Positions 1-55,378 of a stretch of DNA of 55,378 nt are shown here, one piece after another. The notes under the pieces are model-generated. The model did no database searches. It was given only the letters and a program-made list of their open reading frames with translations, and was not told the origin of the DNA. Location of the stretch: contig JAJUFS010000004.1 of assembly GCA_029263725.1 (NCBI GenBank), positions 1 through 55,378 on the forward strand. The letters run 5' to 3'. Numbering within the stretch: position 1 is the first letter of the stretch; every line of letters begins with the position of its first letter. Made by a program: the position numbers and the translations under genes. This stretch comes from Gammaproteobacteria bacterium (GTDB lineage Bacteria > Pseudomonadota > Gammaproteobacteria > Natronospirales > JAJUFS01).

Positions 1-1
1 G

Positions 2-109
2 GGCAAGCAGCCCAAGGTGGCCATCACGGCCTGCATGCGAAAGCTGCTCACCGTGCTCAATGCGATGGTGAAATCGAACAGCACCTGGCAGAGCGCGATG
101 CCTTGTTGA
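2..109 (+). CDS. IS110-family transposase, C-terminal end (partial)
   Basis: The window opens inside a reading frame whose last 35 residues are visible. They include the run KVAITACMRKLLTVLNAMVK, typical of the extreme C-terminus of IS110/IS116/IS902 recombinases (transposase_20 region). The rest of the gene, including the DEDD catalytic domain, lies upstream of the window, so I cannot tell whether the element is intact. Members of this family insert without large terminal inverted repeats and are guided by a structured bridge RNA in one non-coding end. The sequence after the stop codon could hold the right end of the element, but I cannot place its boundary. Confidence 0.75.
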   Translation, partial: GKQPKVAITACMRKLLTVLNAMVKSNSTWQSAMPC

Positions 110-653
110 CACAGTTGCTCCCTTTGGAAAAGGGAGGGAGCGAAGATGCGTCCAAGGCGACCAAAATGAAACCTCTCCCCGGCCCTCTCTGCGGAGAAAA
201 AAGAAGGAGTGAAACAAGCTCACCCCCTTTTCCAAAGGGGGTCGCCGCGTAGCGGCGGGGGGATTAGAGAATGTCTCCCGGCCATGCCGCGCTCTATCCG
301 GATGCGAGCGCTCCTTCACAAGCAAAAGGGGAAGCATTCCTGATAAAGGCTTTCCAGCATAAACAACCGCGCCGCCCCTGAATTTTTTCCGCCGTGAGAG
401 CCTTTCACCCAAACCATTGCGCATGGTGTGCGCGTTTATCCCATTACAAGGAGTCCAAGGAAATCATCCAGCCTGCTGATCCTGCTTCCCTCGGCATCGC
501 TGGTAAACGCCTCTTTCGTTGACTCGCGCTTCCTGGAGGGAAGTCGACTTGAACTGCAACGCGTCCGCGAACGAAACATCAGGGAGCGCACGTAACTCCA
601 CAACCGGAAGCGATACATCGTAGCCGTTCCAACCGGAACCACAAGGAACAAGC
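110..653. other. Gene-poor stretch after the IS110 end
   Basis: I see no convincing gene in these 544 bases. The first half holds an inverted repeat (listed separately) and a short GCCGC/GCGGC hairpin near 243-257. The second half is probably the upstream region of the outer-membrane protein gene that starts at 654. Small reading frames on both strands here lack ribosome binding sites or recognisable family features. The right boundary of the IS110-type element presumably lies somewhere in this stretch. Confidence 0.5.
120..240. repeat. Inverted repeat built on CCTTTGGAAAAGG
   Basis: The left arm at about 120-137 reads CCCTTTGGAAAAGGGA. The right arm at about 222-240 reads CCCCTTTTCCAAAGGGG, its reverse complement over at least 13 bases. 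The arms enclose about 85 bases with no gene and are followed by the GTCGCCGCGTAGCGGCGGGG motif. Repeats of this look are common between genes in high-GC proteobacteria. It may be independent of the transposase. Confidence 0.6.
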
Positions 654-1214
654 ATGACAAGGACAGTTCTGCAGTTTCTCTCCCGTGCTGCATTGATTCT
701 TCTTGCAACCTGCATGACAGCACTTCGTGCTGAGGCCGCCGAGCATTTCATTGTCTACAGTGGTGGCCTGTGGCTGGGGATTCCTTTTCTGCCATCGGGG
801 CGCATGGATCGAGAACATGACCATGATGGAAGCATAGAGGCACGCCTTGCCTACCGTTATGAAGATGAAGCCTCCAACGGCATGGAGTTCGCGTATACCC
901 GCGGCATTTCCTGGTGGACTGCCACTACCGATTACACCGCGCTGAGCGCCTCGCTCGTACGCAGCTGGCCAGTCTCGGCGAACAATCAGTTCTTTGTGCG
1001 CCTTGGCGTAAACGCCCACCATCTTGATCACGTGACCGAGGAAGCAGACGGCACCAGGAGGCGCCGGGAAATTCGCGAGAATCTGGGCGCCCAGACCGCT
1101 GTGGGGTGGCGATATCGCACGGGGTGGGGAGAGCTGGGTGTGGATTTCAACCTGGTGCACATGCACCCGATCCAGGTGCGTCATGTGCACTTCAACATTG
1201 GCATTCGTTTTTGA
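654..1214 (+). CDS. Small outer-membrane beta-barrel protein, unknown function
   Basis: The 186-residue product starts with a signal peptide: a basic N-terminus, a hydrophobic core to about residue 24, and a likely cleavage after AEA near residue 29. The rest alternates polar and aromatic residues in short amphipathic strands (for example GMEFAYTRG, QFFVRLGV, AVGWRYR). It ends in IGIRF, and a C-terminal phenylalanine is the usual signal for BAM-dependent insertion. The size fits an 8-stranded barrel. An AAGGAA ribosome site lies just before the ATG. I do not recognise a named family; a PagL-type lipid A deacylase was considered but I see no convincing active site. The gene stands alone and converges on ychF. 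Confidence 0.7.
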   Translation: MTRTVLQFLSRAALILLATCMTALRAEAAEHFIVYSGGLWLGIPFLPSGRMDREHDHDGSIEARLAYRYEDEASNGMEFAYTRGISWWTATTDYTALSASLVRSWPVSANNQFFVRLGVNAHHLDHVTEEADGTRRRREIRENLGAQTAVGWRYRTGWGELGVDFNLVHMHPIQVRHVHFNIGIRF

Positions 1215-1242
1215 TTTAGCAGCCATGGAAGGAAAAGAAAAA

Positions 1243-1268
1243 GCCCCGCAGGAGCGGGGCCTTGTTTT
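1243..1268. terminator. Bidirectional terminator between the barrel gene and ychF
   Basis: A perfect 7-bp stem (GCCCCGC at 1243-1249, GCGGGGC at 1254-1260) with an AGGA loop is followed by a T-rich run on the plus strand. It is preceded by an A-rich run that serves the minus strand. It sits between two convergent genes, so it can stop both. Confidence 0.85.
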
Positions 1269-1286
1269 CACATGGTCGACGCCGCT

Positions 1287-2378
<1,092 letters not shown>

Positions 2379-2415
2379 TTGATCTGTTCTCTACCTTGAT
2401 TATCTGGTCGTTGGA

Positions 2416-2441
2416 CGTGAGACGTCGCCTCACGTCTCACG
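2416..2441. repeat. Heptamer hairpin E1 (GTGAGAC type), pth 3' end
   Basis: Perfect 10-bp inverted repeat: CGTGAGACGT at 2416-2425 and ACGTCTCACG at 2432-2441, with a 6-base loop. Read on the minus strand it supplies the last codons of pth (R-E-T) and the TGA stop at 2430-2432. It is one of twelve related sites in the window. Confidence 0.85.
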
Positions 2442-3008
2442 ACTGTGCAGCTTCGTCTGCGCCTTCTGCAGTCCTTCCTTCAGCAGCAGTTCGATGCCGT
2501 CTACGGCATCATCGATGGCGCGAAGGAGCACGGGTTCCTCGTCCTTCGTCGGCCGCGATAGCACGTAGTTGACCACCTGGCTGGCGTTGCCGGGATGGCC
2601 GACGCCGATGCGCAGCCGCAGGAAGTCCGGACCGAGATGGGCGATGACGTCGCGCAGGCCGTTGTTGCCGCCGTGCCCGCCGCCCTTCTTCAGCCGCAGC
2701 GTGCCAGGCGGCAGGTCGATTTCATCGTGCGCCACCAGGATGTTCTCGGGCGGCAGCTTGAGGAAATCGCAGGCGGCACGCGCCGACTGGCCCGAGCGGT
2801 TCATGAAGGTCATGGGCTTGAGCAGGCGGATGTCCTTGCCGGCGATTTCCACGCGCGCCACTTCGCCGTGAAATTTCTTCTCCGCCTTGAAGCTGCCGCC
2901 GAAACGGCGAGCGAGTTCGTCCACCAGCCAGAAGCCGGCGTTGTGGCGGGTCGAAACGTAATCGGCCCCGGGGGTGCCGAGGCCGATGACGAGCCGTATG
3001 TCCTGCAT
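2430..3008 (-). CDS. pth: Peptidyl-tRNA hydrolase
   Basis: This 192-residue enzyme cleaves peptidyl-tRNA released from stalled ribosomes. The N-terminal GLGTPGADYVSTRHNAGF carries the catalytic His22. The FMNRSGQS motif and the AHDEIDLPPG...GGGHGGNNGLRD segment complete the active-site cleft. The gene follows rplY directly in the prs-rplY-pth-ychF operon. Oddity: the last residues (SRET) and the stop codon are written by a heptamer hairpin, so the C-terminus may differ from that of close relatives. Confidence 0.97.
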   Translation of the reverse strand: MQDIRLVIGLGTPGADYVSTRHNAGFWLVDELARRFGGSFKAEKKFHGEVARVEIAGKDIRLLKPMTFMNRSGQSARAACDFLKLPPENILVAHDEIDLPPGTLRLKKGGGHGGNNGLRDVIAHLGPDFLRLRIGVGHPGNASQVVNYVLSRPTKDEEPVLLRAIDDAVDGIELLLKEGLQKAQTKLHSRET

Positions 3009-3034
3009 GATGGCTGGACAGGAAGCGCGGGCGA

Positions 3035-3676
3035 TTACTCGCCCGCCGCCTCGCCGCCGCCTTCTTCTTCGCCTTCAGCGGCTTCTTCGCTCACGCGCGC
3101 GGCCTGGATGGTCACGACCGCCTGGTCGTGTTCCGGACCCTGCGCGAGATCGGCGGAACGCACGCCTTCCGGCAGCTTGATGTCGGAGATGTGCAGCGAC
3201 TGACCGACTTCCAGGTTGGCGACGTCGACCTCGATGAACTGCGGCAGGTCCTTCGGCAGGCAGAACACTTCAAGCTGGGTCATGACACGGAAGACCATGC
3301 CGCCCTGCTGCTTGACGCCGATGGAGCTCGCTTCGTTGAGGAAGTGCAGCGGCACGCTGACGCGGATTTCCTCGTTGGCGGAAACGCGCATGAAATCGGC
3401 GTGCATGATGATGGGCTTGTACGGATGGCGCTGCAGGTCCTTGAGAATGACCTGCGACTCTTCCTTGCCCACCTTGAGCTTGAGGATGGCCGAGTAAAAG
3501 CCTTCGTTCTGCAGCTTGTTCTGCAGCTCGGCGTGGTCGATGGTGATCGCAACGGGGTCCTTGTGACCGCCGTAGACGATCCCGGGCACCTTGTTCGCAC
3601 GACGCAGGCGGCGGCTCGCACCTTTCCCCGCATCCGTACGAACTTCGACATTCAGCGTGAAGTCCGTCTTAGACAT
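3035..3676 (-). CDS. rplY: 50S ribosomal protein L25, long CTC/TL5 form
   Basis: The 213-residue product has the L25 5S-rRNA-binding domain at about residues 1-95 (N-terminus with GKGASRRLRRANKVPGIVYG) followed by the TL5/CTC beta domain. It ends in an acidic, glycine-rich tail (EGEEEGGGEAAGE). E. coli L25 has only the first domain, so this is the long form seen in many other bacteria. It binds 5S rRNA in the central protuberance of the large subunit. It lies between prs and pth on the same strand. Confidence 0.96.
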   Translation of the reverse strand: MSKTDFTLNVEVRTDAGKGASRRLRRANKVPGIVYGGHKDPVAITIDHAELQNKLQNEGFYSAILKLKVGKEESQVILKDLQRHPYKPIIMHADFMRVSANEEIRVSVPLHFLNEASSIGVKQQGGMVFRVMTQLEVFCLPKDLPQFIEVDVANLEVGQSLHISDIKLPEGVRSADLAQGPEHDQAVVTIQAARVSEEAAEGEEEGGGEAAGE

Positions 3677-3732
3677 TTCAATTACCTCTGGATGGTTTCA
3701 TTGCCGGCCCGCGACCAGGCCGGGACTCTTGC

Positions 3733-3762
3733 CGTGAGACGTGAGACGTCTTCCGTCTTACG
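3733..3762. repeat. Heptamer repeat E2 (GTGAGAC type) between rplY and prs
   Basis: Two direct heptamers (GTGAGAC twice, about 3734-3747) are followed by GTCTTACG at 3755-3762, which can pair with CGTGAGAC with one wobble. The site lies 7 bases past the prs stop codon and would be transcribed inside the operon. Confidence 0.75.
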
Positions 3763-3769
3763 AATCGCG

Positions 3770-4729
3770 TCAATCCACATACAACGAGGAAACCGATTCC
3801 TCGTCGGAAATCCTGCGCATCGTCTCCGCCAGGATGTCGGCGATGCCGAGCTGGCGGATGCGCTTGCAGCGCTTCGCGTCCTCGCGCAGCGGAATCGTGT
3901 CGGTGACGACGATTTCGTCCAGCGCGGAGTTCTCGATGTTCTCGATCGCCTTGCCGGAGAGCACCGGGTGCGCGATGTACGCGTACACCGCCGCGGCGCC
4001 CTGTTCCTTGAGCGCGGCGGCCGCCTTGCACAGCGTGCCGGCGGTGTCGATCAGGTCATCGACGATCATGCAGGCCTTGCCCGCGACCGAGCCGATGATG
4101 TTCATCACCTGGGCTTCGTTGGCGCGCGGACGGCGCTTGTCGATGATGGCGAGATCGGCATCGTCCAGGCGCTTCGCGAAGGCGCGCGCACGCACCACGC
4201 CGCCGACGTCCGGCGACACCACCACCAGTTCGCCGTAGCGCTGCTTGAGCTTGTAGGCGTCACCGAGCAGCACCGGCGAGGTGTAGACGTTGTCCACCGG
4301 GATGTCGAAGAAGCCCTGGATCTGGTCGGCATGCAGGTCCATGGTCAGCACGCGGTTGACGCCCGCGACGGTGAGCATGTTGGCGACCAGCTTGGCGGTA
4401 ATCGGCACGCGCGTGGCGCGCGGGCGGCGATCCTGCCGGGCATAGCCGAAGTACGGGATCACGGCGGTGATGCGGCCTGCGGAGGCGCGGCGCATGGCAT
4501 CCACCATGACGAGCAATTCCATCAGCGTTTCATTGCTGGGCGGGCAGGTCGGCTGCACCAGGAAGACGTCGCGGCCGCGAACGTTTTCCATGATCTCGAC
4601 CGCCACTTCGCCATCGGAAAAACGGCCGACGGCGATCTTGCCCATGGGAAGCTGCAGGTGACCGGCGATACCTTGCGCAAGCTCGGGGTTTGCGTTCCCG
4701 GAGAAAACCATCATGTTGCCAACCGGCAT
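3770..4729 (-). CDS. prs: Ribose-phosphate pyrophosphokinase
   Basis: Makes PRPP from ribose 5-phosphate and ATP for nucleotide, histidine and tryptophan synthesis in the cytoplasm. The 319 residues show the class I features: GRFSDGE at 35-41, the ATP/divalent-metal region [11 protein letters not shown] at 131-141, and the PRPP loop DDLIDTAGT at 224-232. The start is supported by a GAGAGGGG ribosome site. The tRNA-Gln gene lies about 240 bases upstream on the same strand, the usual gammaproteobacterial arrangement, and the two may share a transcript. Confidence 0.97.
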
Positions 4730-4832
4730 GCTCGTCCCCTCTCTCTTGCCCGGCGTGTCGGGGGCCGCCCGGGCTACCGCGGAATGGCGCGTTTGCGCCG
4801 ACTCAAAAACTGGCTGCGCCAGATGTAGTAGC

Positions 4833-4851
4833 TGGCTGGGGCGCCAGGATT
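4833..4851 (-). repeat. 19-base copy of the tRNA-Gln 3' end
   Basis: The 19 bases here are identical to 4967-4985, the 3' end of the intact tRNA-Gln gene including CCA, and break off inside the T-loop. What follows (ATTCGGCGCTTCGCGCCTCACCC) resembles the sequence that breaks the other damaged copy at 5076. This is either an attachment-site-like duplication or the remains of a tRNA copy. Confidence 0.8.
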
Positions 4852-4966
4852 ATTCGGCGCTTCGCGCCTCACCCTCCGGGCCCGCGCTGCGCGCGGTTAT
4901 CCTGGCTTGCGCAACACCTCGCGGTGTCGCGCGTATTGTGTTGCGGCTTCGCCGCCCCCTGAAACT

Positions 4967-5041
4967 TGGCTGGGGCGCCAGGATTCGAACCTGGGAATGG
5001 CGGGATCAAAACCCGCTGCCTTACCGCTTGGCTACGCCCCA
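4967..5041 (-). tRNA. tRNA-Gln (anticodon UUG)
   Basis: The minus-strand sequence folds as a complete cloverleaf of 75 bases with encoded CCA. The acceptor stem is TGGGGCG/CGCCCCA, the anticodon stem is GCGGG/CCCGC around the loop TTTTGAT (anticodon TTG), and the T arm is CCAGG-TTCGAAT-CCTGG. It sits upstream of prs on the same strand, as in related genomes. It is the only intact copy of three tRNA-Gln-like sequences here. Confidence 0.95.
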
Positions 5042-5063
5042 AGAAATCTGTCATCAACGTCAC

Positions 5064-5237
5064 GGGCGCCAGGATGATTCGCGGCTTCGCCGCTCACCCA
5101 CTCGCCCTTCGGGCTCGGGGCCCGCTACGCTTCGCTCCGCGGTTCTTCGCGCGACTGCGTCGCGCTCGTCGAACCCGGGAATGGCGCCCGGCAGAGAAAA
5201 ATGAAAACCCGCTGCCTTACCGCCTGGCTACGCCCCA
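5064..5237 (-). pseudogene. Broken tRNA-Gln copy with two insertions
   Basis: Pieces matching tRNA-Gln occur in order: GGGCGCCAGGAT at 5064-5075, TCGAACCCGGGAATGGCG at 5169-5186, and AAAACCCGCTGCCTTACCGC...CGCCCCA at 5204-5237. About 93 bases of hairpin-rich sequence split the T-loop, and roughly 13 extra bases disturb the anticodon arm. It cannot fold as a working tRNA. The T-loop break is at the same place as in the 19-base partial copy at 4833, and the inserted sequences begin alike. Confidence 0.8.
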
Positions 5238-5333
5238 GGAAATCTTCTTCGATCCGCGTCGCAGGTCGCCGCGCGTTTTGACGCTTCGCAAACAGCCGCG
5301 GCCGGGTTGCCCCCCGCCGCAAGAAAGCCCGGT

Positions 5334-5362
5334 ATTTTCCCGTTACGACAATAGGGTGTCAA
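5334..5362 (-). promoter_or_regulatory. Candidate promoter for the tRNA-Gln/prs transcript
   Basis: On the minus strand TTGACA (5357-5362) and GAAAAT (5334-5339) are separated by 17 bases, a good match to a sigma-70 promoter. TTGACA overlaps the lolB stop codon. The promoter is about 290 bases upstream of the intact tRNA, so a transcript would run through the damaged copy first. The rest of 5042-5358 holds no gene that I can see. Confidence 0.45.
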
Positions 5363-5970
5363 TTGGAACCGGAGGCGTTCAGCAGCTTCCACTGCGAAAC
5401 GACCAGGCGGATGCGCACGTCGCCGCGGCGCATTTCGAGTTTCCGCGGCAGGGCGCGGTCGCCCTCGAGCAGGCGGTAGGTGTCGTATTCGACTTCCCAG
5501 CCGTCCTGTTCCATGCGCAGCAGGCGGCCGGCGGCATCGATTTCCAGCAGCCCGACCTCGCCCGGCCCGGGGATGCCGCGCACCCAGTAAGGCATGTGGG
5601 CAATCGGCGCGATCCAGCCGAGCTGCCAGTAGAGGTCGGCCTCGGGATCGCGGGTGAAGAAGCGCTCGCCGTCGCCGGTCAGCACTTCGACGGCCTCGGG
5701 CGTACCCTCGATGCTGGCGCTGCCCACGCCCAGCGGCCCGGAAAATTTCAGCGAAAGATGCTCGCCGAGCTGCACCCAGTCGATGCTGGCGTTCCAGCCG
5801 TCATTGCCGGCGGCGATCGCCGCCCGCCCTTCCAGGCTCCAGTCGGTGATCTCGCGCACCCAGGCCTGGCGCGCCTGCCAGGCCTCGAGGTCGGCCGGGC
5901 CCTCGACCCGCGGCGCGAGCGGCTGGCAGGCGGAGAGCAACAGCAGGAGCGGCAACAGCAGTCTTTTCAT
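5359..5970 (-). CDS. lolB: Outer-membrane lipoprotein insertion protein LolB
   Basis: LolB accepts lipoproteins from LolA and inserts them into the inner leaflet of the outer membrane. The 203-residue product begins with a lipoprotein signal ending LLSAC (Cys15). It continues with the LolB fold, including WSLEGRAAI and SLKFSGPLGVGSASIEG. The start overlaps the stop of the upstream TPR lipoprotein gene by 4 bases, so the two are co-translated. In many gammaproteobacteria ispE lies between lolB and the tRNA-Gln/prs block; here that interval holds only repeats and a candidate promoter. Confidence 0.93.
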   Translation of the reverse strand: MKRLLLPLLLLLSACQPLAPRVEGPADLEAWQARQAWVREITDWSLEGRAAIAAGNDGWNASIDWVQLGEHLSLKFSGPLGVGSASIEGTPEAVEVLTGDGERFFTRDPEADLYWQLGWIAPIAHMPYWVRGIPGPGEVGLLEIDAAGRLLRMEQDGWEVEYDTYRLLEGDRALPRKLEMRRGDVRIRLVVSQWKLLNASGSN

Positions 5971-7646
5971 CGGGAATCCGTCGTGGTCAGGCCGAGGCCG
6001 GGGAACTTGCGTTCGACTTCCTGGCGCAGCGCGTCCGCCGAGGCGGTATCGCCGATCGCGTACAGCGTGGTCAGGAGATGCTGGCCGGTGATCGGCGCCG
6101 GGGCGCGCAGCCAGCTTTCTTCCAGCAGCCGGCGGGCCTCTTCCAGCCTGCCCTGCTGGGCGCGCAGCCAGCCGACCGAATCCAGCACCGCGGGGTTGGC
6201 GGGCGCGGCCTGCAGCGCATCCAGCAGCAGCGCTTCCGCTTCCTCTTCCCTGCCGGGCTGCTCGATGAACAGGTAGCCGAGGGCATTCTGCAGCATGGGA
6301 TGCCGCGGATCACGTTCCAGCAGCGAGCGGAAGCTGCGCTCGGCCTGTTCAAGCCTGCCGGACTCCGCCGCGGCGACGGCGATCTGCCAGTCGAGGTCGC
6401 GGCCGGCGGTGTCGAACCGCCCGGCGAGGTCGTCGATGCGCGTCAGCGCGAATACCGGGTCGCCCTCGGCGATCAGCAGCGAGGCTTCGTGCGCGGTGAG
6501 CAGCACGGCCTGCTCGGGCCATTGCTTGCGCAGTTCGTCGAAGTACGCCCCCGCGGCCTCCGGCCCTTCCTGGCGCAGGATGATGCGCGCGATCGCGGCC
6601 TGCGCCAGCAGCCAGCGCTGCGGCTGTTGTTCGGGCGCGACGCGCGAATACCACTGCACCGCGGCCTCGTAATCGCCGCTCGCCTCCCGCACCGCGCCGA
6701 GGTAATAGAGCGCGTCCTGCAGGCGGGCGTTGTTGATCACCAGGCGGTGCAGTTCCGTTTCGGCATCATCCAGGCGGCCGGCGTCGATGGCCAGCAGGGC
6801 GCGCGCCATGCGTGCATCGTGCTGGGTGGGATCGGCGAGCAGGATGTCGGCGAACACCGCATCTGCTTCCTCGTTGAAATCCGCGAGCGTCAGCAGGCCG
6901 CCGAAGCGGTAGCGCAGGCCATTGTCGGAATGGTGCCGATAGCGTTCGAAGGGCGCGAGGATGCGCCGCTTTTCCGCTTCCGTGGCGGCGGGATTCTCCA
7001 GCAACGCGGCGCGCGCCTGCAGGAAGCGCAGGTCTTCAAGCTCCGGGCGGATGGCCAGTGCGCGGGTGGCGAATTGCCGCGCGGCGGCGGGACGGTCCGC
7101 CTCCAGCGCCAGCATGGCCGCCCCGTGCCAGGCCTCGGCGTACTGCGAGCGCGCCTCGGCGAGTCGCGCCATCAGGTCGGCGGCGCGCCAGATGTTCTCC
7201 TCGCCCACGAGCATGCCGGTCACTGCCTGCAGGTTGGCGGCGACGAGCTCGGGGTTGGGCGCGGCGGTCATCCGCAGGAAATGCGCGTAGGCTTCCTCGC
7301 TCTCGCCGGCGCGCAGCGCCAGCATGGCGCGGAAACGCGGCAGTTCCGTGTCACCCGGGGCGAGCTCCGCCCAGCGGGCGACCAGTTCGCGCGCCGCGGC
7401 AAGATCATCGGCATGCACCGCGATCATCATCCCGCGGCGGGCAATGGCGGGGTCGGCGAGCCTGGTGGCGGCGTCGCGGTATTCGTCCACGGCGACGTGA
7501 TTCTGGCCGCGGGCCAGGGCCAGTTCGCCCATGAAGATGTGGTAGTCGGCGTCCGCGAGCGGCTCGCGCGGCGCCGGCAGGGGCGCGGCGCAGCCGGCCA
7601 GCCAGCCGGCGAGCAGCAGCGGTGCCAGATTTCGCGCTGCAGTCAT
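5967..7646 (-). CDS. TPR-repeat lipoprotein upstream of lolB
   Basis: The 559-residue product has a lipoprotein signal ending LAGC (Cys19). It is followed by helical repeats of TPR type along most of its length, such as ALYYLGAVREASGDYEAAVQ and the C-terminal ALGYLFIEQPGREEEAEALL. A tetratricopeptide protein is often encoded directly before lolB in gammaproteobacteria and opposite hemA, which matches this layout. TPR proteins act as scaffolds; the partner is not known from sequence. It is predicted to sit in the periplasm anchored to a membrane. Confidence 0.85.
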   Translation of the reverse strand: MTAARNLAPLLLAGWLAGCAAPLPAPREPLADADYHIFMGELALARGQNHVAVDEYRDAATRLADPAIARRGMMIAVHADDLAAARELVARWAELAPGDTELPRFRAMLALRAGESEEAYAHFLRMTAAPNPELVAANLQAVTGMLVGEENIWRAADLMARLAEARSQYAEAWHGAAMLALEADRPAAARQFATRALAIRPELEDLRFLQARAALLENPAATEAEKRRILAPFERYRHHSDNGLRYRFGGLLTLADFNEEADAVFADILLADPTQHDARMARALLAIDAGRLDDAETELHRLVINNARLQDALYYLGAVREASGDYEAAVQWYSRVAPEQQPQRWLLAQAAIARIILRQEGPEAAGAYFDELRKQWPEQAVLLTAHEASLLIAEGDPVFALTRIDDLAGRFDTAGRDLDWQIAVAAAESGRLEQAERSFRSLLERDPRHPMLQNALGYLFIEQPGREEEAEALLLDALQAAPANPAVLDSVGWLRAQQGRLEEARRLLEESWLRAPAPITGQHLLTTLYAIGDTASADALRQEVERKFPGLGLTTTDSR

Positions 7647-7673
7647 GCAATCCCTCGTGGAAACCCTGACGGC

Positions 7674-7682
7674 ACTATAGCA
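7674..7682 (-). promoter_or_regulatory. Candidate extended -10 for the TPR-lolB genes
   Basis: Minus-strand TGCTATAGT carries the TGn extension and a good -10 hexamer (TATAGT, 7674-7679), 28 bases before the start codon. No clear -35 box is seen. It lies in the divergent spacer shared with hemA. Confidence 0.35.
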
Positions 7683-7748
7683 GCCGTCCCCACTGGCCCG
7701 CTGTGTTAACCTTATGCGCCGTTTTTCCAGCCTCCTGGCCCGCAGAAA

Positions 7749-9026
7749 ATGCCCTTCTTCACGCTAGGCATCAATCACCAGACCGCGCCGGTCGATATCC
7801 GGGAAAAGCTCGCGTTCAACCGCGAACAGATCCCGGAAGTGCTGCGTGCGCTGCGCGAGCTGCCGGAGGTGGAGGAAGCGGTGATCCTTTCCACCTGCAA
7901 CCGCACGGAGATCTACTGCGAGCTGCAGGAGGATCGCGTCGAGCGCATCCTGGAGTGGCTAGCGGCCACGCGCATCGACGACGACCCGACGGTGCAGGAA
8001 CGCTTCTACACCTATCGCGATGCGGACACTGTGCGCCATCTCATCCGCGTGGCCTGCGGGCTGGACTCGCTGGTGCTGGGCGAGCCGCAGATTCTCGGCC
8101 AGCTGAAGGATGCCTATGACGACGCCCGCGCCGCGGGCACGGTCGGCGCGGACATGCACCGGCTGTTCCAGTACGCCTTCCAGGCCGCCAAGCAGATCCG
8201 CTCCGAGACCGCGATCGGCGCCAGCGCCGTGTCGGTGGCCTACGCCGCCGTCAGCCTGGCGCGGCAGATCTTCGGCGATCTTTCCGGCCACACGGCATTG
8301 CTGATCGGCGCCGGCGAGACCATCGAACTGGCCGCGTCCTATCTCGGGCATCGCGCCATCGGCCGCCTCATCGTCGCCAATCGCACCGTGGCCCGCGCCC
8401 AGGAACTGGCCGCGCGCTACAACGGCTTCGCGCTCGCGCTCAACCAGATCCCCGAGCATCTCGCCGATGCCGACATCGTGATCTCCTCGACCGCGAGCCC
8501 CGACCCGGTCCTGCGCCGCGCCGAAGTGGAAGCCGCGCTCGCCGCGCGCCGCCGCAAGCCCATCTTCATGGTGGACATCGCCGTGCCGCGCGACATCGAG
8601 CCGTCCGTAGGCGAACTCGAGGACATTTATCTCTACACCGTCGATGACCTGCACAACGTCATCGAGGAAAACCGCGCCAGCCGCGAGCAGGCCGCCAAGG
8701 AAGCCGAGGACATCGTCGCGGCACGCGCCAAGATGTTCATCGACCGGCTGCGCGCGCTGGACGCCGTGCCGGTGATCCGCGGCGTGCGTAGCGCCGCGCA
8801 CGCACAGAAGCGGCGCGCGGTCGAGGAAGCGAAGCGCATGCTCGCCGCCGGCCGCTCGCCCGAGGAAGCGCTGGAATGGCTGGGGCACACGCTTACCAAC
8901 CGCCTGCTGCACGCACCCAGCGCCAACCTGCGGCAGGCCGCGCAGGAAATGCGCCTCGACATCGTGCAGGCGGCGCGCGAGCTCTTCGACCTGGACGATC
9001 CGGCCGCCGGCGAGGATGAGGATTAG
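7749..9026 (+). CDS. hemA: Glutamyl-tRNA reductase
   Basis: First enzyme of the C5 heme pathway: it reduces glutamyl-tRNA(Glu) to glutamate-1-semialdehyde with NADPH. The catalytic domain shows STCNRTEIY with Cys50 as nucleophile and GEPQILGQLKDAY. The NADPH-binding domain follows (LIGAGETIELAA), then a C-terminal dimerisation helix. The 425-residue length is normal. It is divergent from the lolB operon and followed by prfA, the standard hemA-prfA arrangement. Confidence 0.97.
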   Translation: MPFFTLGINHQTAPVDIREKLAFNREQIPEVLRALRELPEVEEAVILSTCNRTEIYCELQEDRVERILEWLAATRIDDDPTVQERFYTYRDADTVRHLIRVACGLDSLVLGEPQILGQLKDAYDDARAAGTVGADMHRLFQYAFQAAKQIRSETAIGASAVSVAYAAVSLARQIFGDLSGHTALLIGAGETIELAASYLGHRAIGRLIVANRTVARAQELAARYNGFALALNQIPEHLADADIVISSTASPDPVLRRAEVEAALAARRRKPIFMVDIAVPRDIEPSVGELEDIYLYTVDDLHNVIEENRASREQAAKEAEDIVAARAKMFIDRLRALDAVPVIRGVRSAAHAQKRRAVEEAKRMLAAGRSPEEALEWLGHTLTNRLLHAPSANLRQAAQEMRLDIVQAARELFDLDDPAAGEDED

Positions 9027-9074
9027 CGCGGCTCGCGCCCTCCCCTTCCCATCCACTTTTCGCCGGTAACCGTC

Positions 9075-10160
9075 ATGAAAGAATCCATCCGCCTCAAGCT
9101 TGAACGTCTCGTCGAACGGCACGAGGAAGTCGGCCGCCTGCTTTCCGATCCCGAGGTGATCGGCGATTCGGCGCGCTTCCGTGAACTGTCCCGCGAGTAT
9201 TCGCGCCTCGAACCGCTGGCGCGCGCCTTCACGGCATATCAGCGCGCCGTGGACGATCTCGCCACCGCCGAGCAGATGGCGAACGAACAGGACGCGGAAC
9301 TGCGCGCGCTTGCCGAGGAGGAACGCCAGGCCGCGCGCGCGCGCATCGAGGAACTCGAACCCGAGCTGCTGCGGCATCTCCTGCCGCGCGACCCGCACGA
9401 TGACGACAACGTCTTCCTGGAAATCCGCGCCGGCACCGGCGGCGACGAGGCGGCGCTGTTCGCCGGCGACCTGTTCCGCATGTACTCGCGCTACGCCGAA
9501 CAGCAGGGCTGGCAGGTGGAAGTGCTCTCGGCCTCCGAGGGCGAGCACGGCGGCTACAAGGAAATCATCTCGCGCATCATCGGCGAAGGTGCGTACTCGC
9601 AGCTCAAGTTCGAATCCGGCGCGCACCGCGTGCAGCGCGTGCCCGCGACCGAGTCGCAGGGCCGCATCCACACTTCCGCCTGCACCGTGGCGGTGATGCC
9701 GGAAGTCGCGGAAGTGGATGACATCGACATCAACCCGAACGACCTTCGCATCGACACCTTCCGCGCCTCCGGCGCGGGCGGCCAGCACGTCAACAAGACC
9801 GATTCGGCCATCCGCATCACTCACCTGCCCACCGGTGTGGTGGTGGAATGCCAGGACGAACGCTCGCAGCACAAGAACCGCGCGCGTGCGATGGCGCTGC
9901 TGAAAGCCAGGCTCCTGAACGCCGAACGCGAGCGGCAGATGAGCGAACAGTCCGAGACGCGCCGCCAGCTGGTGGGCTCCGGCGATCGTTCCGAGCGCAT
10001 TCGCACCTACAATTTCCCGCAGGGACGCGTCACCGACCACCGCATCAACCTCACGGTGTACAAGCTTGACCAGGTGATGCAGGGCGAGCTCGCCGAGATC
10101 ATCCAGCCGCTGATGAACGAGTACCAGGCGGATCAGCTGGCGCAGTTGAGCGAGGCGTGA
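9075..10160 (+). CDS. prfA: Peptide chain release factor 1
   Basis: RF1 reads UAA and UAG and triggers peptide release. The PAT tripeptide in [14 protein letters not shown] is the RF1-type stop-codon reader. The GGQ motif ([13 protein letters not shown]) ends at Gln237, the residue methylated by PrmC. The 361-residue length is normal. prmC usually follows directly, but here it is about 4.5 kb downstream. The stop codon is the TGA of a GTGAGAG heptamer. Confidence 0.97.
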
Positions 10161-10225
10161 GAGGACGCAGCCCGGATCGAGCGCAGTGAAATCCGGGAAT
10201 GGTGGTGAGACGTTAGACGTGAGAC
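10157..10225. repeat. Heptamer repeat E3 with a nested BOX-C-like palindrome, prfA 3' end
   Basis: GTGAGAG at 10157-10163 contains the prfA stop codon. A palindromic repeat CCCGGAT (10171-10177)...ATCCGGG (10191-10197) follows, of the type common in enterobacterial and xanthomonad intergenic repeats. Then come three direct heptamers GTGAGAC, GTTAGAC, GTGAGAC (10205-10225). The heptamers lie in the same orientation on both sides, so this site does not form the long hairpin of the others. Confidence 0.7.
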
Positions 10226-10266
10226 GACGGCAGGACGCCGCTCCCACGGCCATCAGGGAGAAGACA

Positions 10267-10755
10267 ATGGTGATCGCGGATTTTCATCATCGCCTGGCGG
10301 CGTTCGTGATCGACTGGCACATCCGCACGATTCCGGTGGCGGTGTGGGGACTGTGGCTGTTCTCGCGCTGGTTCCCGGAGTTCTTCGTCGCGGCCACGGG
10401 AAACCCCCACGAGGCGCTGTCGCTCGCATGGACGCTGTTCGCGCCCATGTTGCAGGAGCCGCCGGTCCATTGGACGGGCATCGCATCGCTCGCCGCCTAC
10501 CTGCTCTATCACCCGCTCGTGGAGCTCCTCATGAAGGGCGATTCGCCCGGCAAGCGCATGAGCGGCATCAGCGTGCGCACCGTGAACGGCGCCGTACCGG
10601 ATGCGAAGGCGATCCTGCTGCGCAATCTCATGCGCGCCGTCGAGTTCCTGCCTTTCGGATACCTCGCCGGCCTGTATGCAATGTGGCGCTCGCCCGAACA
10701 CGCGCGTTACGGCGATCGCCTTGCCGGTACGCGCGTGGTGATGCGCAAGGCCTGA
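10267..10755 (+). CDS. RDD-family membrane protein
   Basis: I chose the ATG at 10267 (162 residues) because it follows a GGGAGAAG ribosome site; an upstream in-frame start would translate repeat sequence. The product has the RDD pattern: a polar N-terminus with FHHRLAAFVIDW, two or three hydrophobic segments, KGDSPGKRMSGI between them, and a final ARYGDRLAGTRVV. RDD proteins sit in the inner membrane and most are of unknown role, though some act in sodium/proton transport. It ends back to back with the oxygenase gene on the other strand. Confidence 0.8.
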   Translation: MVIADFHHRLAAFVIDWHIRTIPVAVWGLWLFSRWFPEFFVAATGNPHEALSLAWTLFAPMLQEPPVHWTGIASLAAYLLYHPLVELLMKGDSPGKRMSGISVRTVNGAVPDAKAILLRNLMRAVEFLPFGYLAGLYAMWRSPEHARYGDRLAGTRVVMRKA

Positions 10756-11382
10756 TTACGGCAACAGTCCGTCGCGGGTCCTGAACCAGCCGGTGAGCGA
10801 CAGGCGCTCGCGCTTCGCCGGCAGCACCTCGTGCGGAATCTCGTGGCTGAGGAAGGCCACCAGCGTGCCGGCTTCCGGCAGCACATCCAGTACCCGCTCA
10901 CCCTCGCCGTCCGGCAGGTACATGCGAAGCTCGCCGCCGTCGTCCTTTGCCCAGTCATCGTTGAGATAGAGAATCACCGACAGCTTGCGGTGCTGCGCGC
11001 CGCGAAACTGATCGACGTGCCGGCGGTAGAAGCGCCCGGGCGGATACACCGTCACATGGCCCTCGTATTCGTACAGGCCGAGCAGCAGCTCGCGATTGCA
11101 GGCCAGGCGCAGCGGTTCGTAGTAACCGGCAAGGAACTCGGAAAACGGACCGGGCGTGGAAAAGTCGATCCAGCGGACATAATCGCCGCGGATGTCCTCG
11201 CGCAGCTGCCAGCTTTCGCCGCGGCCGATGCCGGCGCGCCGCAGCTCGCCTTCCTCCCACCAAGCCATGAGGTGGTCGCGCAATGGCGCGAGTTCCTCCC
11301 GGGCCACGAAACCGGGCCGGATGGCATGACCGTGCGTGGCGATGTCGGCGGCAATGGCCACGCAGGCAGTGTCGATGTCCAA
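10756..11382 (-). CDS. 2OG-Fe(II) oxygenase (prolyl 4-hydroxylase-like)
   Basis: The C-terminal half carries the double-stranded beta-helix signature: H-x-D in RRHVDQF, a distal His in SHEIPHEVLP, and the 2-oxoglutarate-binding Arg in ERLSLTGWF. It resembles bacterial P4Hc-type hydroxylases that act on proteins or small molecules; the substrate is unknown. I place the start at the TTG at 11382 (208 residues), with GGATGG six bases before it. The longer frame runs over the neighbouring lipoprotein gene and is not credible. A GTG start at about 11352 is an alternative. Confidence 0.78.
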   Translation of the reverse strand: MDIDTACVAIAADIATHGHAIRPGFVAREELAPLRDHLMAWWEEGELRRAGIGRGESWQLREDIRGDYVRWIDFSTPGPFSEFLAGYYEPLRLACNRELLLGLYEYEGHVTVYPPGRFYRRHVDQFRGAQHRKLSVILYLNDDWAKDDGGELRMYLPDGEGERVLDVLPEAGTLVAFLSHEIPHEVLPAKRERLSLTGWFRTRDGLLP

Positions 11383-11526
11383 GCAGAACCATCCGCAACA
11401 ACACCAGGGGGCGTGAAGTCTAGCGGTTTTGCGGGCAGGAGCGGAACGGATATTAAGGCATACACCCGATGCAATCCCGCGCCATGCGGACCAAGCTAGG
11501 TTTCTTCCTTGCAAGGAGGTGTTCGC

Positions 11527-11784
11527 ATGAAAGACCGACTGACGCTGTTGCTCGCCGCGGTATTCGCGCTGTTCCTCGCAGGCTGCGACCAGCCGGCCCA
11601 GCAGGAGGAGCCCGAGCAGCAACCGCCGACCACCACGGCGCCCGATGAGGGCGGACCGGCCATGACCGACCCGGCGGCAGATCCGACCGAACCTGACCTG
11701 TCCACGGAAACCACTTCGTCCGAGATGGGCGAACAGGAACGGCAGCAGGAAGAGTCCGAGACCACGGAACCGCCGCCGCGCTGA
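11527..11784 (+). CDS. Small lipoprotein rich in Glu, Gln, Pro and Thr
   Basis: An 85-residue product starting after a strong AAGGAGGTG ribosome site. A hydrophobic leader ends in the lipobox LAGC (Cys20, followed by Asp). The mature part is low-complexity (EEPEQQPP, TTTAPDEGG, QERQQEESETTEPPP) and probably unstructured. An Asp after the lipid-carrying cysteine would favour the inner membrane under the E. coli +2 rule, which may not hold here. I recognise no family. Confidence 0.75.
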   Translation: MKDRLTLLLAAVFALFLAGCDQPAQQEEPEQQPPTTTAPDEGGPAMTDPAADPTEPDLSTETTSSEMGEQERQQEESETTEPPPR

Positions 11785-11821
11785 CGGCGGCTCCGCGACG
11801 GCGTGCGCGGCAACGAAACGA

Positions 11822-11848
11822 AAAACGGCGCCCGCGGGCGCCGTTTTG
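11822..11848. terminator. Bidirectional terminator between the small lipoprotein and metB-like gene
   Basis: AAAACGGCGCCC (11822-11833) and GGGCGCCGTTTT (11836-11847) form a perfect 12-base inverted repeat with A and T runs at its ends. It sits between two convergent genes and can act in both directions. Confidence 0.9.
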
Positions 11849-11866
11849 TCGTCGGAACGGTTGCCG

Positions 11867-13033
11867 TCAGCTCAAGGCGCTGTCGAGGTCCGCGATCAGG
11901 TCCTCGAGGTCCTCGATGCCCACCGACAATCTCAGCAGGTTGTCGGTGATGCCGAGCTTCGCGCGGATCTCCGCCGGGATGGAAGCGTGCGTCATGATCG
12001 CCGGATGATTGACCAGCGATTCCACGCCGCCCAGCGATTCCGCCAGCGCGAAGATTTCCAGCCGCTGCAGGAAGCCGCGCGTCGCCTCCAGGTCGCCGCG
12101 CAGGCGCATGGTGACGATGCCGCCCGCACCCTTCATCTGCCGGCGCGCCAGCTCATGCTGCGGATGGCTCAGCAGGCCGGGATAGATCACCTCTTCCACC
12201 GCCGGATGCTTTTCCAGGAACTCCGCCACCGCCAGCGCGTTCTGGTTGTGCCGCTCCATGCGCACCGCCAGCGTCTTCAGCGAGCGCAGCGCGAGGAAGG
12301 AATCGAACGGGCCCTGCACGGCGCCGATGGAGTTCTGCAGGAAGCCGATCTGCTCGCCGAGCTCGCCATCCTTCACCACCACCACGCCGCCGACCATGTC
12401 GGAATGCCCGGCGATGTACTTGGTGGCCGAATGCACCACGATGTCGAAGCCGTATTCCAGCGGCCGCTGCGCCCAGGGCGAGGCGAAGGTGTTGTCGCAC
12501 ACTGCGATGATGCCCTTCGCCTTCGCAATCTTCGCGATTGCTTCCAGGTCGACGAGCTTCAGCATCGGATTGGTCGGCGTCTCCACCCACACCATCTTCG
12601 TTTCCGGGCGGATGGCCTTCTCGAAGCTGGCCGGATCGGACAGGTCCACGAAATCGAACTTCAGCCCGGCGCTGCGCTCGCGCACGCGATGGAACAGCCG
12701 GAAGGTGCCGCCGTAGAGATCGTCCATGGCGACGACGTGATCGCCGCTGTCCAGCAGCTCCAGCAAGGTCGAGGTCGCCGCCATGCCCGAGGCAAAGGCG
12801 AAGCCGCGCGTGCCGGACTCGAGATCGGCGATGCAATCTTCATACGCAAAGCGCGTCGGGTTGTGCGTGCGCGAGTACTCGAAGCCCTGGTGCTCGCCCG
12901 GGCCCGACTGCACGTAGGTCGAGGTCTGGTAGATCGGCGTCATGATCGCGCCAGTGGAAGGATCCGGATGCTGGCCGGCATGAATGCCGCGAGTGGCGAA
13001 ACCCTGCTTGCGCTTGTTGTCTTTCATGATCAA
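11867..13033 (-). CDS. metB: Cystathionine gamma-synthase/lyase family enzyme
   Basis: A 388-residue PLP enzyme of the Cys/Met-metabolism family. The lysine that binds PLP is Lys205 in SATKYIAGHSD. The substrate pocket includes TPIYQTSTYVQ and FEYSRTHNPTR near the N-terminus. MetB (gamma-synthase) and cystathionine gamma-lyase cannot be separated confidently by eye. Because cbs lies immediately upstream on the same strand, a gamma-lyase completing homocysteine-to-cysteine transsulfuration is at least as likely. A heptamer hairpin separates the two genes. Confidence 0.88.
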   Translation of the reverse strand: MIMKDNKRKQGFATRGIHAGQHPDPSTGAIMTPIYQTSTYVQSGPGEHQGFEYSRTHNPTRFAYEDCIADLESGTRGFAFASGMAATSTLLELLDSGDHVVAMDDLYGGTFRLFHRVRERSAGLKFDFVDLSDPASFEKAIRPETKMVWVETPTNPMLKLVDLEAIAKIAKAKGIIAVCDNTFASPWAQRPLEYGFDIVVHSATKYIAGHSDMVGGVVVVKDGELGEQIGFLQNSIGAVQGPFDSFLALRSLKTLAVRMERHNQNALAVAEFLEKHPAVEEVIYPGLLSHPQHELARRQMKGAGGIVTMRLRGDLEATRGFLQRLEIFALAESLGGVESLVNHPAIMTHASIPAEIRAKLGITDNLLRLSVGIEDLEDLIADLDSALS

Positions 13034-13060
13034 CCTTGCCTTTCTTCGTAGAGATGCAAA

Positions 13061-13137
13061 AAGGCAGAAGGAGAAGGCAGAAGAATCGCGGGCTTTTTAC
13101 CCTTCTCTCTTCTCCCTTCTTCCTTCTCCCTTCCCTA
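13061..13137. repeat. Heptamer hairpin E4 (GCAGAAG/GAGAAGG type) between cbs and the metB-like gene
   Basis: The left arm GGCAGAAGGAGAAGGCAGAA (13063-13082) faces a longer right arm of TTCTCCC/TTCTTCC units (about 13100-13132) that can pair with it. The right arm ends directly at the cbs stop codon (CTA at 13135-13137). It would form an mRNA hairpin inside the operon. Confidence 0.8.
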
Positions 13138-14493
13138 CCGCTTCCGCAGATAATTCAAGATATCCGACCGCGTGATCACGCCTTCGAAGCCGCGTTCCTC
13201 GGAGGTGATGGCCACGCAGGTTTCCATTTCCAGCATCGACATGAGGTGCTCGACGGGCGTGTTCACGTCCATGGTCGGGAAGTTGGGATTCATGGCGTTC
13301 TTCGCCGGCTGCATGAAGCCCGCCTTGTCTTCCTGCACCGCGCGGATGATGTCGAGCTCGGTGATGACGCCGAGGTAACGCGAGCCGTCGACGACCGGAA
13401 TCTGCGAGAAGCCGTGGTTGCGCAGCCGGTTGTGCGTGGTCGCCAGCGTGTCCTCCGGCCCGACCACGACGGTGGAACGGTCCGAGTGCGGCCGCGAGAT
13501 GAGATCGCGCAGGTCGCCGCAGGTCTCGCGCCTGGCGAATCCCTGGTCGAACATCCAGAAGTCGTTGTAGACCTTGGAGAGATAGCGGTTGCCGGTATCG
13601 GCGGCGAAGGTGACGACCTTCTTCGGCGTCGTCTGCGCGCGGCAGTAACGCAGCGCGGCGGCGAACATGGTGCCGGAGGAGGAGCCTGCCTGGATGCCTT
13701 CCTTCAACAGCACTTCGCGCACGGTTTCGAAGGCTTCCCTGTCGGGAATGGAATACGCGGCCTTCACCCCGGACAGGTCGCAGATGTCGGGGATGAAGTC
13801 CTCGCCGATGCCTTCCACCAGCCAGGAGCTGGACTGGATCATCTCGCCGGTGTTGATGTACGGCGCAAGGATGGAGCCTTCCGGGTCGGCCAGCACGATC
13901 TCGACGTGCGGCGCGTGCTCGCGGAGATATTTCGTGATGCCCGAGATCGTGCCGGAAGAACCGACGCCCAGCACGATGGCATCGACGTCAGGAACCTGCT
14001 CGAGGATTTCCGGCGCGGTGCTCAGTTCATGCGCGAGCGGATTGTCGGGGTTGCCGAACTGGTTGATGTAGTACCAGCCGTTTTCCTCGGCGAGGCGCCT
14101 CGCATAATCCTGGTAATACTCGGGATGGCCCTTGGCGACGTCGGAACGCGTCAGGATCACTTCCGCGCCCATGGCACGGCAGTTGAAGACCTTCTCCGGC
14201 GACATCTTGTCGGGAATCACCAGCACCAGGCGGTAACCCTTCTGCTGCGCCACCAGCGCAAGGCCGAGGCCGGTGTTGCCGGCGGTGGATTCGATCAGCG
14301 TGTCACCGGGCTTCAGCTCGCCGCGCCTTTCGGCTTCCTCGATCATGGTGAGCGCGATGCGATCCTTCACCGAGGCGCCGGGATTCTGGAACTCCAGCTT
14401 GCAGAACAGCCGGCACGGGCCGGTATCCAGGTGGGTGAACTCGATCATCGGCGTCTTGCCGATCATTTCCAGGACGTTCTTGTAGACCTTCAT
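13135..14493 (-). CDS. cbs: Cystathionine beta-synthase
   Basis: Condenses homocysteine with serine to cystathionine. The 452-residue product has a fold-type II PLP domain with Lys43 in NPGASVKDRIAL, the substrate loop ESTAGNTG, and the phosphate-binding GSSSGT. A C-terminal pair of CBS domains spans about residues 335-452 (AAYSIPD is in the linker; IPVVDGSRYLGVITELDII in the first domain). It has no N-terminal heme-binding extension. It is followed by the metB-like gene and is divergent from prmC. Confidence 0.95.
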   Translation of the reverse strand: MKVYKNVLEMIGKTPMIEFTHLDTGPCRLFCKLEFQNPGASVKDRIALTMIEEAERRGELKPGDTLIESTAGNTGLGLALVAQQKGYRLVLVIPDKMSPEKVFNCRAMGAEVILTRSDVAKGHPEYYQDYARRLAEENGWYYINQFGNPDNPLAHELSTAPEILEQVPDVDAIVLGVGSSGTISGITKYLREHAPHVEIVLADPEGSILAPYINTGEMIQSSSWLVEGIGEDFIPDICDLSGVKAAYSIPDREAFETVREVLLKEGIQAGSSSGTMFAAALRYCRAQTTPKKVVTFAADTGNRYLSKVYNDFWMFDQGFARRETCGDLRDLISRPHSDRSTVVVGPEDTLATTHNRLRNHGFSQIPVVDGSRYLGVITELDIIRAVQEDKAGFMQPAKNAMNPNFPTMDVNTPVEHLMSMLEMETCVAITSEERGFEGVITRSDILNYLRKR

Positions 14494-14643
14494 GGAAAAC
14501 CCGTGCTGGTGGATTTGGCGGCGGGGGCCGCGGACAAGTGGCGGCCATCATACTACAGGGCCCCTGTTGCTGCCCCGCGGCCACGGCGCCACGCACCCGC
14601 GGGGATGCGTTATTCTTGCGGGCCGCATCAACCCCGGCGCGCC

Positions 14644-15483
14644 ATGCTCCCGACCTACCAGGAAATGCTCCAGGCGGCGATCGCCCGCCTCGGCGAAAGC
14701 AGCGACAGCCCGCGGCTGGACGCCGAAGTGCTGCTCGCGCATGCGCTCGGAAAGCCGCGCAGCCACATCGCCGCCTGGCCGGAACGGCAGGCGACGGCCG
14801 AACAGGCACAGGCCTTCGAGAAGCTGCTGGCAAGGCGGCTCGGCGGCGAACCCGTGGCGCACATTCTCGGCGAACGCGAATTCTGGTCGCTGCCGCTTGC
14901 GGTGACACCGCACACGCTGATCCCGCGCCCCGACACCGAGATCCTGGTGGAAGCCGCGCTGGAACGCATCCCGGAAGATGCCGCCTGCAAGGTGCTGGAC
15001 CTCGGCACCGGCACCGGCGCGATCGCGCTTGCCATAAGGAAGGAGAGGCCGCGCGCGCAGGTCTGCGCGGTGGACAGCAGCCTGGAGGCGGTGAAGGTCG
15101 CGCGGGCGAACGCGCAGGCGCTGCATCTTGATGTCGACATCCGCCATGGCCACTGGTGGCAGCCGTTCGCCGATGTCCGTTTCGACGTCATCGTCAGCAA
15201 CCCGCCGTACATTCCGGCGAGTGATCCGCATCTTGCGCAGGGCGATGTGCGTTTCGAGCCTGAAGGCGCGCTTGTTGCCGGCGCCGACGGGCTGGATGCG
15301 ATACGGGAAATCGTGGCAGGAACGCCGCCGTTGCTCGTTCCCGGCGGCTGGCTGCTCCTCGAGCACGGTTACGACCAGGCGACACCGGTAGCGGAACTGC
15401 TTGCGCGCGCGGGCTACACGGGCATAGGGTGTAGGCGCGATCTCGCCGGCCGGGATCGCGTCAGTTTCGGCCGCCGCGGGTGA
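14644..15483 (+). CDS. prmC: Release-factor glutamine methyltransferase
   Basis: The 279-residue product methylates the GGQ glutamine of RF1 and RF2. It has an N-terminal helical domain, the SAM-binding motif VLDLGTGTGAIALAI, and the catalytic motif NPPYI. The start is the ATG at 14644; the open frame continues far upstream on this strand only because it shadows cbs. Unlike most relatives, prmC is not adjacent to prfA here. It leads a plus-strand run of small genes. Confidence 0.94.
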   Translation: MLPTYQEMLQAAIARLGESSDSPRLDAEVLLAHALGKPRSHIAAWPERQATAEQAQAFEKLLARRLGGEPVAHILGEREFWSLPLAVTPHTLIPRPDTEILVEAALERIPEDAACKVLDLGTGTGAIALAIRKERPRAQVCAVDSSLEAVKVARANAQALHLDVDIRHGHWWQPFADVRFDVIVSNPPYIPASDPHLAQGDVRFEPEGALVAGADGLDAIREIVAGTPPLLVPGGWLLLEHGYDQATPVAELLARAGYTGIGCRRDLAGRDRVSFGRRG

Positions 15484-15488
15484 GGGCC

Positions 15489-15719
15489 ATGGAAACCGTC
15501 TACCGCGCTCAGCACAGCATCGATGCCCACGTGATTCGTGGCCTGCTTGAAAGCCGCGGCGTGGATGCCTACGTCACCGGGGAGTTCCTGCAAGGCGGCG
15601 CGGGTGAACTGCCTGCCTTCGGCATGGTGGAAGTGAAGGTCGCCGCCGCCGATGCTGCGCGTGCGCGCGAAATCATCCGCGCCGTGCACGATGATACCGG
15701 GGCCGAACTGGAAGCATGA
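15489..15719 (+). CDS. DUF2007-type small protein
   Basis: A 76-residue product beginning METVYRAQHSIDAHVIRGLLESRGVD, the usual N-terminus of DUF2007 (putative signal-transducing protein) with its ferredoxin-like fold. The conserved residues AHVIRGLLE and the later VEVKVAAADAARAREII support the call. The ATG at 15489 is preferred over a GTG at 15480 that overlaps the prmC stop. Function unknown. It overlaps the next gene by 4 bases and is likely co-translated. Confidence 0.75.
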   Translation: METVYRAQHSIDAHVIRGLLESRGVDAYVTGEFLQGGAGELPAFGMVEVKVAAADAARAREIIRAVHDDTGAELEA

Positions 15720-16177
15720 TGCGCGCGCTTGCCCTGCTCGTGGCGGCGCTGCTGCTCGCCGCCTGCACCGACCCGCGCTCCGAAGAGCAGCGCGTACGCG
15801 ACTTCCTGCAAGAAGTGGAAACCCTAGCGGAAGGGCGCGACTACATGTCGCTCGTGGACCTGATCGCCGGCGACTACATGGACAGTCGCGGCAACGACAA
15901 GCTGAAGGCCGCGGCGATCCTGCGCGCCTTCTACCTGCGCAACCGTGAAGTACACTTGTACGTGCGTCCGGGCGAGATCAGCTTTCCCTCGCCGGGATTT
16001 GCGAAGGTGACCGTGCACGTGGCCATGGCACGCCGGCCCATGCTGGAAAGCGAGGCCGCGCGGCTGCCCGTCGCCAACATGCACGAAGTGCAGCTGGAAC
16101 TGCTGGAATCCGGCGACAGTTACGAGATACTGCGCAGCGAATGGCAGCGCGGCAATGCCACCAATCTGGTTTTCTGA
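15716..16177 (+). CDS. Lipoprotein of unknown function
   Basis: A 153-residue protein with a clear lipobox, LLAAC at about residues 13-17, then a charged alpha/beta domain. Visible stretches include LVDLIAGDYMDSRGNDKLKAAA and LYVRPGEISFPSPGFAKVTVHVAM, which recall the SnoaL/NTF2-like proteins that measure damage or bind ligands, but I cannot assign a family. Translation is coupled to the upstream DUF2007 gene (overlap ATGATG). Probably periplasmic. Confidence 0.75.
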   Translation: MMRALALLVAALLLAACTDPRSEEQRVRDFLQEVETLAEGRDYMSLVDLIAGDYMDSRGNDKLKAAAILRAFYLRNREVHLYVRPGEISFPSPGFAKVTVHVAMARRPMLESEAARLPVANMHEVQLELLESGDSYEILRSEWQRGNATNLVF

Positions 16178-16189
16178 CGGGAGCAGGCA

Positions 16190-16582
16190 GTGAAAGAGTT
16201 CAGCACTGAGATCTGGTCGGCGCAGATTCCCGACGACTGGGAAGGCGAGGAAGACGAGGAAGGTGTGGTGCTCTACCGGCCGGAAGGCGCCGGCGAGCTG
16301 CAGATCACCGTCACCGAGAAGGAAGAAGGCCTGGTCGACGACGAGGACCTCGAGTACTTCGCCGCCGAGCTGATCGAGGCCGGCCACCAGCAGAAGATCG
16401 TGCGCGTCGGCGAACTGCAGGGCCTGCTGTTCGAGTACCGCGAGGAAGACACCTGGTGGCGCGAGTGGTATCTCGCCTACGACGAGCTGTTCTTCTACGT
16501 CACCTACGACTGCGACTTCGATGCCCGCCACGAGGAAATCCAGTTCGTGCAGGACATCCTGAAATCCATTTCCGTCCACTGA
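16190..16582 (+). CDS. Acidic hypothetical protein
   Basis: A 130-residue protein starting at GTG 16190, 12 bases after the lipoprotein gene, with GGGAGCAGG before it. It is rich in Glu, Asp and Trp (WEGEEDEEGVVLY, EDTWWREWYLAYDELFFYVTYDCDF) and has no signal peptide. The pattern of an opening amphipathic strand, a VVLYRPEG turn and the final QFVQDILKSISVH helix resembles small cytoplasmic proteins annotated as DUFs near proteobacterial toxin-immunity or stress genes. I recognise no function. Confidence 0.7.
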   Translation: MKEFSTEIWSAQIPDDWEGEEDEEGVVLYRPEGAGELQITVTEKEEGLVDDEDLEYFAAELIEAGHQQKIVRVGELQGLLFEYREEDTWWREWYLAYDELFFYVTYDCDFDARHEEIQFVQDILKSISVH

Positions 16583-16629
16583 TCCCGCATGACACATCAC
16601 TTTTCCGCGGCTGAGGCGGGCGCAAATCC

Positions 16630-17610
16630 ATGAAAAGACGCCTGCTGCTGCCGCTGCCCGGCCTGCTGCTGTGCATGCTGATCGCGCTTGCCGCAACCCT
16701 CATCGCCGCGCGCTTCGGCGGTCCGGCGCTGTTGTACGCGCTGCTCGGCGGCATGGCATTTCATTTTCTTTCCGGCAAGGCGTGGCTCGCGCCCGGCATA
16801 GGATTGTCGTCGCGCACCGTATTGCGGCTGGGCGTGGCGCTGCTCGGCGCGCGCATTTCGCTGGACCAGATTCTCGCGCTCGGCTGGACGCCGCTCGTGC
16901 TGGTGCTGGTCGCCGTGCCCTCGACCATCCTGTTCGGCGTGTTCTGTGCGACGCGGCTCGGGCTTTCACGCAGCCAGGGCACGCTCACCGGCGGCAGCGT
17001 GGCGATCTGCGGCGCCTCGGCCGCCATGGCCGTCGCCGCGGTGCTCCCCGGCCGCCCGGAACGCGAGCGGCAGCTCATATTCACCATCGTCGGCGTGACC
17101 GCGCTCAGCACCATCGCCATGGTGCTCTACCCGCTGGTCGCGGAACTGCTGGGGCTTTCCGAGCAGCAGGCCGGTTTCTTCCTCGGCGGCAGCATCCATG
17201 ACGTCGCGCAGGTGGTCGGCGCGGGTTACATGATGTCGCCGGCGATCGGCGACATCGCCACCTTCACCAAGCTGCTGCGCGTCGCGCTGCTCGCGCCGGC
17301 GGTGATCGTGATTTCACTCCTGATTTCACGCAACGGCGGCGCTTCCAGCGGCGGCGCGAGCCTGCCCGGCTTCCTGGTGGCCTTCGCGGTGCTGGTGGCG
17401 GTGAACAGTCTCGGGTGGATTCCGTCGTCGCTGCAGGCGCCGCTGGAGATGCTGTCGCGCGCCTGCCTCGTGGTTGCCATCGCCGCCATCGGCGTGAAAG
17501 CATCCTTCCGTGAACTCGCCGCGAGCGGCTGGCGCGCCGCGCTGCTGCTCATCCTGGAAACCCTTTTCCTCGCCGCGCTGGTGCTGGCGGGAATCCATCT
17601 GCTCGACTGA
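16630..17610 (+). CDS. YeiH-family (UPF0324) putative sulfate exporter
   Basis: A 326-residue inner-membrane protein with about ten hydrophobic segments. Family landmarks are [46 protein letters not shown] and [14 protein letters not shown]. Members are annotated as putative sulfate exporters from limited evidence. It precedes a cyclophilin gene by 14 bases on the same strand. No regulator is seen nearby. Confidence 0.85.
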
Positions 17611-17624
17611 CCAAGGAGCCCGAC

Positions 17625-18122
17625 ATGAGCAATCCCGTGGTCGCCCTCGAGACCTCGCTGGGCGAAATCCGCATTGAACTGTTCGAGCAGGAAGCGCCGG
17701 TCACCGTGGCGAACTTCCTGCAGTACGTCGATGACGGTTTCTACGACGGCACGATCTTCCACCGCGTCATCCCCGGATTCATGATCCAGGGCGGCGGATT
17801 CACGCCGGAGATGGAACAGAAGCAGACCCGCGCGCCGATCAGGAACGAGGCCGACAACGGCCTTTCCAACGACACTTACACCATCGCCATGGCGCGCACC
17901 TCCGTGGTCGACAGCGCCACCGCGCAGTTCTTCATCAACGTCGCCGACAACGATTTCCTCAACCACGGCTCCCGCGACTTCGGTTACGCGGTGTTCGGCA
18001 AGGTCGTGGGCGGCGAGGATGTGGTGAAGAAAGTCGCCGCGGTGGAAACCGGCGTGATGTTCGGCATGCGCGACGTGCCGCGCGAAACCGTGTCCATCCT
18101 GTCCGCGAAGCGGGTGGGGTGA
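17625..18122 (+). CDS. ppiB: Cyclophilin-type peptidyl-prolyl isomerase
   Basis: A 165-residue single-domain cyclophilin without a signal peptide, so cytoplasmic. Active-site motifs [15 protein letters not shown] (catalytic Arg in FHR), [11 protein letters not shown] and [14 protein letters not shown] are intact. Bacterial cyclophilins of this size usually end with a residue pattern like the one here ([13 protein letters not shown]). The stop codon lies in a GTGAGAG heptamer. Transcription probably ends at the terminator downstream. Confidence 0.92.
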
Positions 18123-18159
18123 GAGGTGAGCGGTGTGAGGACGGCTGGCTGACGTCTCA
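18119..18159. repeat. Heptamer repeat E5 (GTGAGAG type), ppiB 3' end
   Basis: GTGAGAG, GTGAGCG and GTGTGAG follow each other from 18119, the first containing the ppiB stop codon. A short GACGTCTCA at about 18151-18159 could be the remains of an opposite arm. This copy looks decayed. Confidence 0.6.
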
Positions 18160-18180
18160 ATTCAAGGAAGGGAGAACGAA

Positions 18181-18206
18181 AAAGCCCGGCTCACGCCGGG
18201 CTTTTC
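18181..18206. terminator. Bidirectional terminator between ppiB and the DUF5362-like gene
   Basis: AAAGCCCGGC (18181-18190) and GCCGGGCTTT (18195-18204) form a perfect stem with a TCAC loop, with A-rich and T-rich flanks. It lies between convergent genes. Confidence 0.9.
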
Positions 18207-18220
18207 GTCAGGCGATGCAA

Positions 18221-18604
18221 TCAATAACCGCCCATGCCCTGCATGGCGGCATCCATGCCCATGAGGCCGGCGACGCCGCCCATCATGAACACGATGACGG
18301 CGAGGATGACGCCGATCAGCATCAGCACGCCGTTGATCACGAAATAGAGCTTCAGCTTCTCGAAGCCGCGGATGGCGGCGTCGCGATCACCCGTCTGGAA
18401 GGCGCTCTCGAGCGCGCCTGCCGACTGGAACAGCAGCACGCCGATCCAGATCGGCAGCCAGGCGATGATCAGGCCGACGATGCTGAGCGCGACCAGCACG
18501 CCGTAGACGATCATCACCACGCCCATCAGTTTCATCCAGAACCTGGCGTTGAACAGCGGAAGCGTGAGTTCCTTGACTACCCCCTCGGTATTCATGTCCT
18601 GCAT
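18221..18604 (-). CDS. Small membrane protein, DUF5362-like
   Basis: I take the ATG at 18604 (127 residues), preceded by CGGGAGAAAA; an upstream start would add residues with no support. The sequence has two strongly hydrophobic stretches (VVMIVYGVLVALSIVGLIIAWLPIWIG, split here for length: VVMIVYGVLV then ALSIVGLIIAWL, and VLMLIGVILAVIVFMM) around a charged helix LESAFQTGDRDAAIRGFEKL. It ends with a Gly/Met-rich tail. The pattern matches DUF5362-type proteins, whose function is unknown. Inner membrane. Confidence 0.7.
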   Translation of the reverse strand: MQDMNTEGVVKELTLPLFNARFWMKLMGVVMIVYGVLVALSIVGLIIAWLPIWIGVLLFQSAGALESAFQTGDRDAAIRGFEKLKLYFVINGVLMLIGVILAVIVFMMGGVAGLMGMDAAMQGMGGY

Positions 18605-18662
18605 GGTTTTCTCCCGTTCTTGTTGATTTGGACGTGCCTGGGCACGCACCGAGTATAAGCAT

Positions 18663-19304
18663 TCAGCCTGCGCCGGCCATCCCCGGGAACAGCACGCGCA
18701 GGCCGTTGGCCATGAATTCCACGCCGATGGCTGCCATGATCAGGCCCATGATTCGCGTCACCACGTTGATGCCGGTGCGCCCCAGCCGGTTGGCGAGCGG
18801 TTCCGCCGCGCGGAAGGTCAGCCATACCAGCGTCGTCCCCGCGGCGATCACCACCGCCAGCATCACGTAATGCATGGGGGAATCGGAACGGTTGGCGTAG
18901 AGGATCACCGTGGAAATCGCGCCGGGGCCCGCCACCAGCGGAATCGCCAGCGGCACCACGGCCACCGATTCCTTGAGCACGGACTCGCGGGCTTCCTCCG
19001 GCGTCTGCCGCGCCGGACTCATCGTTGCCTGCATCATGGAAATGGCCATCAGCAGGATGAGAATGCCGCCGCCAACGCGGAAGCTCGAGATGCTGATGCC
19101 GAAGACGCTCAGGACCAGCTCGCCGGCAAGCAGCGCGATCAGCAGCACCACGCCCACGGAAACGGCCGCGTGCAGCGCCGTCTGACGGCGCTCGGCGATG
19201 CTCTGCTGCTGGGTGAGATTGATGAAAACCGGGCTGATGCCAAGCGGGTTGAGAATCGCGATCAGGCCGACCAGGAACTTCAGGTACTCGCTCCACTCCT
19301 GCAT
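18663..19304 (-). CDS. MarC-family integral membrane protein
   Basis: A 213-residue protein with about six hydrophobic segments. MarC features include LIAILNPLGISPVF near the N-terminus, VVLLIALLAGELVLSVFGI, and PLAIPLVAGPGAISTVIL. MarC was once linked to multiple antibiotic resistance, but the family's role is not established. It sits between the DUF5362-like gene and an acyltransferase, all on the minus strand but not tightly spaced. Confidence 0.88.
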   Translation of the reverse strand: MQEWSEYLKFLVGLIAILNPLGISPVFINLTQQQSIAERRQTALHAAVSVGVVLLIALLAGELVLSVFGISISSFRVGGGILILLMAISMMQATMSPARQTPEEARESVLKESVAVVPLAIPLVAGPGAISTVILYANRSDSPMHYVMLAVVIAAGTTLVWLTFRAAEPLANRLGRTGINVVTRIMGLIMAAIGVEFMANGLRVLFPGMAGAG

Positions 19305-19364
19305 GCGCGGGGTTTTTCCTTGCTTGTTGTTGGAAACCCCATCATGCCCGGCGCGGAGCGGGTG

Positions 19365-20249
19365 TCAACTGCGGCCGATGCGCTCGATCTCCGCGTCCTT
19401 CGCCGCCCACAGCTCGCGCAGCCAGGCCTGGAAGGCCTCGCGCCATTGCGGATCATTCTCGTAATCGCCCTGCAGGAACTGCGCCGGCAGTTCGACTCGC
19501 CGCACGTTCACGGTGATCTCGTTGATCCTGCCCGCGAACAGGTCCCACAGGCCGATGCGCTGTGGACGGTAGACGATGGTGACGTCGAGCAGCGTGCGGA
19601 TGCTGCCGTTCATGGCCTGCAGGGCGAACGCCATGCCGCCCGCGCGCGGCTTCAGCAGGTGCCGGTACGGCGATGCCTGCTGGGCATGCCGATGCTCGCG
19701 GAAGCGCGTGCCCTCGAGGAAGTTCATGATGGCCACCGGGCGATGCCGGAATTTCTCGCAGGCGCGGATGGTGGTGCGCATGTCGTCGCCGCGGCGCTCG
19801 GGATGGCGCTCGAGGTATTCGCGCGAGTGGCGTTTCATGAACGGGAAGTCCAGCGCCCACCAGGCGATGCCGAGCAAGGGCACCCAGATGAGTTCGCGCT
19901 TCAGGAAGAAGCGCAGGAAGGGAATGCGCCGGTTGAACACCCGCTGCAGCACGAAGATGTCCACCCAGCTCTGGTGATTGGCGACGACGAAGCAGGACTC
20001 CTCGTGCCTGAGCCCCTCCGGCAGCGTCACCTGCCAGCGCGTGCGCCCGCGGTTGAAGAAACGCTCGATCCAGCCATTGCCGCTGATCCAGTTTTCCGCC
20101 GCCCATACCAGCACCCGGTTGGCCGCGCGCCGCACCATGGAAACCGGAAGCAGCTTGACGAGACCCGCGAGCAGCACGGGAATGAACCAGCAGATGGTGT
20201 TAAGCAGCACGAGAAGCACCGCAATGCTGCCGCGAGTCATTGAAAACAC
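19365..20249 (-). CDS. 1-acyl-glycerol-3-phosphate acyltransferase-like (YihG type)
   Basis: A 294-residue protein with an N-terminal hydrophobic anchor and the PlsC motifs: NHQSWVD (HxxxxD catalytic pair), the acceptor-binding FLEGTRF, and a later LLDVTIVYRP. The length and the N-terminal membrane anchor match YihG/YihG-like lysophospholipid acyltransferases more than the shorter PlsC. It probably acts at the inner membrane on lysophosphatidic acid or another lysolipid. An internal ATG at 20237 is an alternative start. Confidence 0.85.
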   Translation of the reverse strand: MFSMTRGSIAVLLVLLNTICWFIPVLLAGLVKLLPVSMVRRAANRVLVWAAENWISGNGWIERFFNRGRTRWQVTLPEGLRHEESCFVVANHQSWVDIFVLQRVFNRRIPFLRFFLKRELIWVPLLGIAWWALDFPFMKRHSREYLERHPERRGDDMRTTIRACEKFRHRPVAIMNFLEGTRFREHRHAQQASPYRHLLKPRAGGMAFALQAMNGSIRTLLDVTIVYRPQRIGLWDLFAGRINEITVNVRRVELPAQFLQGDYENDPQWREAFQAWLRELWAAKDAEIERIGRS

Positions 20250-20350
20250 AGGGGTTTTTCCTCAGTACCGGGTCGACGGAAACGCCTGTCCGCGGGAATG
20301 CTGCGGAGCAGAGGTGGTAGAATGCGGCTTCCCCTCCAGGCTTTCCAGTC

Positions 20351-21133
20351 ATGAATACACGCGACATCACACCTGACATCCGTTACAGCCGCCACCTGGC
20401 CCTCCCCGACTTCGGCCCCGAGGGGCAACGCAAGCTGAGCACGTCGCGCGTGCTGATCATGGGCGTCGGCGGCCTGGGCTCGCCGGCGGCAATGTATCTC
20501 GCGGCGGCGGGTGTCGGCGAAATCGTGCTCTGCGACCACGACCGCGTCGATCTTTCCAACCTGCAGCGGCAGATCGCGCACAACGCCGACAGCATCGGCG
20601 AGCTGAAGGTGGAATCCGCGGCGGACACCCTGCTCGGCATCAATCCCGATGCCGCGGTGTACATCATCGATGAACGCATGACCGAGGAGGAGCTGCTGGA
20701 GGAAGTCGAGGGCGCCAGCGTGGTGCTCGACTGCACCGACAACTTCGGCACCCGCTTCGGCATCAACGAGGCCTGCGTCACCGCGGGCGTGCCGCTGGTC
20801 TCCGGCGCGGCGATCCGCTACGAAGGCCAGGTCACGGTGTTCGAGCCCGCGCACGAGGACAGCCCCTGCTACGCCTGCCTGTACGACGAGCGCGCCGAGG
20901 GCCTGGAGAACTGCCGTTCCAATGGCATCCTCGCGCCGGTGGTCGGCGTGATCGGCAGCATGATGGCAGTGGAAGCGATCAAGCTCATCACCGGCATCGG
21001 CGAGCCGCTGACCGGCCGGCTGCTCTCCTACAACGCCCTCAACGGGCAATGGAAGTCGTCGCTGCTGCGCAAGGACCTCCAGTGCGCCGTCTGCGGCCAT
21101 CGCCACAGCGAACCCGCCAGGAAGATCCGCTGA
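20351..21133 (+). CDS. moeB: ThiF/MoeB/HesA-type E1-like adenylyltransferase
   Basis: A 260-residue enzyme that would adenylate the C-terminal glycine of a small sulfur-carrier or ubiquitin-like protein. It has the nucleotide-binding GVGGLGSPAAMYLAAAGVG, the Arg/Asn/Asp set in DHDRVDLSNLQRQ, and two zinc CxxC pairs (CYAC and CAVC). MoeB is the closest generic name, but no moaD or thiS gene is nearby. Instead it is followed without gap by a thioesterase-like gene and a JAMM peptidase, so a sulfur-carrier processing role is possible. Confidence 0.85.
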   Translation: MNTRDITPDIRYSRHLALPDFGPEGQRKLSTSRVLIMGVGGLGSPAAMYLAAAGVGEIVLCDHDRVDLSNLQRQIAHNADSIGELKVESAADTLLGINPDAAVYIIDERMTEEELLEEVEGASVVLDCTDNFGTRFGINEACVTAGVPLVSGAAIRYEGQVTVFEPAHEDSPCYACLYDERAEGLENCRSNGILAPVVGVIGSMMAVEAIKLITGIGEPLTGRLLSYNALNGQWKSSLLRKDLQCAVCGHRHSEPARKIR

Positions 21134-21613
21134 ATGCACGCCTTGCTGCCGCCCCGCGAGGAAGCCGCGCGGCTCCTGCAGGAATACCTGGAACACTCCA
21201 TTCCGCTCGTGCCGCAGATGCAGATCCGCGTCGTCGAGCTCAACGACGCGCATCTCGTGCTCGGCGCGCCGCTCGCGCCCAACCGCAATCACATCGGCAC
21301 GGTGTTCGGCGGCAGCCTGAACGGGCTCGCCACGCTGAGCTGCTGGGGACTGGTCTGGCTGTTGCTGCACGGGCGCGGCGCGCAGATCGTGATCCGCGAA
21401 GGCAACATGAAGTTCCGCCGTCCGGCGACCAGCGAATTCACCGCACACTGCCCGCTGCCGCCGCCGGATGTGCAAAGGCAATTCGTCGAACAGTTCCAGC
21501 GCCGCGGACGCGCCGGCCTCGACCTCGAAGCCGAGGTCCACTGCAACGGCAGCCGCGTGGCGGAATTCCAGGGAAACTTCGTCGCCATCAGGAGTGCGAA
21601 GGCCGAGACATGA
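21134..21613 (+). CDS. YiiD-C-type thioesterase (hotdog fold)
   Basis: A 159-residue protein whose start follows the E1-like stop codon directly. It resembles the thioesterase domain fused to the acetyltransferase in YiiD: LVPQMQIRVVELNDAHLVLGAPL, then NHIGTVFGGSLNGLATLSCWGL, then REGNMKFRRPA. The substrate is not known. Its stop overlaps the start of the JAMM gene (ATGA), so all three proteins are translationally coupled. Confidence 0.8.
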   Translation: MHALLPPREEAARLLQEYLEHSIPLVPQMQIRVVELNDAHLVLGAPLAPNRNHIGTVFGGSLNGLATLSCWGLVWLLLHGRGAQIVIREGNMKFRRPATSEFTAHCPLPPPDVQRQFVEQFQRRGRAGLDLEAEVHCNGSRVAEFQGNFVAIRSAKAET

Positions 21614-22035
21614 ACACCATCCACTTGCCCCGCCGCCTTGCCATCACTCTGCTCGGTCATGCCCAGCGCACGCCCGAGGCGGAAGTCTGTGGCCTGATCG
21701 CCGCGAAGGACGGCCGGCCCTCGCGCGTCATTCCGATCCGCAACGTCTCGCCGGAACCGGAGCATTTCTTCGAGATGGACGAGCGCGAGCTGATCGATGC
21801 GCACAAGGACATGCGTACGCGCGGCGAGAGCGTGTTCGCCACCTGGCATTCACATCCGGACGGCTCGGCGGAACTTTCCGATACCGACATCGAACGGCTT
21901 GGACCGCCGGGTGCCGCACATCTCGTCATCTCGCTCGCCACCCGCGGCGTGCTGCAGCTCAACGGCTGGCGCATCGTCGACGGCAAGCCGGTGGCGCTGG
22001 AGGTCGCGGTGGTTGAGGATGAATACCTTTCGTAA
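21610..22035 (+). CDS. JAMM/MPN-type metallopeptidase (M67)
   Basis: The 141-residue product carries the zinc site of the Mov34/MPN/PAD-1 family: the Glu in EVCGL near residue 24, WHSHPDGSAELSDTD with the two His residues and the Asp. Prokaryotic relatives trim or release small sulfur-carrier proteins (Mec in the CysO system). The reading frame starts at ATG 21610 and overlaps the thioesterase gene. The stop codon TAA lies in a GTAAGAC heptamer. Confidence 0.85.
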   Translation: MNTIHLPRRLAITLLGHAQRTPEAEVCGLIAAKDGRPSRVIPIRNVSPEPEHFFEMDERELIDAHKDMRTRGESVFATWHSHPDGSAELSDTDIERLGPPGAAHLVISLATRGVLQLNGWRIVDGKPVALEVAVVEDEYLS

Positions 22036-22203
22036 GACGTGAGACGACCGCGCACGCTGCCGACCGTCCTCCCAATTGCCAGGCATCCTCGAACGAAAAA
22101 GCGGCCATCAGGCCGCTTTTTCGTTGGTGAGGATTCGAATGAACGGAAAGCCCTGACCTTCCCCGGCCGTCGTCGCGCGTCTCCCGTCTCACATCTCATC
22201 TCA
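22032..22203. repeat. Heptamer hairpin E6 (GTGAGAC type) enclosing a terminator
   Basis: The left arm GTAAGAC-GTGAGAC (22032-22045) holds the stop codon of the JAMM gene. The right arm GTCTCCC-GTCTCAC-ATCTCAT-CTCA (22179-22203) holds the stop codon of hslO on the other strand. The arms can pair around about 130 bases that contain a strong bidirectional terminator. Both convergent genes thus end inside the same element. Confidence 0.8.
22094..22123. terminator. Bidirectional terminator inside E6
   Basis: CGAAAAAGCGGCC (22094-22106) and GGCCGCTTTTTCG (22111-22123) form a perfect 13-bp stem with an ATCA loop. It serves the JAMM gene and hslO, which converge here. Confidence 0.93.
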
Positions 22204-23088
22204 TTGCGGCGTCCGCGTGCCTTCCGCGGGAAGGTCGCTGGCAAGCAGCGCTTCGACATCGACCGCATCGAAGACATACTTCCTGCCGCAGAACTCGCAG
22301 TTCACTTCCACGTGGCCCTGCTCGGCGAGAATCTCGCGGACTTCCTTCTCGCCCAGCGCCCGCAACATGCCGACAGTGCGATCGCGGCTGCAGGAGCAGC
22401 GGAAGGCCACCGGGGTGCTCTCGAACAGTCGCACGTCGTCCTCGTTGTAGAGGCGGTGAATGATCGTCGGCGCGTCCAGGCCGAGCAGCTCGTCGGCGCG
22501 CACGGTCTCGCCCAGCGTGGTGACGTGCTGCCAGGCATCGCGCGTATCGTCCTTGCCCGGCATGACCTGCAGCAGCATGCCTGCCGCGCAATTGCCATCC
22601 GCGGCCAGGAACAGCCGCGTCGGCAGCTGCTCGGAGCGCAGGAAATACTGCTCGAAGCATTCCGCCAGCGTTTCGCCTTCCAGCGGCACGATGCCCTGGT
22701 AGCGCTCGTTGCGCTTCTTCTGCTCGATGGTCACCGCGAGCCGCGCATCGTCACCGATCAGGTCGCGGAGGGGCGCGCCCGCATCCGGCAGCGGATCCTT
22801 CCAGTGCGCGATGCCGCGCAGGTTGAGCCTGTCCGTGCACTGCACGACCAGGAGGGTTACCGGGTTGCCGCCCTGCAATTGCAGCGTGAGGCTGCCTTCG
22901 AACTTGATGGTGGATGCCAGCAGCACCACCGCTGCCATCGCCTCGCCGAGCAGGTCTCGCACCACCGGCGGGTAATCCACCTGCTCCAGCGCCGCACGCC
23001 AGGAGGCGTCCAGGTGCGCGATCTCGCCGCGCACGGGCAGCTGTTCGAAGAGGAAGCGGTGGAGGGAGTCTCTATCCTTGGGTTCCAT
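22201..23088 (-). CDS. hslO: Redox-regulated chaperone Hsp33
   Basis: A 295-residue chaperone switched on by oxidation. The C-terminal zinc switch is present: CSCSRD followed by VNCEFCGRKYVFD, giving the C-x-C...C-x-x-C pattern. The N-terminal domain contains GEIAHLDASWRAAL and VVLLASTIKFEGSLTLQLQG. Its stop codon is in the right arm of a heptamer hairpin, and another heptamer arm begins a few bases before its start. Confidence 0.95.
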   Translation of the reverse strand: MEPKDRDSLHRFLFEQLPVRGEIAHLDASWRAALEQVDYPPVVRDLLGEAMAAVVLLASTIKFEGSLTLQLQGGNPVTLLVVQCTDRLNLRGIAHWKDPLPDAGAPLRDLIGDDARLAVTIEQKKRNERYQGIVPLEGETLAECFEQYFLRSEQLPTRLFLAADGNCAAGMLLQVMPGKDDTRDAWQHVTTLGETVRADELLGLDAPTIIHRLYNEDDVRLFESTPVAFRCSCSRDRTVGMLRALGEKEVREILAEQGHVEVNCEFCGRKYVFDAVDVEALLASDLPAEGTRTPQ

Positions 23089-23092
23089 ATCT

Positions 23093-23315
23093 GGTGAGAG
23101 GCAAGAGGTGAGGGGTGAGACGACAGCCGTCAGCGCTCCAGGCGCTTTAGCAGTCCGTCAAGCAAAGCAAAAACACCATGCACACGCGACTCGATGGCTT
23201 GAGGAACTTCCAGATCCATTGCCAACTGCCAGACCTCCAACTTGTGGTGAGCCCAGGTGTTTTCAAGCCGATTCTTCCTTGACTCAACCATCCTCTCACC
23301 TCTCACTTCTCACCC
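23093..23315. repeat. Heptamer element E7: long inverted repeat around a bIVP remnant
   Basis: The left arm (GTGAGAG-GCAAGAG-GTGAGGG-GTGAGAC, 23094-23121) pairs with the right arm (about 23291-23314) over roughly 23 positions, with two mismatches and two G-T wobbles. The arms lie directly around a 53-residue reading frame related to four-helix-bundle IVS proteins. The right arm holds the gatB stop codon (23310-23312). The layout matches rRNA intervening sequences: inverted repeat, bIVP gene, inverted repeat. Confidence 0.8.
23130..23291 (-). pseudogene. Truncated four-helix-bundle protein (23S rRNA IVS / S23 family)
   Basis: A 53-codon frame starting at ATG 23291 and ending at 23130. Its N-terminus contains HHKLEVWQLAMDL, the hallmark of the first helix of S23/bIVP four-helix-bundle proteins. 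The end (AIESRVHGVFALLDGLLKRL) resembles their last helix. Family members run to about 115-130 residues, so roughly the two middle helices have been deleted in frame. The product cannot form the normal bundle alone. It lies within a long inverted repeat and has no ribosome site of note. Base composition is lower in GC than neighbouring genes. Confidence 0.75.
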
Positions 23316-24746
23316 CAGCTTCTGCTTGAGCAACTGATTCACCTGCCCCGGATTCGCCTTGCCCTGGGTCTTCTTCATGACCTGGCCGACGAAGTAGCCG
23401 AGCAGGGCTTCCTTGCCGGCGCGGTACTGTTCGACCTGACCGGGGTTCTCGGCGATGACTTCGTCGACGATCTTCTCGATCGCGCCGGTGTCGGTGATCT
23501 GCTTGAGGCCCTTCTTCTCGATGATGGCATCGGCATCGCCCTCGCCCGCCCACATCGCCTCGAACACGTCCTTGGCGATCTTGCCGGAGATGGTGTTGTC
23601 GATGATGCGCGCGAGCAGGCCGGCAAGCTGGGCGGCGGAGATCGGCGTCTCGGTGATTTCCTTGCCGTCCTTGTTGAGCGCGCCGGAGAGCTCGCCCATG
23701 ACCCAGTTGGCGGCGAGCTTGGCATGCTCGTCGCCCAGCGTCCTGACCACGGACTCGTAGTAGTCGCCCATGGCGCGAGAGCCGGTGAGCACGGAAGCGT
23801 CGTAGGCGGAGAGGCCGTAGCTTTCCATGAAGCGATGCTTCTTGGCATCCGGCAGTTCCGGCAGCGTCTTCTTCACTTCCTCGAGGAAACTGTCGTCGAT
23901 TTCCAGCGGCAGCAGGTCCGGGTCCGGGAAGTAGCGGTAGTCGTTGGCTTCTTCCTTGGCGCGCAGCGAACGGGTCTCGTTCTTCTCCGGATCGTAGAGC
24001 CGCGTTTCCTGCACCACCTTGCCGCCCGCTTCGATGAGCTCGATCTGGCGCTCGATCTCGTAATTGATCGCCCTCTCGACGAAGCGGAAGGAGTTGAGGT
24101 TCTTGAGCTCGGTGCGCGTGCCGAATTCCTTCTGCCCCTTCGGGCGCACGGACACGTTGGCGTCGCAGCGGAACGAACCTTCCTGCATGTTGCCATCGCA
24201 GATTTCGAGGTAGCGCACCAGGGTGTGGATCTTCTTCATGTACGCGACCGCTTCCTTCGCCGAGCGCATGTCGGGCTCGGAGACGATTTCGAGCAGCGGC
24301 GTGCCGGCGCGATTGAGGTCGATGCCGGTCATGCCATGGAAGTCCTCGTGCAGCGACTTGCCGGCATCTTCCTCGAGGTGCGCGCGAGTGATGCCGATCA
24401 CCTTGGTCGCGCCGTCCTCAAGCTCGATCTCGATGCTGCCCCCGGCAACGACAGGCAGCTCGTACTGCGAGATCTGGTAGCCCTTGGGAAGATCGGGATA
24501 GAAGTAGTTCTTGCGCGCGAACACCGAGCGACGCGCGACCTCGGCGCCGATGGCGAGACCGAACTTGGCCGCCATGCGCACCGCTTCCCTGTTCAGCACC
24601 GGCAGCACGCCCGGGTAGCCGAGATCCACCAGGCAGGCCTGCGTGTTCGGCAGCGCGCCGTAGGCGGTGGATGCGCCGGAGAAGATTTTCGATTTGGTCG
24701 CGAGCTGCGCGTGGATCTCGAGACCGATGACGACTTCCCATTCCAT
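23310..24746 (-). CDS. gatB: Asp-tRNA(Asn)/Glu-tRNA(Gln) amidotransferase subunit B
   Basis: GatB (478 residues) holds the kinase/transamidase active site and the tRNA-binding tail domain. Seen here: [21 protein letters not shown] at the start, the [14 protein letters not shown] and [14 protein letters not shown] signatures, and the C-terminal YqeY-like tail ending [10 protein letters not shown]. With GatA and GatC it amidates misacylated tRNA. It is last in gatC-gatA-gatB on the minus strand, with heptamer hairpins at both junctions, and its stop codon sits in element E7. Confidence 0.96.
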
Positions 24747-24810
24747 CTTGCTTAGCCTTCTGTTTCGCGCCCACCAGGGCGCTTCGATTCAATTCAGGCG
24801 AAAAAGCGGG

Positions 24811-24875
24811 GAGACGGGAGAAGGTAGAAGAATGAACAGTGTTCTTCTGCCTTCTCTCTTCTACCGTCTACCTCA
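24811..24875. repeat. Heptamer hairpin E8 (GAGAAGG type) between gatB and gatA
   Basis: The left arm GAGACGG-GAGAAGG-TAGAAGA (24811-24831) and the right arm TTCTTCTGCCTTCTCTC... (24842-24868) pair closely; the right arm has one extra heptamer. The arm ends at the gatA stop codon (24873-24875). The 66-bp hairpin lies between two genes that must be made in equal amounts. Confidence 0.85.
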
Positions 24876-26324
24876 TTCAAAACCTTTCGGCAGCTTGGTG
24901 TGCCAATCCGTCTCCCGCTGATACCGATGCGCGAAGTTGAGCATTTTCGCTTCTTCGAAGTAGTTGCCGATGATCTGCAGGCCGACGGGCAGGCCGTCGA
25001 TGAAGCCCATTGGGATGGACATGCCTGGCATGCCGGCGAGGTTGACGCCGTTCACGTAGATGTCGTTGAGGTACATGGTGATCGGGTCGTCGGTCTTCTC
25101 GCCGATGCCGAAGGCGGCGGTCGGCGTGGTCGGGCCCATGAGCACGTCGACCTTTTCGAAGGCGCGGCAGAAGTCTTCCTTGATGAGCTCGCGGGTCTTC
25201 TGCGCCTTGAGGTAATAGGCGTCGTAGTAGCCGGCGGAGAGCACGTAGGTGCCGGTCATGATGCGGCGCTTGACCTCGGCCCCGAAGCCTTCGCCGCGCG
25301 ACCGCTTGTAGAGGTCCTCCAGGCTGGTCGGGTTCTCGCAGCGGTAGCCGAAGCGCACGCCGTCGAAGCGCGACAGGTTGGAGGAGCATTCCGCGGGCGC
25401 GACCACGTAGTAGGTCGGCACCGAAAGGCCGAGGTTCGGCAGCGAGACGTCGACGATCTTTGCGCCGAGTCGCTCGTATACCTTCAGCGCTTCGCGCACG
25501 CATTCCGCCACGCGCGGGTCGAGACCGTCGTCGAAGAATTCCTTCGGCACGCCGATGACAAGACCGGCAATGTCGTCGTTCAGCGTGGCGGTGTAATCCG
25601 GCACCGGCTTGTCCACGGAGGTGGAATCGCGCTCGTCGAAGCCGGCGATCACGTTCAGCAGCATGGCGGCATCTTCCGCGGTGGCGGTGATGGTGCCCGC
25701 CTGGTCGAGGCTGGAAGCGAAGGCGATCATGCCGTAGCGCGACACGCGGCCGTAGGTGGGCTTGAGGCCCGTGGTATTGGTGAGCGCCGCCGGCTGGCGA
25801 ATGGAGCCGCCGGTATCCGTGCCGGTGGTCGCGGCGGCAAGACGCGCCGCCATCGCCGCGGACGAACCGCCCGAGGAGCCGCCCGGCACCCTGGTCTTGT
25901 CCCAGGGATTCTTCACCGGACCGAAGTAGCTGGTCTCGTTGGACGAGCCCATGGCGAACTCGTCCATGTTGGTCTTGCCGAGCATCACCATGCCGGCGCG
26001 TTTCATCCGCTCGACGACGGTGGCGTCATACGGCGAGATGAAGTTCTCCAGCATCTTCGAGGCGCAGGTGGTCTTCACGCCATCGGTGCAGAAGATGTCC
26101 TTCTGCGCGATGGGAATGCCCGCGAGCGGCCCGGCCTCGCCCTTGCGGCGCAGCGCGTCGGCCCGGCGCGCCTCGGCCAGCGCTTCTTCTTCCGTGACGG
26201 TGATGAAGGCGTTCAGGTCCGCGTGCGCGCGGATGCGCTCGAGGTAATGACGGGTCAGCTCCTCGCTGGAGGTTTCCCCCGCGGCGAGCATCCGGGAAAG
26301 TTCGGCGATGGTTTTGGTGTGCAT
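24873..26324 (-). CDS. gatA: Asp/Glu-tRNA amidotransferase subunit A
   Basis: The glutaminase subunit, 483 residues. The amidase triad is visible: Lys75 in PIAQKDIF, Ser150 in [12 protein letters not shown], Ser174 in [11 protein letters not shown]. It produces ammonia from glutamine and passes it to GatB. It follows gatC with a heptamer hairpin between them. The tRNA-Gln(UUG) gene in the window is a possible substrate, but the genome may also carry GlnRS, which the window cannot show. Confidence 0.96.
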
Positions 26325-26335
26325 TTCTTCTATCC

Positions 26336-26412
26336 GTGAGAGGGGAGAAGGAAGAAGGGAGAAGACTGAAGAACGTTTTCTTCTGCTTCTCGCTTCTACC
26401 TTCGCCCGTTTA
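26336..26412. repeat. Heptamer hairpin E9 (hybrid GTGAGAG + GAGAAGG) between gatA and gatC
   Basis: The left arm starts with GTGAGAG, then GGGAGAA-GGAAGAA-GGGAGAA (to about 26363). The right arm of TTCTTCT/CTTCTC units (about 26379-26406) can pair with it. It ends next to the gatC stop codon (26410-26412). The mix of two unit types in one arm ties the two repeat classes together. Confidence 0.8.
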
Positions 26413-26697
26413 TTCGATGACCTTCGGCACCAGGTACAGTCCGGCTTCGACCTGGGGCGCGTTCTGCTGGAAGCGCTCGCGCTGGTCCTGCTCGGTCACT
26501 TCGTCGGCGCGCAGGCGCTGGGACATGGCCAGCGGGTGCGCCATGGGGGCGACGCCCTCGGTGTCGGCGCGTTCCAGCTGCTGGACGAAGTCGAGGATGC
26601 GGCTGAGGTTGTCGGCGTAGCTGGAGACGTCCTCGTCACGGATCTCGAGGCGGGCAAGATGGGCAATGGCCGCCACGTCTTCGGGTTTCAGTGCCAT
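26410..26697 (-). CDS. gatC: Asp/Glu-tRNA amidotransferase subunit C
   Basis: A 95-residue protein, full length for GatC. It shows [18 protein letters not shown] at the start and [34 protein letters not shown] at the end, both typical. GatC wraps around and stabilises GatA/GatB. First gene of the gatCAB operon and divergent from mreB across a 177-base spacer. Confidence 0.95.
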
Positions 26698-26806
26698 TCA
26701 GGCTCTCCGCGGGAAACAGGTCACGGTATGTTTCGCCCGGGCGCCACCTGGCGGCGGCATTTGGAAAAAAACCGAGCGGGATGCGGAACTTATCACAATA
26801 CCTTGC

Positions 26807-26835
26807 TTGCCCAAAGCCCCCTCCATTGCTAGAGT
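26807..26835 (+). promoter_or_regulatory. Candidate promoter for mreB
   Basis: TTGCCC (26807-26812) and TAGAGT (26830-26835) are 17 bases apart, and the -10 carries a TGC extension (TGCTAGAGT). It is 40 bases before the mreB start codon. Confidence 0.5.
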
Positions 26836-26841
26836 GCTTAG

Positions 26842-27918
<1,077 letters not shown>

Positions 27919-28077
27919 GCAAAGACCGCCCGCGGGCGGCAAGCGTGAAGACTGCCAGCCGCGAGGCAAAGGCAGCGGGGTACCGGGGGCAATGAAGCAA
28001 GGGACTCACAGCGCCTGTTCGCCAGGAGCGGGCTTCATGCCCGCCGTTTCCGCTCCGCCAGCCGACGGAAACGCACC

Positions 28078-28968
28078 ATGTCATCAATGAGATCACCTGC
28101 CAGCCGCTGGTCGTTCACCTCCTCCTCAGGCAAGGGCCTGAAAACCTTCCTGCTCATCGTCGTTTCCATCGTGCTGCTGTCGCTGGACCGCCAGGCGCAC
28201 CACCTTGACCAGTTCCGCCGCGGCCTCGCCGTGGTGGTCTACCCGGTGCGCGCTGCGGTGGACGTGCCGTTCAGCGCCTGGGACTGGCTCTCCGCCGCGC
28301 TGGCCTCGCGCGCCGCGCTGCTGCGGGAAAACGAGGCGCTGCGGCGCGAACTCCTTGAAAGCAGCGCTTCCCGGCAGCGTCTCGCCGCCCTGGAAGCGGA
28401 AAACCAGCGGCTGCGCGAGCTGCTCGGCTCCTCCCGCCGGGTGACCCACGACGTGCTGGTCGCCTCGCTGCTGCGCGCCGATTTCGACCCCTTCCGCCAC
28501 CGCGTCACGCTGAACCGCGGCACCAATGACGGCGTCCACGAGGGCATGGCCCTGCTGGACGCCGAGGGCGTGATCGGCCAGGTCACCCTGGCAACACCGT
28601 TTTCCGCCGAGGCGGTGCTCATTTCCGACCCGAACCACGCCATCCCGGTGGAGATCAACCGCAATGGCGTGCGAACGGTGGCGCTGGGCACCGGTGATCT
28701 CGGCCGCCTGGAGCTGCGCTACCTGCAGAACTCCGCCGACGTCGAGGAAGGCGACCTGCTGGTGACCTCGGGGCTGGGTGGCCGCTTCCCGCGCGGCTAC
28801 CCGGTGGCGGTCATCGCCAGCATCCGCCGCGATCCGGGCCAGGCCTTCGCCGAAATCACCGCCCGGCCGCTGGCGCGCCTGGACCGGCTGCGCGAGGTGC
28901 TGCTGGTCAACCCGCGCGGCGACGAACCGCAGCCGGCGACAGGCGATGAGGAGGGCGACGATGAATGA
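28078..28968 (+). CDS. mreC: Rod-shape-determining protein MreC
   Basis: A 296-residue bitopic protein. One transmembrane segment (FLLIVVSIVLLSL, residues about 24-36) is followed by a coiled-coil (ALLRENEALRRELLESSASRQRL, in parts) and the periplasmic beta domains typical of MreC (RVTLNRGTNDGVHEGMALLD, GVIGQVTLATPFSAEAVLISDP). It ends with an acidic tail. It links MreB to PBP2 and RodA. The start codon of mreD overlaps its end. Confidence 0.94.
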   Translation: MSSMRSPASRWSFTSSSGKGLKTFLLIVVSIVLLSLDRQAHHLDQFRRGLAVVVYPVRAAVDVPFSAWDWLSAALASRAALLRENEALRRELLESSASRQRLAALEAENQRLRELLGSSRRVTHDVLVASLLRADFDPFRHRVTLNRGTNDGVHEGMALLDAEGVIGQVTLATPFSAEAVLISDPNHAIPVEINRNGVRTVALGTGDLGRLELRYLQNSADVEEGDLLVTSGLGGRFPRGYPVAVIASIRRDPGQAFAEITARPLARLDRLREVLLVNPRGDEPQPATGDEEGDDE

Positions 28969-29449
28969 CATGCCCGCCCATGGCCGCTGGGTCATCCATC
29001 TTTCGCTGTTCCTCGGCCTGATGCTGGCCGTCTGGCCGTTGCCGGACGCGGTGCAGCCCTACTGGCCCGCCTGGCCGGCGCTGATCCTCATCTACTGGGC
29101 GCTGGCCCTGCCGCACCGCGTGAACGTCGGCACCTTCTGGGTGGTCGGGCTGCTGCTGGACGTGCTCAAGGGCGCGCTGCTCGGCGAGCACGCACTGGCG
29201 CTGACCGTGGTCGCCTGGGCAACCGCCTACTGGCACCTGCAGGTGCGCGTCTTCCCGGTGCACCAGCAGATCGTCGCCATCGGCCTGCTGCTAGGGTTGT
29301 ATGAATTCGTGCTGTTCTGGATCCGCGGCATCGCCGGCGTCGGCCAGCCCCTGTTCCATTCGCTGGCGCCCGTCATCACCAGCGCGCTGGTGTGGCCGTG
29401 GCTGTTCCTGGTGCTGCGCGACCTGCGCCGCCGCCGGCAGGTCAGCTGA
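28961..29449 (+). CDS. mreD: Rod-shape-determining protein MreD
   Basis: 162 residues with about five hydrophobic segments (LSLFLGLMLAVWPLP, WPALILIYWALALP, VGTFWVVGLLLDVLKGALLG among them). The VGLLLDVLKGALLGEHAL stretch is typical of MreD. ATG 28961 overlaps the mreC stop and is in the context GACGATGAATGA. Part of the elongasome membrane core. Confidence 0.93.
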   Translation: MNDMPAHGRWVIHLSLFLGLMLAVWPLPDAVQPYWPAWPALILIYWALALPHRVNVGTFWVVGLLLDVLKGALLGEHALALTVVAWATAYWHLQVRVFPVHQQIVAIGLLLGLYEFVLFWIRGIAGVGQPLFHSLAPVITSALVWPWLFLVLRDLRRRRQVS

Positions 29450-29451
29450 GG

Positions 29452-31311
29452 ATGCGTTCCCGTACCAGCATCAAGGACGAGTGGCGCGAGGTTCGACTGT
29501 TCCAGAACCGCGTCCTGCTCGCGGTCCTGCTGATGTTCCTGATGCTGCTCGGCCTGCTGGTCCGGCTGTACTGGCTGCAGGTGGAGCGGCATCCGCACTA
29601 CGCCACCCTTTCCGAGGGCAACCGGGTCCGCATCCAGACGCTGGCGCCGAACCGCGGCCTGATCTATGACCGCAACGGCATCCTGCTCGCCGAGAACGTG
29701 CCCAACTACCAGCTGGAACTGGTGCCGGAGCAGGTCCAGGACATCGACGAGACCCTGCAGCGGCTGGCTGAAATCATCCACCTGCGTCCCGCCGACATCG
29801 AGCAGTTCGAGAAGCTCCGGCGCACCAAGCGGCGCTTCGAGCCGGTGCCGCTGCGCTACAACCTGAGCGACGAGGAAGTCGCGCGTTTCGCCGTGCACCG
29901 CCAGGACTTCCCGGGCGTGGACATCGAGGCGCGCCTGACGCGCCGCTATCCGCTGGGCCAGATCACGGCGCACGTGGTCGGCTATACCGGCGCGATCACC
30001 GAGCGGGAGCTGGCCGAGCGCGACGCGGCGCGCTACTCCGGCACCTCGCAGATCGGCAAGACCGGCGTGGAGCGCAGCTACGAGGACCGCCTGCACGGCT
30101 ATCCCGGCATACAGCAGGTGGAAACGAACGCGCAGAGCCGCGTGCTGCGCGTGCTGGACACCACCCCGCCAGTGCCCGGCAGCGACATCACGCTCAACAT
30201 CGACGTGCGCCTGCAGAAGGCCGCCTACGACGCGCTGGGCGACTACAAGGGCGCGGTGGTGGCCATCGACCCGCGCAACGGCGAGGTGCTGGCGCTGGTG
30301 TCGAAGCCCTCCTTCAACCCCAACCTGTTCGTGCAGGGCATCGACGCGCGCACCTTCAACGAGCTGCAGAGCGACGCGCGCCGGCCGCTGTTCAATCGCG
30401 CGCTCGCCGGCACCTACCCGCCCGGCTCCACCATCAAGCCGCTGGTCGCGCTCGCCGGCCTGCACTACGGGGTAGTCACCAGCACGCACAGCACCTTCTG
30501 CAACGGCCGCTTCATCCTGCCCGGCAATCCGCGCCCCTACCGCGACTGGAAGCGCACCGGCCACGGGCCGACCACCATGCGCAGCGCGATCGCCGAATCC
30601 TGCGACGTGTATTTCTATGAACTCGCGGTGGAACTGGGCGTGGATCGCATCCATGAATTCCTCGGCTGGTTCGATCTCGGCCGCGTCACCGGCATCGACC
30701 TGCCGGGCGAGAACGGCGGCCTGCTGCCGTCGCGGGAATGGAAGCAGCGCGCGCGGCGCGAGCCCTGGTATCCCGGCGAGACCGTGAACCTCGGCATCGG
30801 CCAGGGCTTCATGCTGACCACGCCGTTGCAGCTGGCCCAGTCCACGGCGCGGCTAGCCAATCGCGGTCGCGCCTTCCTGCCGCGTGTGGTCCGCGGCGTG
30901 CACGACCCGCTGGACCCCGAAATGACGGCATTGCCGCCGGTGGCGCTGCCGGATTACACGGCGCGCGGCGAATGGCATTGGGTGCACATCAGCCAGTCCA
31001 TGCAGGACGTCATGCACGGACGCACCGGCACGGCGCGCGCCGCAGCGCGCGGCACGCCCTATCGCATCGCCGGCAAGACCGGCACGGCGCAGGTTTTCAC
31101 GCTGGCCGCCGAGCAGGAATACAACGCCGAGGAAATCGCCGCGACGCTGCGCGACCACGCGCTGTTCGTGGCATTCGCGCCGGCGGACGATCCGCAGCTG
31201 GTGCTCGCGGTCGTGGTGGAAAACGGCGGCGGCGGCAGCAGCGTGGCCGCGCCGATGGCGAGACAGATATTCGACGCGTGGCTGTTGCCGCAGGAGACCG
31301 TGGCGCCATGA
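29452..31311 (+). CDS. mrdA: Penicillin-binding protein 2
   Basis: The elongation-specific transpeptidase, 619 residues from ATG 29452. It has a short cytoplasmic N-terminus, a transmembrane helix near residues 22-42, the dimerisation domain, and the catalytic triad motifs: STIK with Ser326, SCD with Ser383, and KTGTAQ with Lys542. SCD in the second motif is common in PBP2. It works with RodA, the next gene, to insert glycan strands along the side wall. Confidence 0.96.
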   Translation: MRSRTSIKDEWREVRLFQNRVLLAVLLMFLMLLGLLVRLYWLQVERHPHYATLSEGNRVRIQTLAPNRGLIYDRNGILLAENVPNYQLELVPEQVQDIDETLQRLAEIIHLRPADIEQFEKLRRTKRRFEPVPLRYNLSDEEVARFAVHRQDFPGVDIEARLTRRYPLGQITAHVVGYTGAITERELAERDAARYSGTSQIGKTGVERSYEDRLHGYPGIQQVETNAQSRVLRVLDTTPPVPGSDITLNIDVRLQKAAYDALGDYKGAVVAIDPRNGEVLALVSKPSFNPNLFVQGIDARTFNELQSDARRPLFNRALAGTYPPGSTIKPLVALAGLHYGVVTSTHSTFCNGRFILPGNPRPYRDWKRTGHGPTTMRSAIAESCDVYFYELAVELGVDRIHEFLGWFDLGRVTGIDLPGENGGLLPSREWKQRARREPWYPGETVNLGIGQGFMLTTPLQLAQSTARLANRGRAFLPRVVRGVHDPLDPEMTALPPVALPDYTARGEWHWVHISQSMQDVMHGRTGTARAAARGTPYRIAGKTGTAQVFTLAAEQEYNAEEIAATLRDHALFVAFAPADDPQLVLAVVVENGGGGSSVAAPMARQIFDAWLLPQETVAP

Positions 31312-32426
31312 ACATGAATCGCAACCCGTCCTCGCCCATCGCCCAGCTGCTGCGCGGCCTGCACCTGGATCTGCCGCTGCTCGCGGGACTGTTGGCGCTG
31401 ATGGGCATCAGCATGGTGGTGCTGTGGAGCGCGGGCGGCGAAAGCTCCGCGCTGCTGTTCCGCCAGGGCTTGCGTCTCGCCATCGCGCTCGCCGGCATGC
31501 TGTTCATCGCCCAGGTCTCGCCGCACTACCTGCGCATGTGGACGCCCTGGGTGTATCTCGCCGGCGTGGTGCTGCTGCTGCTGGTGCTGGTAACCGGCGA
31601 CATCGGCAAGGGCGCGCAGCGCTGGCTGGATCTCGGCTTCGTGCGTTTCCAGCCCTCGGAGCTGATGAAGCTTGCCGTGCCGATGATGGTGGCCTGGTAT
31701 CTCAACGACCGGCCGCTGCCGCCGCGCTTCGCCGATCTGCTGGTGGCGGGCCTGATCGTCGCGATTCCGGCGGCGCTGATCATCGAGCAGCCTGACCTCG
31801 GCACCTCGCTGCTGGTGATCAGCGGCGGTGCGTTCGCGATCTTTCTCGCCGGGCTGCGCTGGCGCTGGATACTCGGGCTTTTCGCAATGTTCGCGGTGGC
31901 CGCGCCGCTCGCCTGGCACTTCATGCTGCACAACTACCAGAAGCAGCGCGTGCTCACCTTCCTCAACCCGGAAAGCGATCCGCTCAACACCGGCTATCAC
32001 ATCATCCAGTCGAAGATCGCGATCGGCTCGGGCGGGCTGTTCGGCAAGGGCTGGCTGAACGGCACGCAATCGCAGCTCGAGTTCCTGCCGGAACGGCACA
32101 CGGACTTCATCTTCGCGGTGATCGGCGAGGAGTTCGGCCTGCTGGGCGCGGCGCTGGTGCTCGCCGTGTACGCCTACGTGATCGCGCGCGGCCTGTACAT
32201 GGCGCTGCAGGCGGACAAGACCTATGAGCGCATCGTCGCCGGCAGTCTCACGCTGACCTTCTTCGTCTACGTGTTCGTCAACGTCGGCATGGTGACCGGC
32301 CTTTTGCCGGTGGTAGGCGTGCCGCTGCCGCTCATCAGTTATGGCGGCACCTCGATGGTGACCCTGCTTGGGGGTTTCGGTATCCTCATGAGCATTCACT
32401 CTCATCGCAGGTTCGTATCGCACTGA
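31308..32426 (+). CDS. rodA: Rod-shape glycosyltransferase RodA
   Basis: A SEDS-family polymerase of 372 residues with about ten transmembrane segments. The conserved stretches are GAQRWLDLGFVRFQPSELMK, IEQPDLGTSLLV, HTDFIFAVIGEEFG (with the catalytic Asp region) and LPLISYGGTSM. It overlaps mrdA by 4 bases and mltB by 1, so the elongation block is tightly coupled. It polymerises lipid II into glycan strands. Confidence 0.96.
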   Translation: MNMNRNPSSPIAQLLRGLHLDLPLLAGLLALMGISMVVLWSAGGESSALLFRQGLRLAIALAGMLFIAQVSPHYLRMWTPWVYLAGVVLLLLVLVTGDIGKGAQRWLDLGFVRFQPSELMKLAVPMMVAWYLNDRPLPPRFADLLVAGLIVAIPAALIIEQPDLGTSLLVISGGAFAIFLAGLRWRWILGLFAMFAVAAPLAWHFMLHNYQKQRVLTFLNPESDPLNTGYHIIQSKIAIGSGGLFGKGWLNGTQSQLEFLPERHTDFIFAVIGEEFGLLGAALVLAVYAYVIARGLYMALQADKTYERIVAGSLTLTFFVYVFVNVGMVTGLLPVVGVPLPLISYGGTSMVTLLGGFGILMSIHSHRRFVSH

Positions 32427-33385
32427 TGCGCAGACTCCTCGCCCTGGCGCTGCTTGTTGCCGCGCCGCACGCACTGCACGCAGCGGATTACCGCTCGCAT
32501 CCGCAGTATCCCGCGTTCGCGAAAAAGCTGGTCGAGAAGCACGGCTACAGCCGCGACGAGATCGATGCGCTTTTCGAAGGCGTGACGCATCAGGAGAAGA
32601 TCATCGAGCTGATCACGCGGCCGGCGGAGTCCAGGGCCTGGCACGAATACCGGCCGATCTTCATCACCGACGCGCGCATCGAGGCGGGCCGCGCGTTCAT
32701 GCGCGAGCATGCGGAAACGCTGGAACGCGCCGAGCACGAGTTCGGCGTGGACCGCGAGATCATCGCGGCCATCATCGGCGTGGAAACCTTCTACGGGCGC
32801 ATCAGCGGTTCCTGGCGCGTGCTGGAAGCGCTGGCGACGCTGGGCTTCGGCTATCCGCCGCGCGCGAGCTTCTTCCTTTCCGAGCTGGAGCATTTCCTGC
32901 TGCTGGTGCGCGAGGAAGCCATCGATCCTGCCGCCATCACCGGCTCGTATGCCGGCGCCATGGGCGGAGGACAGTTCATCCCGAGTTCCTATCGCGCCTA
33001 TGCGGTGGATTTCGACGGCGACGGCAAGCGCGACCTGTGGAACTCCTGGCCGGATGTGATCGGCAGCGTCGCGAACTACTTTGCCAGGCACAACTGGCGC
33101 TTCCGCGAGACCATCGCGGTGCCCGCCGCCGTGCCGCAATCGGTCACGCCGCCACTCGCCGAACAGGGCATGAAGACCATGTCGGCCGCCGCGCTGCGTG
33201 CCGCCGGCGTGGTGTTCACCGAGGGCGTGAGCGACGACCAGGACGTCCGTTTCGTCGTGCTGCAGCAGGCGGAAGGCGCGGATTACTGGATCGGCCTGCA
33301 CAACTTCGGCGTGATCAACCGCTACAACCGCAGTCCACTGTACGCGATGGCGGTGATGGAACTCGCTGGAACGATCAGGGAGTAG
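32426..33385 (+). CDS. mltB: Membrane-bound lytic transglycosylase B
   Basis: 319 residues with a signal peptide ending LHAAD rather than a lipobox, so probably periplasmic rather than lipid-anchored. Catalytic Glu120 lies in GVETFYG, with the MltB sequences AGAMGGGQFIPSSY and INRYNRSPLYAMAV. It cleaves glycan strands to make room for insertion. Start overlaps the rodA stop (TGATG). Confidence 0.93.
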   Translation: MRRLLALALLVAAPHALHAADYRSHPQYPAFAKKLVEKHGYSRDEIDALFEGVTHQEKIIELITRPAESRAWHEYRPIFITDARIEAGRAFMREHAETLERAEHEFGVDREIIAAIIGVETFYGRISGSWRVLEALATLGFGYPPRASFFLSELEHFLLLVREEAIDPAAITGSYAGAMGGGQFIPSSYRAYAVDFDGDGKRDLWNSWPDVIGSVANYFARHNWRFRETIAVPAAVPQSVTPPLAEQGMKTMSAAALRAAGVVFTEGVSDDQDVRFVVLQQAEGADYWIGLHNFGVINRYNRSPLYAMAVMELAGTIRE

Positions 33386-33418
33386 ACGGCCCCAAGGCCG
33401 CAGCTATCCGGGGTGGGA

Positions 33419-34222
33419 ATGGTGAACAAGCGCCTGTCACTGACGTTGCTGCTGGCATTGCTGCTCGGCGGCTGCAGCAGCACCGGACCCGCGTTCGTCA
33501 ACGATGACGCCGCGCCCACGGGGCACTTCGACGCCAGCGGCATTCCCGATGCCGTGCCGAAGCCCGAGCCGCGCAGCCGCTACGGCAACCCGAAGAGCTA
33601 CGTGGTGTTCGGCAAGGAATACCGCGTCATGGAGGATGCCAGGGGCTTCCGCGAGAGCGGCATCGCCAGCTGGTACGGCACCAAGTTCCACGGCCGGCGC
33701 ACTTCCAGCGGCGAACCCTACGACATGTACAAGATGACGGCGGCGCACAAGTCGCTGCCGCTGCCGAGCTACGTGCGCGTCACCAACAAGCGCAACGGCA
33801 AGAGCGTCATCGTGCGGGTGAATGACCGCGGCCCCTTCCATGACGGCCGCATCATCGACCTGTCCTATGCCGCGGCGCTCAAGCTCGACGTGGTCGCGAC
33901 CGGCACGGCGCCGGTGGAAATCGAGGTGATCGACGTCGACACCTGGGCGGCCGCACCGGCGCAGGCGCCGGCGAAAACGCCGCCCGGGCCTGCCGGCAGC
34001 CTGTACATCCAGCTCGGTGCCTTCTCCGAGTCGAACAACGCGCTCGGCCTGAAATCCCGCCTCGAGGGCGCCGGCATCCGCCCGGTGCGCGTCGCGGAAG
34101 AGACCGACCGCCGCCTGTATCGCGTGCGCGTCGGGCCCTTCGAGAGCGCCGATCGCGCCGACGAGACCGCGCTCAGGCTGGTGGCGCTGGGCATCAGCGA
34201 CTTTCACATCGTCGCCGAGTAG
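33419..34222 (+). CDS. rlpA: RlpA-type septal lytic transglycosylase with SPOR domain
   Basis: From ATG 33419 (267 residues; GTG 33413 also possible). A lipobox LLGGC near residue 20 indicates a lipoprotein. The double-psi beta-barrel domain spans GIASWYGTKFHGRRTSSGEPYD to RVNDRGPFHDGRIIDLSYAAA, with the catalytic Asp in NDRGP. After a Pro/Ala linker comes a C-terminal SPOR domain (LYIQLGAFSESNNALGLKSRL) that binds bare septal glycan. It lies between mltB and dac. Confidence 0.92.
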   Translation: MVNKRLSLTLLLALLLGGCSSTGPAFVNDDAAPTGHFDASGIPDAVPKPEPRSRYGNPKSYVVFGKEYRVMEDARGFRESGIASWYGTKFHGRRTSSGEPYDMYKMTAAHKSLPLPSYVRVTNKRNGKSVIVRVNDRGPFHDGRIIDLSYAAALKLDVVATGTAPVEIEVIDVDTWAAAPAQAPAKTPPGPAGSLYIQLGAFSESNNALGLKSRLEGAGIRPVRVAEETDRRLYRVRVGPFESADRADETALRLVALGISDFHIVAE

Positions 34223-34322
34223 CCGTTCCGTGAAGTGCGCGGGTGCAGCTGTCGCATGCCCGCGATAGAATGCCCGCTTTCCGCGCATTCCTTTCGCGAA
34301 ACAGAATTCGCACGGAGTTTCC

Positions 34323-35459
34323 ATGCTGCTTCGACGCCTTTCCGTCCTGCTGGGCCTCGCGCTGTGGCTGAATGCCGCCAGTGCGGCAGTGCCCCTGCCC
34401 TCGCCTCCTTCCATCCCCGGCTCCAGCCACATCCTGGTCGATTTCCATACCGGGGAAGTGCTCGCGGAAAAGAATCCCGACGAACGCGTCGAGCCCGCGA
34501 GCATCACCAAGGTGATGACCACCTACGTGATCTTCAAGCAGCTCGAGGCCGGCACCCTGTCGCTGGACGACATGGTGACGGTGAGCGAGAAGGCCTGGCG
34601 GGCGCCGGGATCGCGGATGTTCATCGAGGTCGGCAAGAGGATCTCGGTGCAGGACCTCCTCAAGGGCGTGATCATCCAGTCCGGCAATGACGCTTCCATC
34701 GCGCTTGCCGAGCATGTCGCCGGCACCGAGGAAAGCTTCGCGGATCTCATGAACCAGTACGCCGCGCAGCTCGGTCTCACCGGTTCGCACTTCGTCAACG
34801 CCACCGGCCTGCCGCATCCCGAGCATTACGTCACCGCGCGCGACGTGGCCATGCTGGCGCGCGCCATGATCCGTGACTTCCCCGACTACTACACCTGGTA
34901 CTCCGAGCGCGAGTTCACCTGGAACGGCATTCGCCAGTCCAACCGCAACCTGCTGCTGTACCGCGATGATCGCGTCGACGGCATGAAGACCGGTCACACC
35001 GAGTCCGCCGGCTACTGCCTGGTGTCCTCCGCGAAGGATGGCGACATGCGCCTGATCTCGGTGGTGATGGGCACGAGCGGCGACCGCGAGCGCGCCGACG
35101 CCAGCCAGGCGCTGCTCAATTACGGCTTCCGCTTCTTCGAGACGCACAAGCTGTATGCCGCGGGCGCGGAGCTGTCGCGCGTGAAGATCTGGAAGGGCGC
35201 AAGCGAGGACGTCGGGCTTGCCTCCGCCCAGGACATCTACGTCACCATTCCGCGCGGCCGCTACGGCGAGCTTGACGCCGCCATGGACCTCGGCAAGGCC
35301 ATCGTCGCGCCGGTCGCCCCGGGCGACGTGCTGGGCGTGGTCCGGGTGAGCCTGGACGGCCGCGAACTGGTGCGCGCGCCGCTCACGCCGGTGGAGGCGG
35401 TCGAGCAGGGCGGACTGTTCCGCCGCATGGTGGACTCCGTGCTGATGCTCTTCGAGTAA
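34323..35459 (+). CDS. dacA: D-alanyl-D-alanine carboxypeptidase (PBP5/6 type)
   Basis: 378 residues with a signal peptide cleaved near ASAAVP. The penicillin-binding motifs are SITK (Ser60, Lys63), SGN at Ser120 ([12 protein letters not shown]), and KTG at Lys222 ([11 protein letters not shown]). A C-terminal beta domain and an amphipathic tail ([15 protein letters not shown]) would hold it to the inner membrane. It trims pentapeptides. A -10-like TAGAAT lies at 34266-34271. It is followed 3 bases later by ybeD. Confidence 0.95.
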
Positions 35460-35462
35460 GCG

Positions 35463-35723
35463 ATGGCCGACGAGAAACTGCTGAAGTTTCCCTGCGAGTA
35501 CCCCATCAAGGTGATGGGCCGCAACACCATGGAGTTCGAACCGGAAATGCTGGCAATCTTCGGCCGGCACGTGGACATCCGCAACGCCGCGGTGCGCAGC
35601 CAGCTGTCCGGCTCGGAGAAGTTCCTGTCCGTGACCGTGACCTTCCGCGCCACCAGCCAGGCACAGCTGGACGCGCTCTACCGCGAGCTGACCGCCAACA
35701 AGAAGGTGCTGTTTTGCCTGTGA
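35463..35723 (+). CDS. ybeD: YbeD-family protein (DUF493)
   Basis: 86 residues, the normal size. The conserved opening [13 protein letters not shown] and the later [21 protein letters not shown] fit the ACT-like fold of YbeD. It is always found between dacA and lipB in gammaproteobacteria, as here, and may bind a small ligand, but no function is proven. Confidence 0.92.
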
Positions 35724-36361
35724 ATACGCCTGAGCTGCCGCTGTTCCGCGACCTGGGCACGGACGTTCCGTATGAACCCACCTGGCGGAAGATGCAGGCG
35801 CTCACCGCCGAACGCGACGACGACACCCCGGACGAGATCTGGTTCCTGCAGCATCCGCCGGTGTTCACCATGGGCCTCAATGGCAAGCCGGAACACGTGC
35901 TCGCCGCCGGCGACATCCCGGTGGTCAACATCGATCGCGGCGGCCAGGTGACCTATCACGGTCCGGGCCAGCTGGTGGTCTATCCGATGGTGAACCTGCG
36001 CCGCCGCGGGCTTGGCGTGCGCGCGCTGGTGGAAGCGCTGGAAAACGCCGTCATCGACACCTTGCAGGATTTCGGCATCGAGGCGCGCTCGCGCCGCGAC
36101 GCACCAGGCGTGTACACCCCCGACGGCGCCAAGATCGCCGCGCTCGGCCTGCGGGTGCGGCGCGGCTGCAGTTATCACGGGCTCGCCTTCAACGTGAACA
36201 TGGACCTCGAGCCCTTCCAGCGCATCAACCCCTGCGGCTACGCGGGCATGCAGGTCACCCAGGTCGTCGATCTTGGCGGCCCGGGCGATGTCGCCGTGGT
36301 GGCCGAGGCGCTGAAGCCGCACTTGCTCCGGCATCTGCGGTACAATTCGCCGTCCCTCTGA
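35714..36361 (+). CDS. lipB: Octanoyltransferase LipB
   Basis: Transfers octanoyl from acyl-ACP to lipoyl domains. The 215-residue frame starts at TTG 35714, with AAGGTG five bases before it; GTG 35720, overlapping the ybeD stop, is an alternative. Signature: [19 protein letters not shown]-like (here [16 protein letters not shown]), [11 protein letters not shown], and the active-site Cys in [13 protein letters not shown]. It lies between ybeD and lipA. Confidence 0.94.
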
Positions 36362-36413
36362 GCCGCGCGACGACCCGTCGCCCCCCTTGCTCCCGTCAAA
36401 ATTCGAGGTTCGC

Positions 36414-37391
36414 ATGACCGACGCCACGCGCCCCCGCCCCCCGAAAATCGAAGCCGGCACCAAGATGTCCGCCGCGGAAAAGATGGCGCGCATCCCGGTC
36501 AAGATCGAACCTACCACCGAGCGGCAGCGCAAGCCGGACTGGATCCGCGCCAGGTCGCCGGCCACGCCGGAAGTGGCGCGCCTGAAGAAGATCCTGCGCG
36601 ACAACAAGCTGCACACGGTGTGCGAGGAAGCGAGCTGCCCGAATATCGGTGAATGCTTCGGTCATGGCACCGCGACGTTCATGATCATGGGCGACATCTG
36701 CACCCGCCGCTGCACCTTCTGCGACGTGGCGCATGGCCGTCCCAACGCGCTCGATCCCGAGGAGCCGAAGAATCTCGCCCGCACCATCGCCGCGATGGGA
36801 CTGAAGTACGTGGTGATCACCTCGGTGGACCGCGATGACCTCAAGGACGGCGGCGCGCAGCATTTCGTGGACTGCATCCGCGCCACGCGCGAAGTCACGC
36901 CGGAGACCCGCATTGAAGTGCTGGTGCCGGACTTCCGCGGCCGCATGGACGTGGCGCTCGGCATCATGCACCAGGCGCCGCCGGACGTGTTCAATCACAA
37001 CCTCGAGACCGTGCAGCGCCTCTATCGCGAGGTGCGCCCGGGCTCCGACTACCAGCACTCCATGACGCTGCTGAAGCGCTTCAAGGATGAGCATCCGGAC
37101 GTGATCACCAAGTCCGGCATCATGGTCGGCCTTGGCGAGACCATGGACGAGATCTTCGAAGTGATGCAGCACCTGCGCGACCACGACGTCGACATGCTGA
37201 CCGTGGGCCAGTACCTGCAGCCGACGCGCTTCCACCACCCGGTGGTGCGTTTCGTGCATCCGGACGAGTTCAAGGAAATCGAACGCCGCGGCTACGAGAT
37301 GGGCTTCTCGCACGTCGCTTCCGGCCCGCTGGTGCGTTCCTCCTATCACGCGGACCTGCAGGCGAAGGAACTGGTCGAAAAGGCCGGCTGA
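36414..37391 (+). CDS. lipA: Lipoyl synthase LipA
   Basis: A radical-SAM enzyme that adds two sulfurs to octanoyl groups. From ATG 36414 it has 325 residues, with CGAGG before the ATG; the upstream ATG at 36387 is less likely. The first cluster is in [13 protein letters not shown], and the radical-SAM CxxxCxxC is CTRRCTFCD. The C-terminal RSSYHAD is typical. It closes the dacA-ybeD-lipB-lipA run. A -10-like TACAAT is at 36341-36346. Confidence 0.96.
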
Positions 37392-37477
37392 ACACCGCAA
37401 GGATAGGCTGTTCCACGTATTTCCGCGCTGCGCGTTACTCCCAATCTAGGAAGCACCCTGGATTCGCTGGGAGCAAC

Positions 37478-38503
37478 ATGCCATCCAACGACGCGCCATT
37501 GCGCGCCGCCGTCATCGGCTATGGCGCCTACGGACGGCTGCATGCCCGCAAGTACCGGCTGCATCCGGCCGTCGAGCTGGTCGCCATCGTCGACCGCGAC
37601 GCCACGCGCCTGCGCCTTGCCGCGCGCGAGTTTCCCGGCGTACCTGGCTTCGAGCGCGTCGATCCCGCCAACCCGCCAGACATCGCCAGCATCGTCGTTC
37701 CCGCGCATGCGCACCAGGCGAGCGCGATGCCGCTGCTGCGCGCCGGCTCTCATCTGCTGATCGAGAAACCCTTCACCACCTCGGCGCGTGCCGCCCGCCA
37801 GCTGATGCACGAAGCCGACCTGCGCCATCTCGTGCTGCAACCCGGCTACCTGGAGCGCTTCAACGGCACCATCCGCGAACTGCAGCGCCACCTGCCCGCG
37901 CCGCGTTACATCGAGGCGCGTCGCCTGACCAGCTGGCGCGGCCGCGGCGGCGACGTCAGCGTGGTACTCGATCTCATGATCCACGACATCGACATGGTGC
38001 TGGCGCTGGTGGACGCGCCCATCACCGACATCCAGGCGCGCGGCGTACAGGTCGTCACCGGGCACTGGGATGTCGCCAATGCCCGCCTGTACTTCGCCAA
38101 CGGCTGCATCGCCAACCTCACCGCAAGCCGCGCCAGCCCCGCGCCGGAACGCCGCCTGCACGTGTTCACCGACGACGCCTGCGCGCTCGCCGACCTTTCC
38201 AGCGGCGAGATCCTGGTTCACCGCCGCGACCCGGAAGCCGCCGGCGTGATGACCGAACATCGCTATGCGCAACTGCATGATCCCCTCGGCGCCGAGATCG
38301 ACGCCTTCGTCGCCGCCGTGCAGAACCATGCGCCGCCGCCCGTCAGCGGCGCCGACGCCTGCCGTGCGCTGGAAGTCGCCGAAAGAATCGTCGAGGCGAT
38401 GGAAGACGATGCCGACCTGCTCTCCAACACCGCCGCACCCTTCACCGATTCCGAGCAGGCCATCGCCTACCTGCTCGAACACCGTCAGTCCCATGGCCAC
38501 TGA
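37478..38503 (+). CDS. Gfo/Idh/MocA-family dehydrogenase
   Basis: 341 residues. The N-terminal Rossmann fold begins AVIGYGAYGRLHARKYR, and the cofactor/substrate motif EKPFTT sits near residue 95. The C-terminal alpha/beta domain follows. It overlaps the next gene, a DegT-type aminotransferase, by 11 bases. Pairs of this kind oxidise and then aminate a sugar at C3 (WbpB/WbpE, or GnnA/GnnB for 3-amino lipid A), so I infer a nucleotide-sugar substrate. Nearby murU, amgK and lptD fit an envelope role. Confidence 0.82.
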   Translation: MPSNDAPLRAAVIGYGAYGRLHARKYRLHPAVELVAIVDRDATRLRLAAREFPGVPGFERVDPANPPDIASIVVPAHAHQASAMPLLRAGSHLLIEKPFTTSARAARQLMHEADLRHLVLQPGYLERFNGTIRELQRHLPAPRYIEARRLTSWRGRGGDVSVVLDLMIHDIDMVLALVDAPITDIQARGVQVVTGHWDVANARLYFANGCIANLTASRASPAPERRLHVFTDDACALADLSSGEILVHRRDPEAAGVMTEHRYAQLHDPLGAEIDAFVAAVQNHAPPPVSGADACRALEVAERIVEAMEDDADLLSNTAAPFTDSEQAIAYLLEHRQSHGH

Positions 38504-39599
38504 ACCGATACCACAGATCGATCTTGCGCCCCTGCACACCGCGCTGCGCGCCGACATCGACGCGTCGATACGCGCGGTGATCGATGCCGGCAGCTTCGTG
38601 CTGGGCGAGACATTGGCGCGCTTCGAGCAGGCCTGCGCCGACTACCTTGGCGTGCCGCATGCGATCGGTGTGGCCTCGGGGACCGACGCGCTGCTGATCG
38701 CGCTGCGCGCCGCCGGCATCGGCCAGGGCGATGAAGTGATCACTTCCGCGTTCAGTTTCTTCGGCAGCGTCGAAGCCATCCTGCACGCAGGCGCCACGCC
38801 CGTGTTCGCCGACATCGAGGCAGGATCGATGACACTGGATGCAGAAGATGTGGCACGGAAGATCACGCGCCGTACGCGCGCCATCATGCCGGTGCACATG
38901 TTCGGACAGATCGGTGAAATCGATTCGCTGCTGGAACTGGCCGAGGCGCACGACCTCGTCGTCATCGAGGATGCCGCGCAGGCCTTCGGCGCACGATTCA
39001 ACGGCAGGCTGGCAGGAAGCTTCGGCCACGCCGGCTGCTTCAGCTTTCATCCGGCGAAACCGCTGGGCGCGCTCGGCGACGGCGGCATGCTGGTGACGGT
39101 CGACGAAGCACTCGCGGCCGAGGCGCGGCGGCTGCGCGATCACGGTTCACGCGCCCGCTACGATCATGTCTCGGTAGGCTACAACAGCCGCCTGGATGCG
39201 CTGCAGGCGGCGGTGCTGGAAGTGAAGCTGCGTCATCTGGAAGCGCATCTCGCCGAGCGCGAGCGCCTGGCGCGGCGCTACCGCGAGCTGCTCTCCGGCA
39301 CCGCCCTGGTGTTGCCGGAAACACTGCCAGAAAGACGCCACGTGTTCGCGCAATTCACCGTGCGCAGCGAACGGCGCGATAACGTGTGCGAGGCAATGCG
39401 CGCACGCGGCATAGGCTGCGCCGTCCATTACCCGCAGCCGCTCTACCGCCAGGCGGCGATCGCGGAGCGTTACGGCGACGTGAAACTGGAAGTGACGGAA
39501 GCGGTCTGCGAGAGCTGCCTGTCGCTGCCGCTCTTCCAGGGCCTCACGGAGGAACAGCAGCAGCGCGTGGCAGACGTGCTGATGGAGGCCGGCGCCTGA
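38493..39599 (+). CDS. DegT/DnrJ/EryC1/StrS-family sugar aminotransferase
   Basis: 368 residues from ATG 38493. The PLP lysine lies in CFSFHPAKPLGALGDGG. The other family stretches are ASGTDALLIALRAAGIGQGDEVI, EDAAQAFGARF and a C-terminal ALxYPxPLHxQ-like YPQPLYRQAA. It transfers an amino group to a keto-sugar nucleotide, most likely the product of the dehydrogenase encoded just upstream. GnnB or WbpE are candidate functions, not proven. It ends one base from murU on the opposite strand. Confidence 0.88.
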   Translation: MATEPIPQIDLAPLHTALRADIDASIRAVIDAGSFVLGETLARFEQACADYLGVPHAIGVASGTDALLIALRAAGIGQGDEVITSAFSFFGSVEAILHAGATPVFADIEAGSMTLDAEDVARKITRRTRAIMPVHMFGQIGEIDSLLELAEAHDLVVIEDAAQAFGARFNGRLAGSFGHAGCFSFHPAKPLGALGDGGMLVTVDEALAAEARRLRDHGSRARYDHVSVGYNSRLDALQAAVLEVKLRHLEAHLAERERLARRYRELLSGTALVLPETLPERRHVFAQFTVRSERRDNVCEAMRARGIGCAVHYPQPLYRQAAIAERYGDVKLEVTEAVCESCLSLPLFQGLTEEQQQRVADVLMEAGA

Positions 39600-40259
39600 T
39601 CAGTCCCGACCGTTCAACTCGGCAAGCCGCTGCGGCGTGCCGACATCCGACCACACGCCTTCGTGCAGCTCGCCGCTCACTCGTCCGCGGGCCATGGCGG
39701 CACGCAGCAGCGGCGCCAGCTTGTGCGCGCCCGGCGGCAGGCCGGCGAACAGTTCCCGGTGATAGGCGCCGATGCCGCTGAAGGTGAGCCGCGGCTCGCC
39801 TTCCGCACGAACGAAGCCTGCATCGAGCACGAAATCGCCGCCGGGATGATGCGGCGGATTCGGCACCAGCACGAGATGCGCCAGCATGCCGTCGCCGGGA
39901 TGCTCGCGCAGCGTGCCGAAGTCGAAGTTGGTCCAGGTGTCGCCATTGACCACCACGAAGCGCTCGCCGAGATGCGCAAGCGCGTTGGCGATGCCGCCCG
40001 CGGTTTCCAGCGCGCCGGGCGGCTCCTCGCACACGGTGACGTTCACGCCGAAACGGCTGCCGTCACCGAGGAAGACGATGAGCTTTTCCTTCAGCCAGCT
40101 GACGTTGACGACGATGTCGGTAAAACCCGCTTCACGAAGGTGCAGGATGTGCCATTCGATCAACGGCCGCCCGCGCACCTCGAGCATGGGCTTGGGCGTC
40201 TCGTCGGTCAGCGGCCGCATGCGTTCGCCGCGGCCGGCGGCAAGGATCATTGCTTTCAT
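39600..40259 (-). CDS. murU: N-acetylmuramate-1-phosphate uridylyltransferase MurU
   Basis: 219 residues from the ATG at 40259; an apparent upstream extension is translated heptamer repeat and is not credible. The nucleotidyltransferase signature [16 protein letters not shown] is followed by [19 protein letters not shown] and VVNGDTW. With AmgK it builds UDP-MurNAc from recycled MurNAc, bypassing the fosfomycin-sensitive MurA step. amgK lies upstream on the same strand, with a heptamer hairpin between. Confidence 0.88.
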
Positions 40260-40270
40260 GGCTTCAAAGG

Positions 40271-40350
40271 GTAAGAGGCAAGAGGTGAGAAGTGAGAGGA
40301 CGGACAACGCAGCGACAAGTCCGCTCACCTCTCATCTCTCACCTCTCACC
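40271..40350. repeat. Heptamer hairpin E10 (GTGAGAG type) between amgK and murU
   Basis: The left arm GTAAGAG-GCAAGAG-GTGAGAA-GTGAGAG-GAC (40271-40301) and right arm (TCCGCTCACCTCTCATCTCTCACCTCTCACC, split: about 40320-40350) pair closely, with a 17-base loop. The amgK stop codon (40339-40341) lies in the right arm, and the last residues GER come from it. Confidence 0.85.
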
Positions 40351-41325
40351 TTCATACCTCCGCATCAGCTCCAGCAACCCCGCAAACTCCTCGTACTTCG
40401 CGCCGACGTCGTACACGTAGCGGAAGAAGCGCGGCGTTTCGGCGAGGTATTTCGCCTTGCCGTCGCGGTAGTTGAGTCGCGCGAAGATGCCGATGACCTT
40501 GAGATGCCGTTGCAGGCCCATCCAGTCGAAGGCGCGGCGAAAATCCTCGGGCAAGACAAGACCTGCGGCCTGCGCGCGACGACGGTATTCCTCCACCCAG
40601 GCATCGACCCGCTCTTCCGGCCAGGAAAGGAAGGCGTCCTTGAACAACGACAGCAGGTCGTAGGTGACGGGTCCGCGCACCGCGTCCTGGAAATCGATGA
40701 CGGCAAGACCTTCCGCCACCATCAGGTTGCGTGGCATGAAGTCGCGATGCACGAACACCTGCGGTTGCGCCAGCGCGGATTGCACCAGCCGCTCGCAGGC
40801 GGCATCCCAGGTGCGGCGCTCATCAGCGCTGAGCTCAACGCCGCGGTGGCGGGCGAGATACCAGTCGGGATAAAGCGCAAGCTCGCGCATCAGCAGCGCG
40901 CGGTCATAATCCGGCAGGCCTTCGCTTCGCACGCGTGCCTGCATGCGGACGAGCACATCCAGCGCCTCGTCGAACCAGCGCTCGGCGTTGTCCGCATCGA
41001 TGATCTCGAGCAGCGTGGCCGCGCCGAGATCGGTGAGCAGCAGGAAACCGTTGTCGAGATCCTCGGCCTGCACTTCGGGCGCGGGCACGCCGGCGTCACG
41101 CAGGCGCGCGGCGATTTCGATGAACGGCCGGCAGTCTTCCTGCGTGGGCGGCGCGTCCATGACGATCCAGCTCCGTTCGCCGGAGCGCGCGCGGAAATAG
41201 CGCCGGAAGCTGGCATCGGCGGAGGCGATACTGAATTCCAGCGGTTCGCGGCCAATGACCGCGGCGGCCCAGCGCACGGCCTGGGCGTGGCGTTCGTCGA
41301 GGAAATTGCCGGGGATCGCGTTCAT
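40339..41325 (-). CDS. amgK: N-acetylmuramate/N-acetylglucosamine kinase AmgK
   Basis: 328 residues from ATG 41325. An aminoglycoside-phosphotransferase fold: HRDFMPRNLMV (catalytic HxDxxxxN), IDFQDAVRGPVTYDLLSL (metal Asp). It phosphorylates MurNAc at C1 for MurU. In pseudomonads the amgK-murU pair also lies next to lptD. Its C-terminal GER and stop codon are encoded by a heptamer arm. Confidence 0.9.
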   Translation of the reverse strand: MNAIPGNFLDERHAQAVRWAAAVIGREPLEFSIASADASFRRYFRARSGERSWIVMDAPPTQEDCRPFIEIAARLRDAGVPAPEVQAEDLDNGFLLLTDLGAATLLEIIDADNAERWFDEALDVLVRMQARVRSEGLPDYDRALLMRELALYPDWYLARHRGVELSADERRTWDAACERLVQSALAQPQVFVHRDFMPRNLMVAEGLAVIDFQDAVRGPVTYDLLSLFKDAFLSWPEERVDAWVEEYRRRAQAAGLVLPEDFRRAFDWMGLQRHLKVIGIFARLNYRDGKAKYLAETPRFFRYVYDVGAKYEEFAGLLELMRRYEGER

Positions 41326-41388
41326 GCGCCGATCATACCCGAACACCCCTTCCCGCTTCGCTCATGATGTCGACGCTTCCCTGATAGA

Positions 41389-43740
41389 ATGCGCCGGATG
41401 CGCCACCGCCTGCTGCCAGCCTTGCTGTTCTTTCCCGCCCTCGCCAACGGTGCGCAGCCCGGCGAGGCGAACGCGTTCGAGCCGCCCGGACAATGCCCCG
41501 CGTTCTTCACGCCGCCGCCGCGCATCGTTCCCGCGTGGCTGGACGGCATCGCGCGCGAGCAGGCGCGCTCGCCGCTCGCGCCCGTGCAGCCGCAAGCCTG
41601 GTCGGACGAGGACGCGCTGGTGCCGACCACCGCGCCGCGCGCCGTCCCGCCCGTCGCTGACGAACCGCCTCAGGCCACGCCTCCCCTGCAGCTCGAGGCG
41701 GACGACGCCGAGCTGGCGTCGGATGGCGTTTCGCTGCTGCGCGGCGACGTCTGGCTGCAGCAGGGCGAGGAATTCCTGTCCAGCGACGCGCTCACCTACG
41801 ACAACCGCGACGGCGCGGTGAACACGCTCGCGCCGGCCACCTTCGGCACGCGGCGCATGGTCATCGATGCGGAACGCATCGCGTACAACACCAGCACCGG
41901 CACGGGAACCTTCGAGGACGTCAGCTTCTTCCTGCCGGAGCGCTATGCGCGCGGCGAGGCGGCGCTGCTCGACCGCACCAGCCCGACGCAGGCCGAGCTT
42001 GCCGGCGTGAAGTATTCGACCTGCCCGCCCGACGACGAGGAATGGTGGCTGAAGGCGGCGAGCATGGAACTGGACCAGGAGACCGGCAAGGGCGTGGGCC
42101 GCCACGTGCGCATCGCCTTCATGAACGTGCCGTTCTTCTACATCCCGTGGATCAGCTTCCCCATCGACGACCGCCGCATGACCGGCTTCCTGTTCCCCGA
42201 GTTCGGCAGTTCGGGCCGCAGCGGCGACTGGCTGCGCGTGCCCTACTACATCAACATCGCGCCGAACATGGATGCGACCATCACGCCGCATTACATGAGC
42301 GAGCGCGGCACGCGCCTGGACGGCCAGTTCCGCTACCTGTTCGGCTGGGGCGAAGGCGTGCTCGATGCGGAATACCTCGATCACGATCGCCGCTTCGACG
42401 ACACCCGCCACTATTACCGGCTCGCGCATCGCAGCCTGCTGCCGGCCGACTGGCGCTTCGCCGTCACCTACCAGGAAGTCTCGGACGAGGAATACGTCCA
42501 GGATTTCTCGGAAAGCGGCCGCGCCACGCTGACCACGCATCTCGCGCAGACCGCGAGCCTCACCCGCAGCTCGCTGGAGCATGGCCTGGCGATCCGCTAC
42601 CTGCGCTACCAGACGGTGGACCCGACCATCCCCGAGGCGCGCCGTCCCTACGAGAAGTGGCCGGAGATCGATTACTACTGGTCGCCGCTCGCGCTCTGGG
42701 ACCGGCTGTGGTTCGAGCTTGATGGAGAATCGGTGAATTTTCAGCGCGACGATCGCATCCGCGGTTGGCGGCACCATGCGGCTCCGGCATTCTCGTTCGA
42801 CATCGGCGGGCCCGCGTTGCGCGCCACACCGCAGCTGCAGTGGTGGCACACGCGCTATGACCTCACGAGCACGGCGGACGAATCGGTCGAATACAGCCGC
42901 AGCGTGCCGGTCGCGAGCCTGGACCTGCGCAGCCGCTTCGCGCGCGTGCTCGCTTCCGGAGGCCGCCAGACGCTGGAGCCGCAGCTCTACTACCTGTACG
43001 TGCCATACCGCGCGCAGGACGACATCCCGCTGTTCGACACGCGGCTGGTGAACGACAGCATTTCCTCGCTGTTCCGCAACAACCGCTTCACCGGCGTGGA
43101 CCGCGTCGGCGACGAGAACCGCCTGACGGCGGGACTGACCAGCCGGCTGATCGATGCCAGCGGCCGGGAGTGGTTCTCGGCGGCGGTGGCGCGGGCCTGG
43201 CACCAGGAAGACCGGCGCGTCACGCTGCGCCCCGGTCAGCCGGCGGAAACCGCGTCCGCCAGCGACTGGTACGGGCGCCTGCGCTGGCTGCCGTCATCGC
43301 GGCAGAGCGTGCAGCTGGACGTGAGCTGGGACCCGAAGGAGGACGAGTCCGGCCTTGCCTCGCTGCAGTACCAGTACCGTCCGGGCGAGACGCGCGTGCT
43401 GAACCTCGGCTACCTGAGCCGGCGCGAGACGGCGAGCACGCCGGAGCTGGAACAGGCGATGATTTCCTTCGCCACGCCGCTCGGCGGCCGCTGGCGGATC
43501 TTCGGCAAGGCGGTCTACTCGTTCGCCGACGAGCGCAGCCACGAGACCATGGCCGGGCTGGAATACGAAACCTGCTGCTGGACGTTCCGGACGCTGCGGC
43601 GGCGCTACATCTACAATCGCGAAGGCGAGTTCGACACCGCCCTGTGGTTCCAGCTGGAGCTCAAGGGGCTGTCCAGCGTCGGCCGGCGCATCGACGAATT
43701 CCTTGTGGACGACATCTACGGTTACGGTGAAATGCCATGA
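41389..43740 (+). CDS. lptD: LPS-assembly protein LptD
   Basis: 783 residues, with a signal peptide, the N-terminal jellyroll (about 90-220, including ADDAELASDGVSLLRGDVW) and a C-terminal barrel rich in aromatic strands. Four cysteines match the family pattern: Cys36 in GQC, Cys212 in STCPPDD, and the pair Cys729-Cys730 in YETCCWTFR. The start may be ATG 41389 or 41398; a -10-like TAGAAT overlaps the first. LptD with LptE moves LPS to the cell surface. It overlaps surA. Confidence 0.95.
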   Translation: MRRMRHRLLPALLFFPALANGAQPGEANAFEPPGQCPAFFTPPPRIVPAWLDGIAREQARSPLAPVQPQAWSDEDALVPTTAPRAVPPVADEPPQATPPLQLEADDAELASDGVSLLRGDVWLQQGEEFLSSDALTYDNRDGAVNTLAPATFGTRRMVIDAERIAYNTSTGTGTFEDVSFFLPERYARGEAALLDRTSPTQAELAGVKYSTCPPDDEEWWLKAASMELDQETGKGVGRHVRIAFMNVPFFYIPWISFPIDDRRMTGFLFPEFGSSGRSGDWLRVPYYINIAPNMDATITPHYMSERGTRLDGQFRYLFGWGEGVLDAEYLDHDRRFDDTRHYYRLAHRSLLPADWRFAVTYQEVSDEEYVQDFSESGRATLTTHLAQTASLTRSSLEHGLAIRYLRYQTVDPTIPEARRPYEKWPEIDYYWSPLALWDRLWFELDGESVNFQRDDRIRGWRHHAAPAFSFDIGGPALRATPQLQWWHTRYDLTSTADESVEYSRSVPVASLDLRSRFARVLASGGRQTLEPQLYYLYVPYRAQDDIPLFDTRLVNDSISSLFRNNRFTGVDRVGDENRLTAGLTSRLIDASGREWFSAAVARAWHQEDRRVTLRPGQPAETASASDWYGRLRWLPSSRQSVQLDVSWDPKEDESGLASLQYQYRPGETRVLNLGYLSRRETASTPELEQAMISFATPLGGRWRIFGKAVYSFADERSHETMAGLEYETCCWTFRTLRRRYIYNREGEFDTALWFQLELKGLSSVGRRIDEFLVDDIYGYGEMP

Positions 43741-45023
43741 AACGACTGCTTCTCCTGCCACTGCTGTTCGCGCTGGCGGCGCACGCTTCCGAGGCGCCGG
43801 GCACGCTGCTGGACCGCATCGTCGCCGTGGTCAACGACAACGTGATCATGCAGAGCGAGCTGGAGGAGGAAACCGCACGCATGCGCGATTTCGTCCGCGC
43901 GCGCGGCGCCGCCCTGCCGCCGGAAGACATCTTCCGCCGCCAGATCCTCGACAGGATGATCGCCGTCGAACTGCAGCTGCAGTTCGCGCAGCGCGCCGGC
44001 ATCACCGTCTCCGATGACCGCGTCAACATGGCGCTGGCGCAGATCGCCGCCAACAACAAGGTCAATCTCTCCGAGCTGCCGCGCGTCCTCGCCCAGCAGG
44101 GCATCGACTACGCCACGTTCCGCGAGAGCGTGCGCGAGGAGCTGATCCTGCAGGAAGTGCGCCGCCGCGCGGTGGAGAGCCGCGTCACGGTCTCGCCGCG
44201 GGAAGTCGAGGAACTGGTGGAACGCCAGCAGCGCGAGGGCGCCGGCCAGGAATTCCTCACCTCGCACATTCTCATCGCCGTTCCCGGCGAAGCGCCGCCG
44301 GAACGCCTCGAAGCCGCACGCCAGCAGGCCGAGGACATCCGCAATCGCGTGCTTGCCGGCGAGGCGAGCTTCGCCGACATGGCGGTGTCGTTCTCGCAGG
44401 GCCAGCAGGCGCTGGAAGGCGGCAGCCTCGGCTGGCGCCGCCTGCCGGAAATGCCGACGCTGTTCGCGGATGCGGTTGCCGGCATGAAGCCCGGCGAGAT
44501 CACCCCGCCGATCCGCTCCGGCTCCGGCTGGCACCTGCTGCGCCTCGATGACGTGCGCGGCCGCGAGCGCGTGGTCGCCACCGAAACCCACGTGCGCCAC
44601 ATCCTGCTCAAGCCGAACGCGCTGCGCGACCAGGCGGAAACCATGGCGTTCGCCCGCGAGCTGCGCCGCCGCATCGCCGAAGGCGCGAATTTCGCGGAAC
44701 TGGCGCGTGAACATTCCGAGGACCCGAGCTCCGCGGTGCAGGGCGGCGACCTCGGCTGGACGCCGCCGGGCGTGTTCGTGCCGCGCTTCCAGGAAGTGGT
44801 CGACGAGCTTCAGCCCGGCACCCTGTCGGAACCCTTCGAGACGCAGTTCGGCATCCACATCGCCGAGGTGCTCGGCCGGCGCGAGACCGACTTCACCGAC
44901 ACCGTCGCCCAGAACCGTGCCTACCAGGTGATTCGCCAGCGCAAGGCGGAGGAACAATATCCGCTGTGGCTGCAGCGCGAGCACGACAACGCGCACATCG
45001 AAATCCGCCTGGGAGGCGAGTAG
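43737..45023 (+). CDS. surA: Periplasmic chaperone SurA
   Basis: 428 residues with a signal peptide (MKRLLLLPLLFALAAHASEA). The N-terminal chaperone region (RIVAVVNDNVIMQSELEEE) is followed by two parvulin domains, the first near residues 175-275 (LTSHILIAVPG, EGGSLGWRRL) and the second near 285-385 (HVRHILLKPNA, QGGDLGWTPPG). SurA escorts barrel proteins, including LptD encoded just upstream, to BAM. It overlaps lptD by 4 bases. Confidence 0.95.
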   Translation: MKRLLLLPLLFALAAHASEAPGTLLDRIVAVVNDNVIMQSELEEETARMRDFVRARGAALPPEDIFRRQILDRMIAVELQLQFAQRAGITVSDDRVNMALAQIAANNKVNLSELPRVLAQQGIDYATFRESVREELILQEVRRRAVESRVTVSPREVEELVERQQREGAGQEFLTSHILIAVPGEAPPERLEAARQQAEDIRNRVLAGEASFADMAVSFSQGQQALEGGSLGWRRLPEMPTLFADAVAGMKPGEITPPIRSGSGWHLLRLDDVRGRERVVATETHVRHILLKPNALRDQAETMAFARELRRRIAEGANFAELAREHSEDPSSAVQGGDLGWTPPGVFVPRFQEVVDELQPGTLSEPFETQFGIHIAEVLGRRETDFTDTVAQNRAYQVIRQRKAEEQYPLWLQREHDNAHIEIRLGGE

Positions 45024-45026
45024 GCG

Positions 45027-45995
45027 ATGCGCGCGCCGCTCGCCATCACCAGCGGCGAGCCCGCGGGCATCGGCCCCGAGCTTTGCGTGCAGCTCGCCGC
45101 CCGCGGCGAGCTCGGTTACGCGAGCGTGATTGGCGACCCTGAGCTGTTCCGCGAACGGGCCCGCATGCTCGGCCTTGCGCTCACCATCCGCGAAGGCGAA
45201 CTTCCCGGGCCGCTGCCGGCCGGCGAAATGCACGTCACGCCGCAGCGCCTGAATGTCGCGGCAAGGCCCGGCGTGCTTGATCCGGCGAATGCTTCCAGCG
45301 TGCTGGAAATGCTGGACGTTGCCGTCGACGGCTGCATCACCGGCGACTTCGCCGGCATGGTCACGGCACCGGTCAGCAAGGCCGTGATCAACGACGCCGG
45401 CATCCCCTTCACCGGCCACACCGAGTACCTCGCCGCGCGCACTCACACCCCGCTGGTGGTGATGATGCTCGCCGCCGGAACGCTGCGGGTCGCGCTTGCC
45501 ACCACCCACCTGCCGCTGCGCGCCGTCGCCGATGCGATCACGCCCGAGCGCCTGCGCGTCACCCTGGAAGTGCTCGAGCGTGACCTGCGCATCCGCTTCC
45601 GAATCACCCGGCCGCGCATCGCCGTGCTCGGCCTCAATCCGCATGCCGGCGAGGACGGCCATCTCGGACACGAGGACCGCGACATCATCCGGCCCGTGGT
45701 GGAAGCGATGCGAAGCGAGGGCGTCGAACTGCTGGGCCCGCTGCCCGCGGACACGGCGTTCACGCCGCGGGTGCTGGAGAACGTCGACGCGGTGCTCGCC
45801 ATGTACCACGACCAGGGCCTGCCGGTGCTGAAGTACGCCGGCTTCGGCGAGGCGGTGAACGTGACGCTGGGCCTGCCGATCGTGCGCACCTCGGTGGACC
45901 ACGGCACGGCGCTGGACCTTGCCGGCAGCGGCCGCGCCGACCCGGGCAGCCTGCGCGCGGCCATCGCCATGGCCGCAGAACTGGCGGGAAGCTGA
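45027..45995 (+). CDS. pdxA: 4-hydroxythreonine-4-phosphate dehydrogenase PdxA
   Basis: 322 residues. Opening LAITSGEPAGIGPELC, the metal-site motif FTGHTEYLAARTH, and GLNPHAGEDGHLG with the second His are all seen; the last metal His is in MYHDQGLPVLKY. It makes 3-amino-2-oxopropyl phosphate for pyridoxal phosphate. Three bases after surA and 1 base before rsmA, as in many gammaproteobacteria. Confidence 0.95.
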   Translation: MRAPLAITSGEPAGIGPELCVQLAARGELGYASVIGDPELFRERARMLGLALTIREGELPGPLPAGEMHVTPQRLNVAARPGVLDPANASSVLEMLDVAVDGCITGDFAGMVTAPVSKAVINDAGIPFTGHTEYLAARTHTPLVVMMLAAGTLRVALATTHLPLRAVADAITPERLRVTLEVLERDLRIRFRITRPRIAVLGLNPHAGEDGHLGHEDRDIIRPVVEAMRSEGVELLGPLPADTAFTPRVLENVDAVLAMYHDQGLPVLKYAGFGEAVNVTLGLPIVRTSVDHGTALDLAGSGRADPGSLRAAIAMAAELAGS

Positions 45996-45996
45996 C

Positions 45997-46767
45997 ATGG
46001 AACATCGCGCCCGCAAGCGTTTCGGCCAGCATTTCCTGCATGATCGCAATGCCATCAACCGGATCGTCGATGCCATCGACCCGGCGCGCGACGACCGCCT
46101 GGTGGAGATCGGCCCCGGGCTCGGCGCCATCACCCTGCCCCTGCTGGAGCGCGTCGATACCCTGCACGCGGTGGAGCTCGACCGCGACGTGATTCCGCTG
46201 CTGAAGGAAAAGGCCGGCGGCCGGAACCTCGTCGTGCATCACGCCGATGCGCTGAAGTTCGATTTCGGCGCGCTCGCGGAGGAGATCGGCACACCCTTGC
46301 GACTCGCCGGCAACCTGCCCTACAACGTCTCCTCGCCACTGCTGTTCCACTTCCTGTCCTACCGCGAGGTCATCCGCGACATGCACTTCATGCTGCAGAA
46401 GGAAGTGGTCGATCGCATGGCGGCGCCACCGGGCAGCAAGACCTACGGACGTCTCACCGTGATGCTGGCCGCGGACTGCGAAATCCAGCCGCTGTTCAAC
46501 CTCAGGCCCGGCGCCTTCAGCCCGCCGCCCAAGGTGGACTCGGCGGTGGTGCGCCTCCGGGTGCGCGAGCAGCCCGCCCTCCCCATCCTGGATCGCGAGC
46601 GCTTCGCGCGTCTCGTGGCCGCGGCCTTCATGCAGCGCCGCAAGACGCTGCGGAACAGTCTCCGCGAGTTCCTGACCGAGCAGCAGATCGCCGCTGCCGG
46701 CATCGATCCCTCGGCCCGTCCCGAGACGCTCTCCGCCGAAGAGTTCGCGCGGCTCGCCGCCGCCTGA
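45997..46767 (+). CDS. rsmA: 16S rRNA dimethyladenosine transferase RsmA (KsgA)
   Basis: 256 residues from ATG 45997. The N-terminal KRFGQHFLHDRNAINRIV, the SAM site VEIGPGLGAITLPLLE, the catalytic NLPYNVSSPLL and the C-terminal FSPPPKVDSAVVRL are complete. It dimethylates two adjacent adenosines near the 3' end of 16S rRNA. apaG, which usually follows, is missing here. Confidence 0.96.
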   Translation: MEHRARKRFGQHFLHDRNAINRIVDAIDPARDDRLVEIGPGLGAITLPLLERVDTLHAVELDRDVIPLLKEKAGGRNLVVHHADALKFDFGALAEEIGTPLRLAGNLPYNVSSPLLFHFLSYREVIRDMHFMLQKEVVDRMAAPPGSKTYGRLTVMLAADCEIQPLFNLRPGAFSPPPKVDSAVVRLRVREQPALPILDRERFARLVAAAFMQRRKTLRNSLREFLTEQQIAAAGIDPSARPETLSAEEFARLAAA

Positions 46768-46768
46768 G

Positions 46769-46799
46769 TTGCGGCGCGGCGGCGCGGCTGGCGTATACT
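46769..46799 (+). promoter_or_regulatory. Candidate promoter for the universal stress protein
   Basis: TATACT (46794-46799) is a strong -10 match 31 bases before the start codon. A TTGCGG at 46769-46774 is a weak -35 at 19 bases spacing. Confidence 0.4.
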
Positions 46800-46829
46800 C
46801 GCGGCGACGGGGAGAAAACGGGGGAAGAA

Positions 46830-47258
46830 ATGCCGTACCAGCACTTGCTCATTGCCGTTGACCTGACCGAGGCCAGTGACCGCATCGCCAGTCACGCCCA
46901 TGAACTCGCCAGGATCTTCGGCGCGCGCCTCAGCCTCGTTCACGTGGTCGAATACGTGCCCGTCGATCCCGCCGGCGAAGCCCTGCTGCCGCCGCCCGTG
47001 AACATGGAAGAGGAACTGATGGAGGCGGCCCGCAAGCGGCTGGATGCGCTGTGCGACAAGCTCGGCCTGCCCGAGTGCCGGCGCCACGTGGTCCTGGGCA
47101 ACATCAAGACCGAGGTGGTGCGCATCGCCGCCGAGGAAGAGTGCGACCTCATCGTGCTCGGCCGCCACGAACGCCACGGCCTGCAGCTCCTGCTGGGCTC
47201 CACCGAAAAATCCGTGCTCGCCTCCGCGCCCTGCGACGTGCTCGCCGTCCGCCTCTGA
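46830..47258 (+). CDS. Universal stress protein (UspA family)
   Basis: 142 residues with a single Usp domain. It begins YQHLLIAVDLTEASDRIASHA, has LSLVHVVEY, and ends with the nucleotide-binding GRHERHGLQLLLGSTEKSVL and CDVLAVRL. E. coli UspA-like size. It lies between rsmA and a lipoprotein gene where relatives have apaG. The GGGGAGAAAACGGGGG leader holds its ribosome site. Confidence 0.9.
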   Translation: MPYQHLLIAVDLTEASDRIASHAHELARIFGARLSLVHVVEYVPVDPAGEALLPPPVNMEEELMEAARKRLDALCDKLGLPECRRHVVLGNIKTEVVRIAAEEECDLIVLGRHERHGLQLLLGSTEKSVLASAPCDVLAVRL

Positions 47259-47345
47259 ACCTGCGCCTTTACCCAATCTGAGGGATGCGGGCGCGACTTT
47301 CCGCTCGCCATACTCCCGCCATCATCACCTGCAGGAAACACCCCC

Positions 47346-48482
47346 ATGCGCGCCATCCCGATGCTGTTCGCCCTGTCCGCGTTGCTCCTTGCCGCCTGTG
47401 GCGGCGGTGGCGGAAGTGAAAGCGGCGGGCCGCAGCAGCCCGGCCCTGGCGGCGGCGGAACGGGCGGCGGCAGCGACTACGGCGAGTTCATTGCCATCGA
47501 CGGCGCCGCGCCCTGGGAGTCGATCCTCGACATGCGCGTCACCAACAGCGGGCTGTACCTGCGCAACGTGGCGGACGAGGGAACCCGCGTCTACCGCCTC
47601 AACCTCGGCGGCCCGTCGCCGGTATGGCGATCGCATGATCACGACGATCACCTGTTCAGCTACATGCCGACGAGCATGCGCAACGAAGGCACGGACGTCT
47701 TCTCCTACTTCTACATGACGATCGGCAAGAACGGCTACATCAGCTACAACAACAGCACGCCGTTCCTGGAAAGCGACAATCCGAAGCTCGGCGGCTTCTA
47801 TCGCCCGAATTTCATGGTGGTCGACAACGGCACGCACGCCACCACCTGGGCGATCTTCGAGGACAACTACGGCCTGACCACGGTCCAGTACCGCATCGGC
47901 GCCAATGCCTCGGGCGACATCTACACCACGGCGCTCAACGCCGTCGCGCTGCCGGTCTCGGTCGAGGTCGTGGAAGCGGATGACGACGACGGCTTCCTCT
48001 GGGCGGGCGGCGGCTCGTACGTCTACATCTTCGACAGCAGCAGCTACAAGGCTTACGACCTGTCCGCCTACGCGTCCTTCGGTCCCATGGAGTACGTGCA
48101 GAAGATTCGCGTGGTGAACGACGAGGCCTGGGTGGGCACGGGCAGCCGCATCTTCCGCGTCCGTTCGAACGGGCAGGTCACGCTCTTCGCCACCCTGACC
48201 GGCGTGGCAGCGGCGATGTCGCTCGGCGATTTCGCCGTCGACGGCGGCTACGTCTATACCACCGACGGCGAGAAGATCGACATCCAGTTCGGCAACCGCT
48301 CTCCCATCCTGCCGCCCATGCCGACCAGCAGCACCGAAGAAATGATGCATTACCTCCAGGTGCAGGGCGCGCTGCACGCCGGGCCGCTGGAAGTCTCCAC
48401 CGACCCCCTCAATCCGTTCATCTATTCGCTCTCGACCACGGCCGACGGATACACGCGAGTGGTGCGCATTCCCAAGGACTGA
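47346..48482 (+). CDS. Lipoprotein with a glycine-rich linker, unknown function
   Basis: 378 residues. The lipobox LLAAC (Cys18) is followed by a glycine/serine-rich linker to about residue 43. The rest, about 335 residues, reads as beta strands with repeated short aromatic blocks (GLYLRNVADEGTRVYRLNL, NGYISYNNSTPFL, GSYVYIFDSSSYKAY, GGYVYTTDGEKID), suggesting a beta-propeller. Probably outer-membrane anchored and facing the periplasm or surface. Not recognised as a named family. Confidence 0.7.
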   Translation: MRAIPMLFALSALLLAACGGGGGSESGGPQQPGPGGGGTGGGSDYGEFIAIDGAAPWESILDMRVTNSGLYLRNVADEGTRVYRLNLGGPSPVWRSHDHDDHLFSYMPTSMRNEGTDVFSYFYMTIGKNGYISYNNSTPFLESDNPKLGGFYRPNFMVVDNGTHATTWAIFEDNYGLTTVQYRIGANASGDIYTTALNAVALPVSVEVVEADDDDGFLWAGGGSYVYIFDSSSYKAYDLSAYASFGPMEYVQKIRVVNDEAWVGTGSRIFRVRSNGQVTLFATLTGVAAAMSLGDFAVDGGYVYTTDGEKIDIQFGNRSPILPPMPTSSTEEMMHYLQVQGALHAGPLEVSTDPLNPFIYSLSTTADGYTRVVRIPKD

Positions 48483-48510
48483 CGCGCCTGAATCACGTCT
48501 CCCGCTGAGT

Positions 48511-48552
48511 TAGAATCCGGAGCTCTGCCTCGGCGCCGCAGCATGCGGCGCC
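48511..48552 (+). promoter_or_regulatory. apaH leader: -10-like box and perfect hairpin
   Basis: TAGAAT at 48511-48516 could be a -10. Downstream, GGCGCCGCA (48532-48540) and TGCGGCGCC (48544-48552) form a 9-bp stem with a 3-base loop, ending about 9 bases before the ribosome site of apaH. It lacks a T-run, so it is not a normal terminator. It may affect translation or RNA stability. Confidence 0.4.
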
Positions 48553-48568
48553 CCGCCACGGAGACCGG

Positions 48569-49402
48569 ATGACCATTTACGCCATTGGCGACCTGCAAGG
48601 CTGCCTGGACCCGCTGAAGCGCCTGCTTGACCGCCTGGGCTTCGAGCCCGGGGTCCATCGCCTGTGGTTTACCGGCGACCTCGTCAATCGCGGACCGGAC
48701 TCGGTGGCGACGCTGCGCTTCGTGAAGTCGCTGGGCGAGGCCGCCGTCACCGTGCTCGGCAACCACGATCTCCACTTGCTGGCGGTGGCCGAGGGTTTCC
48801 AGGTCGCGCGCCGCGGCGACACCATGCAGGAAGTCCTGGACGCGCCGGATGCCGCCGAGCTGCTCGCCTGGCTGCGCCACCGGCCGCTCATCCATCACGA
48901 CGCCGGTCACCTGCTGATCCACGCCGGGCTGCCGCCGCAATGGGATCTCGACACGGCGCTGGCCTGCGCCCGCGAGGTCGAAGCCGTGCTGCGCGGCGCG
49001 GATTACCGCGAGCTGCTGCGCGGGATGTATGGCAATGAACCGGCCAAATGGCAGGATGAGCTCGCGGGCCTGGAACGCTGGCGCTTCACCATCAACGCGC
49101 TTACCCGGTTGCGCTACTGCACGCCCGAGGGCCGGATGGACTTCCGCGACAAGGGCGCGCCCGGCACGCAGGCGGCGGGGCTGGTGCCCTGGTTCGAGGC
49201 CCCCGGGCGGAAAAGCGCGGGCCTCGAAATCATCTGCGGCCACTGGTCGACGCTCGGCCAGTTCAGCCGCGACGGCGTGCATTCGCTGGACACGGGCTGC
49301 GTGTGGGGCGGCCGCCTGAGCGCGCTGGCATTGGATACACACCGTTTCGTCAGCGTCGACTGCCCGTGCGCGCAGCGGCCCGGCGCGCCCTCACAGGCCT
49401 GA
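48569..49402 (+). CDS. apaH: Bis(5'-nucleosyl)-tetraphosphatase, symmetrical
   Basis: Splits Ap4A into two ADP. 277 residues with the calcineurin-type metal motifs: AIGDLQGC, GDLVNRGPDS, and GNHDLHLL. The length is that of ApaH. It is set apart from rsmA by the universal stress protein and a lipoprotein gene, unlike the rsmA-apaG-apaH order in E. coli. Confidence 0.94.
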   Translation: MTIYAIGDLQGCLDPLKRLLDRLGFEPGVHRLWFTGDLVNRGPDSVATLRFVKSLGEAAVTVLGNHDLHLLAVAEGFQVARRGDTMQEVLDAPDAAELLAWLRHRPLIHHDAGHLLIHAGLPPQWDLDTALACAREVEAVLRGADYRELLRGMYGNEPAKWQDELAGLERWRFTINALTRLRYCTPEGRMDFRDKGAPGTQAAGLVPWFEAPGRKSAGLEIICGHWSTLGQFSRDGVHSLDTGCVWGGRLSALALDTHRFVSVDCPCAQRPGAPSQA

Positions 49403-49416
49403 TCACAGGAGGAAGC

Positions 49417-50193
49417 ATGAATCTCGATCTTGCTGGAAAACGCGCCCTGGTCTGCGGCGCCAGCGAAGGCATCGGCCGGGCGGCGGCAATCGAGCTCGCC
49501 CGCCTGGGCGCGACGGTGACGGTGCTCGCGCGCCGCTCGGAGCTGCTCGCCGAAGTGGTCCGCGACCTGCCGGGCATCGGCCATGACTACGTGGTGGCGG
49601 ATTTCGACGACACCTCCGTGCTGGAGGCGCTGATCGACGGCAAGCTCGCGCCGCGCGGCTACACCATCCTGGTGAACAATGCCGGCGGCCCGCCGGGCGG
49701 ACCGATCACCGCAGCGAAGCCCGAGCAGTTCCTCGCCGCCTTCCGCCGCCACCTGGTCGCCAACCAGCTGCTCTCGCAGGCCGTGCTGCCGGCGATGCGT
49801 GAACAGCGCTTCGGCCGCATCATCAACATCGTCTCCACGTCCGTCTACGAGCCCATCCCGGGGCTGGGCGTGTCCAACACCATCCGCGCCGCGGTCGCGG
49901 GCTGGGCCAAGACCCTGGCGCGCGAAGTGGCGGCCGACGGCATTACCGTGAACAATGTGCTGCCGGGCTTCACCAACACCGCAAGGCTGGAGAAGCTGTT
50001 CGCGGCGCGGGCGGAAGCCACCGGCCAGCTGCCGGATGCCATCGCCCAGGCGGCGCTGGCGCAGGTGCCCGCGGGACGCTTCGCGGAAGCCGAGGAAATC
50101 GCCGCCGCCATCGCCTTCCTGGCCTCGCCCGCGGCCGGCTACATCACCGGCGTGAGCCTGCCCGTCGACGGCGGCCGGCTGCATTCGATCTAG
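49417..50193 (+). CDS. SDR-family protein lacking the canonical Tyr/Lys pair
   Basis: 258 residues from ATG 49417, after AGGAGG. The cofactor motif ALVCGASEGIGRAAAIELAR and the LVNNAGG strand are present, with Ser in NIVSTS. Where SDRs have YxxxK, this protein reads VSNTI (GLGVSNTIRAAVAGWAK). The catalytic Tyr and Lys therefore appear to be missing, so it may be inactive as a dehydrogenase or use another mechanism. It leads the kynurenine-type operon and is 8 bases from the aldehyde dehydrogenase gene. The role is unknown. Confidence 0.85.
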   Translation: MNLDLAGKRALVCGASEGIGRAAAIELARLGATVTVLARRSELLAEVVRDLPGIGHDYVVADFDDTSVLEALIDGKLAPRGYTILVNNAGGPPGGPITAAKPEQFLAAFRRHLVANQLLSQAVLPAMREQRFGRIINIVSTSVYEPIPGLGVSNTIRAAVAGWAKTLAREVAADGITVNNVLPGFTNTARLEKLFAARAEATGQLPDAIAQAALAQVPAGRFAEAEEIAAAIAFLASPAAGYITGVSLPVDGGRLHSI

Positions 50194-50201
50194 GAACGCC
50201 C

Positions 50202-51647
50202 ATGCGCAAGCTGCGACATTTCATCAACGGCGAGTTCGTCGATCCGGCCAGCGGCAAATGGCTGGACGTCTTCGAACCCGCGACCGGGCAGAAATACGCC
50301 GAGCTCGCCGCCGGCAGCGCCGCCGACCTCGAACGCGCGGTGGCCGCGGCAGCGGCCGCGCGCGACGCCTGGAAGAACACACCCGCCGACAGGCGCTCGC
50401 GCATCCTGTGGCGCATCGGCGAACTCATCGAGCGCGACCTCGACCTCCTCTCCGCCGCAGAGAGCCAGGACAACGGCAAGCCGGTAACGCTCGCGCGCAG
50501 CCTCGACATTCCGCGCGCGGCGCACAACCTGCGCTTCTTCGCCGCGGCGGCGACGCAGTTCGCCAGCGAGTCGCACGCCATGGAGGAAGGCGCGATCAAC
50601 TACACGCTGCGCCAGCCCATCGGCATCGTCGGCTGCATCTCGCCATGGAACCTGCCGCTGTACCTGTTCACCTGGAAGATCGCGCCGGCGCTGGCCGCCG
50701 GCAACTGTGTCATCGCCAAGCCCTCGGAAATCACGCCGTTGACCGCCACCTTGTTCGGCGAGCTGTGCAACGAAGCGGGGCTGCCGCCGGGCGTGCTGAA
50801 CATCGTCCATGGTCGCGGCAACGAGATCGGCACGGCGCTGGTCGAGCATCCCGCGGTGAACGCGATCTCCTTCACCGGCGGCACGAAGACCGGCGCCGAC
50901 ATCGCCTCGCGCGCCGCGCCGAAGTTCAAGAAGCTGTCGCTGGAACTCGGCGGCAAGAACCCGACGCTGGTGTTCGCCGACTGCGAGTGGCGGAAGACCA
51001 TCGAGCAGACCGTGCGCGGCGCGTTCCTCAACCAGGGCGAGATCTGCCTGTGCGGCTCACGCATCCTGGTCGAGGAAAGCGTCTACGAACGCTTCGTCGC
51101 CGACTTCGTGGCCGAGGCGCGCAAGCTCCTGCCCGCCGATCCCGCCCTTGAGGAAACCCGCCATGGCGCGCTGGTCTCGCGCGAGCACATGGAAAAGGTG
51201 CTGGGCTACATCGAGCTCGCGAAGCAGGAAGGCGGCCGCATCGAATGCGGCGGCGAACGGGTTGTCGTCGAAGGCCGCTGCAGGGAAGGCTGGTTCGTCG
51301 CGCCCACGGTGATCACCGGGCTTTCCATGGACTGCCGCACCAACCAGGAAGAAATCTTCGGACCAGTGGTCAGCATCATGCCGTTCCGCGACGAAGCGCA
51401 TGCCGTGGAACTCGCCAATGGCACGCCGTATGGCCTGGCCGCCTCGATCTGGACCGGCGACGTCGGCCGCACCCATCGCCTCGCGCGCGACATCCACGCC
51501 GGCCTGCTGTGGTTCAACTGCTGGATGCTGCGCGACCTGCGCGTACCCATGGGCGGCATGAAGCAATCCGGCGTCGGCCGCGAAGGCGGCTTCGAGGCCA
51601 TGCGCTTCTTTACCGAAGCGAAGAATGTGACGGTGAAATTCGCGTGA
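50202..51647 (+). CDS. amnC: Aldehyde dehydrogenase, probable 2-aminomuconic 6-semialdehyde dehydrogenase
   Basis: 481 residues, standard for the ALDH superfamily. Conserved positions: the PWNLPLYLFTWKIAPAL pocket, FTGGTKTGADI, the catalytic Glu in LELGGKNP, and Cys in NQGEICLCGSRI (first or second Cys). Context decides the substrate: it lies with genes for 3-hydroxyanthranilate dioxygenase, ACMSD and a RidA-type deaminase, so 2-aminomuconic semialdehyde is likely. The stop is the TGA of a GTGAGAC heptamer. Confidence 0.85.
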   Translation: MRKLRHFINGEFVDPASGKWLDVFEPATGQKYAELAAGSAADLERAVAAAAAARDAWKNTPADRRSRILWRIGELIERDLDLLSAAESQDNGKPVTLARSLDIPRAAHNLRFFAAAATQFASESHAMEEGAINYTLRQPIGIVGCISPWNLPLYLFTWKIAPALAAGNCVIAKPSEITPLTATLFGELCNEAGLPPGVLNIVHGRGNEIGTALVEHPAVNAISFTGGTKTGADIASRAAPKFKKLSLELGGKNPTLVFADCEWRKTIEQTVRGAFLNQGEICLCGSRILVEESVYERFVADFVAEARKLLPADPALEETRHGALVSREHMEKVLGYIELAKQEGGRIECGGERVVVEGRCREGWFVAPTVITGLSMDCRTNQEEIFGPVVSIMPFRDEAHAVELANGTPYGLAASIWTGDVGRTHRLARDIHAGLLWFNCWMLRDLRVPMGGMKQSGVGREGGFEAMRFFTEAKNVTVKFA

Positions 51648-51707
51648 GACGCAAGACGTAAGACGCACACCAGGCGTCGTCTCACGTCTTACGTCTCACG
51701 TCCTACG
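51644..51707. repeat. Heptamer hairpin E11 (GTGAGAC type), amnC 3' end
   Basis: The left arm GTGAGAC-GCAAGAC-GTAAGAC (51644-51664) contains the aldehyde dehydrogenase stop codon. The right arm GTCTCAC-GTCTTAC-GTCTCAC-GTCCTAC (51679-51706) can pair with it. The hairpin separates this gene from the RidA gene in the same operon. Exact 7-base periodicity is very clear here. Confidence 0.88.
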
Positions 51708-51727
51708 AACGAAAGGATGATCAAGAA

Positions 51728-52153
51728 ATGACCGTGACCCGTTTCGACAGCGACAAGGCCCCCGAACCCGTCGGTCTCTACCCGCACGCGCGGCGCGTGG
51801 GCAACCTGCTGTTTCTTTCCGGCGTGGGGCCGCGCAAGCGCGGCTCGAAGGACATTCCGGGCGTGACGCTGGATGACGACGGCAACATCGTCTCCTATGA
51901 CATCGAAACGCAGTGCCGCTCGGTGTTCGACAACGTTCGTTACATCCTCGAAGCCGCCGGCTCGTCCTGGGAACGCCTGGTCGATGTCACCGTGTTCCTC
52001 ACCAACATGAAGGCCGACTTCGCGACCTACAACCGCGTCTATGCCGAGTACTTCAAGGACAACCAGCCGTGCCGCACCACGGTGGAAATCAGCTCCCTGC
52101 CGACACAGATCGCGATCGAGTTGAAGTGCATTGCCACGATAGAAGATGAGTGA
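51728..52153 (+). CDS. amnD: RidA-family protein, probable 2-aminomuconate deaminase
   Basis: 141 residues. RidA-type features include YPHARRVGNLLFLSGVGPRK, the loop VTVFLTNMKADFATYNRVYAEYF and the C-terminal RTTVEISSLP. The conserved Arg of the family is in PCRTTVEI. In kynurenine/2-nitrobenzoate pathways this family deaminates 2-aminomuconate (AmnD, NbaF). Located between aldehyde dehydrogenase and HAO genes. The stop is in a GTGAGAG heptamer. Confidence 0.82.
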   Translation: MTVTRFDSDKAPEPVGLYPHARRVGNLLFLSGVGPRKRGSKDIPGVTLDDDGNIVSYDIETQCRSVFDNVRYILEAAGSSWERLVDVTVFLTNMKADFATYNRVYAEYFKDNQPCRTTVEISSLPTQIAIELKCIATIEDE

Positions 52154-52207
52154 GAGGTAGAAGGTAGAAGAAGGAAGAAGCAGTCTTCTGCCTTCTCCCT
52201 TCTGCCG
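52150..52207. repeat. Heptamer hairpin E12 (hybrid GTGAGAG + GTAGAAG), ridA 3' end
   Basis: GTGAGAG (52150-52156, containing the stop codon), GTAGAAG, GTAGAAG and AAGGAAGAAGC form the left arm. The right arm CTTCTGCCTTCTCCCTTCTGCC (split: 52184-52205) pairs with it. It lies just before the HAO ribosome site and mixes two heptamer types, as in E9. Confidence 0.85.
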
Positions 52208-52222
52208 CCCTGGAGGAGCGCC

Positions 52223-52747
52223 ATGAATGAAATGAAAGTCCTCAACTTCCAGAAATGGATCGACGAGCACCGTCACCTGCTCAAGCCGCCGGTGGGCAAC
52301 AAGGTGGTGTACCCGGACGGTGATTTCATCGTCATGGTGGTGGGCGGCCCGAACACCCGCAAGGACTATCACTACGACGAAGGGCCGGAGTTCTTCTACC
52401 AGCTCGAAGGCGAGATGCTGCTGAAGACCATGCAGGACGGCAGGCCGGTGGACTATCCCATCCGCGCCGGCGAGATCTTCCTGCTGCCGCCGAAGGTGCC
52501 GCATTCACCGCAGCGCATGGCGAACTCCGTGGGCCTTGTCATCGAGCGCAAGCGCCTGCCCGGCGAGAAGGACGGCCTGATGTGGTACTGCGAGAACTGC
52601 CACAACAAGCTCTACGAGGAATACTTCACCCTCAACAACATCGAGGAAGACTTCCCGCCGGTGTTCGACCGCTTCTTCGGCAGTCTCGAGCATCGCACCT
52701 GCAGCCGCTGCGGGGCGGTCATGGAGGACAATCGCAAGCCTGCTTGA
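52223..52747 (+). CDS. nbaC: 3-hydroxyanthranilate 3,4-dioxygenase
   Basis: 174 residues. The catalytic-iron ligands fit the family: His50, Glu56 ([11 protein letters not shown]) and His94 (VPHSPQRMA). A C-terminal rubredoxin-like iron site has four cysteines, C123ENC126 and C160SRC163. It opens the ring of 3-hydroxyanthranilate to 2-amino-3-carboxymuconate semialdehyde. GGAGGAGCG lies before the ATG. Confidence 0.96.
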
Positions 52748-52796
52748 AGAAGAAAGGGCTTGCCCTGGGGCGGACGAAAAACATTACAGGAAGAAA

Positions 52797-53816
52797 ATGG
52801 AAAGCACTCTGAAAATAGACATCCATACGCACATTCTGCCGAAGGAATGGCCAAACCTGCGGGAAAAGTACGGCTACGGCGGCTTCATCAGCCTGGAACA
52901 CCAGCCCACTGGCTGCGCGCGCATGATGAAGGACGGCCAGTTCTTCCGCGAGGTGCAGGCGAACTGCTGGGATCCTGGTGTTCGCCTGCACGAGTGCGAC
53001 GCCACCGGCGTGGACGTGCAGGTGCTCTCCACCGTTCCGGTGATGTTCAGTTACTGGGCCAGGCCCGAGCACGCGCATGATCTTTCCATGTTCCTGAACG
53101 ATCACATCGCGCAGACGGCGGCGATAAACCCGAAGCGCTTCGTCGCGCTGGGCACGGTGCCGTTGCAGGACACCGACCTTGCCATCCGGGAGCTTGAGCG
53201 CTGCGTGAAGGAGCTCGGCATGCCCGGCGTGCAGATCGGTTCGCACGTGAACGGCGACAATCTCGACGCACCGCGACTGTTCCCGTTCTTCGAGGCGGCG
53301 GAGGAGCTGGGCGCGGCGATCTTCATCCATCCCTGGGACATGCTCGCCAGGGAACGCATGCCGAAGTACTGGCTGCCGTGGCTGGTCGGCATGCCTACGG
53401 AAACCTGTCTTGCGATCACTTCCATGATCTTCGGCGGCGTGTTCCAGCGCCTGCCGCGGCTGCGCGTGGCGTTCGCGCACGGCGGCGGCTCCTTCCCGTT
53501 CACGCTGGGACGCATCCAGCACGGCTACGAGGTGCGTCCCGATCTCTGCGCCGCGGATTACGATTGCAGCCCGCGCGAAAGCATCGGCAAGTTCTGGCTT
53601 GACTCGCTGGTGCATGATGCGAATGCGCTGCGCTACATGATCGAGCTCATCGGGCCGGAGCGCATTGCGCTCGGCAGCGACTACCCCTTCCCGCTGGGCG
53701 AGCACCATCCGGGCGCGCTGATCGAATCCATGGACCTCGATGCACGCACGCGCGATCTCCTGCTGCATGGCGCCGCGCTGGAATGGCTCGGCCTCGACAA
53801 GGAACGCTTCCTGTGA
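52797..53816 (+). CDS. nbaD: 2-amino-3-carboxymuconate-6-semialdehyde decarboxylase (ACMSD)
   Basis: 339 residues of the amidohydrolase type. Metal-binding His10 and His12 in IDIHTHILPKE, the active-site RVAFAHGGGSFPFTLGRI, and GSDYPFPLGEHHPG with the last metal Asp are seen. It decarboxylates the HAO product to 2-aminomuconic 6-semialdehyde, steering carbon away from quinolinate. It overlaps the next gene by 4 bases (GTGA). Confidence 0.94.
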   Translation: MESTLKIDIHTHILPKEWPNLREKYGYGGFISLEHQPTGCARMMKDGQFFREVQANCWDPGVRLHECDATGVDVQVLSTVPVMFSYWARPEHAHDLSMFLNDHIAQTAAINPKRFVALGTVPLQDTDLAIRELERCVKELGMPGVQIGSHVNGDNLDAPRLFPFFEAAEELGAAIFIHPWDMLARERMPKYWLPWLVGMPTETCLAITSMIFGGVFQRLPRLRVAFAHGGGSFPFTLGRIQHGYEVRPDLCAADYDCSPRESIGKFWLDSLVHDANALRYMIELIGPERIALGSDYPFPLGEHHPGALIESMDLDARTRDLLLHGAALEWLGLDKERFL

Positions 53817-54640
53817 CGCGGATCCGCATCGAGATCGGCGGCGAGACCGTGAGCGCGGACCTGTCTGCACCGCTGGACCTTTCCATTCCGCTGGCCTTCG
53901 ACGGCCCGCAGCCGAACTGCTTCGGTGCGCCGCGCGCTACCCGCGCGACCCTGACGGTCGGCGACTGGAAAGGCGATACGCGCCAGGGCGGCAGCTGCAA
54001 CGTCGGCGTGTACCGGCTGGTGCCTCACTGCAACGGCACGCATACCGAATGCATCGGCCATGTCAGCGATGACGAAACCTTCGCCGCCGACATCGTGCGC
54101 GGCGGCCTGTTCCCGGCGACGCTCATCTCCGTCACGCCGCAGCCGTTCGCCCAATGTGACGAGACCGGCACCGAGGGAACGCAACCCGGAGATCTCGTGA
54201 TAACGCGGGCGACGCTGGCAATGGCGTTCGAAAGATTTCCGAAGGTGGCGATGCGAAAGGCGCTCGCCATCCGCACGCTGCCCAACGATCCCGCGAAGCG
54301 CACGCATCAGTACGATGCTGCCACGCCGCCGGCATATCTTTCCGTCGAAGCCGCAAGCCTCCTGGTGGAGAATGGCGTCGAACACCTGCTGGTGGACGTT
54401 CCCAGCATCGACCGCATGGATGATGGCGGCAGGCTGCGCGCGCATCGCGTGTTCTTCGGGTTGCCGGAAGACGAACGCCGCGTGGCGCTCGCGACCCGTG
54501 CGCACTGTTCGGTGACTGAACTGATCTACGCCGCCGATGAAATCGAGGATGGCTACTATCTGCTTGACCTGCAGCTTCCTTCCTTTCTGACCGACGCGGC
54601 GCCCAGCCGCCCCCTGCTCTACAAGGTGAATGACGAATGA
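53813..54640 (+). CDS. Cyclase-family protein, probable kynurenine formamidase
   Basis: 275 residues from GTG 53813. The cyclase-family (KynB-type) metal motif is present in a variant form, HCNGTHTECIGH, where KynB usually has HxGTHxDxPxH. Later features such as LLVDVPSIDRMDDGGRL and LIYAADEIEDGYYLLDLQLPS fit this family. It hydrolyses N-formylkynurenine in this context. The gene lies between ACMSD and kynureninase with overlaps on both sides. Confidence 0.8.
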   Translation: MTRIRIEIGGETVSADLSAPLDLSIPLAFDGPQPNCFGAPRATRATLTVGDWKGDTRQGGSCNVGVYRLVPHCNGTHTECIGHVSDDETFAADIVRGGLFPATLISVTPQPFAQCDETGTEGTQPGDLVITRATLAMAFERFPKVAMRKALAIRTLPNDPAKRTHQYDAATPPAYLSVEAASLLVENGVEHLLVDVPSIDRMDDGGRLRAHRVFFGLPEDERRVALATRAHCSVTELIYAADEIEDGYYLLDLQLPSFLTDAAPSRPLLYKVNDE

Positions 54641-55378
54641 TGTTCAAGGCGAACGCCGCATGGGCGGCGGAACAGGACCGGCTCGATGAACTCGCGGGCT
54701 TCCGCGATCGCTTCTTCATGCCGAAGCGCGCCGATGGCCGCGATGAAATCTATCTCTGCGGAAACTCGCTGGGCCTGCAGCCGAAATCCGTGCGCGACTA
54801 CCTGGAGCAGGAGCTGCGCGAATGGGAAAAGCTTGCGGTGCGCGGGCATTTCGACGCCCAGCGTCCGTGGATGCCGTATCACGAATTTCTCACCGAGCAC
54901 ACCGCGGAGATCGTTGGCGCGCTGCCGTCCGAGGTCGTGAACATGAACACGCTCACCGTGAACCTGCATCTCATGATGGTGAGCTTCTACCGGCCGACCC
55001 CCGAACGCTACAAGCTGCTCATCGAGAAGCCGGCTTTCCCTTCAGACCGCTATACCGCGGAATCGCAGCTGCGCTTCCACGGTCTCGATCCCGCGAAGGC
55101 ACTGCTCGAGATCGGCCCGCGCGAAGGCGAGACCGACATACGCGACGAGGACCTCTACGCGCTGATCGAGAAGGAAGGCGATGCCATCGCCCTCATCCTG
55201 CTGCCAGGCGTGCAGTACTACAGCGGCCAGGTGTTCTACATGGCGGAGATCACGCGACTCGGGCATCGCAAGGGCTGCGTGGTCGGCTTCGATCTCGCCC
55301 ACGCAACCGGCAACCTGGTCATGCAGCTGCATGACTGGGACGTGGATTTCGCCGTCTGGTGCAATTACAAGTACATGA
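54637..55378 (+). CDS. kynU: Kynureninase, N-terminal part (cut by window end)
   Basis: 247 codons are seen before the window stops. The frame starts at ATG 54637 (or ATG 54640), overlapping the formamidase stop. Opening DEIYLCGNSLGLQPKSV and the PLP region GFDLAHATGNL...DFAVWCNYKYM are classic; Lys245 in NYKY should form the Schiff base with PLP. It cleaves kynurenine or 3-hydroxykynurenine to the anthranilates. Kmo and tryptophan dioxygenase are not in the window. Confidence 0.96.
   Translation, partial: MMFKANAAWAAEQDRLDELAGFRDRFFMPKRADGRDEIYLCGNSLGLQPKSVRDYLEQELREWEKLAVRGHFDAQRPWMPYHEFLTEHTAEIVGALPSEVVNMNTLTVNLHLMMVSFYRPTPERYKLLIEKPAFPSDRYTAESQLRFHGLDPAKALLEIGPREGETDIRDEDLYALIEKEGDAIALILLPGVQYYSGQVFYMAEITRLGHRKGCVVGFDLAHATGNLVMQLHDWDVDFAVWCNYKYM

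Follow-up and report, generated by a model that had tools for sequence, protein, structure and literature searches.

PATEs, which derive from IS200/IS605, and REP/RAYT repeats are short, hairpin-bearing and non-coding elements that are non-autonomous. Phages and genomic islands use the T-loops of tRNA genes as attB, and a core in the T-loop together with a restored 3’ end is the classical integration geometry of integrative elements. The T1-T2 terminator region of the E. coli rrn operons is familiar from a different context, being carried in many cloning vectors. A further described system is RtT RNA (Rfam RF00391), encoded by rttR in the tyrT operon of E. coli; 34 of 185 genomes that represent the class contain it. 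In E. coli, RtT RNA is reported to be set free from the transcript of tyrT (Bosl and Kersten 1991, cited in PMC4986893), and RtT transcripts have been reported in Actinobacillus (PMC4986893) and in Thioalkalivibrio (PMC8092127).

The stretch of DNA analysed here (the window, 55,378 nt) contains a single tRNA gene according to ARAGORN, an intact tRNA-Gln(UUG) at 4967-5041 on the minus strand (Rfam tRNA model, 65.1 bits). Its neighbours, identified from ORFs and Pfam matches around the locus, are housekeeping genes only: prs, rplY, pth, ychF, lolB, hemA and prfA. As a preliminary description of the locus had stated, damaged copies of the tRNA flank the intact gene and are broken at the same T-loop site. 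On the downstream side, positions 4833-4851 are identical (19/19) to the last 19 bases of tRNA-Gln and lie 115 nt downstream of it; this exact copy comprises 18 bases at 4833-4850 (minus), or 19 with the A at 4851, and the chance expectation for a 19-base copy is about 4e-7 (2 x 55378 / 4^19). On the upstream side, a split copy starts at 5237 (TGGGGCGTAGCCAGGCGG...). Its degenerate 5’ three-quarters (5169-5237, minus, aligned with the intact tRNA) end in GGTTCGA at 5169, after which come a 93-nt insert within the T-loop (5168-5076) and ATCCTGGCGCCC (5075-5064, minus). The latter represents the 3’ side of the T-stem plus the acceptor, maps to tRNA positions 58-69 and equals the first 12 bases of the tRNA tail. 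Zero tRNA bases are lost at this junction. The split copy is full-length but degenerate, with an extra stretch within its anticodon arm, and so cannot function as a tRNA. The two copies are broken at the same point, GGTTCGA|ATCC, which separates T-loop positions 58 and 59. The two inserts had also been said to begin alike; what they share is the right-hand end of a common cassette (hairpin 4 plus GAATA or GAATC), which is really the 3’ end of each insert in the direction of the tRNA, the gene and both copies being on the minus strand.

Some features of the surroundings are recorded here as separate observations. Between the intact tRNA and the downstream cassette, two more hairpins (GGCGGCGAAGCCGC and ACACCGCGAGGTGT) are seen at 4906-4966 (minus); the parts are ordered here unlike those of other units. 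In most relatives, prs lies within a few hundred bases after the tRNA, and in relatives such as G017 and G139 an apparent ispE end is located directly upstream of tRNA-Gln and prs. In the window (4730-5360), the split tRNA copy comes after lolB and ispE is missing between the two, and TIGR00154 has no match for ispE in this genome, which is 83% complete.

The downstream unit (4833-4937, minus) matches RF00391 over the full-length model (1-130) with 29.4 bits and an E value of 0.0022 (9.9e-4 genome-wide), below the gathering score of 45, while the upstream split copy has no match with the Rfam model. A sister unit at tRNA-Ser(UGA) of the same genome reaches 46.0 bits and passes the cut-off. Two cassette models were employed. 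R1 was built from 34 RtT cassettes with no window sequence among them; it contains GGTTCGA and is poor in structure (3 pairs). R2 is a structural, cassette-only model that supplements R1 and was untrained on the downstream window copy. When the whole window is searched with R1, the upstream copy ranks best (5076-5175, GGTTCGA included, 32.8 bits, E 6.8e-6) and the downstream copy second (4851-4898, 30.1 bits, E 2.7e-5), the next match having an E value of 0.13. R2 finds the downstream cassette with 34.6 bits (E 2.4e-6); it does not find the upstream one (5076-5168, minus), which carries an internal duplication near hairpin 3 and is found by R1. The downstream cassette (4851-4905, minus, R1 and R2 matches) has its hairpin 1 lost or replaced and is without GGTTCGA. 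The conserved series of hairpins is detected by R1 and R2, short of hairpin 1 in the downstream copy, and both units end, as RtT does, in a copy of the neighbouring tRNA 3’ end (19/19 bases downstream, a 12-base tail upstream). Judged by sequence, both window inserts are the same four-hairpin cassette and belong with RtT at scores under the curated cut-off, because the RF00391 match is full-length, R1 ranks the two copies first and second, and rttR itself matches R1.

The same genome, with about 30 tRNAs at 83% completeness, contains two more such units, at tRNA-Ser(UGA) and tRNA-Ser(GGA), each with the hairpin series and, after it, a repeat of its own tRNA’s 3’ end. BLAST of the region against its own genome returned only these two copies, plus near-chance matches. 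Separately, tRNA-fMet and tRNA-Ala(CGC) (G000:C29 and G000:C131; L075 and L089) are followed by downstream 3’-end copies that include the T-loop and have no hairpin cassette.

In E. coli K-12, rttR carries the cassette (R1 E about 1e-11, with an R2 match too), tandem 178-bp units are located downstream of tRNA-Tyr, and E. coli genomes with a match have 1 to 9 RtT places each. The T1-T2 spacer of K-12 rrnB is also the cassette (L325:340-412, R2 75.2 bits, E 1.4e-16), and after it stands AACTGCCAGGCAT, which repeats the 3’ end of 5S. Further rrn T1-T2 cassettes are at L326:420-492 and L331:769-841. Of the K-12 operons compared (rrnA, rrnB, rrnD, rrnE, rrnG and rrnH), rrnA, rrnB and rrnD have the same 168-bp unit, composed of T1, the cassette and the 5S-tail copy. 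rrnE and rrnH are without it, and in rrnG the 5S gene is directly followed by the flank that comes after the tail in rrnA, with 75/79 identical bases. Of 5426 E. coli genomes, 3922 have the rrn cassette, and among the three matches listed none has an annotated feature over it. In E. coli, the cassette could have spread among the rrn operons by gene conversion.

In most copies, the cassette measures about 70-90 bp and consists of four hairpins joined by short linkers, with GAAC after hairpin 1, a conserved GCCCG-A-GGGC that forms hairpin 3, and an end that reads GARTA, GARTC or GAGCA. Its fold was assessed in a cassette-only alignment of 21 cassettes, A3, three rows of which come from unusual sites (a D-loop, an anticodon loop and a non-tRNA site). 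Pairing is seen in 96.5% of cells and double changes in 15 of the 21 pairs; none of 500 shuffles attains these figures, and pairing falls to 32-43% when the partner is slid by 1-3 columns. Because of this pairing, the two-sided changes and both controls, we conclude that the fold is conserved, with compensatory changes. These data also bear on whether the flanking copies are just random pseudogene debris whose hairpins look alike by GC-rich coincidence. The region is indeed GC-rich and has many short palindromes, but the E values that independent models return are 1e-5 to 1e-6 for the window and reach 1e-16 for E. coli rrnB, and the covariation beats all shuffles; on these grounds, chance similarity and simple pseudogene debris were rejected and we give them next to no credence. 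As a separate observation, two hairpin loops of many cassettes contain GGA (CCGGGAG and CAGGGATG, hairpins 1 and 4 of A3, as in L153, L202 and L274), which we take to resemble the CsrA/RsmA binding motif; neither the window copies nor those of rttR have it. In the cassettes of L198, L218, L234 and L042, hairpin 1 harbours a second hairpin element (GGGTTTGYCAGGATGGCAAACCC...GAGGCAGGGATAGCCGAG).

The usual downstream unit is larger than the cassette. It is non-coding, about 150-230 bp in measured cases, and is ordered as follows: an RNA tail, mostly a terminator-like hairpin, a spacer often containing an antisense T-arm, GGTTCGA, the cassette, and again a tail. GGTTCGA immediately precedes the cassette in nearly all RtT copies. 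Such a unit is probably co-transcribed with the tRNA and trimmed off, by analogy with what is reported for E. coli rtT RNA.

Searches of this genome and of its relatives place the insert in other tRNA genes at the same T-loop point, with tails of Ser, Gln, Arg, Tyr, Glu, Val and other tRNAs. Nearly all copies are flanked by GA on the left and A on the right, and at sense T-loop sites the tRNA resumes at the very next base after the cassette. The preliminary proposal of a hairpin mini-element that enters tRNA T-loops is thus largely borne out, a homologous cassette being found at that point in many genomes; other sites are used as well. Exact junctions between GA and A are found in the anticodon loops of tRNA-Ser(UGA) (L222, L214) and tRNA-Ser(CGA) (L204), and in 5S rRNA (L240). 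GA and A likewise flank it in the antisense T-loops of tRNA-Val (L230), tRNA-Phe (L217) and tRNA-Asn (L226, left side only), at a neighbouring antisense GA^A in tRNA-Phe (L216), and in tmRNA (L117, tail side). In the D-loops of tRNA-Ser (L200, L202), the first bases to the right of the cassette show a single difference from the intact gene. Each of these sites outside the sense T-loop for which the contig is full has an intact gene next to the interrupted partial copy. In scanned loci of the anticodon-loop, 5S rRNA, antisense T-loop and dispersed types, the Rfam RtT model does not report the cassette.

For most copies, the inserts neither lack homologues nor lie at random away from tRNA genes: 71 of the 85 cassette sites examined are within 500 nt of a tRNA or tmRNA, a figure that leans toward T-loops because the loci were picked by model match and R1 contains GGTTCGA. 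R2 also finds dispersed copies in some genomes. The tail of the gene’s own 3’ end (at least 14/18 bases) follows the cassette at 52/85 sites against 8/1073 random placements; the 85 sites were chosen from model matches, so that the figures describe the family and are not an unbiased census. Most units are downstream of the RNA gene. Upstream split copies recur: in L144, three split tRNA-Gln stand in tandem ahead of the intact gene, L133/L166 has one, and L152 has a split tRNA-Ser.

The same junctions allow a judgement on attachment-site scars, left by a phage or other integrative element whose tyrosine recombinase used the tRNA-Gln T-loop; an att-like integrase scar had also been suggested in the preliminary description. 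Only the geometry speaks for it: a T-loop core, a new RNA 3’ end supplied and the old tail left behind, as in classical integration. Against it, ORFs and Pfam matches around the locus reveal no integrase or site-specific recombinase gene in or beside the unit, and a single cassette with conserved hairpins, which occurs in many different RNA genes and in both orientations within the T-loop, is unlike the att remnants of unrelated elements. An integrase scar was rejected for the missing adjoining integrase and for the range of RNA genes and the two strands targeted, and we consider it very improbable.

Sites with and without the unit can be compared directly in one genus of a related family, where G017 has a unit after tRNA-Gln and G010 has none. 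The DNA after the tail copy in G017 and the DNA after the tRNA in G010 are identical at 95/108 positions, in a stretch that includes the start of prs. Together with the rrn operons of E. coli, this pair shows the unit to be an exact addition to, or removal from, the RNA gene. The direction, gain or loss, is not proven by these comparisons, because the unit lies between two tails and would be deleted if these recombined; where it is absent, such a loss rather than an ancestral empty site could accordingly be what is seen.

R2 matches were obtained in 32 of 56 relatives and in 37 of 200 genomes sampled over the phylum. Dispersed cassettes are found in G005 (L274-L284), inside CGACAA microsatellite-like tracts at unrelated loci, and in G046 (L294-L309), which has 16 copies, most within a larger repeat and with the cassette between AGGA and ACCG. 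In both genomes, the flanks are common to the copies; the copies show growth in copy number, and it may be the larger repeat, not the cassette, that moved. Y1 transposase (PF01797) has no match in the genome of the window (83% complete). It is present in 12 of 14 relatives, where its distribution is not that of the cassette: cassettes occur in G006 in the absence of Y1, and G004 and G008 have Y1 with no cassettes found.

From what is directly observed, namely a shared cassette with a conserved fold, exact junctions, tails that match the neighbouring gene, and sites with and without the unit, we infer movement of the cassette, an order of events and an enzyme acting on it. A unit would comprise the 3’ tail of an RNA (in many cases including a terminator), a short spacer, the ~8 bases that immediately precede the break, and the cassette. 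Being non-autonomous, it would enter a stable-RNA gene at GA^A and keep the RNA intact by providing the gene with a new 3’ end; in the downstream type, the old tail remains beyond the cassette. The upstream type would mirror this, with a duplicate of the gene’s 5’ part ahead of the cassette, and here too the gene survives. We think it fairly probable that both flanking copies of tRNA-Gln are RtT-type units with this behaviour, i.e. non-autonomous insertion at GA^A in stable-RNA genes with restoration of the gene 3’ end.

An explanation without any mobility has also to be weighed. RtT could be an old structured trailer RNA of stable-RNA operons, and split copies and arrays could have arisen by unequal recombination between the GGTTCGA of T-loops, the GGTTCGA inside RtT and the repeated tails. 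The often tandem arrays, the near-constant GGTTCGA just before the cassette in RtT copies and the 1 to 9 RtT places per matching E. coli genome all fit this explanation, and recombination between a tRNA and RtT at GGTTCGA would yield the upstream split copy of the window. What it leaves unexplained are the exact breakpoints within anticodon loops, D-loops, antisense T-loops and the 5S gene, all without GGTTCGA, as well as the dispersed copies. We regard it as unlikely, while granting it real weight. The insertion of a mobile cassette, which we prefer, might extend further: RtT RNA and the rrn T1-T2 spacer could be one unrecognised family of tiny structured non-autonomous mobile cassettes, whose insertion point throughout Pseudomonadota would be GA^A within stable-RNA genes and which would restore the RNA 3’ end and add a terminator, parts of the E. 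coli ribosomal terminators then being insertion relics. This wider proposal is tentative, and we hold it at somewhat under even chances.

RtT has been known since 1991 and, to our knowledge, hardly any explanation has been given for the piece of tRNA that it carries. If the cassette inserts, this piece would be the repair of its own target, and many damaged tRNA copies beside intact genes would be explained. As the T1-T2 spacer of rrnA, rrnB and rrnD is the cassette, the question can be tested in a laboratory strain, and our covariance model is offered for finding further cassettes. RtT RNA itself is already known. Our searches of the open-access literature turned up no account that treats RtT as a portable cassette, gives the T-loop insertion point or notes the identity with the rrn T1-T2 spacer.

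How, then, does the cassette compare with the systems described above? With integrative elements of tRNA T-loops, it shares the T-loop breakpoint and the restored tRNA 3’ end; it differs in that the unit is only about 150-230 bp long and non-coding, that no integrase was found, and that other loops and both strands are used. Like PATEs and REP/RAYT repeats, the cassette is short, hairpin-bearing and non-coding, and it appears to insert at a short sequence (GA^A) with no clear target duplication, but no end-sequence or transposase match links it to these elements, and the occurrence of Y1 does not follow that of the cassette. The E. coli rrnB T1-T2 region has the same cassette as its spacer, followed by a copy of the 5S 3’ end, the target there being 5S rRNA and here a tRNA. 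A last comparison is with RtT RNA/rttR of the E. coli tyrT operon, where GGTTCGA likewise stands before the cassette and a copy of the host tRNA 3’ end after it; the window differs in that its copy scores below the Rfam cut-off and in that its upstream copy is a whole split tRNA.
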